46,330 nucleotides of DNA from positions 1 to 46,330 of the forward strand of contig CAINDA010000015.1 in NCBI GenBank assembly GCA_903847205.1, given 5' to 3'. The translations under genes were made by a program, and so were the position numbers. The notes beneath the pieces are model-generated. The model did not search any database. It was given only the letters and a program-made list of their open reading frames with translations, and had not been told where the DNA came from. Below are positions 1 through 46,330 of the stretch, piece after piece. This DNA comes from an uncultured Bacteroidota bacterium. Its GTDB lineage: Bacteria > Bacteroidota > Bacteroidia > 2-12-FULL-35-15. Numbering within the stretch: the stretch's first letter is position 1; the number at the start of each line of letters is the position of its first letter.

Positions 1-19
1 ATATTTATGTAAATTTTTC

Positions 20-60
20 CTCCTCAGCCTTTCTCAAAGGGGGAGGCTGGGGCGGAATTT
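20..60. repeat. GC-rich intergenic hairpin repeat
   Basis: A CAGCCT arm (27-32) pairs with AGGCTG (47-52) in a purine/pyrimidine-asymmetric stretch. In style it resembles the larger hairpin repeats at 505-795 but is a different sequence. It looks like a REP-type extragenic palindrome. Confidence 0.45.
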
Positions 61-380
61 TTTGTTTCTCCCTCCCAAATACGCCCACTCGGTTCTATAA
101 TTTCCTTGTTTGCTGCGGAAACTTCTCTGTTCGCTGCGGAAACTTCCCTATTCGCTGCGGAATCTTCCCTGTTCGCTGCAGAATCTTCTCTGTTCGCTGC
201 GGAAACTTCCCTATTCGCTGCGGAATCTTCCCTGTTCGCTGCAGAATCTTCTCTGTTCGCTGCGGAATCTTCTCTGTTCGCTGCAGAATCTTCCCTGTTC
301 GCTGCGGAAACTTCCCTATTCGCTATGGAATCTTCTCTGTTCGCTGCGGAATCAGACACGTTCGCTGCAGAATCAGACAT
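24..380 (-). other. Possible heptapeptide-repeat ORF on the minus strand of the minisatellite
   Basis: This 118-codon frame reads the 21-bp array as AANREDS/AANREVS heptads, followed by a short unique tail. It is very hydrophilic and rich in Asn, Arg, Glu, Ser and Ala. The same heptad pattern continues in frame upstream of the first ATG without a convincing earlier start, so the ATG at 380 may not be a real start. The plus strand has an equally long frame (106-471). Open frames are expected by chance from a 21-bp period, so I list it as a possibility, not a gene. Confidence 0.2.
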
Positions 381-444
381 GTTCGCTGAGGAAATGGAAC
401 TGTTCGCTCCAGAAATGGAGATGTTAGCTGCGGAATCGGAATTG
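109..444. repeat. 21-bp tandem repeat (minisatellite), 16 units
   Basis: Sixteen consecutive 21-bp units begin TTCGCTGCGGAA or a close variant. Units 2-4 (130-192) and 5-7 (193-255) are identical 63-bp triplets, so part of the array was duplicated recently. The last five units are more diverged. Because 21 is a multiple of 3, several frames on both strands stay open and read as heptapeptide repeats: LFAAESS-like on plus, AANREDS-like on minus (24-380). I see no signal peptide, domain or clear promoter that would favour one frame, so translation is unproven. Confidence 0.9.
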
Positions 445-504
445 TTAATTTTAGATAAATCGTGGATATAAAAGGCGGATTACAATGATACCCTTTATAT
501 CTGA

Positions 505-544
505 ACCTCACCCCCGGCCCCTCTCCTTGAAAAAGGAGAGGGGG
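505..544 (-). repeat. REP-like hairpin, copy 1 (inverted orientation)
   Basis: Arms CCCCTCTCCTT (518-528) and AAGGAGAGGGG (533-543) form an 11-bp stem with a 4-nt loop, flanked by ACCTCACCCCCGG. Copies 2 and 3 carry the same unit in the opposite orientation. This is a repetitive extragenic palindrome of a type common in environmental bacterial genomes. Confidence 0.8.
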
Positions 545-651
545 AGCTGCCCTCAAAGTTCTTCAATATTCATTAGGTTAGGTTTCTCCTCTTCGTAAAA
601 AAAAGAAGGAATGTTCCCTATAAGTTCTTCAGTAATCATTAGGTAATGGCT

Positions 652-690
652 CCCCTCTCCTTTTTCAAGGAGAGGGGCCGGGGGTGAGGT
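652..690 (+). repeat. REP-like hairpin, copy 2
   Basis: The same 11-bp stem as copy 1 (arms 652-662 and 667-677) is followed by CCGGGGGTGAGGT. The flank to about 715 is repeated after copy 3, so the duplicated unit is longer than the hairpin. Confidence 0.8.
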
Positions 691-755
691 CTTTTCATCG
701 GAGGGTGATGTCTTTTTATGGGGGGCTAGGGCTTGCAGGAAACTGAGTCATAACT

Positions 756-795
756 CCCCTCTCCTTTTTTCAAGGAGAGGGGCCGGGGGTGAGGT
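756..795 (+). repeat. REP-like hairpin, copy 3
   Basis: Arms are at 756-766 and 772-782, again followed by CCGGGGGTGAGGT. It lies about 105 bp from copy 2 and shares roughly 50 bp with it, including the downstream CTTTTCATCGGAGG. The array ends close to the 3' end of the PKD gene (stop at 853) and might help end its transcript, but no U-tract is obvious. Confidence 0.8.
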
Positions 796-852
796 CTTTT
801 CATCGGAGGTTGAGGTCTTTTCAGCGAAGGCTAAGTTCTTTACAAAAACCCC

Positions 853-3800
853 CTATTTCACCAGCGTAACCCTGCCCGTATATTTATGGCTGTTCATAAA
901 AATATCTTTTGTATCAACTTTATAAACATAAACATCCTGTTTTATAACATCGCCTACACCTTCAAAACGGCCGTTCCAGCCTTCGTCAATATCGCGGGTC
1001 CTGAAAACTTCCGATCCCCAGCGGTCGTAAATAACCATGTTAAATTCAATCACACCAAAAAAACGGGGCCTGAAAGTTTCATTTAAATTATTGCCGTCGG
1101 GCGTAAAAGCATTGGGGAAATAAGCAGTGGTAATAGGGTCAATTTTAATTTCATGTTTCACCGTATCGCGGCAGCCAAACTGGTTGTTAACAATCAGCAC
1201 AACTGTATAAGTGCCGGTATCCTGATAAGTATGGTTTGGGTTCGGATTAATACTGGTAGTTAAATCGCCGAAATCATAATCCCAGAAAGTGGCGCCCACA
1301 GTATTATCGTTAAACTGAATGTCGGGAGTTAACATATCAGTATGATAAGGCGAAGGGGTAAAAGCAGCCGAAGGCGTAGGATGCACCACCACCGCATAAT
1401 GTAAAGTATCAGTCAGTTTACATCCGTACGAACTGGTAACCGTTAACGACGGATAATAACTTCCGGGAGTAACATAAGTATGGGTAGGTGCAAAAAAATC
1501 AGTATAGTTGCCGTCGCCGAAATCCCAAAACCAGTTTACAATATTACCGCCGCTTACCGTGGAGCTGTCGCGGAAGGTGGTAGTAAATTTATTACATCCG
1601 GCAAGCGGGAACGGCGCAAAATGAAATTCGTTTAAAGGATATGTTTCTACAAGTTTGGTAAGCGTATCCACACAGCCTAAACTTGTGAGGATGGCAAGCT
1701 TTACTGTAAAAGTATCTTTTAAAGTCAACAAAACATGACTGGCATTAAAAGTTGTATCGGTGGTTCCATCCCCGAAACTCCACCAGGTATTTGAAATGGT
1801 TCCGGATGATAAGGTAGAGTTATTTGTAAACACGGTTGTATCGCCCCAGCATACCTTGCTGCTTGTAAATAATGCCGCCGGTTTCGGATAAACGGTTATG
1901 GTATTTGTTACCGTATCGCCGCAGCCCATACCCGACGAAATTATTAATGTTACACTATAATTATTTGCCGAAGCATATAAATGTGTCGGATTTTGAAGTA
2001 TGCTGGTACCGCCGTCGCCGAAATTCCAGTGCCACGTTACCGGAGGCCCTATAGAGCTGTCGTTAAAAATACTTGGCTGCAGTTCGCAGGTATTGGCTGC
2101 CGTAAAATGAGCTCCCGGGTAAGGGTTTACTACAATAGTATCAAGCGCAGTATTGGCGCAGCCCCCGTCCGACATAACCGTATGAGTGATATAATAAGTA
2201 CCCGCAGTAACATAAGTATGCGATGTATTTAGTGTTGTTACCGGCAGCGAGCCGTCGCCGTAATCCCAGGTATCCGAAAGCAGGTTGCCCAAAGCAATAG
2301 TAGTATTATCATGCATTGCAACCAATGTATTTAAGCAGGTGTTATTAATAGCAATAATACCCGCATGTACATCACTCCGCACCTGTATTATCCTGAATAC
2401 AATATCGTTGCAGCCGCCAAAACTGGTAACCTTTAAAGAAGCTATATACACACCGCCGGCTGCATATAAATGCGAAGCTGTATGGCTTGTGCTGTCAATG
2501 CTGCCGTCGCCGAAATCCCAAAGCCATGCAATAGGATTCCCGGTTGAAAAATCAGTAAACGAGGTCGGCGTGCCTACGCAGATGGTATCGGCATGAAAAT
2601 GTGCTGCAGGTACAATATCTACAGTAACCGGTATTGTAACCGAACTGTCGCATCCGTTTACATTGGTAACCTTTAACAACACGTTATAAACTCCTGCTCC
2701 ATTCAAAAAAATATGATTCGGGTTTTTGACAGAAGCTGTATTGCCGTCATCGAAATTATAGACCCATGCATTAATAGGCACCGCATCAGTTGATAAATCA
2801 GTAAAAGCTGCCATAGTTCCTGCGCAGCCCGGAATTACAGAAAACATCGGTTTCGGAATGGTATGAACAACCTCCTGTTTCACAATAGTATCGGCACAGC
2901 CCGAAGTATTGGTAACAATCAAACTTACCGTATAATTGCCGCTGCCCAGAAAAGCATGAACCGGATCTCTTAAAGCCGAAGTAAAACCATCGCCGAAATC
3001 CCATAACCAGTTCGATATTCCTGTTCCTGTTGAATTATCGGTAAATACCGCGCTGTCTCTCGCACATAAATTAGTTATTGTATTAGCAGCAACCGGATTC
3101 GGCAGCACAGTTATAAACTGCGAAACGGAATTGCTGCAGCCGAAAACAGTTTTCACTTCAAGCTGCACACTGTAATTTCCCGGGTTTGCATAAATATGCT
3201 GCGGCGATTGAAGCGTATCAATTGCTGTTACGTCACCAAAATTCCAATACCATTTTGCGGCAGCGGTTGAATGGTCGGTAAAAATAGTAGGATAGGTATG
3301 GCAGGCTGCCGAGGTTGTAAATGCTGCAACAGGATTAGGATTTACAATAATTGAATGAATAACAGTATCGGTACATCCCAATGAATTTGATACTATTAAG
3401 GTAACAGCATAAGTGCCTCTAATAGCATATAAATGAACAGGAGAATTGCTGATACTTGCCGCGCTGCCATCGCCGAAATCCCATATCCACGATACTGCTG
3501 CAGTAGAGTGGTCAGTAAAAGTAGTTGAAGTACCGGCGCATACCGTATCAAAAGCAAATACTGCCACAGGCAGGGTATTTACCACAGCAGTTTTTACAAT
3601 TGAATCGGCACAGCCGAACACGTTTTTTGTAATAAGTGTTACTGTATAACTTACAGATGCAGCATAACCATGTGTGGGATTTTGCAGCGTGTCATGTGCC
3701 GTACCGTCGCCAAAGTTCCAGTTCCATTTTACAGGAGAGCCGGCAGTGTTATCAGTAAAAACCGACGAATAATATAAGCAGGGGGTGCTGCTTGTAAAAT

Positions 3801-6800
3801 TGGGAATGGTTCTCGGAAATACAGTCACACTTTTAGTGATGCTTTTAGTACAGCCGGTTGATAAATACCCCGCCGTAAAAGTAACATTATAAGTTCCGGC
3901 CGCAGCATAAGCATATTTCGGTGTAGGATTATTTGTATTATCAGAATAGCCGTTGCCGAAACTCCAGCTGAAGGTATCCGGCGCTCCTGTTGATGTATTG
4001 TTAAACGAGATGGTATCCTTGGTACATTCAGGAGTAAATGAAAAATCGGTTCCTGCTAATGGGTTAACAGTAATCAAATTAGTAACAGTATCAGCACAGC
4101 CGCTGCCGCCCGAAGCAATCATCATTACATGATAAACACCTGCCGCAGCATATTTATGTTTCGGATTGTGAAGGCTGCTCAAGGCCGATCCGTCATTAAA
4201 ATCCCAGGTCCAGCCTATAACGTTCCCAATGGTTTGATCAGTAAATACGGTTGAATCTCCCAAGCAGGGAGTTGTAGCTGAAAATGCAGCCGTTGGTATG
4301 GTGTTTATCAAAACAGTATGTGAAGCAGAATTTGAACAGCCCGCTAAGTTTTTCACTGTGAGTATTACAGTATAACTTCCCGGATTTGCATAAGTGTGTA
4401 ATGGCGAATGAAGAGTATCTAAAGCTGAACCATCGGCATAGTTCCAGCTCCATTTTGCTGCAGATACTGAGCTGTCGTTAAATACTGTCGGATAAGTATG
4501 GCAGGCAGTTGCTGCCGAAAATGCTGCAACAGGATTCGGTTTCACAAAAACAGCATGTGTGATAGAATCAAGACAGCCCAAAGAGTTTGTTACAACCAAT
4601 TTAACATTATAGCTTCCGTTTCCGGGAAAAAGATGTGACGGCGATCGGATTGTACTTACAGGACTGCCGTCATTAAAATTCCAGCTCCATGTGGATGCTG
4701 AAACAGATTGATCGGTAAAGGATATTGCTGTATTGTCGCACACGGTATCAAATACAAATACGGCTGTTGGCAGCGGATTTACAACAGTAGTTTTTGTAAT
4801 TGAATCGCGGCAGCCAAAGGTATTGGCAGCTATAAGTTTTACTGTATATATGCCCGCACCTGCATAGCTGTACACCGGACTTTGACTAGTATTAACAGCG
4901 CTGCCGTCGCCGAAATTCCATTTCCACTGCGTCGGTGTATTTAAAGTATTATCAGTAAAAACTGTTGCCGCATTCAGGCAGGGTGTTGTGCTGCTGAAAT
5001 TTGGCACAGTGCGCGGATGAACAATAACTGGTATTGTTATACTATTGGTGCAGCCCGTTGCCGAATAACCCGCAGTAAGTATCACATTATATGTTCCGGC
5101 AATGGTATAAACAAATTTTGGTGCCGGGTTATTGGTATTATCCGTAAAGCCGTTCCCGAAATTCCATGAATAAGTATTAGGTAAATAAAGCGATGTGCTG
5201 CTGAAAAACATAGTATCGTTTTTACAAACGGCTGCTGATGTAAAATTGGCCGAAGGTATCAGGTTTACCTTAACCGGATTTGTAACGGTATCAGAACAGC
5301 CGCTTGCCGAAAATGCAACAAGGGTTACACTGTATGTTCCCGAATCGGCATAAACATGCGATGGGTTCTGCAGCGCGCTCGTTCCTAAATCACCAAAATT
5401 CCACATCCAGCTTATTGGCGATACAGTTGTTTGGTTGTTGAATAAGGTGCTGTGCATCATGCATTCTGTAGGAGCACTGAAAGCTGCAATAGGTACCGAT
5501 TTTACAATTACCGGATGGGTAACGGATTTTGAACAGCCTAATAAATTTACATCTGTAAGAGTCACATTATAAGTACCGCTTGCAGCGTAAGTATGCTGCG
5601 GGCTCAAAGCAGTATCATGAGGGGAGCTGTCGCCGAAATCCCAGCTCCGGCTTACAATGTTTCCGGTTGATGAATTCGTGAATTTTGTTGCAACGCCGAA
5701 ACATGCGCTGGTATTTGAAAATGCAGCCACCGGCAGACTGTCAATCACAATTAATTGCTGTGTTGAATCCTTGCACGAAAATGACGTAGTTGCAATCAAT
5801 CTCGCAATATAATTATTAGGCGATCCGTAAATATGCGTCGGATTGGTAAGAGTACTTGTTGTGCCGTCGCCAAAACGCCAAAGATAGGTTGCAACCCCAT
5901 TCGGGCTCGAACCATTTAAAAACTGAAGGCTGGTATTGGCGCATACAGTATCATTTGGATTAGGAGTAAATAAAGCAACAGGATTAGGATGCACAGTTAC
6001 TGCATGGGTAATACTGTCTCTGCATCCATTAAGCGCAGTAATCACCAGTTTTATATTAAAAACATTGTCGCTCGTGGTAGTGGTATATATCTGCGAAGGC
6101 GGGTTTTGTAAAACCGAGGTTATTCCGTTGCCTAAGGTCCAGAAGTAAGTATCGCCTGCTGTAACAGGGCTGGTATTATTAAAAATTCTGCTTACAGGCG
6201 TACATCCCGAAAACGAAGCTGGCGTGGCGGTAAAAGAAGGCACCGGCTTAGGGTCAATATTGATATAAGTACTGTCGTTTGTTGAACAGCCCAGCACTGT
6301 TGCCGTAATCCACACCAGCTTAACACCAGAGGAGGTAAAAGTTTTTGTAGGCGGTATATATTGATTTGATGTGGCAGGCACCGCCCCGTTAAAATGCCAT
6401 AGATAAGTTCCGCCGGGGGTAGAATTATTGGTAAAATTCACCATCAGGCCAACGCAGCCGGCATTTACATCAGGCACTATATCAGCCGTCGGAAATGGAT
6501 TAACAGTTACTGTTACTGCTTTTCTTGGTCCTACGCATCCATTTATGGTTGTCTGAACATAATATATTGTTGTGGCTGCTACGGAGGGTATAATATATAC
6601 AGCGCCCGTACTTAAAAGCGTTCCGGCTGTGGGTGCATCATACCACTCGTATGTTCCGCCCGGTGCCGTTGCTGTAAGTGTTGCTGTATTGCCTGTACAC
6701 ACGCTTACTGAAGCCGCTGTCGGCAGTGCCGGTGTCGGTTTTACTGTTACTGTATCTTTTGTGCGCGGGCCGGGACAGTGGTTTACTATTGCTAATACAT

Positions 6801-8619
6801 AATACTTTTTTGTGATGCTGAGTACCGGCGTTGTGTAGGATGGCCCGGTGAATAAAACAGTTCCGGCAGTTACAGTATCATACCATTGAAAACTTGCTCC
6901 TAAAGGGGCGGTGGCATTCAGTGTTGCAGAAAACCCCTGACATATAATAGCACTCAGTGATGTCGGCGCCGCCGGCAGCGGAATCACAGTTACGTAAACT
7001 GGAACTCTTGAACTCACACAGCCTTGATATTCGGTTTGAATCCAATAGGTAGTATTGGCAGTCAGGCTTGGAGTATAATAACTTGCCCCCTGATTCAGCA
7101 TTGTTCCGCCGGTTGAAACGCCGTACCACTGAATATTCCCGCCGGCACTGTTTAAGGAAGCAAACAAAGTTGCTCTGTTCCCGGAACAAATGGTATCATT
7201 TAATCCTGTTGGAGGATTCGGGGTTGGAAATACTGTTAATTCCGACGTATCTGCTGATGAGCCGCAAAATCCGTTAACAGTTATTCTGGTGGAGTAGGAG
7301 CCGGGATTAGCAAATGATTCAGGTAAAGGGGTCAGCAATGTGGATGTATGCCCATTTCCGAAATTCCATAAATAACTTAGTGAATCACCGCAGGCTGTTT
7401 GTGTATAAGAAAATTGAAAATTTTGACCCGCACAGATAGTTGCATTGCTTGGAGAAATTATTGTATTTACAGCCGGATGTACTTTTATTGAAACTGTGGT
7501 ATCATGAACTCCGCCCCCGCATTGATTTGAAACCAGCAAACGCACAATATGTGTTGCCAGTGTATTGCACGATGGAGCCGTTAAAACCGGGAACATGGTA
7601 GCAGAAGTTGATGTGCTTACCCCATCAACAAACCATTGGTATGTTAAGTTGCCTCCTGTTGAACTATTGGTGGTGCCTAATGTTAAAGGAGTGCAGCCAT
7701 CGACAGAACTAACGCTCATAATTGCTTTTGGTATCGTGTCAATTTCAATTGACCGGTACATGGTGTCTAATCCGCATCCGTTTCCAGCCACCATCATAAT
7801 TGTATAAGTGCCTGTGTGATATATTTGCGGGGCAGGCACCTTCACCCCGGTTGATGTATTGCCGTTTCCAAAATTCCAATGAAAATTTGTTGCCGGGGCC
7901 TCGCCGGTTGTCGTATTTCCAAAAGTGACTGTTTGTGTTGCACAGCCGGGACTTGGAGTGGCTGTAAAATTCTGAATCGGTTTAACCAGAACAGTTATCG
8001 GATTGCTTGCTGTATTGGTGCATGTTCCCCCGTTATTTATGGTCAGCGAAACACTCGCTGCCCCGGTTGAATAAGTATGAGTTGGACTAATAGATGTTGA
8101 TGTGGTGCCGTCGCCGAAATTCCATAAATAACTTGTAAAAGCTCCTGTTCCGGTTGAAGTATTTGTAAAAGTAATAGGTGTTCCAATACATTGGCTGGTA
8201 TTAGGGCTGAAAGTAAAACTTGCTGCAGGAACCGGCCTGATATAAACATTAACTATTGCTGTGTCTTTGCAGGAAGCTGCACCTGTAGCAATCATCATAA
8301 AAGTATAGGTGCCTACGGCAGAAATTATACCACTGTTTGGAGGAGCTCCTGCAAAGGTTGTTGTTCCGCCAAACTGCACATTGTTCATGTACCATTTATA
8401 GGTTGCGGCTGCTGCTCCTGTCCCCGTGCTTGTTTGAGTAAAGGATATAATATATGAACCCGAACCGCAGATTACTGATTGAGATGCAGTAAATGATGTA
8501 TTGATAGTTGCGCAGTCGGCAAATGTTTTTACAGTAAATAATAAAAAAAGAACAGACACAAAAACAGAGTGAATTGTTTTTGTTTTAAAATTGCCGGCTT
8601 TTTTTGTAGAAATCCTCAT
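853..8619 (-). CDS. Giant PKD-repeat surface protein with T9SS type B sorting domain
   Basis: A 2588-residue secreted protein. An N-terminal signal peptide (hydrophobic stretch to about residue 34, ending FADC) is followed by about 25 PKD-like domains recognisable by WxWxFGDG cores. Around residues 470-720 there are three Ig-like domains of the kind that accompany gliding-motility proteins (ICxGxxATL and YxTPxL motifs). The last ~90 residues (FPNAFTPDGNN, YDRWGSEVF, WNGRFEG) are the gliding-motility-associated CTD that directs export by T9SS and surface attachment. It is likely an adhesin or matrix protein; the ligand is unknown. Five consecutive PKD domains are duplicated as a 400-residue block (see findings). 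It is probably monocistronic: REP elements lie downstream and a -7 box (8668-8675) upstream. Confidence 0.93.
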   Translation of the reverse strand: MRISTKKAGNFKTKTIHSVFVSVLFLLFTVKTFADCATINTSFTASQSVICGSGSYIISFTQTSTGTGAAAATYKWYMNNVQFGGTTTFAGAPPNSGIISAVGTYTFMMIATGAASCKDTAIVNVYIRPVPAASFTFSPNTSQCIGTPITFTNTSTGTGAFTSYLWNFGDGTTSTSISPTHTYSTGAASVSLTINNGGTCTNTASNPITVLVKPIQNFTATPSPGCATQTVTFGNTTTGEAPATNFHWNFGNGNTSTGVKVPAPQIYHTGTYTIMMVAGNGCGLDTMYRSIEIDTIPKAIMSVSSVDGCTPLTLGTTNSSTGGNLTYQWFVDGVSTSTSATMFPVLTAPSCNTLATHIVRLLVSNQCGGGVHDTTVSIKVHPAVNTIISPSNATICAGQNFQFSYTQTACGDSLSYLWNFGNGHTSTLLTPLPESFANPGSYSTRITVNGFCGSSADTSELTVFPTPNPPTGLNDTICSGNRATLFASLNSAGGNIQWYGVSTGGTMLNQGASYYTPSLTANTTYWIQTEYQGCVSSRVPVYVTVIPLPAAPTSLSAIICQGFSATLNATAPLGASFQWYDTVTAGTVLFTGPSYTTPVLSITKKYYVLAIVNHCPGPRTKDTVTVKPTPALPTAASVSVCTGNTATLTATAPGGTYEWYDAPTAGTLLSTGAVYIIPSVAATTIYYVQTTINGCVGPRKAVTVTVNPFPTADIVPDVNAGCVGLMVNFTNNSTPGGTYLWHFNGAVPATSNQYIPPTKTFTSSGVKLVWITATVLGCSTNDSTYINIDPKPVPSFTATPASFSGCTPVSRIFNNTSPVTAGDTYFWTLGNGITSVLQNPPSQIYTTTTSDNVFNIKLVITALNGCRDSITHAVTVHPNPVALFTPNPNDTVCANTSLQFLNGSSPNGVATYLWRFGDGTTSTLTNPTHIYGSPNNYIARLIATTSFSCKDSTQQLIVIDSLPVAAFSNTSACFGVATKFTNSSTGNIVSRSWDFGDSSPHDTALSPQHTYAASGTYNVTLTDVNLLGCSKSVTHPVIVKSVPIAAFSAPTECMMHSTLFNNQTTVSPISWMWNFGDLGTSALQNPSHVYADSGTYSVTLVAFSASGCSDTVTNPVKVNLIPSANFTSAAVCKNDTMFFSSTSLYLPNTYSWNFGNGFTDNTNNPAPKFVYTIAGTYNVILTAGYSATGCTNSITIPVIVHPRTVPNFSSTTPCLNAATVFTDNTLNTPTQWKWNFGDGSAVNTSQSPVYSYAGAGIYTVKLIAANTFGCRDSITKTTVVNPLPTAVFVFDTVCDNTAISFTDQSVSASTWSWNFNDGSPVSTIRSPSHLFPGNGSYNVKLVVTNSLGCLDSITHAVFVKPNPVAAFSAATACHTYPTVFNDSSVSAAKWSWNYADGSALDTLHSPLHTYANPGSYTVILTVKNLAGCSNSASHTVLINTIPTAAFSATTPCLGDSTVFTDQTIGNVIGWTWDFNDGSALSSLHNPKHKYAAAGVYHVMMIASGGSGCADTVTNLITVNPLAGTDFSFTPECTKDTISFNNTSTGAPDTFSWSFGNGYSDNTNNPTPKYAYAAAGTYNVTFTAGYLSTGCTKSITKSVTVFPRTIPNFTSSTPCLYYSSVFTDNTAGSPVKWNWNFGDGTAHDTLQNPTHGYAASVSYTVTLITKNVFGCADSIVKTAVVNTLPVAVFAFDTVCAGTSTTFTDHSTAAVSWIWDFGDGSAASISNSPVHLYAIRGTYAVTLIVSNSLGCTDTVIHSIIVNPNPVAAFTTSAACHTYPTIFTDHSTAAAKWYWNFGDVTAIDTLQSPQHIYANPGNYSVQLEVKTVFGCSNSVSQFITVLPNPVAANTITNLCARDSAVFTDNSTGTGISNWLWDFGDGFTSALRDPVHAFLGSGNYTVSLIVTNTSGCADTIVKQEVVHTIPKPMFSVIPGCAGTMAAFTDLSTDAVPINAWVYNFDDGNTASVKNPNHIFLNGAGVYNVLLKVTNVNGCDSSVTIPVTVDIVPAAHFHADTICVGTPTSFTDFSTGNPIAWLWDFGDGSIDSTSHTASHLYAAGGVYIASLKVTSFGGCNDIVFRIIQVRSDVHAGIIAINNTCLNTLVAMHDNTTIALGNLLSDTWDYGDGSLPVTTLNTSHTYVTAGTYYITHTVMSDGGCANTALDTIVVNPYPGAHFTAANTCELQPSIFNDSSIGPPVTWHWNFGDGGTSILQNPTHLYASANNYSVTLIISSGMGCGDTVTNTITVYPKPAALFTSSKVCWGDTTVFTNNSTLSSGTISNTWWSFGDGTTDTTFNASHVLLTLKDTFTVKLAILTSLGCVDTLTKLVETYPLNEFHFAPFPLAGCNKFTTTFRDSSTVSGGNIVNWFWDFGDGNYTDFFAPTHTYVTPGSYYPSLTVTSSYGCKLTDTLHYAVVVHPTPSAAFTPSPYHTDMLTPDIQFNDNTVGATFWDYDFGDLTTSINPNPNHTYQDTGTYTVVLIVNNQFGCRDTVKHEIKIDPITTAYFPNAFTPDGNNLNETFRPRFFGVIEFNMVIYDRWGSEVFRTRDIDEGWNGRFEGVGDVIKQDVYVYKVDTKDIFMNSHKYTGRVTLVK

Positions 8620-8988
8620 TACTCAACTGATGCTTTAAAACCCTTTTAAGTTGCATTGTTATTCAGCCAAATATAATATTTTAATTAATTAAAATAAGAT
8701 TTTTTCTGTGCTTTGGTTTGTTTAAGGATAAAAATTTTCCTTTGCTCAATCTTTTCAACCCCTTTATTTCATCCTTAATTTTAATTACATCGGCTGATTC
8801 CTCAGGATAATTTATCAGTGCAGCCAGAAGCAAATATGCATTTTAATGTCTTGAAAAATTAAAAATAATTGGAGCTGATTTGATTTCATCGATGGCTGAA
8901 CGTGTTGAATTTATTCAAGAAGAGGGGCCGTCTTTTCGAAATACATAAAGCATTTTTGTATTGTCAGATAAATGAATTTTCTCTTAAT
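8620..8988. other. Intergenic region between the PKD gene and dnaE2
   Basis: The PKD-gene promoter box lies at its left end. AGAGGGGCCG at 8922-8931 matches part of the REP-like hairpin unit and may be a remnant. I see no gene or RNA. Confidence 0.5.
8668..8675 (-). promoter_or_regulatory. Bacteroidota -7 promoter box for the PKD gene
   Basis: The minus strand reads TATATTTG, a full match to TAnnTTTG, about 50 nt upstream of the PKD start codon at 8619. No clear -33 TTTG is seen. Confidence 0.5.
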
Positions 8989-11922
8989 TTATTTGCCCCT
9001 ATCCAAAAATCCGAGTTTTTCCATATATGTCACTTCAATACTCGGGAAACCGAATTCTTCCACAACCTTTCCTTTTATCTGGTAACAGCCTTTTCCAGCG
9101 AAGGGATATTTTGCAAGCACATTAGGGAAATGAGTGGTATCAAAAAAATAACCTTCCGAATCAATGAAAGTTCCAAACGACATATCCTGTCCGTTTACGG
9201 TTCTTGTAATTTTACGGGTAACCAGATAGCCAATGATAACAATGCTTTCATTTATATGTTTGATTAAATCCTGCATATTCAAATTGCTTTTTACAGGCTC
9301 TTTCAATAACGAAAAGGGCGAACATAGTGGGAAACCTAAAATTTCAATTTCATCTAATGCGTCATCATAAGGATGATGGTGCAGTTCAGGAAGTTTAAAT
9401 TCCTTTTTCGATATTTCGAAAAGCTCCTGCTTAGGATTGGTTTTTCTCTGTCCGCCGAGTATGCTGTGTATTTCCCAGAGCAGTGCTTTTTTTGATTTTT
9501 CCGTAAAACGGAAAGAGCCTATGCGGATTAATATGCGAAGCTGTTCCACTGAAATACTTACCCGCTTCATAAAGTTTTCCAGACTTTTGAAAGCGCCATT
9601 GTTCTCCCGTTCCAGCAGCAGCATCTGAGCGGTGTTCCGTTCCAGTTCAGCTAAATGAACGAAACCTATATAAATTATCTCGGCATCAATGGATGTTAAA
9701 TATTCGCTTCGGTTTACGCAGGGCGCAGCAATTTCGGCACCCGACATTCTTGCTTCGTGTACATAATTTTCGGTCCGGTAAAAACCGCCGAAATTATTAA
9801 TCACACCCACCATAAACTCCTTCGGGAAATAGGCTTTCAAATACAAACTCTGGTAACTCTCTACCGCATACGATGCCGAATGCCCTTTAGAGAAGGAATA
9901 TCCGGCGAAACTTTCAATCTGCCGCCATACTTCATTGGTGATTTCATCGGGGTAACCTCTGTCTTTACAATTGCTGAAAAAATCTTGCTGCGCTTTCTGA
10001 AACTCTGCTCTTGCCCTGTATTTGCCCGACATTCCCCTGCGCATCACATCAGCCTGAGCCAAGGTAAGCCCTGCAAAGTAGTGGGCAACTTTAAGCACAT
10101 CTTCCTGATATACCATAATACCGTAGGTTTCACTCATCAGCTCGCCTATTTTCGGATGAATGTATTTTCTCCGTTCGGGATTGCGGAACCGTAAAATGTA
10201 TTCACGCATCATACCCGACTTAGCAACGCCGGGGCGGATAATAGAGCTTGCAGCTACCAATCCTAAATAGGTATCTGTTTCCAGTTTCTTTAAAAGCATG
10301 CGCATAGCGGGCGATTCAACATAAAAGCAGCCCATTGTTCTCCCGGTTCGCAGCAGCTGTTTTATTTTTTCATCCAGTTTAAAAGCCTTGATGTTGTGGA
10401 TGTCGATGTCGATACCTTTGTTTTTTTTAACGATGCCGATGGTGTCTTTTATATGCCCCAATCCGCGCTGGCTGAGAATATCAAATTTGTATAGCCCGGC
10501 GTCTTCTGCTTCCAGCATACTGAACTGCGTCAGGGGATAGCCTTTCGGAGGCATGCTCACTGCCGAATAATAATTAATCGGTTTTTCTGAAATTAAAATA
10601 CCGCCCGCATGAACGCTCAAATGGCTGGGGAAATCATGGATATGCTTACTGTATTGAAAAATAAGTCTGGTGATATTATCAGGTGTCTGCGCGGATTTTC
10701 TGTTATCAACCAAATCATCAATCTCGCCTTTCGGCAGTCCGAATACTTTACCCAGTTCCCTGATTACAGAACTCGCCTGGAAGGTGTTGTAGGTCGCCAG
10801 CAGGGCAGTATGAGCTGTTCCGTAACGTTCAAAAATATAGCGGGTAATATCATCGCGGTCTTTCCACGAAAAATCCATATCAAAATCGGGAGGGTTCACC
10901 CGGTATGGATTCATGAAGCGTTCGAAATATAAATCCAGATCAATAGGGTCGACATCTGTTATTTTTAGACAATAAGCTGCTAAGCTGTTGGCACCGCTTC
11001 CCCGTCCGATATAAAAATAATTTTTGCTCTGGGCATAGGTTACAATGTCCCAGGTGATTAAAAAATAAGAACAGAATTTCATTTTAGCAATTGCTTCCAG
11101 CTCTCTGTCCAGGCGCTCGCAAACAACAGCATCAGGCTTCCCATAGCGGTATCTAAGCCCTTTATAGCAGAGGTCTTTCATCAGGGCTTCATCCTCGCTT
11201 ATGCTGCTGGTAAAAGTGCTTTTATTTTTATTTGTTCCAAACTCAAAACTGATTTCGCAGCTGTCAATAATTTTTTTTGTGTTCTCGATTAACTGAGGAT
11301 AGTCTTCGAAAATCCTGCACAGCTCCGTTTCCGGAAGCATCACCTCATTTTCATTGGCCTGCTCTGATACCGGTAGTTTGCTTAAGAGTGTATTGTTATC
11401 AATGGCTCTCAGCAGGCGGTGGGCATTAAAATCTTTTTTATGCCGGAAGGTAACAGGATGTAAGATTACGAGCTTGTGTAAATATTTTTTAGTTTCAGAA
11501 AAAAGCAGTTTATTCAAATCAGAAATACGTATGCCGATGTATTCATTTTCTCTCAATGCTTCGGGATGAATGGCATTGAATGGATAAATAACATAACAGT
11601 TTTGAAACTCCGGAGCCTGCACCTGAAAAGGAACCTGTTCACACAAATACGCTGAAAGATGCTGGTTGAGCTCCGTAAAGCCTTCATTGTTTTTTGCAAT
11701 GCCGATGTAATGCTGCTTTACTCCTTCTCGGAAATCAATCCCCGCAATGGGTTTGATGTTGTATTTAGATGCTTCCCTTACAAATTCCAGGACGGCGGAA
11801 GTATTATTAATATCAGCTGTTACAAATGATGTTACTCCCTTGCTTTGGGCTTCTTCTAACAGCTGCGCTACGGACATCGTGCCGTATTTGAAGCTGAAAT
11901 AGGTGTGGCAGTTGAGGTACAT
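8989..11922 (-). CDS. dnaE2: Error-prone DNA polymerase III alpha subunit (DnaE2/ImuC-type)
   Basis: A 977-residue C-family polymerase, shorter than a replicative DnaE (about 1160). In order: a PHP-like domain (1-65), the palm/thumb/fingers core, an HhH region and a C-terminal OB-fold (about 890-970). The catalytic aspartates are present: PDFDMDF gives D348 and D350, and KFDILSQRGL gives D481. GRGSGANSLAAY (about 307-318) and GYSFSKGHSASYA are conserved DnaE blocks. The PHP metal-binding motif is eroded: the usual TDHGN reads ADINN, so PHP-linked proofreading is unlikely. There is no tau-binding tail. The setting (dinB upstream on the same strand, a LexA-like repressor next to dinB) fits the damage-inducible translesion paralogue. 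No imuA-like gene is present. It could be a second DnaE with another role, but the neighbours argue for mutagenesis. Confidence 0.88.
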   Translation of the reverse strand: MYLNCHTYFSFKYGTMSVAQLLEEAQSKGVTSFVTADINNTSAVLEFVREASKYNIKPIAGIDFREGVKQHYIGIAKNNEGFTELNQHLSAYLCEQVPFQVQAPEFQNCYVIYPFNAIHPEALRENEYIGIRISDLNKLLFSETKKYLHKLVILHPVTFRHKKDFNAHRLLRAIDNNTLLSKLPVSEQANENEVMLPETELCRIFEDYPQLIENTKKIIDSCEISFEFGTNKNKSTFTSSISEDEALMKDLCYKGLRYRYGKPDAVVCERLDRELEAIAKMKFCSYFLITWDIVTYAQSKNYFYIGRGSGANSLAAYCLKITDVDPIDLDLYFERFMNPYRVNPPDFDMDFSWKDRDDITRYIFERYGTAHTALLATYNTFQASSVIRELGKVFGLPKGEIDDLVDNRKSAQTPDNITRLIFQYSKHIHDFPSHLSVHAGGILISEKPINYYSAVSMPPKGYPLTQFSMLEAEDAGLYKFDILSQRGLGHIKDTIGIVKKNKGIDIDIHNIKAFKLDEKIKQLLRTGRTMGCFYVESPAMRMLLKKLETDTYLGLVAASSIIRPGVAKSGMMREYILRFRNPERRKYIHPKIGELMSETYGIMVYQEDVLKVAHYFAGLTLAQADVMRRGMSGKYRARAEFQKAQQDFFSNCKDRGYPDEITNEVWRQIESFAGYSFSKGHSASYAVESYQSLYLKAYFPKEFMVGVINNFGGFYRTENYVHEARMSGAEIAAPCVNRSEYLTSIDAEIIYIGFVHLAELERNTAQMLLLERENNGAFKSLENFMKRVSISVEQLRILIRIGSFRFTEKSKKALLWEIHSILGGQRKTNPKQELFEISKKEFKLPELHHHPYDDALDEIEILGFPLCSPFSLLKEPVKSNLNMQDLIKHINESIVIIGYLVTRKITRTVNGQDMSFGTFIDSEGYFFDTTHFPNVLAKYPFAGKGCYQIKGKVVEEFGFPSIEVTYMEKLGFLDRGK

Positions 11923-12489
11923 TTATTCTGAGTTTGTTCAAAATTGAATATTTGATTGCGGAAAAATAATACCGCTTCGTATAAGCATTTTTATTTTTTT
12001 TAAGAAAAAAGAAAAACACAAAGCTTCTTAAATCCTTATGGAATGCAGTTTTGTATAGTGACCTGAGTTCCGTTGAAAGATAGATTCTATTAATCCAGAT
12101 TCATCTCCGAATCATGATTTTTCTTTCTTTTGCTTCTCCAAAAGAAAGAAACAAAGAAAAAGAGACCACGAAAACCAACCTCAAGCTTTCGTTTACCCGC
12201 TAAAACCCAACGCTATGTGCCACGAAACTTGCGGTTCGCACTTTTCGCGGCCGCCAACCGCACCTATGTTTACTTCCCGTCGCAGCAAAAAAATATTTAT
12301 GAAACCGCGCGTGAGGAATGAACAAACGCGATGTTGTGCTGCCTGTGGGGAGGAATCGTTTGTTCTTGAAGGCCCCGCACCAGCCGGCTCAAATATGCAC
12401 TGCAGATTTGCCCTGTTTCTTTTTTTTTAAGAAAAAAGAAAGCACACAGTTTTACAAATTATAAGAATATTTCTTAAAATCGAATTTAG
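11923..12489. repeat. Spacer between dinB and dnaE2 bounded by 21-nt direct repeats
   Basis: A 567-bp spacer separates two genes expected to be co-transcribed. An identical 21-nt sequence (eight T, AAG, six A, GAAA) occurs at 11994-12014 and 12421-12441. Between them is a perfect 13-bp stem (TTTCTTTCTTTTG at 12120-12132 with its complement at 12139-12151). A stretch around 12170-12410 is visibly richer in GC than its surroundings. Short open frames there (for example 12130-12321 plus) are basic, low-complexity and match nothing I know. It looks like an inserted repeat cassette, perhaps with terminator-like hairpins at its edges. Confidence 0.55.
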
Positions 12490-13674
12490 CTAACTCGCCA
12501 GCCCATTAAAAGGATTAAATTTCCTGAGCTGATAACCCGCAGAAATTGCACGCTGTATTTTATCATCACCGTATTTTTTTCTTAAATTATCCATTGCCTG
12601 ATAGAGTTTCATCATCTGTTCAGAATCATCAAACATATTTATCTGGTAAGCACCTCCCACCAAATGACTGAAACGTACGCCCACTAAACGTATCAGCATT
12701 CTTTTCTGATACAATTTTTCAAACAGTTCTTTCACCTTGCTGATTAATGTATGATCGCAGGAAGTGTAGGCTATCCGCGCCTGATGAGAAAATGTATCAA
12801 AATTTGAGTAACGGATTTTTACCGTGATGCAGGATGTAAGCTTGCCTTCGCTGCGCATCTGATACGCTAATTTTTCTGTCATCGCTACCAGCGTAGATTT
12901 CAGCTTGGTCAAATCAGTTGTATCGCTGTCGTAGGTTTCTTCTGTTGAAAGAGATTTGCGCTCCGAATACTGCTCAACAGGCGTATTGTCAATGCCGTTG
13001 GCTTTTCTCCAGATGGAGATGCCGTTTACACCCAGTACATTTTCGAGCAGCTCTACAGGCATTTCCTGTAAAGTTTTTATTTTTTCAACCCCCATGCTTC
13101 TGAGCAGATGCGTTGTTTTTTCACCTACCATGGGGATTTTGCTTACCGGCAGCGGCGAAAGAAAACTTTTCTCTGTTCCGAAATTAATCTGCATCTGTCC
13201 GTTGGGCTTGGCTTCTCCGGTAGCTACTTTAGAAACAGTTTTGTTTTTCGACAAGCCGAATGAAATAGGAAGCCCGGTTTCTTTCTGAATTTTCTGTCTT
13301 AATTCGGTTGCCCATTTATAACTGCCGAAGAATTTATCCATTCCCGAAATATCGAGGTAAAACTCATCAATAGAAGCCTTTTCATAAACGGGTGCCTGTT
13401 CGTGGATGATGCCGGTAATGATGTTGGAATACTTGCTGTAGTTTTCATAATCGCCCCTGATGATAAGGGCTTCGGGGCACAATCTTTTTGCCAGCTTCAT
13501 CGGCATAGCCGAGTGTATGCCGAATTTCCGTGCTTCGTAGCTGCAGGATGCTACTACGCCTCTGTCGCTGTTGCCGCCTACTAACACCGGTTTCCCGATT
13601 AAGGCGCTGTTCTGCAGCCGCGATACTGATACAAAAAAAGTATCCAGATCCATGTGTACTATCGTCCGCTCCAT
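12490..13674 (-). CDS. dinB: DNA polymerase IV (Y-family, DinB)
   Basis: A 394-residue translesion polymerase. Catalytic carboxylates are D9 (HMDLDTFF) and D103/E104 (SIDEFYLDIS). F14 is in the steric-gate position next to the active site. GKPVLVGG, the CSYEARKFGI finger motif and the HhH region SKIPMVGEKT (about 178-187) are all in place, followed by the little-finger domain. QINMF at residues 344-348 is a good beta-clamp-binding motif. Length and motifs match DinB rather than ImuB, whose active site is lost. It is divergent from the S24 repressor gene (195 bp between start codons) and upstream of dnaE2 on the same strand, so it is likely under that repressor. Confidence 0.95.
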   Translation of the reverse strand: MERTIVHMDLDTFFVSVSRLQNSALIGKPVLVGGNSDRGVVASCSYEARKFGIHSAMPMKLAKRLCPEALIIRGDYENYSKYSNIITGIIHEQAPVYEKASIDEFYLDISGMDKFFGSYKWATELRQKIQKETGLPISFGLSKNKTVSKVATGEAKPNGQMQINFGTEKSFLSPLPVSKIPMVGEKTTHLLRSMGVEKIKTLQEMPVELLENVLGVNGISIWRKANGIDNTPVEQYSERKSLSTEETYDSDTTDLTKLKSTLVAMTEKLAYQMRSEGKLTSCITVKIRYSNFDTFSHQARIAYTSCDHTLISKVKELFEKLYQKRMLIRLVGVRFSHLVGGAYQINMFDDSEQMMKLYQAMDNLRKKYGDDKIQRAISAGYQLRKFNPFNGLAS

Positions 13675-13700
13675 CTTGCTGTCTGAGGTAAACGCATCTA

Positions 13701-13766
13701 ATCAGGGCGTTTCAATTATTTAATAACCATGGCTGTGTTTACTTTTTATTGAAACAGGCCCCTGAT
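13701..13766. promoter_or_regulatory. Imperfect inverted repeat in the dinB upstream region
   Basis: ATCAGGGCGTTTCAAT (13701-13716) is mirrored by ATTGAAACAGGCCCCTGAT (13748-13766), with a 3-nt difference between the arms. It lies 27 bp upstream of the dinB start codon in the divergent region. It may be an operator or an RNA hairpin in the dinB leader. No TAnnTTTG box is evident for dinB. Confidence 0.35.
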
Positions 13767-13836
13767 ATAGACAGCGTATTTATCTTTTAAAAGAACTGAA
13801 ATAAAATATTCACTTTCCGGTTTCAAAGTTACCAAT

Positions 13837-13868
13837 ATATTTAGTAATATTGTGCTAAAATATTTAGC
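13837..13868 (+). promoter_or_regulatory. Candidate operator/promoter of the LexA-like repressor
   Basis: ATATTTAG occurs twice, at 13837-13844 and 13860-13867, 23 bp apart. The downstream copy is part of a perfect inverted repeat GCTAAA-ATA-TTTAGC (13854-13868). TAATATTG (13845-13852) matches the -7 box at 7 of 8 positions and sits between the copies, about 21 bp after TTTC at 13820. Binding here would block the promoter and the start codon at 13870, as expected for autoregulation. Confidence 0.5.
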
Positions 13869-13869
13869 A

Positions 13870-14625
13870 ATGTCAAAAATAGCCAAAAATATTAGGGTTT
13901 TGAGGACACTTAAAAAGTTATCCCAGGAGCAGTTATCCGAAAAATTGAATATTCCGCGTTCACGATTAGGTTCGTATGAAGAGGGCAGGGCCGAGCCGTC
14001 GTATGATTTATTAATAATAATTGCCGATTATTTTCATATGGCCATTGATGCTTTGGTCCGCGCCGATTTGTCGAAAACGGATCCTGAAGCATTAATCAAA
14101 ATCGGGAAAAACAGAATTCTGTTTCCTGTATTGGTAGATAATAAAAACAACGATATAATAGAAGTTGTTCCTGTAAAGGCTTCTGCCGGCTACCTTACCG
14201 GCTATTCCGATCCGCAGTTTATAGAGGAGCTTGCGGTAATGAACCTGCCCTTTAAAATTACAGGCAAACACCGCGCATTTGGGATAAAGGGCGATTCGAT
14301 GCCGCCATTAAAAGAAGGAGCTGTGGTGGTGGGCAAATATGTAGAATCATTGGAAGATATTAAAGATGGACAGACGTATATCGTACTCACTAAAAACGAC
14401 GGCTTGGTTTATAAACGCTTATACCGCGAAAATAAATCGAACAGCTTATTAAAATTTCATTCGGATAATTCGGCGTATCAGCCTTACAACGTTAAAACCA
14501 GCGAGATTTTAGAAGTATGGCATTTTACTTGCAGCTTAAATATCGGGGAGTTTAAACCCCAGGATTTGAATATTGATAATGTGATAAGGTTTTTGCAGTC
14601 GTATCGGGTGGAGATGGGTAAATAA
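13870..14625 (+). CDS. LexA-like transcriptional repressor (XRE HTH + S24 peptidase)
   Basis: A 251-residue protein. An XRE-type helix-turn-helix occupies residues 7-60 (LSQEQLSEKL, RSRLGSYEEGR). A C-terminal S24/LexA-type autopeptidase follows, with Ser143 in GDSM and Lys182 in VYKRL; Ala106-Gly107 in KASAGYLTGY is the expected self-cleavage bond. Such proteins repress damage-response genes until RecA filaments trigger cleavage. It is divergent from dinB, so those polymerase genes are its obvious targets. I chose the ATG at 13870; a GTG at 13852 in frame would add six residues but overlaps the putative -7 box. Classical LexA has a winged helix rather than an XRE domain, so the name lexA is withheld. 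Confidence 0.92.
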   Translation: MSKIAKNIRVLRTLKKLSQEQLSEKLNIPRSRLGSYEEGRAEPSYDLLIIIADYFHMAIDALVRADLSKTDPEALIKIGKNRILFPVLVDNKNNDIIEVVPVKASAGYLTGYSDPQFIEELAVMNLPFKITGKHRAFGIKGDSMPPLKEGAVVVGKYVESLEDIKDGQTYIVLTKNDGLVYKRLYRENKSNSLLKFHSDNSAYQPYNVKTSEILEVWHFTCSLNIGEFKPQDLNIDNVIRFLQSYRVEMGK

Positions 14626-14655
14626 TTGGTAACAGGGCGAATTAAGGTTAAACGA

Positions 14656-14777
14656 ATGGAACGCAGATGACGCGGATGATTAAGATTAAAGATGATTTTT
14701 TTTCGTAAATTTATGATTAAATATGGTTTTGTTTTATCTGTGTTTATCCTAAAAAATCCGCGTCATCTGCGTTCCAT
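14656..14777. repeat. Long inverted repeat (REP-type) between the S24 and exonuclease genes
   Basis: Two perfectly complementary 22-nt arms (14656-14677 and 14756-14777; core GACGCGGAT / ATCCGCGTC) enclose 78 bp of AT-rich DNA. The arms belong to a widespread intergenic palindrome type with GCGTCATCTGCGTT cores. The stem could end the repressor transcript and uncouple it from the next gene. Confidence 0.8.
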
Positions 14778-14818
14778 TTTTTCACTTTTCGCAGCTCATA
14801 AAAAATGAATGAATATAA

Positions 14819-16186
14819 ATGTTTGCAATCATTGACATAGAAACCTGCGGCGGAAAATTTGAATTCCGCAGAGGACGTATTACTGAAATCTGTATTCTGA
14901 TACACGACGGCTTAACGGTAACTGAAAAGTTTACCACACTGCTGGATCCCGAATGTTATATCAGTCCGTTTTACACCAACATTACCGGCATTACCAATGA
15001 TATGGTAATGGGCGCACCTAAGTTTCATGAAGTAGCTAAAAAAATAATTGACCTTACGGAAGGCAAAATATTTATTGCTCATAATGTAGGTTTTGATTAC
15101 GGATTTATTAAAAGTGAGTTTGATTCGTTAGGCTATAAATATAAACGCGAAACGCTTTGCACCGTGAGGCTCAGCAGGAAACTGCTTCCGGGTAAAGTCT
15201 CCTACAGTCTCGGAAATTTATGCCAGTCATTAGGAATAGAAAACGAAGCAAGACACCGCGCAGAAGGCGATGCCGTGGCAACAGCCAAATTATTTGATAT
15301 TTTGATGCTGGCTAAAAGCGCTAATCCTCAATATAAAAATCAGGGCGTGGATGAGCTGATGACAAGGCGCATTGATAAAATAAAACAGTACATCCTTGAT
15401 AAATTACCTGAAGAATGCGGTGTCTATTATTTTTTAGATAAAACAGGAAACATCATTTACATCGGCAAAAGCGTGAATGTATATAACCGCGCAATGAGCC
15501 ATTTTAATACAAAAGAGCAGAAAGGAAAAAAAATGCTGAACGATTTGTATAATGTAGATTTTGTGCCGACAGGCAACGAACTGATTGCTTTATTATTGGA
15601 ATCAGAAGAAATAAAAAAGCATAAACCCAGATACAACAAGGCTCGTAAGGCTCACCAATTCACACATTGCATCGATTGGTTTAAAGATGATAAAGGGATT
15701 ATCAATTTTAAAATAGCCGAGTATGAAGAATCGGAAAATGCTTTGCTGTCTTTTACTTCTTATTTAAGTGCAAGGGAGCGTTTAGAATCATTGATTGACG
15801 AATATTCATTATGTCTGCGGTACTGCGGTTTAACAGGCGAAGACGCGGTATGTTTTAATCACCAGATAAAAAAATGCAACGGCATCTGCGATGGACAGGA
15901 AGAAACAGAGGTTTACAACAAACGCGCGAATGACATTTTAAAAAATTATATTTTTATCAATCCTGATTTTGTATTAGTTGATAAAGGAAGAACTCCTGAA
16001 GAGAGGGCTGTTATACTTATTGAAAACGGGCATTATTCAGGGTTCGGTTATTTTGATTCGTCGGAATCTGTGAGTTCGCCTGAAGAATTTAAAAGTATTG
16101 TAAAGAAGGCGGCTTATTATCCTGATGCGGATGATTTGCTCAGGAGCTGGATGAAACAGAATAAGTATAAATCAATATTGCTTTAG
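14819..16186 (+). CDS. DEDDh exonuclease fused to a UvrC/Cho-like GIY-YIG nuclease
   Basis: A 455-residue fusion. Residues 1-165 are a DnaQ/PolC-type 3'-5' exonuclease with all motifs: D6-E8 (DIET), D93 in HNVGFDYGF, and H146/D151 in HRAEGDA. Residues about 196-280 are a GIY-YIG domain like UvrC/Cho: GVYYF 201-205, IYIGKS 214-219, R224 and E261. Residues 332-357 carry five cysteines (332, 336, 345, 353, 357) in the pattern CLRYCG...CFNHQIKKCNGIC, matching the UvrC cysteine region that holds an iron-sulfur cluster. UvrC's UvrB-binding and C-terminal incision domains are absent. Epsilon-UvrC fusions of this kind are known in mycobacteria and Bacteroidota. It lies next to the repressor/translesion genes, which suggests a repair role; proofreading for DnaE2 is my inference only. 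Confidence 0.9.
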   Translation: MFAIIDIETCGGKFEFRRGRITEICILIHDGLTVTEKFTTLLDPECYISPFYTNITGITNDMVMGAPKFHEVAKKIIDLTEGKIFIAHNVGFDYGFIKSEFDSLGYKYKRETLCTVRLSRKLLPGKVSYSLGNLCQSLGIENEARHRAEGDAVATAKLFDILMLAKSANPQYKNQGVDELMTRRIDKIKQYILDKLPEECGVYYFLDKTGNIIYIGKSVNVYNRAMSHFNTKEQKGKKMLNDLYNVDFVPTGNELIALLLESEEIKKHKPRYNKARKAHQFTHCIDWFKDDKGIINFKIAEYEESENALLSFTSYLSARERLESLIDEYSLCLRYCGLTGEDAVCFNHQIKKCNGICDGQEETEVYNKRANDILKNYIFINPDFVLVDKGRTPEERAVILIENGHYSGFGYFDSSESVSSPEEFKSIVKKAAYYPDADDLLRSWMKQNKYKSILL

Positions 16187-16321
16187 GGCTTTGTTCCTGC
16201 ATTCTGAAATTTCAACCGCCGATTATCAAGTACCTTTCGTCAAGAAGTGCTATATATTTTTCCCGGTATTCCTTCGATAGAAATGAATGATCAATCCACT
16301 GGGCTGCTGTAATCTATTTAC

Positions 16322-16363
16322 AATTATATGTTTTTGCATATATATTTATAAAAACATATAATT
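16322..16363. repeat. AT-rich perfect hairpin
   Basis: AATTATATGTTTTT (16322-16335) and AAAAACATATAATT (16350-16363) are perfectly complementary with a 14-nt loop. It lies 136 bp after the stop of the exonuclease fusion and upstream of the CPBP protease promoter. The strong T and A runs would allow bidirectional terminator function; a protein-binding palindrome is the alternative. Confidence 0.6.
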
Positions 16364-16447
16364 ATATATGCATTTGGATATAAATTTTCTAAAAAATAGT
16401 CATGCCCATCTTCTTTGTTTTCTCCGAAAAACATTAAAAAAATAATA

Positions 16448-16455
16448 TACTTTTA
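16448..16455 (+). promoter_or_regulatory. Likely -7 box of the CPBP protease gene
   Basis: TACTTTTA matches TAnnTTTG at 7 of 8 positions and ends 7 nt before the ATG at 16463. Very short leaders of this type are normal in Bacteroidota. It supports that ATG over the in-frame one at 16415. Confidence 0.4.
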
Positions 16456-16462
16456 CCCCACC

Positions 16463-17266
16463 ATGCTGAAAAAGATATTCTACAATACTTTTATTGAGAT
16501 AGAAAAAGAAAGAGAAAAATATACTTCAAAGAATACTTCCGTTGATATCAGGGTAATAAGTATATGCATACTTACGGCATTTTCGTTGAGTATGATTTAT
16601 TACTTCGGGGATTATGATTTTTTCAGAAACTTATTTTCAAATGCAGGAGCAGATAGGCTGATAAAAAAAACAGATCAAATTTTCCGAACTTCTTCAAATA
16701 ATCTGGGCAGTCTATTTTATTGGGTTTTGATACTTAATCTTTTTTATTTCATAATTCCTTCTCTCATTATTATTTTTATTTTCAAAGAAAAACTTTCTGA
16801 TTACGGATTAAAATGGAAAGGCGCATTTAAAGACTATCACCTGTATATATTGATGCTGCTGGTAATGATACCCCTGGTAATTTATTTTTCAAGCACTAAA
16901 TCTTTTCAGGACAGGTATCCATTTTTACATATTAATTCTGGCGATTCACTTTTCCCAGATTTCTGGAAATGGGAGCTGCTTTACTGTTCGCAGTTTTTTG
17001 CCTTAGAATTTTTCTTTAGGGGATTTATACTCCACGGATTAAAACGCCGATTCGGATTTTATTCGGTTTTTATTATGACCATCCCTTACTGCATGATTCA
17101 TTTCGGAAAACCAATGCCTGAAACAATTGCAGCAATAATTGCAGGAATTGTATTAGGTTGCCTGAGTCTCAAAAGCCGGTCGGTATTGATGGGCTTTTTG
17201 ATACACGTATCTGTAGGGCTGGGGATGGATATTGCAGCAATGCTGCAGAAAGGTTTTTTTCATTAA
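16463..17266 (+). CDS. CPBP-family intramembrane metalloprotease
   Basis: A 267-residue membrane protein with about six hydrophobic segments. It has the CPBP (CAAX protease/bacteriocin-processing) motifs: EFFFRGFILHG near residue 182, MIHFGKPMPE near 212 and LIHVSVGLGMD near 247. The usual EExxxR is reduced to one Glu (LEFFFR), which occurs in part of the family. The HFGKPxPE signature marks a subgroup common in Bacteroidota. It probably cleaves a membrane-embedded substrate, which is unknown. The ATG at 16463 is preferred over 16415, which would precede the putative -7 box. It converges with the 17302 gene. Confidence 0.85.
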   Translation: MLKKIFYNTFIEIEKEREKYTSKNTSVDIRVISICILTAFSLSMIYYFGDYDFFRNLFSNAGADRLIKKTDQIFRTSSNNLGSLFYWVLILNLFYFIIPSLIIIFIFKEKLSDYGLKWKGAFKDYHLYILMLLVMIPLVIYFSSTKSFQDRYPFLHINSGDSLFPDFWKWELLYCSQFFALEFFFRGFILHGLKRRFGFYSVFIMTIPYCMIHFGKPMPETIAAIIAGIVLGCLSLKSRSVLMGFLIHVSVGLGMDIAAMLQKGFFH

Positions 17267-17301
17267 AAAGTGGTCGTGTTTTTTATGTTCGTTTAGAGGC
17301 A

Positions 17302-17874
17302 CTATTTACTAAAATCCAAATAAGTTTCCCATACTAAACTTTGCTCCTGGCCAAAGTTTTTTGTTACCTTTTTTATAATAAATCCGGTATAGCGGGCTTG
17401 AATTTTATTATGAACTTTCTCTTCAAACATCAGACTTCCTTTGTAAAGGCTGTCGTTAATCATCTTAGGGATACTCTTTATTGCAATGTTATTAATAGAT
17501 ACAGCTGAGCTGTCGGAAGGAGTACTGCTGATTGAATCAAGAATTAATCCTGTATTTTTTTTATCTAAAAATAATTCAGAAGCAAGAGTTTTGGCATGAT
17601 CCCGCAAGGCTGCATCATAATTTTTATTTGAAATGATCTCTACGTAATTGTAATAGTCTTCTAATTTCTGAATGGCCCTTTTCCCAAATAATTCCTTCTG
17701 CTGACTGTTTAGGGTATCTGTCAAAAAATCCATTTCTGTTTTATTTAAAAAACTTTCAGGCATGGAAGCTGAATCTTCACACATCATTTTTTCTTCCATA
17801 TTAGAAGCTCTCCCGCACGATAATAAAATCAATGCAGACGCAAAAAATACGGCTATGTAATTAATTTTCTTCAT
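17302..17874 (-). CDS. Small lipoprotein of unknown function
   Basis: A 190-residue protein with a signal peptide ending in a good lipobox (LILLSC, Cys20), so it is predicted to be lipidated and exported. The mature part is charged and probably helical, with no domain I recognise. Its start overlaps the stop of the 17871-18869 gene by 4 nt, so the two are translationally coupled and probably work together. Confidence 0.75.
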   Translation of the reverse strand: MKKINYIAVFFASALILLSCGRASNMEEKMMCEDSASMPESFLNKTEMDFLTDTLNSQQKELFGKRAIQKLEDYYNYVEIISNKNYDAALRDHAKTLASELFLDKKNTGLILDSISSTPSDSSAVSINNIAIKSIPKMINDSLYKGSLMFEEKVHNKIQARYTGFIIKKVTKNFGQEQSLVWETYLDFSK

Positions 17875-18869
17875 CTGCTTCCGGTTTGCGTAAACCGTAA
17901 TTCTGATATTTTATTCCCCGAATATTTAACATCCAGTATTTCAACATTCCGTAAACTCTTTAAGGGCATTGTAAGTTTATCAATAAACTCTTTTTTATTA
18001 TAAAGTTCCATTCCGTCGTTATTACTGTAAACCTGGAAAAATTTTGCATTTTCAGAAATCATCTCATTCAGCTGCAGCCTTCTTTTCTGCCAGTCTTTTA
18101 TATTGGATTTTGAGAAATAATGAATCATAACAGCATAATCATCTGCTTTAAGCTGAATTTTTTCTTCGATTACTTCTTTATTCAATATTCTTGCGAATGT
18201 ATCAGGATGAAAATAAGGAGTATTGATAACAAATTTGATTTTGTTTTTCTTTCCGTCGAGCTGTAAACATCCGTCAGCATTGGTTTCGGCATACACCGGC
18301 GATTCACCTTCCATTAAAACAGTTACCCTGATTATACCCTTAATAGATGTATGCCCGTCAATATCAACAAAGCAGCATTTATACAAATGATTTTCAGTTG
18401 ATAAAAGCTTAATTGCAACTATTGCTAATAAAAGTATTGTTATAAACAGCACTATTAGTTTACCCAGTTGTACGGTCTTTTTTTTGGGTTTGGCTATTGA
18501 TTTTTCTTCCTTATTTTTTACTGAAAAATTCTCTTTGTTTTCGGAGACTACTGCAAGAGTGCTGACATTGTTTTCGGCAGCTTGTTTTGATCCAAGAAAA
18601 TCATTCCAGTTTTTATAGCCGGCATATTCGCTCAGCATATTCAGCATATCAATGCGGGGTAATTTATCAGCAGGTGATTTTATATGTGTATAAAACCACT
18701 TTTCACTAATCCTGCCATGTACTTTGGAGATTAACTCTTCCTGAAAATCTATAATATCCTGTCCCTTCCATTCGCTGATATTACTATTGCAGTTTGGATA
18801 GCTTTTTTGAAAGACAGCAGCAACTTCCTTCTTTAATTCTTCAAAATATTTCAGCTCCTGTAAAATCAT
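17871..18869 (-). CDS. Single-pass membrane protein of unknown function
   Basis: A 332-residue protein with a cytoplasmic-looking N-terminal part (1-130), a basic linker (KPKKKTVQLGK), one transmembrane segment (about 139-157) and an extracytoplasmic C-terminal part. The N-terminal stretch contains LPRIDMLNMLSEYAGYKNW, a sequence type I associate with Bacteroidota proteins of unknown role, possibly a small helical interaction domain. The region after the membrane segment resembles a carboxypeptidase-regulatory-like beta fold (VYAETNADGCLQLDGKKNKI), but this is weak. It is the first gene of a two-gene operon with the lipoprotein and is divergent from the DUF4349 gene. Confidence 0.7.
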   Translation of the reverse strand: MILQELKYFEELKKEVAAVFQKSYPNCNSNISEWKGQDIIDFQEELISKVHGRISEKWFYTHIKSPADKLPRIDMLNMLSEYAGYKNWNDFLGSKQAAENNVSTLAVVSENKENFSVKNKEEKSIAKPKKKTVQLGKLIVLFITILLLAIVAIKLLSTENHLYKCCFVDIDGHTSIKGIIRVTVLMEGESPVYAETNADGCLQLDGKKNKIKFVINTPYFHPDTFARILNKEVIEEKIQLKADDYAVMIHYFSKSNIKDWQKRRLQLNEMISENAKFFQVYSNNDGMELYNKKEFIDKLTMPLKSLRNVEILDVKYSGNKISELRFTQTGSR

Positions 18870-18978
18870 ATTAATGGCAGCTAAGTTATAAATAATTGAT
18901 TAATAGGTTTTTGTATTTTGTAAAATAGTTTACAAATCCTTTACAAGTGTTTTTCAAGCCGTTCGGATGTTGTTCAAT

Positions 18979-18986
18979 TACGTTTG
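18979..18986 (+). promoter_or_regulatory. -7 box of the DUF4349 lipoprotein gene
   Basis: TACGTTTG matches TAnnTTTG exactly, 42 nt upstream of the ATG at 19029. It overlaps the alternative in-frame start at 18984, which argues against that start. Confidence 0.5.
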
Positions 18987-19028
18987 TTTCATAAATCAAA
19001 AATTATTTACAAACTAAAACCATTCATC

Positions 19029-19982
19029 ATGAAAAACTTAAAAACAATTTTATCATTTGGACTCACAGTAGTCCTGATTACAGGATGCGGAAGATCAGAA
19101 GGTGGAAGAAAAGAAGACCGATCGTCAATATCGGAAAAAGAAAGTCCAACTTTTAAAGACTACCCAAAAGCCGACAGCATGGCCAGTAATGGCAATGGTT
19201 TTATTTCATCTTCGGCAGCGGTTGTGAACAAAGACACTTCTAAAAAGTTTATCCGTACAGCGGATTTAAAATTCAAAGTAAAGGATGTGAAAAGCGCAAC
19301 GTTTAAAATCGAGGATATAATTTCCGTTTTCGATGGCTTTGTTACCTATACAAATCTAAGCAGCACCATTAACAGAAGAACACTTATTCCAGTAACCAAG
19401 GATTCATCTTCAGAAAACACGTATTACACGGTAGAAAATAATATAGTAATCCGGGTGCCTAATATAAAGCTCGACACTTCTCTGAAAGCGATTGCTAAGC
19501 TTATGGATTACCTTGATTACAGGATAATAAAAGCAGATGACGTTACCTTATCCCTTCTTACAAATAAAGCAGCCGAAAAAAGATTAAACGCTCATGAACA
19601 AAGGCTTACAAAGGCAATAGACAACCGCGGCAAAAAATTATATGAAACATCTGATGTCGAGGAAAACCTATTGAATAAACAAATGCTGTCCGACAAAGCA
19701 AGGATAGCAAATATGAGTTTAAAGGATCAGATTTCATTCAGTACAATTCATTTAACCATCTATCAGCGCGAGACTATAAAAATTGAAAAAATTGAAAATG
19801 ATAAAAGCATAGAGTGCTATAAGCCGGATTTCCTAAACAGAATAATGGATTCCCTTAAAATAGGATGGGCAGTATTAGAATATATTATCGTGTTCTTTGC
19901 TGCTGTCTGGGAATTTATTTTGCTGGGGCTGATTGCATTTTTTATGTATAAAAGATTTTTTTATAAGAAAAATAAGATTTAG
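19029..19982 (+). CDS. DUF4349-domain lipoprotein
   Basis: A 317-residue protein. The signal peptide ends in the lipobox LITGC. A DUF4349-type region begins at KFIRTADLKFKVKDVKSA; the family also has a central helical stretch (here AAEKRLNAHEQRLTKAI), followed by a beta segment (ISFSTIHLTIYQRE) and one C-terminal transmembrane helix with a basic end. It is thus anchored at both ends. DUF4349 proteins are widespread envelope proteins of unknown function. It is monocistronic, with its own -7 box and a terminator-like hairpin downstream. Confidence 0.85.
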   Translation: MKNLKTILSFGLTVVLITGCGRSEGGRKEDRSSISEKESPTFKDYPKADSMASNGNGFISSSAAVVNKDTSKKFIRTADLKFKVKDVKSATFKIEDIISVFDGFVTYTNLSSTINRRTLIPVTKDSSSENTYYTVENNIVIRVPNIKLDTSLKAIAKLMDYLDYRIIKADDVTLSLLTNKAAEKRLNAHEQRLTKAIDNRGKKLYETSDVEENLLNKQMLSDKARIANMSLKDQISFSTIHLTIYQRETIKIEKIENDKSIECYKPDFLNRIMDSLKIGWAVLEYIIVFFAAVWEFILLGLIAFFMYKRFFYKKNKI

Positions 19983-20000
19983 GAATTACCGTGATTTCTT

Positions 20001-20038
20001 TTCGTAAGGATATTTGCCGATAAAATATCTTTACGGAA
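20001..20038 (+). terminator. Hairpin after the DUF4349 gene
   Basis: CGTAAGGATATTT (20003-20015) pairs with AAATATCTTTACG (20023-20035) through one G-U pair and a 7-nt loop, 20 nt after the stop codon. There is no strong T-run, so termination is likely but not certain. Confidence 0.5.
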
Positions 20039-20084
20039 AGTCATCAACTCCTTTTATAATTAAAAGATTCTATTTCTCTCTGTC

Positions 20085-20180
20085 ATCCAGAAGAGCCATT
20101 TTTGGCGATGAAGGAACTTCTTTAGTTTTCCGAAGATTCTTCATCCTCACCAAGAAAAATGTGAGGATGCTGAATGACCG
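20085..20180 (-). repeat. Diverged intergenic repeat with hairpin, possible terminator
   Basis: The stretch from GTCATCCAG to GCTGAATGACC resembles a decayed copy of the widespread TCATTCTGAGC...GCTCAGAATGA type of extragenic repeat. Inside it CATCCTCAC (20142-20150) and GTGAGGATG (20161-20169) form a perfect 9-bp stem. It ends just past the stop of the glycosyltransferase gene (20184). Confidence 0.45.
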
Positions 20181-20183
20181 GCA

Positions 20184-21635
20184 CTAATTAACAAACTTGT
20201 ATAAATCAATCTCCTTTGTTTCCAAAGGATACAGGCTGTAGTTTTTGGGGATCAGATTTTTAGGCAGCTCTTTTTTGATAATGAAGTAATTGTGCGGCTT
20301 GTTGCTTTCGTCTGTGCTGATGTAGAAATATCTTATAAAGTATTCTCTTAGATTAAAATCTGCCTGCATTTCATAAGGGATATTAATAATTTCTCCATGA
20401 GGAACAATTTTTCCGATACTGTATATATCAGATAATACATTTTCATCACGCTTTGTTTTGCCGATTTTTAGAATTGTAAATGTCAAAGAAAACAGCAGCA
20501 TTATACATGTAATGATTTTAGCGTATTTATAAAAATTACTGTTTAGATTTATTTTTCCTGTTAGGTATCCCATACGGTCCGCAAGGAGTACAGCACCCGC
20601 AAGCGCAAAAAACGGAAGTGAGGTAAGCAGGTAAAAACCTCTTTGTTCAAGCGTTATCATTAAAGGCGCAGAGCCCGAAAAGCCGATTAATAAGAGCCAC
20701 ATAATTTTCGAAAACTTCGTTTTTTCAACCGCCTGCTCCCCTTTATATTTCAGGCTGAATAAAAATATAATAAGAATTAAAATAAACATGGGTATTAATT
20801 CGGTAAACAACCTTACCATTATTTCAAATCTATAGTCGGTAGTGCCCCGCCCGGCCTCATTAAATGTTTTACCCAAACGATTTTCGAAATACAGTTTGAA
20901 TACTTCGTAAATATGGTTGTTTAAAAAAATGAGCAGTGAGTAAATTAAAACTGGTGTTCCGGCAAGGATAAGTGAGTAAATAATATTTTTTTTGAAAGAG
21001 AATTTTCTGCTGTTAACCATCCAGAAAAAAAACACGGCGGTTATCGGGAAAAGCCCTTGTATACCTTTGGTTAAACTCGAAAGAAAAACATAAACGCCTG
21101 CAAGAAGCAGGTTAAAAACTATTTTCCTTTCTAGGAAAAGAGCCTTGCTTAAATAATAAACCGACATGAGTGCAAAGAGGGTCATTACCGTTTCTTCAAC
21201 ATGATTGGAATACGACCAAAAGCAGATAGGGATTGTTGTAAAAAACAGTATCGGCAGCCAGCTGTTTTTACCCAGCTTCTCATCTTCAAAAAATAATATT
21301 TTCCAGATTTTATGAATGTAAATAAGCGTGAAAGTAAAGCATACAAAACAAAACAAACGCTCCACATACATACTTGATCCAAAAATCTTATAAAACACTG
21401 CAAGCAGGCCGAAGTAGAGTGGCGGCTGCTCACGGAAAATTGGCATAAACGTCGGACTTAAATGAGGTTCCCAAAACGTACCTAAGCCGTCAGCCAAATT
21501 TTTGCTGACACTTATGTAAAGCATCCCATCCATAAATACACCGTCCTGTATAAGCTGTGAGATGGTTAATATTAAAATAACGGAAATAGTGAACAGCCAG
21601 AATGGTAATGTTTTCGAGTCAAAAAAATATTTCAT
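20184..21635 (-). CDS. GT39/ArnT-like membrane glycosyltransferase
   Basis: A 483-residue polytopic protein with about 10-11 membrane segments. The N-terminal periplasmic loop, FMDGMLYISVSKNLADG to FREQPPLYF (about residues 33-75), is typical of GT39/PMT-like and ArnT-like transferases, which move sugars from polyprenyl-phosphate carriers. The first acidic residue of the usual DE pair is kept (MDG). A soluble C-terminal domain of about 90 residues follows. The substrate is unknown. It starts 24 bp after the fatty-acid desaturase and is probably co-transcribed with it. Confidence 0.8.
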   Translation of the reverse strand: MKYFFDSKTLPFWLFTISVILILTISQLIQDGVFMDGMLYISVSKNLADGLGTFWEPHLSPTFMPIFREQPPLYFGLLAVFYKIFGSSMYVERLFCFVCFTFTLIYIHKIWKILFFEDEKLGKNSWLPILFFTTIPICFWSYSNHVEETVMTLFALMSVYYLSKALFLERKIVFNLLLAGVYVFLSSLTKGIQGLFPITAVFFFWMVNSRKFSFKKNIIYSLILAGTPVLIYSLLIFLNNHIYEVFKLYFENRLGKTFNEAGRGTTDYRFEIMVRLFTELIPMFILILIIFLFSLKYKGEQAVEKTKFSKIMWLLLIGFSGSAPLMITLEQRGFYLLTSLPFFALAGAVLLADRMGYLTGKINLNSNFYKYAKIITCIMLLFSLTFTILKIGKTKRDENVLSDIYSIGKIVPHGEIINIPYEMQADFNLREYFIRYFYISTDESNKPHNYFIIKKELPKNLIPKNYSLYPLETKEIDLYKFVN

Positions 21636-21659
21636 TTTTTTACCGAGGATTAAGATTTT

Positions 21660-22637
21660 TTAAGATAATTCAGAAAGAGAAATCATTTTATTCTGGTCGG
21701 GATCCCACAGTTTAAGGCGGAGGCAGGCAATAATGTCGGATGGTTTAAGAGTAGTGATTTTAGCATTTTGCAATTCAGTAATTTTTGCCATTGCTTCCGG
21801 CAGACGGTAAAAAGGAATTCTGGAATTCAGATGATGAATGTGATGGTAGCCGATGTTAGCTGTTACCCATTTAAAAAAAGGATTCATTGCCATATAACTT
21901 GATGACTCCAAAGCAGCATTTGCATAGCTCCACTCTACGTTGTTTCTGAAAACCACTCCCGGAAAATTATGCTGCGCATAAAAAAGATAAGAGCCCAGCA
22001 TGTGAGAAAGAAAAAACGGAAGGAAGAAAGCGAGAAACCAGGTGAGCCAACCGAAGTGAACAAAAAGAAAAACCGCAATACTGTAATGTATTATCAATAC
22101 TACTAGCGAATCCCAATGTCTGCGTGGGCTGCTTAAAAACGATTGTATGCATAAACCATACATAAATGTTGTAAAGTATGCGAAAAACATATTTAAAGGA
22201 TGCCGTATTGCTAGATAAAGAAACTGCTCTCTTTTTGTAGATTCCAAAAATTTCTGCTTCGTCATAATCGGAAAAGAACCGATACTGGCGCTATACAGTT
22301 TAGCATTATTATTATGGTGAAAATCGTGGGACCTTTTCCAGATGCTTGGAGGGGAGAGCATATAAACCCCAAAAGCAGTAAAAATGAGGTTTGCAAAAAA
22401 TGATTTGTGAAGTATTGTATGGTGCTGGTAATCATGAAAGATTATGAAAAAGCGGGCAAGCATCATTGCGCAGAAAATACTGCAGATTATTCTTACAATT
22501 AGAAAAGGTGCGTAAATAGTGCCAAAGATAGATCCCGTCAATAAAAAAAAGGAGGAAATTGTATGAAACCAGCTTTTCCAGCGGATCTCTTTAACGTATG
22601 GTTTTGTTGCAATAATTAATTCTTTACCAGCGAGCAT
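21660..22637 (-). CDS. Membrane fatty-acid desaturase
   Basis: A 325-residue di-iron membrane enzyme with four or more transmembrane segments. The three histidine boxes are clear: HDYQHH (68-73), HDFHH (104-108) and HHIHH (265-269), plus H223 in AQHNFPG. It should introduce a double bond into acyl chains and so adjust membrane fluidity; the position is not predictable. TAACTTTA on the minus strand (plus 22642-22649) is a near match to the -7 box just before the ATG. It is followed closely by the GT39 gene. Confidence 0.9.
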   Translation of the reverse strand: MLAGKELIIATKPYVKEIRWKSWFHTISSFFLLTGSIFGTIYAPFLIVRIICSIFCAMMLARFFIIFHDYQHHTILHKSFFANLIFTAFGVYMLSPPSIWKRSHDFHHNNNAKLYSASIGSFPIMTKQKFLESTKREQFLYLAIRHPLNMFFAYFTTFMYGLCIQSFLSSPRRHWDSLVVLIIHYSIAVFLFVHFGWLTWFLAFFLPFFLSHMLGSYLFYAQHNFPGVVFRNNVEWSYANAALESSSYMAMNPFFKWVTANIGYHHIHHLNSRIPFYRLPEAMAKITELQNAKITTLKPSDIIACLRLKLWDPDQNKMISLSELS

Positions 22638-22703
22638 ATTGTAAAGTTAAATAATGATTTTGAAAACAAATTTTGTTTTAGATGAAAGCGTTTATTCCGC
22701 TTA

Positions 22704-23369
22704 TCAATGCGTTTTCAATTTATCCTTAAATACCTTTTTAAATTTTTCCACCTTTGGCTGAATAACAAATTCGCAATAGGATTCTTTACCATTTTGATTA
22801 TAGTAATTCTGGTGATAATCCTCTGCTTTATAAAATTCTTTGAAGGGGCTGATTTCCGTGACAACGGGTTTGTCCCATGCACCCGATGCATTTAATTCTT
22901 TTTTATATTTTTCGGCAAGTCCTTTTTGTTTTTCATTGGTGTAAAAAATAACCGAACGGTATTGTGTTCCTTGATCATTCCCCTGCCTGTTCAGCTGAGT
23001 AGGATCATGTGTTTTCCAAAATACAGAAAGTAATTCATCAAAACTGATCTTCGCAGGATCATAAACAATCACGCAGACTTCAGCATGCCCGGTTGTGCCG
23101 GTACATACTTCTTTGTAGGATGCATTTTTAACTGTACCTCCAGAAAATCCTGATGAAACAGACTGTACGCCTTCCAATAACTGAAATTGTGCTTCAACGC
23201 ACCAAAAACATCCTGCTCCAAAAACCGCAGTATCCATAGTATTTGTTTTATTAATTGCTGTTTCCATTGATTTAGTTTTATCGGATGATCCATCCGAATG
23301 TTTTTGTGCACATGAAGTAAAAGCTGTGTTGGTAGAAGCCAACGCTAAAATTAAAAGAAAATTATTCAT
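22704..23369 (-). CDS. msrA: Peptide-methionine (S)-S-oxide reductase, exported
   Basis: A 221-residue MsrA with the active-site motif FGAGCFWC (catalytic Cys54) and the conserved GTTGHAEV, YRSVIFY and EDYHQNYY blocks. It reduces methionine-S-sulfoxide in oxidised proteins. An N-terminal extension with a hydrophobic stretch ending FTSC (Cys20) suggests export and perhaps lipidation, though the lipobox is imperfect. That would place it in the periplasm, repairing envelope proteins. It lies 20 bp after the 23390-24643 gene on the same strand and 66 bp before the desaturase. Confidence 0.95.
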   Translation of the reverse strand: MNNFLLILALASTNTAFTSCAQKHSDGSSDKTKSMETAINKTNTMDTAVFGAGCFWCVEAQFQLLEGVQSVSSGFSGGTVKNASYKEVCTGTTGHAEVCVIVYDPAKISFDELLSVFWKTHDPTQLNRQGNDQGTQYRSVIFYTNEKQKGLAEKYKKELNASGAWDKPVVTEISPFKEFYKAEDYHQNYYNQNGKESYCEFVIQPKVEKFKKVFKDKLKTH

Positions 23370-23389
23370 TTAAAATATATGTGTAAGTT

Positions 23390-24643
23390 CTATTTTGTTT
23401 TGAAATCTTTTGAAATCTCTTTAAAATAAGCTGCAATATAGCCAGGATCTTTGGCATTTAAAGCATTTAAACTTCCATTACCCAAAATCCATTTGTATTC
23501 AATTTTCGAACTGCCGATAATCACTTTATCCTTCAAAAGTTTGTCCTTGAAAGTAATAAAATTTTCGGTCTGTTCTACAATTTTTGCTTGATTTACCGGA
23601 GTGAGCCAAATAGATGGGTCATCCAGATTTATCCAAATACAGATACTCTTTACGTTTCCATTATCGAGAAGCTGCTGTAATGCCTGCCTGTTAAGAAGTG
23701 CCTTGTCTCCGCCAATAATATTTAATTCTTTAACTTCAATAAGAGAATCTTTTAAAAGGCACTCTGCAACAGTGGCGCCGTTGCTGTGTGCAATAAGATG
23801 ATCAAAACTTTTCTCTTTCAGTTTATTAAGTTCAGATTTAGACCGTGACGATTCTAATGTAAAAGATTTTGAAACCGCTGCTCCCCCTTTACTTGCAACT
23901 GCAATGGGATCTGTTTCTGGTCTCGGAGTACCGAAGGAAACAATTACCGCACCTGAACCCGGTGTGTTGCCTGATTCCATTTTACTGTTCATTTCTTTAT
24001 AGCTTTCGCCGGTATAAGGGCTGTACAAGCTGTCTTCTAATTCTTCTTGAACCGCCTGATCCGTAAACATACTCAAAATTACTCCTTCATTATAAGGAGC
24101 TTTTGCTGTTTGTTTTTTACTTTTTATTTTAGTGAGCTCCTGCTGTATTTTTATTTTATCCTGCGCAAGCCTTAACTTAGAAAGACTGACGTTTTTTTGA
24201 AATTCGTCCCATGCCTTCTGATCTTTTTTTAGCGAGCAGTAAGTAATGATAGAGATGATATCAAGAGCTGGATCTTTAAAAACGATTTCTTCTATTTGAG
24301 TATTGAACGAATTTATTCTGGGTATAAGGTCATTTAATTTTAAATTGATTACTGATGCTTCGGCCTGGCATTGCTTATCTTCAGGCGAATCTACAATTAA
24401 CCCTTTGCATTTTTGAATGTAAGCTTTTTTTTCTTCCAGCAGCTTTTCTCTTTCTCGTTTTAGATTCTCGCTTTTATCACTGTAGAACAGGAAAGAAGGT
24501 TTAGCAATTCCCCCAGGCACAATATTTAAAACAGGCAGTGCATTTTTATCTGCTTCCTGGGCTTTACAATGGGCAGTAATAACAAACAGTAAGAACAGGG
24601 AGCCCAGTGTCCGGCAGAATCCGGCAAAATTGTATTTTTTCAT
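23390..24643 (-). CDS. Secreted protein with hydrolase-like C-terminal region, function unknown
   Basis: A 417-residue protein with an N-terminal signal sequence (cleavage probably after HCKAQ). Residues about 55-200 are charged and helical, probably coiled coil, with Cys52 and Cys65 that could pair. The C-terminal part has a short beta strand followed by HLIAHSNGATVAECLL, which resembles the nucleophile elbow of alpha/beta hydrolases (AHSNG for GxSxG). I cannot place the acid or histidine, so activity is uncertain. It is first in a probable operon with msrA. Confidence 0.65.
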   Translation of the reverse strand: MKKYNFAGFCRTLGSLFLLFVITAHCKAQEADKNALPVLNIVPGGIAKPSFLFYSDKSENLKREREKLLEEKKAYIQKCKGLIVDSPEDKQCQAEASVINLKLNDLIPRINSFNTQIEEIVFKDPALDIISIITYCSLKKDQKAWDEFQKNVSLSKLRLAQDKIKIQQELTKIKSKKQTAKAPYNEGVILSMFTDQAVQEELEDSLYSPYTGESYKEMNSKMESGNTPGSGAVIVSFGTPRPETDPIAVASKGGAAVSKSFTLESSRSKSELNKLKEKSFDHLIAHSNGATVAECLLKDSLIEVKELNIIGGDKALLNRQALQQLLDNGNVKSICIWINLDDPSIWLTPVNQAKIVEQTENFITFKDKLLKDKVIIGSSKIEYKWILGNGSLNALNAKDPGYIAAYFKEISKDFKTK

Positions 24644-24706
24644 TATTCTATTTTTTTAAAATTAACCCAGAAAAATTGGAAGATGTAAAAAACTTTTTTA
24701 ACTCGG

Positions 24707-24714
24707 CAAACTTA
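24707..24714 (-). promoter_or_regulatory. -7 box upstream of the 23390-24643 gene
   Basis: The minus strand reads TAAGTTTG, an exact TAnnTTTG match, 64 nt upstream of the start codon at 24643. No clear -33 element was found. Confidence 0.4.
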
Positions 24715-24973
24715 CATTAATTGCATGCAGGAAATTTTAAAATGCTCCTAATTCTATTAACAGTTTGAAGGTTAATAAATTATTTAGTTTTAGTCAGGAT
24801 ATACGGGGAATTAATTTTGGACTGCTTTAAATTCGCCTGAAAGCCCATTAATACTGAGGATGGAGGGGACAAAAATAGCTGCTAGAAATTTTGATTAAGC
24901 AGATTAGGGGCTGCTGGTTATAAATTTTTGAAATTTTTTCGAAAAAAATTTGGCTGGTAATAAAATTAGTATT

Positions 24974-24996
24974 TACTTTGCAGTACAAAGTACTTT
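24974..24996 (+). promoter_or_regulatory. Candidate operator, copy 1 (TACTTTG-N5-CAAAGTA)
   Basis: A 7-bp inverted repeat with a 5-bp spacer (24974-24992) is followed directly by CTTTC. It overlaps a near -7 box (TTACTTTG, 24973-24980) that is preceded by TTTG at 24949-24952 with a 20-bp spacer. A bound regulator would therefore cover the promoter of the 25009 gene. The same element recurs at 26082-26104. Confidence 0.6.
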
Positions 24997-25008
24997 CATA
25001 AAATTAAC

Positions 25009-25632
25009 ATGACAGACCCAAAAGAGCATTTACAGGCAATAACGGACATACGTTCTATGATGGAACGTTCCTCACGGTTTATATCCTTAAGTGGATTATC
25101 AGGAATTTTCGCAGGTGTATTTGCGCTTTGCGGTGCTTATGCAGCTTATTTAGAACTGAATTCTCACGGCCGAATGTATAGATTATTAAACGAAAGCGAT
25201 TTTTCGGGTGTAGTAATTTATCTGCTTCTTGATGCTGCAGTTGTTCTTTTGGCTTCGCTGGCGGCGGGCATTATACTTACTATCCGTAATTCGAAGAAAA
25301 AAGGTATCAGGATCTGGGATGCAGCTGCAAAAAGGCTGCTGATAAATTTGCTAATTCCATTAGTTACAGGCGGTTTGTTCTGCCTTGTATTATTGTATCA
25401 TGGGTTGGCGGGACTGGTAGCACCTGCAACATTACTGTTTTACGGCCTCGCATTAATTAATGCAAGTAAATACACTTTGAACGATATCCGCTATTTGGGT
25501 TTTTGTGAAATTTTATTAGGATTAACAGCTACCTTGTTTATGGGATACGGATTACTTTTCTGGGCAGCAGGATTCGGCGTTCTGCACATTGTCTATGGAA
25601 CGGTTATGTATTTTAAATATGAGAGGGAGTAA
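25009..25632 (+). CDS. Polytopic membrane protein of unknown function
   Basis: A 207-residue protein. A short amphipathic N-terminus (ITDIRSMMERSSRF) precedes five or six hydrophobic segments from about residue 24 to 200. No catalytic motif is visible. It starts 17 bp after a candidate operator and is followed on the same strand by the winged-helix regulator gene. That arrangement suggests a membrane protein co-regulated with its own repressor. Confidence 0.75.
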   Translation: MTDPKEHLQAITDIRSMMERSSRFISLSGLSGIFAGVFALCGAYAAYLELNSHGRMYRLLNESDFSGVVIYLLLDAAVVLLASLAAGIILTIRNSKKKGIRIWDAAAKRLLINLLIPLVTGGLFCLVLLYHGLAGLVAPATLLFYGLALINASKYTLNDIRYLGFCEILLGLTATLFMGYGLLFWAAGFGVLHIVYGTVMYFKYERE

Positions 25633-25637
25633 GGGTA

Positions 25638-25672
25638 GGCAAGGGGCAAGGGGCAACAGGCAATAGGCAATC
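25638..25672. repeat. 7-bp tandem repeat (GGCAAnn), five units
   Basis: Five units GGCAAGG, GGCAAGG, GGCAACA, GGCAATA, GGCAATC lie just after the stop of the 25009 gene. Low-complexity GGCAA-type repeats occur between genes in many genomes. No function is evident. Confidence 0.75.
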
Positions 25673-25765
25673 GGGAATAGGTGTGGGAGAGGAGTTTATT
25701 TTCGTAGTCAGGAAAGATTTGGAGTTGTTCTTTTCTTAGAATCAAAAAAATTAGAAATAAAAGTT

Positions 25766-26062
25766 GTGAAAAATTATATTCAGCATTTAAATAAAGCTTT
25801 CGAAAACCGTATCCGCCTAGGCATTATGTCCGTGCTGATGGTTAACGACTGGGTGGAATTCGGCACCCTTAAAGAAATGCTTGACATTACCGACGGCAAT
25901 TTAGCTTCGCACATTTCTGCGCTTGAAAAAATTGAATACGTTATGGTAAAAAAACAGTTTATAGGTAAAAAACCAAATACGGCTTATGCAGTTACAAAGC
26001 TTGGTAAGAAGGCATTTAATGAACACCTGGATGCTTTGGAGAAATTATTAAAAGATAGGTGA
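25766..26062 (+). CDS. Small winged-helix transcriptional regulator
   Basis: A 98-residue protein made almost entirely of one winged-helix domain of the PF13601 type: NRIRLGIMSVL, then WVEFGTLKEML, then the recognition region DGNLASHISALEKIEYV and a wing around KKQFIGKKPNTAYAVT. Such proteins are usually dimeric repressors acting on neighbouring genes. It starts with GTG. Two identical-type inverted repeats flank it, one before the upstream membrane gene and one just after this gene before the next; both are good candidates for its binding site. The effector is unknown. Confidence 0.9.
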   Translation: MKNYIQHLNKAFENRIRLGIMSVLMVNDWVEFGTLKEMLDITDGNLASHISALEKIEYVMVKKQFIGKKPNTAYAVTKLGKKAFNEHLDALEKLLKDR

Positions 26063-26081
26063 ACTTTTTTTTTGCATCTAC

Positions 26082-26104
26082 ACTTTGAATCTCAAAGTAC
26101 TTTC
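26082..26104 (+). promoter_or_regulatory. Candidate operator, copy 2 (ACTTTG-N5-CAAAGT)
   Basis: ACTTTG (26082-26087), a 5-bp spacer and CAAAGT (26093-26098) are followed by ACTTTC, as in copy 1. From CAAAGT to the final C the two copies share 12 identical bases. It lies 15 bp upstream of the ATG at 26120. Confidence 0.6.
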
Positions 26105-26119
26105 CTGTAAAACAAAAAA

Positions 26120-26617
26120 ATGAAAACAACAGAACAAAAATTAAAAACAAAAATAAAAGGAGGAATAACTATATTCATTCTGTTTTTAATACTAAGCGGA
26201 CTTACTGCATTTCCAATAGAAACGGAACTTTCGTTTTTAATAAATTACATTTCTCCTCTCCCTGCTTTTGCGCAGGTTTGGATTGCCAAAATTTACTACG
26301 CAGTAAAAGAAACAAATGATGCTTATCCTTACCTGTCATATGGAACAGACTGGCTGGCTTTTGCACATATTGTAATTGCTTCTGCCTTTATCGGGCCTTT
26401 AAAAGATCCTGTGCGGAACATCTGGGTAATTCAATTCGGGATGATGGCCTGCATCATGGTGTTTCCATTAGCCTTCATTGCCGGCACCGTTAGGCATATT
26501 CCTTTGTACTGGCAGCTGATCGACTGCTCATTCGGAGTTTTAGGATTTATCCCTCTTTACATTATTCATAAGCTTATAAAACAATTAGAAATAATACAAA
26601 CCGCAAAAAACAATTAG
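26120..26617 (+). CDS. Small polytopic membrane protein of unknown function
   Basis: A 165-residue protein with four predicted transmembrane segments (about 14-34, 72-90, 100-120, 132-152). No motif tied to a known activity is seen. It begins 15 bp after the second candidate operator and is separated by only 5 bp from the DUF4173-LRR gene, so the two are almost certainly one transcript under the winged-helix regulator. Confidence 0.75.
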   Translation: MKTTEQKLKTKIKGGITIFILFLILSGLTAFPIETELSFLINYISPLPAFAQVWIAKIYYAVKETNDAYPYLSYGTDWLAFAHIVIASAFIGPLKDPVRNIWVIQFGMMACIMVFPLAFIAGTVRHIPLYWQLIDCSFGVLGFIPLYIIHKLIKQLEIIQTAKNN

Positions 26618-26622
26618 AAATC

Positions 26623-29148
26623 ATGAAAAAAAACGATTGGATTTTAACCGCCGCCACTGCTGTTTACAGCTACCTGTTTTACCAGCAGAGCCTAGGGATT
26701 AACTTTTTGGTATTTGCCCTTTTTTTAATTGTACTGCTTCTTTCCCGTAACAAAGAAGTGTATAAAAGTAAAAGCTGGATGGCAGCAGCAGCAGGAAGTT
26801 TGTTAAGCGCAGCCTGTATTGCTTATTACGGCAATGGCTTATCTTTTACAGCAAATATAATTTCATTGTGCATTTTAGCCGCATTCAGTTTTAATGCGCA
26901 GACATCCATTGTTACTTCATTGTTTTTTTCTTTGTATTCAATCTGCGCCTCCTATGTTTTTGTGATTTTGGATGCTGTAACCCGTATTCAGTCGAAAAAG
27001 ACTGAGACTGACAGTAAATCTATTTCAGTAAAATTGATACTATACCTGGTTCCGGTTTTAATTGCTTTCATTTTCTTTTTTATGTACAAAGCCTCCAATC
27101 CGTTGTTCGATAATTTCACAAAAAAAATAAATCTCGATTTTATTTCAGCAGGCTGGATATTTTTCACACTCGGCGGTTTCTTTTTGATGTATGGTTTCTT
27201 TTACCATAAAACAATCAGCTCAATTTCCTCTAAGGATCAATTGGCTCCGAATTCTCTCTATCCTGAAAGCATTGATGGAAAGGGTTTGTTTGCAAAATTT
27301 TTAAGTATTGACAATGAAAAATTATCAGGCGTTATTTTATTGATGATGCTCAATGTACTGCTGCTCACCGTTAATATTTTAGATGTTAATTTTTTATGGT
27401 TCGACGGAACGCTGCCAAAGGATCTGAGTTATTCAGCTTTTGTGCATCAGGGCACCGGAACACTTATCACTTCAATTATTATCGCCATTATGATTATCCT
27501 CTTTTATTTCCGCGGTACTCTTAACTTTTATAAAGGAAATAAACTGCTGAAGGTTTTGGCGTATTTCTGGATCATACAAAATGCATTTATGATAATTTCA
27601 ACTGCTTTCAGAAACAACCTATACATCAATGAATACAGCCTTACTCACAAACGGATAGGTGTATATGTATGGCTGGCATTAGCATTGATAGGCCTGATAA
27701 CCACTTTCGTGAAAGTAATGAAAGCAAAAAGCAACTGGTATTTGTTCCGTGTAAACGGCTGGCTGTTCTACAGCCTCATGCTTTGCGCATGTTTTGTAAA
27801 CTGGGATATTTTGGTTACAGATTTTAATATCAACAGGGCGCAGCTAAAACATAAATCACTGGATAAATCTTATTTAATTTCGTTATCAGAAAAGAACCTG
27901 CCGCAGCTGCTTTCATTAAACGATTCTATAAAAAATCATACCGATGCATCGGATGATGATGAAATACGAAACGCCTTATACCGCGCTGAATATGTTGAAA
28001 TAAACTGCAAACCGGCATTGAATTATAAACTGTATTGCTTTTTGGATGATATGCAGAAAATGCAATGGCAGTCGTTCTGCTTTGAAAAACAGCGTGTTTA
28101 CAAAGACCTGCTTCAAATGAAAAATCAGCTGAAAGAAATAAACCTTGATAATTATTACCGCCAGACTTTGAAACCGCTGGAAATGCTGACTAATCTTCAA
28201 ACTTTATATTTCTCGAATAATAGTCTGCAAGAGCTGCCTGAGCTGAAAATGTTTCCTGTTCTTGAAAATTTATATTTGAATTCAAATCGTTTGGATTCTT
28301 TAGATTATTTCCCGGTAATGGATCATCTTAAAACTCTCTCACTGTCAAATAATACTATTAAAAAACTTTCTCCGCTGAAGAATGCGCCGAATCTTACTTT
28401 GCTGGATTTATCCAGCAATCAGCTGGTAGATATAACTGCTCTGCCTACATTAAAAAAATTAACAAGTCTTAGTTTGAACAGCAATTATATTAACGATTAT
28501 TCGCCATTGCTCGGACTTCCGAATTTAACTGAGTTAAATCTTTCCGCAGCCGGAATAACCAGGAAAAATATACTGCCTGCACTTCCTAAATTGATACGTC
28601 TGAATCTCCAGAATAATCAAATATCTGTGAATGACATCAATTTATTCGAATGCCTCAGCGCCTACACTAATTTGGAATACTTGAACCTCGCGGATAACCG
28701 CTTAGAAAATTTATATCCTATTACCAATTACTTTAATTCGCGAAAAGCAACAGCCGAAAATGCTCCGATTCAGCCCTTATTCAATGCTTTGAAATCTCTT
28801 GATGCATCAAGAAATAACCTTCAGTCAATTTCTGTTCTGAAGACATATACTGGGTTAGAAGAACTGTATATCAGCGGTAATCCGCAGCTCGAGATAACAC
28901 CTTTAGAACAGCTGGTTAATTTAAAAATTCTTTCAATTGCAAATTGCAGCATCACTAATATTGAATTCGCTGGGAAGCTTGAAAACTTGCAGTCATTGGA
29001 CATCTCCAACAACTCAGTTACTGATTATTCACCTTTGTATTCACTTAAAAATTTAAAACAATTGACTATTGGAACTGCCAGTAAACAGATGGTTGAAAAA
29101 TTGAAAAAGGCAATGCCGAAAACGACTATCAGCGCTGGGGTTTATTAA
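26623..29148 (+). CDS. DUF4173 membrane protein fused to leucine-rich repeats
   Basis: An 841-residue protein. Residues 1-410 form about 11 transmembrane segments of the DUF4173 type. A linker (about 410-515) with several acidic residues follows. Residues about 520-835 hold roughly 12 leucine-rich repeats of the 22-residue SDS22/internalin-like kind (LQTLYFSNNSLQEL, LKTLSLSNNTIKKL, LTLLDLSSNQLVDI). DUF4173 has no assigned function. The LRR part probably binds a protein; whether it lies in the cytoplasm or periplasm depends on topology I cannot fix. It is translated right after the 26120 gene. Confidence 0.85.
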   Translation: MKKNDWILTAATAVYSYLFYQQSLGINFLVFALFLIVLLLSRNKEVYKSKSWMAAAAGSLLSAACIAYYGNGLSFTANIISLCILAAFSFNAQTSIVTSLFFSLYSICASYVFVILDAVTRIQSKKTETDSKSISVKLILYLVPVLIAFIFFFMYKASNPLFDNFTKKINLDFISAGWIFFTLGGFFLMYGFFYHKTISSISSKDQLAPNSLYPESIDGKGLFAKFLSIDNEKLSGVILLMMLNVLLLTVNILDVNFLWFDGTLPKDLSYSAFVHQGTGTLITSIIIAIMIILFYFRGTLNFYKGNKLLKVLAYFWIIQNAFMIISTAFRNNLYINEYSLTHKRIGVYVWLALALIGLITTFVKVMKAKSNWYLFRVNGWLFYSLMLCACFVNWDILVTDFNINRAQLKHKSLDKSYLISLSEKNLPQLLSLNDSIKNHTDASDDDEIRNALYRAEYVEINCKPALNYKLYCFLDDMQKMQWQSFCFEKQRVYKDLLQMKNQLKEINLDNYYRQTLKPLEMLTNLQTLYFSNNSLQELPELKMFPVLENLYLNSNRLDSLDYFPVMDHLKTLSLSNNTIKKLSPLKNAPNLTLLDLSSNQLVDITALPTLKKLTSLSLNSNYINDYSPLLGLPNLTELNLSAAGITRKNILPALPKLIRLNLQNNQISVNDINLFECLSAYTNLEYLNLADNRLENLYPITNYFNSRKATAENAPIQPLFNALKSLDASRNNLQSISVLKTYTGLEELYISGNPQLEITPLEQLVNLKILSIANCSITNIEFAGKLENLQSLDISNNSVTDYSPLYSLKNLKQLTIGTASKQMVEKLKKAMPKTTISAGVY

Positions 29149-29173
29149 GTTTAACTGAATAAAACAATTTTTT

Positions 29174-29236
29174 CGCGCAAAGACGCAAAGGAGCTAAGAA
29201 ACAAAAAATCATCATTGCTTGGCGTCTTTGCGAGAG
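29174..29236. repeat. CGCAAAGACGC inverted repeat (REP-type)
   Basis: CGCAAAGACGC (29176-29186) and GCGTCTTTGCG (29222-29232) are complementary across 35 bp. This is the widespread CGCAAAGACGCAAAG extragenic repeat. It lies between the DUF4173-LRR stop and the next gene and could act as a weak terminator. Confidence 0.75.
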
Positions 29237-29261
29237 ACATTAATTCTTAAATAAAATTATT

Positions 29262-29969
29262 ATGAAACCAATTGCAAAAACAATTTTATACTTAACTGTA
29301 TTCAGTATTGCCATGGGCTATCTCGAAACTTCAGTGGTAGTATATCTCCGTAAAATTTATTATCCCGATGGATTCAAATTTCCTTTAGTGCCGGTCTCAT
29401 GCGGCTTTGCAGTAACTGAGTTCTGGCGGGAAGCAGCCACAATTATAATGCTTATTACGGCAGGGATAATGGCCGGCAGAAACAACTTGCAGCGCTTCGC
29501 ATTTTTCATTTACAGCTTTGCTGTTTGGGATATTTTTTATTATGTGTTTTTAAAAGTACTTCTCAACTGGCCTGAATCGTTATTTACATGGGATATTTTA
29601 TTTCTTATTCCTGTTCCCTGGGCCGGGCCTGTAATTGCGCCATGTATTGTTTCTTTAACTATGATTCTGCTTGCTCTTGTAATTATACTTAATCAGGAAA
29701 AAGGAAAAATTGCAGGCATCACTTTTTTTGAATGGCTGCTGTTCATTTTGGGAAGCCTTACATCCATTGCATCCTTTATGTGGGATTATATTATGTACGT
29801 GGCTGTAAACGGCTCCGGCAAGGTTGTTTGGACATTATCCAGCAATAATCCAATGTTTGAAGAAGTTAGCCGGTACATCCCGCTGCATTTTAATTGGCCC
29901 ATGTTCCTATTTGCAGAAGGAATAATGCTTTCGGCGATTCTGTTTATAATAAAAAGATTAAAATCTTGA
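29262..29969 (+). CDS. Conserved membrane protein of unknown function
   Basis: A 235-residue protein with about seven hydrophobic segments. The N-terminal part MGYLETSVVVYLRKIYYPDG is a sequence type I recall from unassigned membrane proteins in several phyla. Polar residues within the membrane region (E22, R31, E49) might be functional. It is first in a likely operon with the DUF1361 and DgkA genes: 41 bp to the next gene. Confidence 0.75.
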   Translation: MKPIAKTILYLTVFSIAMGYLETSVVVYLRKIYYPDGFKFPLVPVSCGFAVTEFWREAATIIMLITAGIMAGRNNLQRFAFFIYSFAVWDIFYYVFLKVLLNWPESLFTWDILFLIPVPWAGPVIAPCIVSLTMILLALVIILNQEKGKIAGITFFEWLLFILGSLTSIASFMWDYIMYVAVNGSGKVVWTLSSNNPMFEEVSRYIPLHFNWPMFLFAEGIMLSAILFIIKRLKS

Positions 29970-30010
29970 AAATTAATTAACTAAATTTTAAAATCAATAA
30001 ATAATTTAAC

Positions 30011-30664
30011 ATGAAAAATAAATTAATAAGAGTAATGGCAGTTTCTTCAGCAATGAGCCTAATGCTGATATGCCTGCGGATTCAATTGTGCGGAAGTTTT
30101 TATTATATATTTCTAGCTTGGAATTTATTTCTTGCATGGATCCCTTTTTTCTTCGCCTTGGCGTTAACTAAAAAAAATAAACAATCCAATTCAAAGCTTA
30201 AATTGGGTTGTTTGTTTGCCGGCTGGCTGCTATTCTTTCCGAATTCGCCCTACATTATCACAGATTTAATCCATTTGCATTTACGCCCGGATATTCCGCT
30301 TTGGTTTGATTTAGTATTGATACTTTCATTTGCATGGAATGGCTTGCTGCTGGGTTTTGCGTCGCTGTTTGAAATTCAGATATTTTTAAAATCACGCCTG
30401 CCTTTGCATCTTGTAAACACTATTATTGCAGGCCTGATGATTATAAGTAGCTTCGGCATTTACCTGGGCCGCTATCCGCGCTGGAACAGCTGGGATTTCA
30501 TCACCAGCCCTATCGCATTGTTTTCCGATATTTTTAATCTGTTGATTCATCCTATGCACAACCCAAGAATGATGGGTGTTACATTTTTCTTTTCTGTATT
30601 TTTGATAATGAGTTATTGGACATTAACTGCTTTGATAAATTATAAACAACATGAACCAGAATAA
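30011..30664 (+). CDS. DUF1361 membrane protein
   Basis: A 217-residue protein with about six transmembrane segments. The [17 protein letters not shown] block (about residues 75-91) is the hallmark of DUF1361, with further conserved WFD and [10 protein letters not shown] motifs. The family has no assigned activity. Its last codons overlap the start of the DgkA gene by 14 nt, which implies coupled translation and perhaps a shared role in envelope lipids. Confidence 0.88.
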
Positions 30665-31022
30665 GCCGTTTCGCATCAGCAGCAGAATTAAAAGCTTCAG
30701 CTATGCATTAAAAGGAATAAAATTATTTTTTATCACCCAGCACAATGCCTGGATTCATGCATTTTCAGGAGCAGGTGTAGTTATACTGGGCTTTGTTTTG
30801 AAAGTAAATACTTCTGAATGGTGCTGGCTGATCATAGCTATGGCTATGGTAATAATTTCAGAAATGTTAAATACTGCGGTCGAATTTTTAACTGATTTGG
30901 TCTCCCCGGGTTTTCATCTGCAGGCCGAAAAAGTAAAAGATGTAGCAGCCGGAGCGGTTTTAATAGCAGCTCTTACAGCAACTGTTATAGGCGCGGTTAT
31001 TTTTTTACCGAAGATATTTTAA
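30651..31022 (+). CDS. Diacylglycerol kinase family protein (DgkA-like)
   Basis: A 123-residue small integral-membrane kinase. It has the DgkA core: an amphipathic start ([21 protein letters not shown]), three membrane helices, and the signature [12 protein letters not shown] (about 80-91) followed by [11 protein letters not shown]. The family phosphorylates diacylglycerol, or undecaprenol in some Gram-positives; here lipid recycling in the inner membrane is likely. It overlaps the DUF1361 gene by 14 nt and converges with yajQ. Confidence 0.92.
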
Positions 31023-31061
31023 GCGAGTTCGTTTCATTTCTCCTCCAGGGCAGGAAAGAAT

Positions 31062-31553
31062 TTATGCTTTCATATTTACAAACTGCAAAGGCAGTTCATA
31101 ACTGCCTCCGCGCAAAAGTGCTATTACAGTCTGGAGGTCATCAATTTTTTTTGCTGTTACGCGTACCTGATCATCCATCATCTGTGCCTGAACTTTCAAT
31201 TTAGAATCTTTAATATCCTTGATAATTTTTCTGGCAGCATCTTTATCAATACCTTCTTTTATTTTAATATCTTTTTTAACCATAAAGCCGGAAGCATACT
31301 GTTCCTTTCCGAAATCAAGGCATAGCGGGTTCAGGTGTTGTTTAATCATTCTGTTCCTGATCACGTCAATGATAGAATCCATACGCATTTCGTTCTCAGT
31401 TAAAATATGAATAAGCATAGCTTTTTTGTCTAAAGTAATTTCACTTTTAGAGCCATGAAAATCAAACCGGTTCACTATTTCTTTTCTCGCGGTGTTTATT
31501 GCATTATCAAGCAATTGAACATCTATTTTATTTACAGCATCAAATGAAGGCAT
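31062..31553 (-). CDS. yajQ: YajQ-family nucleotide-binding protein
   Basis: A 163-residue member of the YajQ/DUF520 family, full length, from MPSFDAVNKIDVQLLDNAIN to SYELPLQFVN. It has two ferredoxin-like halves with conserved RFDFHGS and KVQAQMMDDQVRVTAKKIDDLQ (second motif about 132-153). Some family members bind cyclic di-GMP and act as effectors; in others the role is unclear. It stands alone, convergent with dgkA and divergent from the dipeptidase gene. Confidence 0.95.
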   Translation of the reverse strand: MPSFDAVNKIDVQLLDNAINTARKEIVNRFDFHGSKSEITLDKKAMLIHILTENEMRMDSIIDVIRNRMIKQHLNPLCLDFGKEQYASGFMVKKDIKIKEGIDKDAARKIIKDIKDSKLKVQAQMMDDQVRVTAKKIDDLQTVIALLRGGSYELPLQFVNMKA

Positions 31554-31739
31554 ATTGATTTGGGATAAATATTTTTGCGAATATATATAAACGGCGCTAA
31601 CAAAAAAAGGATTAAGCCCAAATTGCGAAACAATAATTAAGCATTTTACATATAATCATGCATCCGTTTATCTGCGTCTTTATTCACTTTGGTTCTTTTC
31701 AGGAAGTGTTTTATAGAATTGTTTTTGTACTTTTATAAG

Positions 31740-32534
31740 ATGAAATTTTTTGTATTCGGAATAGGTATTTTAATTGTCAGCTGCCTGGGTTTTGAAGCAT
31801 ACGATTACTTTGTTTATGCTGAGCCGAAAAAAGAAATCATTCAAGGTTCAATTACATCTGTTCCGAAAAAAGTAATTATAGATTCAGGCAGATTCCTGCA
31901 GCCTCGGCAATTGCCGTTAAGTATTTCAGAAATTGAACGAAGCATTATAAAAGCGGGTTTAGTGGACATAAAAAAAGTTGACAGTAATATTGTTGTTGAT
32001 TTAAAATATTCAACCTGCGATAATTTTTTATGTGCAGATATGTACGGCGATTTCAATAAATGCTACTTGCAGCCTGATGTTGCTGAAAAACTGAAACTCG
32101 CCCAGCAATTTTTAAGATCAAAATTTCCTTACTATAATCTTATCGTTTTTGATGCTGCGAGGCCGCGGAGTATTCAGTATAAAATGTGGGCATCTATTGA
32201 TGTTCCTTATTGTGAAAGATCTAAATATTTATCTAATCCTAATTCGGGCTCCCTCCATAATTTCGGTGCGGCAGTCGATATAAGTATAATTGATAAGAAT
32301 GGTTTTGAGCTGGATATGGGAACTCCATACGACTTTTTTGGCGAACTTGCTTATCCAAGGGAGGAAGAGCGGATGATTTTTGAGGGAAAGCTTACACACA
32401 CGCAGCTTCTCAGCCGGGAGCTCCTGCGCAGCGTTATGGAACACTCCGGTTTTTCATCAATAACAACTGAATGGTGGCATTTTAATTCCTGCAGCAGAAA
32501 AGAAGCTTATTTGAAATATGCAATGATCGAGTAA
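31740..32534 (+). CDS. M15 D-alanyl-D-alanine dipeptidase (VanX/DdpX-like)
   Basis: A 264-residue zinc peptidase with an N-terminal membrane anchor or signal (FFVFGIGILIVSCLGFE; an ISC lipobox is possible at Cys15). Zinc ligands fit the family: H173 and D180 in SLHNFGAAVD, and H247 in EWWHFN, with E244 as the catalytic base. R141 in DAARPRS matches the substrate-binding arginine. It should cleave D-Ala-D-Ala dipeptide in the periplasm, for recycling rather than vancomycin resistance, since no vanHA genes are nearby. I chose the ATG at 31740; the in-frame start at 31689 would place a poor leader before the signal peptide. Confidence 0.92.
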   Translation: MKFFVFGIGILIVSCLGFEAYDYFVYAEPKKEIIQGSITSVPKKVIIDSGRFLQPRQLPLSISEIERSIIKAGLVDIKKVDSNIVVDLKYSTCDNFLCADMYGDFNKCYLQPDVAEKLKLAQQFLRSKFPYYNLIVFDAARPRSIQYKMWASIDVPYCERSKYLSNPNSGSLHNFGAAVDISIIDKNGFELDMGTPYDFFGELAYPREEERMIFEGKLTHTQLLSRELLRSVMEHSGFSSITTEWWHFNSCSRKEAYLKYAMIE

Positions 32535-32573
32535 ATAAATCTGTTAGAAAATGCCCTGCTGAAAATTTTCAGA

Positions 32574-33428
32574 TTAACAAGTTTTTATATACTCTTCAAA
32601 AGTAACTCCCTTTTTAAATTCAGTAGAATAAACGTATTCTTTGATTATTGCGGACCATGCTCTATGCGATTTGGTGCTGTTTAACACAGATGAATCGAAA
32701 GGTTTTCCAAAATGTATTTTCACTGTCTGCCCGCGCTGTTTAAACATTTCATCAGGTAAAAAAAGCATTTCAATATTTGCTTTTATCCCAATCTGTTTGC
32801 GGAAATTTGCAAACCGGTAAAAAAACTTCGAGTTTTCTCCTTCAATAAATACAGGAACAATCTTGCGCTTATGGTCAATGCTTTGTGTCACGAAACTTTT
32901 TTTCCAATCCAAGTCCCTTATTATTCCCTTTTGTTTTCGGGAAACCAATCCTGCAGGAAAAAATATTATAGCATCTTCCGATAAAAAAACATTTTCCATC
33001 CGCCGTAATGAGCTGGTAGAAGTGGAACTTATTTTATTTACCCCGACAAATACTTCTCTGTAGTTTTTTAAATTATCTAAAACATCGTTTACAACAAAGC
33101 GTACATCTGCTCTAACATCGCCTACAGCTTTTACAAGAGCCATACCGTCCAACCCGCCTAAAGGATGATTGGAGGCAACAATGATACCGCCGGTTCTGGG
33201 AATATTTGAAGAATTAATTGATACTATATTTGCACCGAATTTTTCCAGGCCTTTTTTATTGTATTCTAAGCCGTAAAAATCTTTCAGCTCAAACATTATT
33301 TCATTTATTTCGTCTTCGTGGAGTTTGCGCTTCAACCAGTTTAAAAGAAATCTGGGCAGCCACCTTTTTAAGGCAGGGGCTTTTTCTCCTACAACTTTTT
33401 CAACATCTATAAATTTTTTTTCTTCCAT
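32574..33428 (-). CDS. Lysophospholipid/glycerol acyltransferase family protein
   Basis: A 284-residue LPLAT-superfamily enzyme. The catalytic block is ASNHPLGGLDG, with a His-x5-Asp spacing rather than the usual His-x4-Asp, which I recall as typical of this subgroup. Further conserved pieces are FFPAGLVSRKQKG and KIVPVFIEGENSKFF. It likely transfers an acyl group to a lysolipid or a lipid amine. The start at 33428 is preferred over 33452 because a perfect -7 box lies between them and the alternative ATG is upstream of that box. Confidence 0.87.
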   Translation of the reverse strand: MEEKKFIDVEKVVGEKAPALKRWLPRFLLNWLKRKLHEDEINEIMFELKDFYGLEYNKKGLEKFGANIVSINSSNIPRTGGIIVASNHPLGGLDGMALVKAVGDVRADVRFVVNDVLDNLKNYREVFVGVNKISSTSTSSLRRMENVFLSEDAIIFFPAGLVSRKQKGIIRDLDWKKSFVTQSIDHKRKIVPVFIEGENSKFFYRFANFRKQIGIKANIEMLFLPDEMFKQRGQTVKIHFGKPFDSSVLNSTKSHRAWSAIIKEYVYSTEFKKGVTFEEYIKTC

Positions 33429-33440
33429 AATTTCTGGCTG

Positions 33441-33448
33441 CAAAGATA
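33441..33448 (-). promoter_or_regulatory. -7 box of the acyltransferase gene
   Basis: The minus strand reads TATCTTTG, an exact TAnnTTTG match ending 12 nt before the ATG at 33428. It implies a leader of only about 7 nt and decides the start codon. Confidence 0.55.
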
Positions 33449-33452
33449 ACAT

Positions 33453-33780
33453 TAGTAATAAAATGAAGAAAAAAACAGTTTACGAATTGTATATTTTGAT
33501 TCGTACAGTCATGCTTTTGCACCCAGTCCGGAAACCTGCCTCCAATAATGAACAGCATTATTTTCATTAATTACTGTTCAGGAAAATCAGATTCCTACAC
33601 TTAGGTAAATTATTGTTTGCTTACCTTTAGGCATCAACGTACTTTTAGGAATATATTAATAGGGTTCTCTGAGGTTCTGCAGGCATTGCAGGGTGATAAA
33701 AACAAGAATTACCAGATTAAGCTGACTGTATTTAGTTTGATTTATAAAAAAATGATTTAAATTTTTAACAATAACCCGAG
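33453..33780. other. Intergenic region between divergent acyltransferase and GH5 genes
   Basis: Beyond the acyltransferase promoter I see no gene, repeat or strong hairpin. A degenerate -7-like TTAGTTTG occurs about 50 nt before the GH5 start codon. Confidence 0.4.
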
Positions 33781-35154
33781 ATGAAAAAATATGTAATCTT
33801 TCTGATTCTTTCCATTTCATTTTATAATGTTACAAATGCACAATTAATCAATTACGAGGGCAGAAATTATTTTATTAATGGTGTAAATATTCCATGGCAT
33901 ACCTATTCTCAGGATTTCGGCATACATTATCAAACAGGAGCAAACTATGATTCAGCTTGGTTTGAAGGCGCATTTGCACAATGCGAAAGTTACGGAATTA
34001 ACTGTGCAAGATTCTGGCTGCATACTGATGGATCGACAAGTCCTGAATTTGATTCCATCGGTTATGTAACAGGGCTCGATAGCAATTTTTTTTCCAATCT
34101 AGATGATTTATTTAAAAGGGCACTCAGGCACAAGATCATGTTAATACCTTCAATCTGGGATTTTAATATGACAAGCAATGATTACGCTTTGGGCATATAC
34201 GGCGGTATGCACGCAAGCTTAATTCAAGATACCTCAAAAACAAGAAGTTATATTAACAACGTACTTATTCCTATGGTGCAGCGGTATAGTAACCAATGCA
34301 ATTTACTTGCATGGGAAATTATTAATGAACCTGAGTGGAGCATGAACGTTCCTTCGGGAGGCACAACAACTCAGGTTGTGAGCGCTGCTGAGATGCAGCG
34401 CTTTGTCGGCATGATGGCTGAAGCAATTCATCTGCATTCATCAAAAATGGTTACCGTTGGTTCAGCTTCCTTGCGTTACAACTCCGATAAATGGGCTGTT
34501 ACAACCCCTTGTGTGGGAAATTACTGGAAAGATCAGGCAATACAAAGTGCTTACAATAAACCGCTTGCTAAATTGGATTTTTACGAAGTTCATTATTATG
34601 ATTGGATGAATGGGTTAATAAATTTTGACCCTTATAAATCAAGCTGTCCATATAGTTATTGGCTATTGGATAAACCAACGCTCATCGGCGAATCTCAGGG
34701 AAACAGCTCTAAACACACGGCCCCGGATGAGCTGTATAACGCTTTCAGCCAAAATTATGCAGGCGTGCTGTTTTGGTCATTCACTGCAGGTGCTGATAAT
34801 ATGGGGCAATTCAGCGATTTTAATAATGCGTTATTGACATTTAGAAATACTGCTGCCAGCATAATTGATTTTGATAATTCTATCTGCAATATCACAACTA
34901 GTATTCAGCAATCATCAGCGGGAAATTTAATAAGCATTTATCCAAACCCAGCAGTCAATACCCTGAACATAAATGGTATTTCGGGCCATACGACACTGCG
35001 CTTGTTTGATGCAGTGGGGAAATTAATACTTGAAAGGGAATATTCTGCCGATATTGCAATTGATGTAAGCTCTCTGCAGGCAGGTATTTACATGATTTCA
35101 ACAGAAAACAAAAAAGGAAGAGAGTTTAACAAATTGATAATAAACCGTTGGTAA
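33781..35154 (+). CDS. Secreted GH5-like glycoside hydrolase with T9SS type A sorting domain
   Basis: A 457-residue protein. A signal peptide (1-20, ending TNAQ) is followed by a TIM-barrel glycosidase like GH5 cellulases/mannanases. E183 in WEIINEPEW fits the acid/base and E304 in LIGESQ the nucleophile, with H271 in EVHYYDW and W333 in VLFWSF. The C-terminal ~75 residues (SIYPNPAVNTL, LRLFDAVGKLI, LQAGIYMI, NKLIINRW) are a type A sorting domain for T9SS export. It acts outside the cell on a beta-linked polysaccharide; cellulose, mannan or other cannot be told apart. No other polysaccharide-utilisation genes are adjacent. Confidence 0.9.
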   Translation: MKKYVIFLILSISFYNVTNAQLINYEGRNYFINGVNIPWHTYSQDFGIHYQTGANYDSAWFEGAFAQCESYGINCARFWLHTDGSTSPEFDSIGYVTGLDSNFFSNLDDLFKRALRHKIMLIPSIWDFNMTSNDYALGIYGGMHASLIQDTSKTRSYINNVLIPMVQRYSNQCNLLAWEIINEPEWSMNVPSGGTTTQVVSAAEMQRFVGMMAEAIHLHSSKMVTVGSASLRYNSDKWAVTTPCVGNYWKDQAIQSAYNKPLAKLDFYEVHYYDWMNGLINFDPYKSSCPYSYWLLDKPTLIGESQGNSSKHTAPDELYNAFSQNYAGVLFWSFTAGADNMGQFSDFNNALLTFRNTAASIIDFDNSICNITTSIQQSSAGNLISIYPNPAVNTLNINGISGHTTLRLFDAVGKLILEREYSADIAIDVSSLQAGIYMISTENKKGREFNKLIINRW

Positions 35155-35192
35155 AATAAGAAATTAGAAGTTCAAAACAAGTTTAAACCATC

Positions 35193-36026
35193 TTATTGTT
35201 TTATCATCTCAATCCCTGTATCAGTAAGTTTTACAAGCCGTTCTCTATAAAGAGCGCCGACTGCCTTTTTGAATGCCTTTTTGCTTATCTGTAACTTTGC
35301 TTTTATCTCTTCAGGGGAACTGCTGTCGGTCAGCGAAAGAACACCATTGTTCTGCTTCATCATATTAAGGATGCGCCATTTTACATCGTCTACCAATTCA
35401 TAACCGCTCTTCTGAAGGCTCAGATCTATCTTATTATCTTCGCGGACGTGCTTTACAAATCCCTTAATTTTATCGCCCAGACGCACCGCCTCATAAATCT
35501 CATTTTTATAAATTAATCCGCTGTAACGGTTGTTAATAATAGCATTAAAGCCAAGAGGAGTTTCAGAATAAACCAAAAGGTCAACGATATCGCCGTCGCG
35601 GAGTTCGATATTATCGTTTTCAATAAATCTGTTCAACTTTGCTGATGCCGTAAGCCGATCGGTTTCTTCATCAACATAAACAAATACAACGTAGCTTCTG
35701 CCTTCCTCCATTTTCTGAGACTGTTCGCGAAAAGGAACCAGCAGATCTTTATCCATTCCCCAATCCAGAAATGCACCGACTGCATTTACCTGTTTGGTTT
35801 CCAGAAAGGCAAAAGTATTTGCCACAGCATAAGGCTCAATGGTAGTTGCAATAAGCCTGTCGTCTGAGTCACGGAAAATAAATACATTAAGTTTGTCGCC
35901 TATCTGTGTATCTTTCGGCACCCATTTCGTGGGCATTAATATTTCGATATCTCCTTCACGCAGGTAAATGCCGAAATCTAATTGTTTAACCACTTCTAAC
36001 TCGTTATATGCGCCTATGTTTATCAA
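35193..36026 (-). CDS. cvfB: CvfB-family S1-like RNA-binding protein
   Basis: A 277-residue protein of the CvfB/YitL family: S1-like OB domains (LDFGIYLREGDIEILMP; VGAFLDWGMDKDLLVPF; GDKIKGFVKHVREDNKIDLS) and a C-terminal winged helix (SSPEEIKAKLQISKKAFKKA). The Staphylococcus homologue influences virulence-gene expression by binding RNA; in Bacteroidota the targets are unknown. It is last in a run with the YvlD-like gene, 38 bp apart. Confidence 0.93.
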   Translation of the reverse strand: MINIGAYNELEVVKQLDFGIYLREGDIEILMPTKWVPKDTQIGDKLNVFIFRDSDDRLIATTIEPYAVANTFAFLETKQVNAVGAFLDWGMDKDLLVPFREQSQKMEEGRSYVVFVYVDEETDRLTASAKLNRFIENDNIELRDGDIVDLLVYSETPLGFNAIINNRYSGLIYKNEIYEAVRLGDKIKGFVKHVREDNKIDLSLQKSGYELVDDVKWRILNMMKQNNGVLSLTDSSSPEEIKAKLQISKKAFKKAVGALYRERLVKLTDTGIEMIKQ

Positions 36027-36064
36027 TGTTTTATAATTAATTGTTAATTGTATCTGCCAAGCTG

Positions 36065-36424
36065 TTATTGAGTTCTTTCATCCCGTTTTTTTATGCCTTC
36101 AAGAATAGATGTAACAATTGAAAGAATCAAACTGAAAAGCAGTGCATGCCAAAACCCATCCACATGAAAGCCTTCTACCAACCTTGCTGCAAGCAGTATC
36201 ATCAGCGCATTGATGACTAATAAAAAAAATCCGAAAGTGATAAAAGTGATAGGGATGGTTAATATTATCATAGCAGGCTTCACAATTGCATTTAAAAAGG
36301 CAAGAACAGCAGCTACTAATAATGCAGTAAAAAAACTATTGTTTACAATTTCAACTCCCGGCAGAAAATACGCTGAAATAAGCACTGCCAGCGTTGATAT
36401 AATAATTTTGATAATAAAGTTCAT
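36065..36424 (-). CDS. YvlD/phage-holin-family membrane protein
   Basis: A 119-residue protein with four hydrophobic segments and the PF04020 pattern: AYFLPGVEIVNNSFFTAL, AFLNAIVKPAMIILTIPITF and a third segment with NALMILLAARLVEGFHVDGF. The family name refers to distant similarity to phage holins; there is no prophage here. Its role is unknown, possibly envelope stress. It sits between the flavoprotein and cvfB on the same strand. Confidence 0.9.
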   Translation of the reverse strand: MNFIIKIIISTLAVLISAYFLPGVEIVNNSFFTALLVAAVLAFLNAIVKPAMIILTIPITFITFGFFLLVINALMILLAARLVEGFHVDGFWHALLFSLILSIVTSILEGIKKRDERTQ

Positions 36425-36469
36425 CGTAATTTTATTGAAATTGCGCGTTTGCGAAGGTACTATATAATA

Positions 36470-38050
36470 TCATTGAGATGCAATGGCATCAGCACATTTT
36501 TGTCCGTCAATAGCTGCCGAAACAATCCCGCCGGCATAACCGGCTCCCTCGCCGCAAGGATATAATCCTTTAATTTGGGGATGCTGCAGTGTTTGATTAT
36601 CCCTTGGAATACGCACCGGAGAAGAGGTACGCGATTCAACACCAACAATAACCGCATCATTGCTTAAATATCCCCGCATTTTTTTACCGAACTCCTGAAA
36701 GCCCAGCTGCAGACGGCTGCTAATTGCCTCTGGAAGCAATAGATGCAGCGGTGCAGATTTAATTCCCGGCTGATAAGATACATCCGGCAAGGCAGGGGAG
36801 AGTTTGTTATTTACAAAATCCATTAAGCGCTGGGCAGGTGCTGTCTGTGTCTGTCCGCCGGCATTCCAGGCCATTTTTTCCAAAGCCTGCTGGTAGCGCA
36901 GACCTGCCAGAGGGCCAAACTGCCGGAAGTCCTTCAAATCTTCAGGTTCAGTAGTAACAACAATTCCTGAATTGGCGAAAGGATTATTCCGCTTCGACGG
37001 CGACCATCCGTTTGTAACCACTTCGCCGGGCGCTGTTGCACAGGGAGCAATGATTCCGCCAGGACACATACAGAATGAATATACGCCGCGCCCCATAGCC
37101 TGGTGAACCATGCTGTAAGAAGCTGCCGGCAGATATTCACGCTTGCGCGAAGTTTCATTAACTGCACAATGGTACTGCAGCGAATCAATTAATGCCTGCG
37201 GATGCTCCACACGCACACCCATTGCAAAGGTTTTGCCTTCAATTAAAATGTTTTTTGAATGAAGCAGTTCAAAAATATCACGAGCGCTGTGGCCAGTGGC
37301 AAGTATCAGCGAATCGGCAGTAAATTCAATAGTTTTATCCGCAGTTAATTCCCGGCATACAATACCCCGGATGCTGTTATTTTTAATAATAAAATCGGTG
37401 AGATGAGTATTAAAATGGACTTCTCCGCCATTATCAATAATGGTTTTACGGATGGCTTCAATAATCTGCGGAAGTTTATTTGTTCCGATGTGAGGATGCG
37501 CTTCAATTAAAATATTTTCATCAGCGCCATGCGCAGCAAAGGTTTCAAGTATTTTATTGATGTCGCCTCTTTTAGTTGAACGCGTGTATAACTTCCCATC
37601 GGAATAAGTGCCTGCGCCGCCTTCTCCGAAACAGTAATTAGAATGAGGATTTACAATGTGTTCTTTATTTATTGCGGCCAATTCACGTCTGCGGCTTTTT
37701 ACATCTTTACCGCGTTCAATTATAATCGGCTTCAGTCCGTTTTCAATTAATTTGAGGGCTGCAAATAATCCGGCAGGCCCGGCCCCGATAATGAGAACAG
37801 GCTTTTTAGCAGATACATCGGGATAATTTATTTTATAATTTCCAGGGGCAGGAGCAGCTTCATTAATGTAAACTTCAATTTTTAAATTGATTTTAATATT
37901 GCGGGAGCGGGCATCGATAGATCGTTTCAGGATTTTAACAAACGTAATTTCTGAAGGGTCTGCTCCAAGCTGCTTAGAAGCAATTTGTTTTATAACGAGC
38001 TCATTTGAGGCGTCTTCAGGGGAGAGGACTAAATTTAGTTCTTGTTTCAT
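36470..38050 (-). CDS. FAD-dependent dehydrogenase, COG2509 type
   Basis: A 526-residue flavoprotein. A small N-terminal domain (1-80) precedes the dinucleotide-binding motif IIGAGPAG (87-94) and ERGKDVKSRRRE. The block NYCFGEGGAGTYSDGKLYTR is diagnostic for this family of uncharacterised FAD-dependent dehydrogenases. The C-terminal GLYPCGEGAGYAGGIVSAA closes the FAD site. The substrate is unknown. It is separated by 45 bp from the downstream YvlD-like gene and by 54 bp from porT upstream. Confidence 0.92.
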   Translation of the reverse strand: MKQELNLVLSPEDASNELVIKQIASKQLGADPSEITFVKILKRSIDARSRNIKINLKIEVYINEAAPAPGNYKINYPDVSAKKPVLIIGAGPAGLFAALKLIENGLKPIIIERGKDVKSRRRELAAINKEHIVNPHSNYCFGEGGAGTYSDGKLYTRSTKRGDINKILETFAAHGADENILIEAHPHIGTNKLPQIIEAIRKTIIDNGGEVHFNTHLTDFIIKNNSIRGIVCRELTADKTIEFTADSLILATGHSARDIFELLHSKNILIEGKTFAMGVRVEHPQALIDSLQYHCAVNETSRKREYLPAASYSMVHQAMGRGVYSFCMCPGGIIAPCATAPGEVVTNGWSPSKRNNPFANSGIVVTTEPEDLKDFRQFGPLAGLRYQQALEKMAWNAGGQTQTAPAQRLMDFVNNKLSPALPDVSYQPGIKSAPLHLLLPEAISSRLQLGFQEFGKKMRGYLSNDAVIVGVESRTSSPVRIPRDNQTLQHPQIKGLYPCGEGAGYAGGIVSAAIDGQKCADAIASQ

Positions 38051-38104
38051 GATTTTTTTGGCATGTATTTATCATGCAAATTATTAGTGCAGCTTAATCA
38101 GGGC

Positions 38105-38824
38105 CTATCCTTCAAAAGTTATTGAAAATAAAAGCATTTTAGAATTAAGAACATCAATTGAATTAGAAAATATTGTATTGTCCTTAACCAGCATGTTCCT
38201 TACACCGATACTTAATTTTGCTTCAATTGCGAATTTAAAATATTGAAAATAAAATTCGCTGCCTGCTCCCATTTCATAAGAGAAGTCGTCGCGTTTTAAT
38301 TTTACGATCTGATCATTAATATTTGATGTATTAACTATATTTCGTTTTGATGCAAGATCAAGGCTGTAAGCGCCTCCGGCAAGCACATAAGCACCAAAGT
38401 TTTTTACGCGTTTCGACCGCAGCTTTAAATCTATCGGGAAGTTTATAAAAGTAGATTCGATTTTTTTTGTGCGGACAATCGTATCTCTTCCTTCAAACTC
38501 ATAAGCCAGATCTCGTTCGGCAAACGAGAGGTTTGGAACAAATCTTAATGTTATATATTTACTTAAACGCAGGTCGGAAACGATGCCGAGATTAAAACCT
38601 GTTTGCGGGGCAGTCTGCACTGATTTAAGTGAGTCGAAACGCTCGAAATGCTGGACTGGCTGAATAAGGAAATTGGCTTTATTAACGCCCAGAGTAAAGC
38701 CAAAATGCAGTCTTTCGTTGTAATAGTGTTCCAAATTACCTTTCTCATTCGGGTCTTGAGCCTTTACAAGAAAAGCCGTTAACACGAATGCAAATGTGAG
38801 TATGGATTTGAATTTCAATTTCAA
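38105..38824 (-). CDS. porT: PorT-like outer-membrane protein of the type IX secretion system
   Basis: A 239-residue predicted beta-barrel with a cleavable signal peptide (to VKAQ, residue 23). Alternating hydrophobic strands and the C-terminal aromatic residue fit an outer-membrane barrel. PorT/SprT is required for T9SS in Porphyromonas and Flavobacterium, and the gene is typically next to ubiE in Bacteroidota, as here (47 bp downstream of it). The placement supports the name more than any single motif. A generic outer-membrane beta-barrel protein is the alternative. Confidence 0.8.
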   Translation of the reverse strand: MKLKFKSILTFAFVLTAFLVKAQDPNEKGNLEHYYNERLHFGFTLGVNKANFLIQPVQHFERFDSLKSVQTAPQTGFNLGIVSDLRLSKYITLRFVPNLSFAERDLAYEFEGRDTIVRTKKIESTFINFPIDLKLRSKRVKNFGAYVLAGGAYSLDLASKRNIVNTSNINDQIVKLKRDDFSYEMGAGSEFYFQYFKFAIEAKLSIGVRNMLVKDNTIFSNSIDVLNSKMLLFSITFEG

Positions 38825-38871
38825 TTTTAACTTGTTTTGGCATTTTAAAACGTAAAGACGACTGTTTTATT

Positions 38872-39630
38872 TCATTTCCTGCCAGCATATATTGATGCTA
38901 TGCCGAAAGTAAGTGAAACAGCTTTTGTTTCATTGAATCCTGCCTGCCGTAATATTTTTAAAAAATCTTCTCCGGCAGGAAAAGCGTTCACAGATTCTGG
39001 TAAATAAGTATATGCTGAGCTGTCCTTAGAAAACAGTTTGCCGACGAATGGAGTGATGTATTTAAAATAAAAATTATAGACTTGTTTTACCGGGAAATTA
39101 AGAGGTTTCGAAAACTCAAGCACAACAAGCATTCCGCCAGGATTCAATACCCTGTAAATATCCGAAATTCCTTTTTCAAGATTTTCGAAATTACGAACAC
39201 CGAAACCTACTGTTACTGCATCGAAGCTGTTATTGTTAAAAGGCAGATTTTCTGAATCAGCAGGCTTTAATTCAATTTTATCCTGCAGCCCTAGTTTTTT
39301 TATTTTTTCGATTCCGAGTTTTAACATGCCCACAGAAATATCAACACCAACAACCTTTATAGGATTAAGTTTCAAAGCTTCAATTGCAAAATCACCAGTT
39401 CCGGTAGCAACGTCAAGAATAGTTTTTGGTTTTTGGCTTTGCAGCATCTGCACGGCTTTTCTCCGCCATCCCTTGTGTATACCCAATGACAAAAGCTGAT
39501 TTAAGAAATCATATTTAGGAGCAATGTTATCGAACATTGCAGCTACCTGCTCCTTTTTGCCGGCTGTTTGATTTTTATATGGTGTTACGATATTGGTCAT
39601 TGGTTCAATTGTCATTGGTTTATTAGTCAT
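38872..39630 (-). CDS. ubiE: Demethylmenaquinone methyltransferase
   Basis: A SAM-dependent methyltransferase that makes menaquinone from demethylmenaquinone. Conserved parts are MFDNIAPKYDFLN, the SAM motif DVATGTGDFAIEA, GVDISVGML and TVGFGVRNFENL. Three in-frame ATGs exist, at 39630, 39615 and 39600, each part of a 15-bp repeat; the conserved family region starts only at VTPYKNQTAGKKEQ, so the start at 39600 (242 residues) is as likely as the longest form (252). It sits 48 bp after rfaE1 and is followed by porT. Confidence 0.95.
   Translation of the reverse strand: MTNKPMTIEPMTNIVTPYKNQTAGKKEQVAAMFDNIAPKYDFLNQLLSLGIHKGWRRKAVQMLQSQKPKTILDVATGTGDFAIEALKLNPIKVVGVDISVGMLKLGIEKIKKLGLQDKIELKPADSENLPFNNNSFDAVTVGFGVRNFENLEKGISDIYRVLNPGGMLVVLEFSKPLNFPVKQVYNFYFKYITPFVGKLFSKDSSAYTYLPESVNAFPAGEDFLKILRQAGFNETKAVSLTFGIASIYAGRK
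39586..39630 (-). repeat. 15-bp repeat carrying three in-frame start codons of ubiE
   Basis: Three consecutive 15-nt units on the minus strand each begin ATGAC: ATGACTAATAAACCA, ATGACAATTGAACCA and ATGACCAATATCGTA. They resemble the AT-rich CCAATGACCAATGA-type intergenic repeats. The repeat appears to have supplied extra start codons and a variable N-terminus. Confidence 0.6.
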
Positions 39631-39678
39631 TGTTTAAAGTTCAAGCCTAATCACAATGAACTAATCAGCTGTTTTAAA

Positions 39679-40683
39679 CTAAATTTTAAGTTTTAATTGT
39701 ACGGCTTCATCAAACAGCTGCTTTTTATCTATTGGAACGACTCCGATTTTTTCGCAGACTAAACCGCCTGCAAGATTCGCCAATGCTGCGGAAACAACTG
39801 GCGGCAGATTCAGTGCAAGGCATAATGCAGCTAAGCTTATCACAGTGTCGCCGGCTCCCGACACATCAGAAATGTTACGAATATGAGCAGGGATAAGCTT
39901 TTTGGTGTTTGAGCTGTGGGTATAAATTCCTTTTTCAGAAAGCGTAACCAGCAGTGTATTTATGTTTTGTTTTTTAATAAAGTCAGCTGCTACTTTATCG
40001 AGTTCTTTGGTGATGCTGTGATCAAAATCTAATTTTAGACCTTCTTTGAGTTCTTTCAAATTCGGCTTAAACAAAGTAACTCCGTTGTATGACATGAAGT
40101 TTTTTCTTTTCGGATCAACTACAGTCGGGATGTTTTTCTGTTTAGCAAAAGTTACAATGTTTTTTATTAAGGCCGGAGTAATGCAGCCTTTATCATAATC
40201 TTCAAAAATAATAACAGCAGCTTTTTCGCTTACAGCAAGCTTTTTAATCTGCTCAGCAAGTGCATCTGTTTCATTTGTGTTTAAAGAAGTTTCAATTTCT
40301 TCGTCCACTCTAAGCATTTGGTGGTTTCCTCCGATAACGCGGGTTTTTACAGTAGTTATGCGGTTTTTACTTTTAATAATTCCCTTAGCGGAAAGTTTTT
40401 GTTTTTTTAATAAATCAAAAAACAATTTGCTGCCATCATCATTGCCTACAACTGAACATAAAATAGGAGAGGCACCCATTGCCTGAATATTCAAAGCCAC
40501 GTTAGCTGCGCCGCCCAGCCTATTTTCCTTTTTTGTGATGGATACTATCGGAACCGGGGCTTCTGGAGATATGCGGTGTACAGCGCCCCACATGTATGCA
40601 TCAATCATAACATCCCCTATAATCAATACTTTCAGATTATTGAAGGAGTCGAAAATTTGCTGTAATGTTTTGTCCTGAGGCAT
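39679..40683 (-). CDS. rfaE1: D-glycero-beta-D-manno-heptose-7-phosphate kinase
   Basis: A 334-residue PfkB-family sugar kinase corresponding to the kinase half of HldE. Signatures are GDVMIDAYMWGAVHRISPEA (23-42), RLGGAANVALNIQAMG (55-70) and the catalytic SGAGDT with D279. It phosphorylates heptose-7-phosphate at C1 for ADP-heptose and lipopolysaccharide core synthesis. The adenylyltransferase half is absent and must be encoded elsewhere. The inverted-repeat cassette begins 1 nt upstream of its start codon, so its leader is made of repeat DNA. Confidence 0.9.
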   Translation of the reverse strand: MPQDKTLQQIFDSFNNLKVLIIGDVMIDAYMWGAVHRISPEAPVPIVSITKKENRLGGAANVALNIQAMGASPILCSVVGNDDGSKLFFDLLKKQKLSAKGIIKSKNRITTVKTRVIGGNHQMLRVDEEIETSLNTNETDALAEQIKKLAVSEKAAVIIFEDYDKGCITPALIKNIVTFAKQKNIPTVVDPKRKNFMSYNGVTLFKPNLKELKEGLKLDFDHSITKELDKVAADFIKKQNINTLLVTLSEKGIYTHSSNTKKLIPAHIRNISDVSGAGDTVISLAALCLALNLPPVVSAALANLAGGLVCEKIGVVPIDKKQLFDEAVQLKLKI

Positions 40684-41141
40684 TGTTGAATTGTTGTATT
40701 GTTTTATTGTTGAATTGTTTTACTGCCAATCACTTTAACAGTTTTTCATTTGTGAATTTTATCAGATGATTAATTTCTTTAGGCAGCTCGTTCAATTCTT
40801 TAAAAATCCACTCATATTCTTTCTGAGTAATAAGTTTTCTGATTTTTGCTTTTTCGTTCCAGTCCAATGATTATTTTGACGAGCCCGAACTATAGCGGTA
40901 AAATTTTATTTTATCTTTTTTCCATATCTTCCAAAACCTTCGGCAATATTAGCTGAAATTGAATCTGCGGCACTTACGAACTGCTCACCAATTGTATTCC
41001 TGCTGAAATAATCCCATTTGATCACAATCTCCCAAACGAAATTACTTAAATGAAAAGCCCTTTTATACGCTCCAATATTGTTGAGTTTTAAATATTCTTT
41101 TTCCATTTAACAATATAGCAATACAACAATAAAACAATATA
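40684..41141. mobile_element. Inverted-repeat cassette around a four-helix-bundle gene
   Basis: ATTGTT-rich DNA at 40684-40722 is mirrored at 41107-41140. A 20-nt segment at 40698-40717 is the reverse complement of 41119-41138 with one mismatch. The only gene inside is the broken four-helix-bundle gene. The segment fills precisely the gap between the aspC stop codon (41142) and the rfaE1 start codon (40683). No transposase is present, so it would be a non-autonomous mobile unit or an expanded intergenic repeat. Confidence 0.55.
40730..41106 (-). pseudogene. Four-helix-bundle protein (S23/23S rRNA IVS-type), broken
   Basis: The first 66 codons read MEKEYLKLNNIGAYKRAFHL... with the family hallmarks FVSAADSISANIAEGFGRYG. 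The frame then ends at GKKIK after a run of six A. With one extra A the frame continues as KKDKIKFYRYSSGSSK, meets a TAA, and then goes on with SLDWNEKAKIRKLI, YEWIFKELNELPKEINHLI and KFTNEKLLK to a TGA at 40730. This is the full length expected for the family (about 125 codons). A frameshift plus a nonsense mutation (probably GAA to TAA) inactivate it. Members elsewhere are encoded within 23S rRNA intervening sequences or alone; their function is unclear. Confidence 0.85.
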
Positions 41142-42335
41142 TCACCTTAATTTTGCCAATGCTTCCTTCATTCTTCTGATAGCTTCAATTAATTTTTCTT
41201 CTGCTATAGCAAATGAAAAACGTATGCAGTTATCATCACCGAAAGCATCGCCTGAAACTAAGGCTGTATTGCCTTCTTCAAGTAAAAACAGACTCAAATC
41301 GCTTGAGTTTTTAATGTGGTAATTGTTGTATGATTTACCGAAGTAATACGAAATGTCAGGAAAAATATAAAATGCTCCATCAGGCACAGTTGTTTTAATT
41401 CCGGGAATTTCTTTTAATAAGGCAAGTGATAAATCTCTGCGTTTTTTAAATGAATCGCGCATACCGAAAGTTACCGATTGGTCTGCCTTTACAGCCTCCA
41501 AAGCTGCCATCTGAGAAATAGAGCAGGCTCCTGATGTAAACTGTCCCTGCATTTTTTCGCATGCCTGAGCAATCCAAAGCGGTGCGCCTATAAAGCCTAT
41601 CCGCCAGCCGGTCATAGCAAAGCCTTTTGATACGCCGTTTACAGTAATAACACGGTCATTAATAAAATCGAACTGCGCCATGCTTTCATGTCCGCCTGCG
41701 AAATTAATATGTTCATATATCTCGTCAGAAATAATATATAAATCGGGATACTTAATAATTACATCAGCAAGCGCTTTCAATTCTGATTTACTGTAAACAG
41801 AACCGCTTGGGTTGCAAGGCGTACTGAAAACAATCAGTTTTGTTTTTGGAGTGATTGCTTTTTTCAGCTGTTCCGGCGAAATTTTGAAATTTGATTCAAC
41901 ACTTGTTGGGATGGTTACAGTAATCCCTTCGGCTAATTTTATGGTTTCGATATAACTTACCCAGTAGGGAATTGGAACAATAACTTCTTCACCGGGATTA
42001 ACAAGGCTTAAGATAATATTAGCTAAGGATTGTTTTGCGCCTGTTGAAACGATTATCTGTTCGGGCGTATAGTTTAAGTTATTGTCGCGCTTAAATTTTT
42101 GGGCTACCGCTTTCCGTAATTCTAAAATACCTGATACAGGTGTATAACGCGTAACGTTATTGTCAATAGCTCTTTTGGCCGCATCCTTAATAAACTGAGG
42201 TGTATCAAAATCGGGTTCGCCGATGCTCAAGCTGATTATATCTTTACCCTGCGCCTGAAGCTCACGGCTTTTTTTAGCCATTGCAAGCGTTTGGGATTCT
42301 GCTAAATTATTTATTCTGTCGGATAACTTACTCAT
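41142..42335 (-). CDS. aspC: Aspartate/aromatic aminotransferase, class I
   Basis: A 397-residue PLP-dependent aminotransferase of fold type I. Family motifs are SLSIGEPDFDTPQFI, TRYTPVSGILELR, STPCNPSGSVYS and ISDEIYEHI, with the PLP lysine at K237 in VSKGFAMTGWRIGF. It exchanges the amino group of aspartate with 2-oxoglutarate; related substrates are possible. I chose the ATG at 42335 over a GTG at 42356 because the -7 box overlaps the GTG. It is upstream of rfaE1 but separated from it by the inverted-repeat cassette. Confidence 0.92.
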   Translation of the reverse strand: MSKLSDRINNLAESQTLAMAKKSRELQAQGKDIISLSIGEPDFDTPQFIKDAAKRAIDNNVTRYTPVSGILELRKAVAQKFKRDNNLNYTPEQIIVSTGAKQSLANIILSLVNPGEEVIVPIPYWVSYIETIKLAEGITVTIPTSVESNFKISPEQLKKAITPKTKLIVFSTPCNPSGSVYSKSELKALADVIIKYPDLYIISDEIYEHINFAGGHESMAQFDFINDRVITVNGVSKGFAMTGWRIGFIGAPLWIAQACEKMQGQFTSGACSISQMAALEAVKADQSVTFGMRDSFKKRRDLSLALLKEIPGIKTTVPDGAFYIFPDISYYFGKSYNNYHIKNSSDLSLFLLEEGNTALVSGDAFGDDNCIRFSFAIAEEKLIEAIRRMKEALAKLR

Positions 42336-42355
42336 ACAAATGGATTTTAGAGACA

Positions 42356-42363
42356 CAAAACTA
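42356..42363 (-). promoter_or_regulatory. -7 box of aspC
   Basis: The minus strand reads TAGTTTTG, an exact TAnnTTTG match, 20 nt upstream of the ATG at 42335. Confidence 0.5.
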
Positions 42364-42613
42364 ATAAAATTGTGCGATGCAGATTGGTTAAATATGTTTT
42401 TTGATGCTATTTATAATAAATCCAAAAACGATATTAAATGAAGCTGTTTAAATCGAAGTCAGGTTTGAGGTTTCGGGGGTTGCGAAGCAAAGTAAAAAGG
42501 AGCAGCTTCCGGCCAAAATAAATTTGATGATAAAGGATGAGAAAGAATGGGAATAATTCTTAAAAAAATGCGATATTTAGCCAATTAAATCAAAGCAATA
42601 AAACTCAAAAGCT

Positions 42614-43132
42614 ATGGATCAGATACTCGAAATCATAAAAATTATTTTACCTGCCGGCATTGTTTTTTTAACAGCATATTATTTGATAAAAACTTTCCTG
42701 GCCCAGGAAAGCAGTAAAAAAGCCATTGATTTAAAACTGGCAAATCAGAACCTGCTTACACCCATCCGCCTGCAGGCGTATGAGCGGGTAATTTTGTTTT
42801 TAGAAAGGATTAATCCGAGCAGTATGGTAATGCGCACAAACAAAGCGGTGAGTGCACCAATGCTGCAGAGTGAACTTCTTAAAACTATCCGCAGCGAGTT
42901 TGAGCATAACTTGTCGCAGCAGATTTACATGAGCGGTAAAGCCTGGGATGCTGTTGTAAAAGCCAAAGAAGAAACTGTGAAATTAATAAATGTAGCTTCC
43001 GCGAAAGTTAGTATGGAAGCAACAGGAATGGAATTAGCTCAGACAATTATCGCAGTTGCATCACAGCTGAGTGAACTGCCTACTAAATCGGCAATTGATT
43101 ATATTAAGTTTGAGATAGGGAAGGAGTTTTAG
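42614..43132 (+). CDS. Small membrane-anchored protein conserved in Bacteroidota, function unknown
   Basis: A 172-residue protein with one N-terminal transmembrane helix (about 7-29) and a cytoplasmic helical part. LLTPIRLQAYERVILFLERI and LLKTIRSEFEHNLSQQIYMS are likely the conserved parts. I recall this as a DUF-type protein common in the phylum (possibly DUF7935), without a known role. The tandem-repeat frame starts 15 bp after its stop. Confidence 0.75.
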   Translation: MDQILEIIKIILPAGIVFLTAYYLIKTFLAQESSKKAIDLKLANQNLLTPIRLQAYERVILFLERINPSSMVMRTNKAVSAPMLQSELLKTIRSEFEHNLSQQIYMSGKAWDAVVKAKEETVKLINVASAKVSMEATGMELAQTIIAVASQLSELPTKSAIDYIKFEIGKEF

Positions 43133-43147
43133 GGAGATAGGCTTGCT

Positions 43148-43480
43148 ATGCAAGTTTGCATAAGGGCAATTCCAAACGGTTTAGTTGTGATTCCAAATAG
43201 AATAGGTGTAATTCCAAATGGAATAAGAGTGATTCTAAACGGAACAGGAGTGACTCCAATTGGAATAGGAGTAATTCCAAACGGAATAGGAGTGATTTCA
43301 AATGGAATAAGAGTTATTCTAAACGGAATAGGAGTAAATCCAAATGGAATAAGAGTAATTCCAAATGGAATAGGAGTAATTCCAAAAGGAATAGGAGCGA
43401 TTCCAAGCGGAATAGGAGTGATTCCAAGCGGAATAGGAGCGATTCCGAATGGAATAGGAATTAAAACAATCTTGAATTAG
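43148..43480 (+). CDS. Heptapeptide-repeat protein encoded by a minisatellite (doubtful)
   Basis: A 110-codon frame with an ATG, built of about 14 heptads of the type IGVIPNG / IRVILNG. It follows the 42614 gene by 15 bp on the same strand, so it could be co-transcribed. The regular hydrophobic spacing (I/V at positions 1, 3 and 4, G at 2 and 7) could form a beta-solenoid or aggregate. There is no signal peptide. Frames open by virtue of a 21-bp period are common, so translation is uncertain, but this one has a start codon and a plausible position. Confidence 0.35.
   Translation: MQVCIRAIPNGLVVIPNRIGVIPNGIRVILNGTGVTPIGIGVIPNGIGVISNGIRVILNGIGVNPNGIRVIPNGIGVIPKGIGAIPSGIGVIPSGIGAIPNGIGIKTILN
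43160..43453. repeat. 21-bp tandem repeat (minisatellite), 14 units
   Basis: Fourteen 21-bp units of the type ATAGGAGTGATTCCAAACGG plus A run without interruption, ending in a partial unit. The first two units are the most diverged. The sequence is unrelated to the array at 109-444 but has the same unit length. Confidence 0.9.
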
Positions 43481-43539
43481 TTAGATTCAAAACTGATGAT
43501 TTTAAATTTCAGCATAAAGAAATCAGAGAAAGAAGGATT

Positions 43540-44571
43540 ATGAAAAAAAATTTATTCATCTGGACAATTTTATTAATCATTCTTGATTCCCAAAATTCTT
43601 TTGCACAGCCAACTATTGATTCAGCAAATTTTACTCCTTTAAATCACGAGAAGTTTATAGTAAATAAATGCAATTACATTTCTCCTTCAATGACAATTTC
43701 AACAGGAAGTAATTTTACTTGGGACTTTTCAACTTTTGTAACTTCATCAAAGGATTCTATTATTTATTTGGCTTATTATGATTCTATAAATAACCTGAAT
43801 AATTGTTACGGGTATCCCTATTTCAATAATTCTAATACTAATTTTTTACAAACAAGTTCAACAACTTTAGGATCATTAATGTATAAATATTCTGTCAACG
43901 GTATGATTGATCGAGGAGGATGTAATGGTTATCATGAGGAATACTATTCCACATTGAGATTTCCTTTCCCATTATCTTATAATGACAGCACATTAAACAC
44001 CTATTATGGATATGGAATTGATCAGAACCCAACTCCAAATTGGACATGGAATGATACTGTTGTTTATAAATTAAAAGCTGATGGATATGGAACTCTGATT
44101 TTACCTTCCGTAACTTATTCAAATTCTATGAAGATAACCGTTATAAAAAAAATAAGTAAAACGGGATTATACATAAATTATATTAGTTATGATACCATAC
44201 TTTACTGGCTTGTTCCCAATATACAGCATCCTGTTCTTGAAATGGATTTTCCAAACGCGTTAAATGTTCCTAATGTGTTTTATGTCTCACAGATAATACT
44301 TTCTTCAAATGAAATTATCGATAATTTCGTTTTGAAAATATCCCCAAATCCTTTTTCCACTCAGACAACTTTGGTCACAAATAGAAATTTAAAAAATGCT
44401 ACGTTGACATTATATAATTCAATTGGAATTCAAGTAAAACAAATAAAAAATATTTCGGGGCAGGCAATAACTCTGTCCCGTGATGACCTATCTAACGGCC
44501 TGTATTTCATTAGGCTGATAGAGGGTAACGCGACACTTATAACAAATAAATTAGTAATAACAGACAACTGA
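43540..44571 (+). CDS. Secreted protein with T9SS type A sorting domain
   Basis: A 343-residue protein. The signal peptide ends NSFAQ (about residue 23). Residues 25-255 are rich in Asn, Tyr, Ser and Thr and probably form a beta-rich domain with no recognised fold. The C-terminal 75 residues, from LKISPNPFSTQTTLV through ATLTLYNSIGIQVKQI and LSNGLYFIRL to NKLVITDN, are a type A sorting domain. It is exported by T9SS and either released or anchored on the surface. Function is unknown. Confidence 0.85.
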   Translation: MKKNLFIWTILLIILDSQNSFAQPTIDSANFTPLNHEKFIVNKCNYISPSMTISTGSNFTWDFSTFVTSSKDSIIYLAYYDSINNLNNCYGYPYFNNSNTNFLQTSSTTLGSLMYKYSVNGMIDRGGCNGYHEEYYSTLRFPFPLSYNDSTLNTYYGYGIDQNPTPNWTWNDTVVYKLKADGYGTLILPSVTYSNSMKITVIKKISKTGLYINYISYDTILYWLVPNIQHPVLEMDFPNALNVPNVFYVSQIILSSNEIIDNFVLKISPNPFSTQTTLVTNRNLKNATLTLYNSIGIQVKQIKNISGQAITLSRDDLSNGLYFIRLIEGNATLITNKLVITDN

Positions 44572-44634
44572 GAGACTGGGTAATTATAAAAATGAATTGC
44601 GCCACCTATTTCACAATTACCAATAACACATTTT

Positions 44635-46197
44635 ATGCAAGAAAAAGAACGTAAAGAAAAATTTTTAACCGACTCAGGTATTGAAATAAAACGGGTTTAT
44701 CAAAAGGCAGAAACAGCTGCTGAAGAACCCGGCGAATTCCCTTTTACACGCGGTGTGCAGTCAACCATGTACCGCAGCAAGTTATGGACTATGCGGCAGT
44801 ATGCAGGATTCTCAACTGCCGAAGAATCAAATAAACGCTACCATTATTTATTAAATCATGGCACCACAGGTTTGTCGGTGGCATTTGATCTGCCCACTCA
44901 AATTGGTTACGACAGCAGTCACGCTTTCGCAGACGGCGAAGTTGGTAAAGCAGGCGTGGCTATTGATTCTTTAAAGGATATTGAAATTTTGTTCGACGGC
45001 ATTAAGCTGGAGAATATTACCACTTCTATGACTATCAATTCAACAGCTTCTATTCTTTTAGCCATGTACATTGCATTGGCAAAAAAGCAGGGAGCTGATC
45101 TTAAAAAAATATCGGGCACCATACAGAATGACATATTAAAAGAATACGCTGCCCGCGGAACATACATCTATCCGCCAAAGCCGAGTATGCGCATCATCAC
45201 TGATATTTTTGAATACTGTGCTAAAGAAGTTCCCAAATGGAATACTATTTCTATTTCCGGCTATCACATACGTGAGGCGGGTTCTACGGCAGTTCAGGAA
45301 CTGGCATTTACTCTTGCTAACGGTAAAGCCTATCTGAAAGCCGCTATTGATAAAGGGCTGGATATAAATGTGTTTGCAAAACGCCTTTCGTTTTTCTTCA
45401 ATGCACATAATAATATGTTTGAAGAAACCGCTAAGTTCCGCGCTGCACGCAGAATGTGGGCGAAGATTACAAAAGAATTAGGAGCAACCGATCCTCGTGC
45501 GCAGATGCTTCGTTTCCATACCCAGACAGGCGGTTCAACACTTACCGCACAGCAGGCGCAGAATAATATTATCCGTGTAACGGTGCAGGCAATGGCTGCG
45601 GTACTTGGCGGCACTCAGAGTTTACATACCAATGGTTTTGATGAAGCAATTGCGCTTCCGACAGAGGAAGCCGCCCGCACAGCACTTCGTACACAGCAAA
45701 TAATTGCTTTTGAAAGCGGTGTTACGGAAACAGTTGATCCATTGGCAGGTTCGTATTTTATAGAAGCATTAACCAATGAAGTGGAAACTGCCGCCTGGGA
45801 ATACATCAACCAGATTGATGCAATGGGAGGAGCTGTTGCGGCAATAGAGGAGGGCTTCATGCAGAATGAGATTGCCGCTTCGGCATATAAATATCAAAAC
45901 GATATTCAAACCGGAGAAAAAATAATTGTAGGCGTTAATAAATTTACGGTTGAGGAAAAACCGATGGAAAATGTTTTTTCAATTGATGATTCTATACGCC
46001 AGCTGCAGATAGATAAAATAAACAAAGTGAAAGCAGAGAGAGATAATAAAAAAGTTGCTGAGCTGCTTAAAACACTTGATGCTGATGCCCGCGGCACTGT
46101 TAACCTGATGCCTTCAATTTTAGCTGCAGTTGAGAGTTATGCCACTCTCGGAGAAATTGCAGATACACTGCGCAATGTGTTTGGGGAGTATAAATAG
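44635..46197 (+). CDS. Methylmalonyl-CoA mutase-family large subunit without a B12 domain
   Basis: A 520-residue catalytic TIM-barrel subunit. It lacks the C-terminal cobalamin-binding domain, so a separate small subunit is needed. Residues that distinguish methylmalonyl- from isobutyryl-CoA mutase point to the former: Y56 in [10 protein letters not shown] and R174 in YAARGTYI. H211 in SGYHIREAG is the conserved catalytic histidine. However, [17 protein letters not shown] (295-311) is closer to the isobutyryl/hydroxyisobutyryl-type sequence, so the substrate is not settled. It would interconvert methylmalonyl-CoA and succinyl-CoA in propionate metabolism. No partner gene is seen before the window ends. 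Confidence 0.88.
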
Positions 46198-46330
46198 TCG
46201 GCACTCAAAAAGTCGGTTTTAATTTTTGAATAAAGAAAGTGCACCAGTATCTGATTATTAATAAGAATAAATTTTCAATAATACTTTTAAGTCCCAGCTT
46301 CCAAAGGTTCATTACGCGTTTAAAGTTCAT

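Follow-up and report, generated by a model that had tools for sequence, protein, structure and literature searches.

The window, by which we mean the whole stretch of 46,330 nucleotides that was analysed, carries four genes of DNA repair or mutagenesis on either side of a divergent promoter. The ORF list and the Pfam domains agree with the first-pass annotation on where these genes lie and which domains they encode, with dinB and dnaE2 on the minus strand and the repressor and fusion on the plus strand. The genes, boxes, neighbourhoods, covariation and strand preference described below were read from the sequence. The features are as follows.

8989..11922, minus strand: DnaE2-like C-family polymerase, 977 aa (ORF list, Pfam, motif alignment)
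12040..12470, no strand: repeat-bearing spacer between dinB and dnaE2 (31 match rows in its own genome, itself included)
12490..13674, minus strand: DinB of the PolY2 kind, 394 aa, with QINMF and a C-tail like the RecA N-terminus (ORF list, Pfam, NCBIfam)
13697..13771, minus strand: conserved hairpin, 75 nt, candidate structured RNA in the dinB direction (promoter alignment, covariance model)
13832..13844, no strand: upstream SOS-type box CCAATATATTTAG, one mismatch (pattern search; position conserved)
13855..13867, no strand: SOS-type box CTAAAATATTTAG, exact CTAA-N5-TTAG (pattern search; position conserved)
13870..14625, plus strand: HTH_3 + S24 repressor of the non-canonical LexA kind (ORF list, Pfam, alignment of relatives)
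14655..14778, no strand: 36-nt inverted repeat between repressor and fusion (other sites of the genome have partial copies)
14819..16186, plus strand: DnaQ (DEDDh) exonuclease joined to a GIY-YIG domain of the UvrC/Cho type, 455 aa (ORF list, Pfam, alignment)

A 2588-aa protein of repeats that look PKD-like by eye adjoins the island at window positions 853-8619.

The repressor had been described as a LexA-like S24 autopeptidase. Its identity as an SOS-type repressor is supported: HTH_3 and Peptidase_S24 both score above their Pfam cut-offs and a box lies at the gene's own promoter. The listed ORF (13852-14625, plus strand) opens with a GTG. The start is most likely the ATG at 13870, because the GTG lies inside the operator and relatives align from the ATG. 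Read by eye, KASAGY, GDSM and VYKR would provide the Ala-Gly cleavage site and the Ser-Lys dyad. The winged helix-turn-helix that marks canonical LexA (LexA_DNA_bind, PF01726) was not found by Pfam in the window repressor, which has HTH_3. The protein appears to fit the non-canonical LexA of the Bacteroidetes (PMC8565304), with which it shares HTH_3 plus S24, a CTAA-N5-TTAG box predicted at its own promoter and an adjoining error-prone polymerase. That paper reports that such a repressor and an opposite error-prone polymerase were both induced by mitomycin C, and that canonical LexA is absent from the Bacteroidetes. Two things set the window apart from the repressors described there: the repressor is followed in line by an exonuclease fusion, and the divergent promoter contains a hairpin. 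The word 'hairpin' is absent from the main text of PMC8565304.

Two other repressor genes were seen in the same genome (G000, 5.49 Mb, 72 contigs). One encodes a canonical-looking LexA (L173:1252-1869, contig 61 near 72613) with S24 and a LexA_DNA_bind match of 36 bits against a cut-off of 23.7, and by eye it adjoins a large P-loop-like ORF. The other is a second HTH-S24 repressor paralog (L175/L282, contig 8, 84257-84952; 39% identity over residues 4-224), next to an ORF that by eye resembles an SOS-associated peptidase.

The one-mismatch box sits 23 bp upstream of the exact box, and both positions are conserved in 18 aligned promoters of the genus, two of which carry CTAT...ATAG variants. 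Ahead of close repressors CTAA-N5-TTAG was found in 7 of 24 cases, compared with 0.3 in shuffles. Genome-wide, GCTAA-N5-TTAGC was not enriched (3 sites, and 3 for a control pattern), nor was the box with one mismatch enriched in the window (28 seen, 28.3 expected). Thus, the case for the boxes rests on their position and conservation. A pattern search of the whole window found no exact box ahead of dnaE2 or the fusion, and 2 of the 64 dnaE2 genes examined were preceded by one (0.4 in shuffles).

The polymerase arm consists of dinB and a C-family polymerase gene. The C-family protein has the Pfam domains PHP, DNA_pol3_alpha, finger and HHH_6, and its Asp motifs PDFDMDF and KFDILS align with PDFDVDF and KFDFLG of E. 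coli alpha. Its NCBIfam scores do not clearly indicate DnaE2, as the DnaE1 model (569.9 bits, cut-off 1002) scores higher than the error-prone DnaE model (453.3, cut-off 939); we call it DnaE2-like by its size, its context and the published papers. DinB has IMS and IMS_C domains in Pfam and lies above the cut-off of NCBIfam PRK02406 (Pol IV). Residues D9, D103 and E104, which we take to be catalytic, are invariant in 8 relatives and were aligned with Pol IV structures. Judged by these intact residues, DinB is apparently active. Its tail holds the clamp-like motif QINMF, as the first-pass annotation had pointed out, and resembles the N-terminus of RecA: 1 of 500 shuffles was as good for the window protein, and 0 to 25 of 500 for the tails of seven relatives, of which L005 was weakest.

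In its own genome we found two C-family polymerases, one Y-family match, which is the dinB of the island, and one RecA-family match, which is RecA itself. Because these are the sole matches to the two families, neither ImuA nor ImuB is in evidence in the genome. The classical ImuA-ImuB-DnaE2 mutasome also places a Y-family protein and DnaE2 under an SOS repressor, but we reject it here because the genome has no ImuA and no inactive ImuB. The annotation's view that an active DinB takes their place is supported, with an apparently active DinB beside a DnaE2-like polymerase. The pair seems to fit the published DnaE2B-PolY-RecA set instead. According to PMC6511836 and PMC12926913, Bacteroidetes have an active PolY and DnaE2 without ImuA/ImuB, and RecA has been proposed as the partner. 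The window shares with that set an active-looking PolY, a RecA-like tail, an adjoining short DnaE2-like polymerase and the absence of ImuA/ImuB. It differs in that a repeat-bearing spacer splits dinB from dnaE2 in this genome.

The fusion protein has the Pfam domains RNase_T and GIY-YIG, and its GIY-YIG part aligns with UvrC structures. It shares with the Cho+Exo and Cho-like+Exo proteins (PMC1564403) and with the NCBIfam PRK07883 models a two-domain architecture, in which an N-terminal DnaQ-type exonuclease is followed by a UvrC/Cho-type GIY-YIG domain. PMC1564403 proposes for these exonuclease-GIY-YIG fusions an incision and then digestion through the lesion. The window protein differs from them in scoring below the cut-offs of those PRK07883 models that were listed (best 262.9 bits against 495) and in adjoining an SOS repressor, and some members of the genus have the exonuclease half only. 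Over residues 1-173 the exonuclease half (window 14819-15335) also hits PDC-S48, a candidate defence family of PADLOC (E 8.3e-43), probably through the common DEDDh fold.

The island had been called compact. The four genes do lie together, but the gap from dinB to dnaE2 measures 567 bp and that from the repressor to the fusion 193 bp, and each contains sequence that recurs in partial form at other places in the genome (431 bases of the first gap were searched). In relatives the dinB-dnaE2 gap can be 2-23 bp and the repressor-fusion gap 2-6 bp; others are longer. Both operons are interrupted in this genome. In genome G185 (L053) we noted by eye a Bro-N-like ORF between the hairpin and the repressor (5947-6312) and an IS200-like transposase between the repressor and the fusion (7350-7793).

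The first-pass annotation had joined the four genes into one unit while recognizing that the individual families are known. The second point is confirmed, since the repressor, the PolY-DnaE2 set and the exonuclease are all in print (PMC8565304, PMC6511836 and PMC12926913), and the genes of the island belong mostly to published kinds. To judge the first, we examined the best 80 of a larger number of DinB (PolY2) loci and 100 fusion loci. The latter were taken down the ranked list of matches with some rows skipped and are not a random sample. The neighbour counts are lower bounds because some contigs end near the genes. Among the best 80 PolY2 loci of more, dnaE2 was in the fetched stretch at 64 and a repressor-family gene at 35, of which 14 were close relatives of the window repressor. 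The fusion is in the fetched stretch at 4 of these best 80, each time just downstream of the repressor. Among the 100 fusion loci, taken from the matches listed, 85 had neither the repressor nor the polymerases in the stretch. Another 12 had a repressor upstream on the same strand; 10 of these repressors are closely related to that of the window, and 6 of the 10 lie 2-6 bp from the fusion. The repressor, dinB and dnaE2 were nearby in another order at 2, and dinB and dnaE2 only at 1. These counts lead us to reject the idea that the four genes form one fixed unit throughout the phylum. The proposed unit is partly right, in that the fusion is associated more with the repressor than it is with the polymerases.

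Fusions that lack an upstream repressor can still carry the box. CTAA-N5-TTAG precedes 5 of 88 such genes (shuffle mean 0.9, largest 3; reversed control 0), and in 4 of the 5 it lies 42-56 bp ahead of the start. The upstream stretches averaged 335, not 260, bases, and at least one contig-edge locus was over-long.

Within the genus we compared 33 loci with an orthologous repressor. A divergent dinB is present at 10 and a UmuC-like polymerase at 6, with a fragment of one in L265. The repressor is followed by the full fusion at 11 loci and by a DnaQ-only protein, which aligns to roughly residues 1-170 or 1-187 of the fusion, at 10 (broken in L260). Beside those DnaQ-only genes that were searched, no GIY-YIG remnant was convincing (best E 0.21). 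The dinB gene occurs with the full fusion at 8 loci and the UmuC-like gene with the DnaQ-only gene at 5, and there are no crossed cases. This pairing may be a single switch, because the counts ignore kinship.

We consider it unlikely that the fusion stands outside the damage module and lies near the polymerases by chance. Its scarcity at the best 80 PolY2 loci and the 85 listed loci where it stands without the other genes would suit such a reading. However, it is opposed by the short repressor-fusion gaps at 6 of the 100 listed loci, the boxes ahead of solitary fusions in excess of shuffles, the prediction in PMC8565304 that a GIY-YIG exonuclease is under both SOS motifs, and the way in which the exonuclease type tracks the polymerase type in the genus.

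The hairpin, which the first-pass annotation had not noted, was exposed as a conserved block (13697-13771) by alignment of the divergent promoters. A covariance model built from 9 copies matched 11 of 395 genomes of the class at E up to 0.01, 9 of them in the genus; the 2 weak matches outside it (G200, G320) lie inside coding frames and were rejected as chance. The genus search gave 35 matches, of which 22 were strong, 3 were weak and 10 were opposite-strand images of palindromic copies, which were not counted. Of 36 genomes of the genus, 22 carry a single copy, and every one of these copies lies ahead of the orthologous repressor, on the strand opposite to it. Three diverged copies are at the expected place (L253, L273 and L275; E 0.006, 0.012 and 0.088), and with weak copies included the hairpin is present at 25 of the 33 repressor loci. 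Its distance to the repressor start ranges from 72 to 725 bp and is 95-98 bp in 13 of 25, while on its far side the neighbour varies between dinB, a UmuC-like gene and other genes. Thus, the hairpin stays beside the repressor even where the polymerases have been swapped or lost. Among the best 80 PolY2 loci of more, the model matches one (L105). No Rfam family reached its gathering score over the hairpin in the window; the best sub-threshold candidate, CRISPR-DR6, was rejected (18.1 bits against 39).

Several analyses addressed the fold. The window hairpin folds better than 200 of 200 dinucleotide shuffles on both strands, and for L056 and L022 1 of 200 shuffles folds as well on one or both strands (kinship ignored). 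In a 23-sequence alignment, 8 of 10 outer pairs have changes on both sides. Cells pair in 90.8% of cases, compared with 71.6% in shuffles and 34-48% in slid controls, and the covariation score of this alignment was reached by none of 500 shuffles. An alignment-free arm swap gave -25.7 kcal/mol for matched arms and -16.6 for swapped arms, with 0 of 5000 permutations as low. Ranked among all 3' arms, with kinship ignored, the own arm comes first or second at 17 of 23 loci; it is 14th in L260 and 12th in L265, where own arms pair no better than swapped ones. The loop GCC[A/G]UGGUU is invariant in 23 of 23 copies. A peptide read from the loop in the orientation of the repressor was rejected, as the frame fails early in L251 and L252. 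Because of the covariation, RNA is the most likely nature of the hairpin.

On balance the sequence points most likely to a small RNA, linked to damage, which can also serve as the leader of dinB. A bolder reading, somewhat less likely than not, is that the small RNA stands alone: it would be transcribed away from the SOS repressor, share the tandem boxes with it and have outlasted polymerase swaps and losses as an SOS-linked regulatory RNA, of which the tiny loop ORF may be translated. A narrow search of the open-licence PMC literature found no SOS-linked regulatory RNA in this Bacteroidota group.

Somewhat more doubtful, in our judgement, is that the hairpin serves the divergent mRNA solely as its 5' leader, acting by attenuation or translation control, perhaps through the loop micro-ORF, and makes no separate RNA. 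A leader would explain why the hairpin ends 16-33 bp ahead of dinB in the window, L053, L055, L056 and L105, why a micro-ORF of 3-4 codons with a stop opens in the loop in 21 of 22 copies, and why a co-directional gene of 1066-1097 aa lies 82-451 bp on in L256, L259, L262, L263 and L265, where the polymerase is missing. But it is the repressor, not the divergent gene, to which the hairpin keeps a fixed distance, the next gene past the weak matches in L273 and L275 has the opposite orientation, and 9 of 25 copies, the window's not among them, have a terminator-like run of at least 5 T in the next 35 nt. It is quite improbable that the hairpin acts as DNA, as a cruciform, protein site or mobile-element relic in the repressor promoter. 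Good folding on both strands and the fixed spacing to the repressor would allow it, and so would whole-element folding, in which the polymerase strand comes out ahead in only 12 of 22. Against it, matched arms are stabler on the polymerase-direction strand in 22 of 23 copies; the difference is at least 2 kcal/mol in 12 copies on that side and in 0 on the other (kinship ignored; Wilcoxon p about 1e-4), and there is a single copy per genome in 22 genomes, unlike a mobile repeat. A column-based strand test was mixed, with 5 GU against 7 AC in the 6 both-strand pairs and 30 against 10 in the union; kinship was ignored here as in the whole-element folding.

In sum, we think it likely that the locus is a mutagenesis island, inducible by damage and of a Bacteroidota type already known, with the hairpin as its one extra part. 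The hairpin is the new part of the island; the genes are of kinds already published.

Based on these observations, we propose a model in which repressor cleavage, induction, complex formation, the nuclease roles, and the transcription and function of the hairpin RNA are what we infer. The phage-like S24 repressor would bind the tandem CTAA-N5-TTAG boxes over its own promoter and so hold down two divergent arms, repressor-exonuclease and dinB-dnaE2. Upon damage, RecA filaments would form and cause the repressor to cleave itself. DinB (PolY2), which may join RecA through its C-tail, could then act with DnaE2 in lesion bypass, and the fusion may incise damaged DNA with its GIY-YIG domain and trim it with its DnaQ domain. 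The hairpin, between the boxes and dinB, would have been kept by selection as an RNA read in the polymerase direction.

The repressor and the hairpin persist while the polymerase on one side and the nuclease module on the other are swapped, which shows how such modules can be reassembled with the sensor left in place. Should the hairpin RNA prove real, these Bacteroidota would have in their SOS response an RNA layer tied to the repressor gene.
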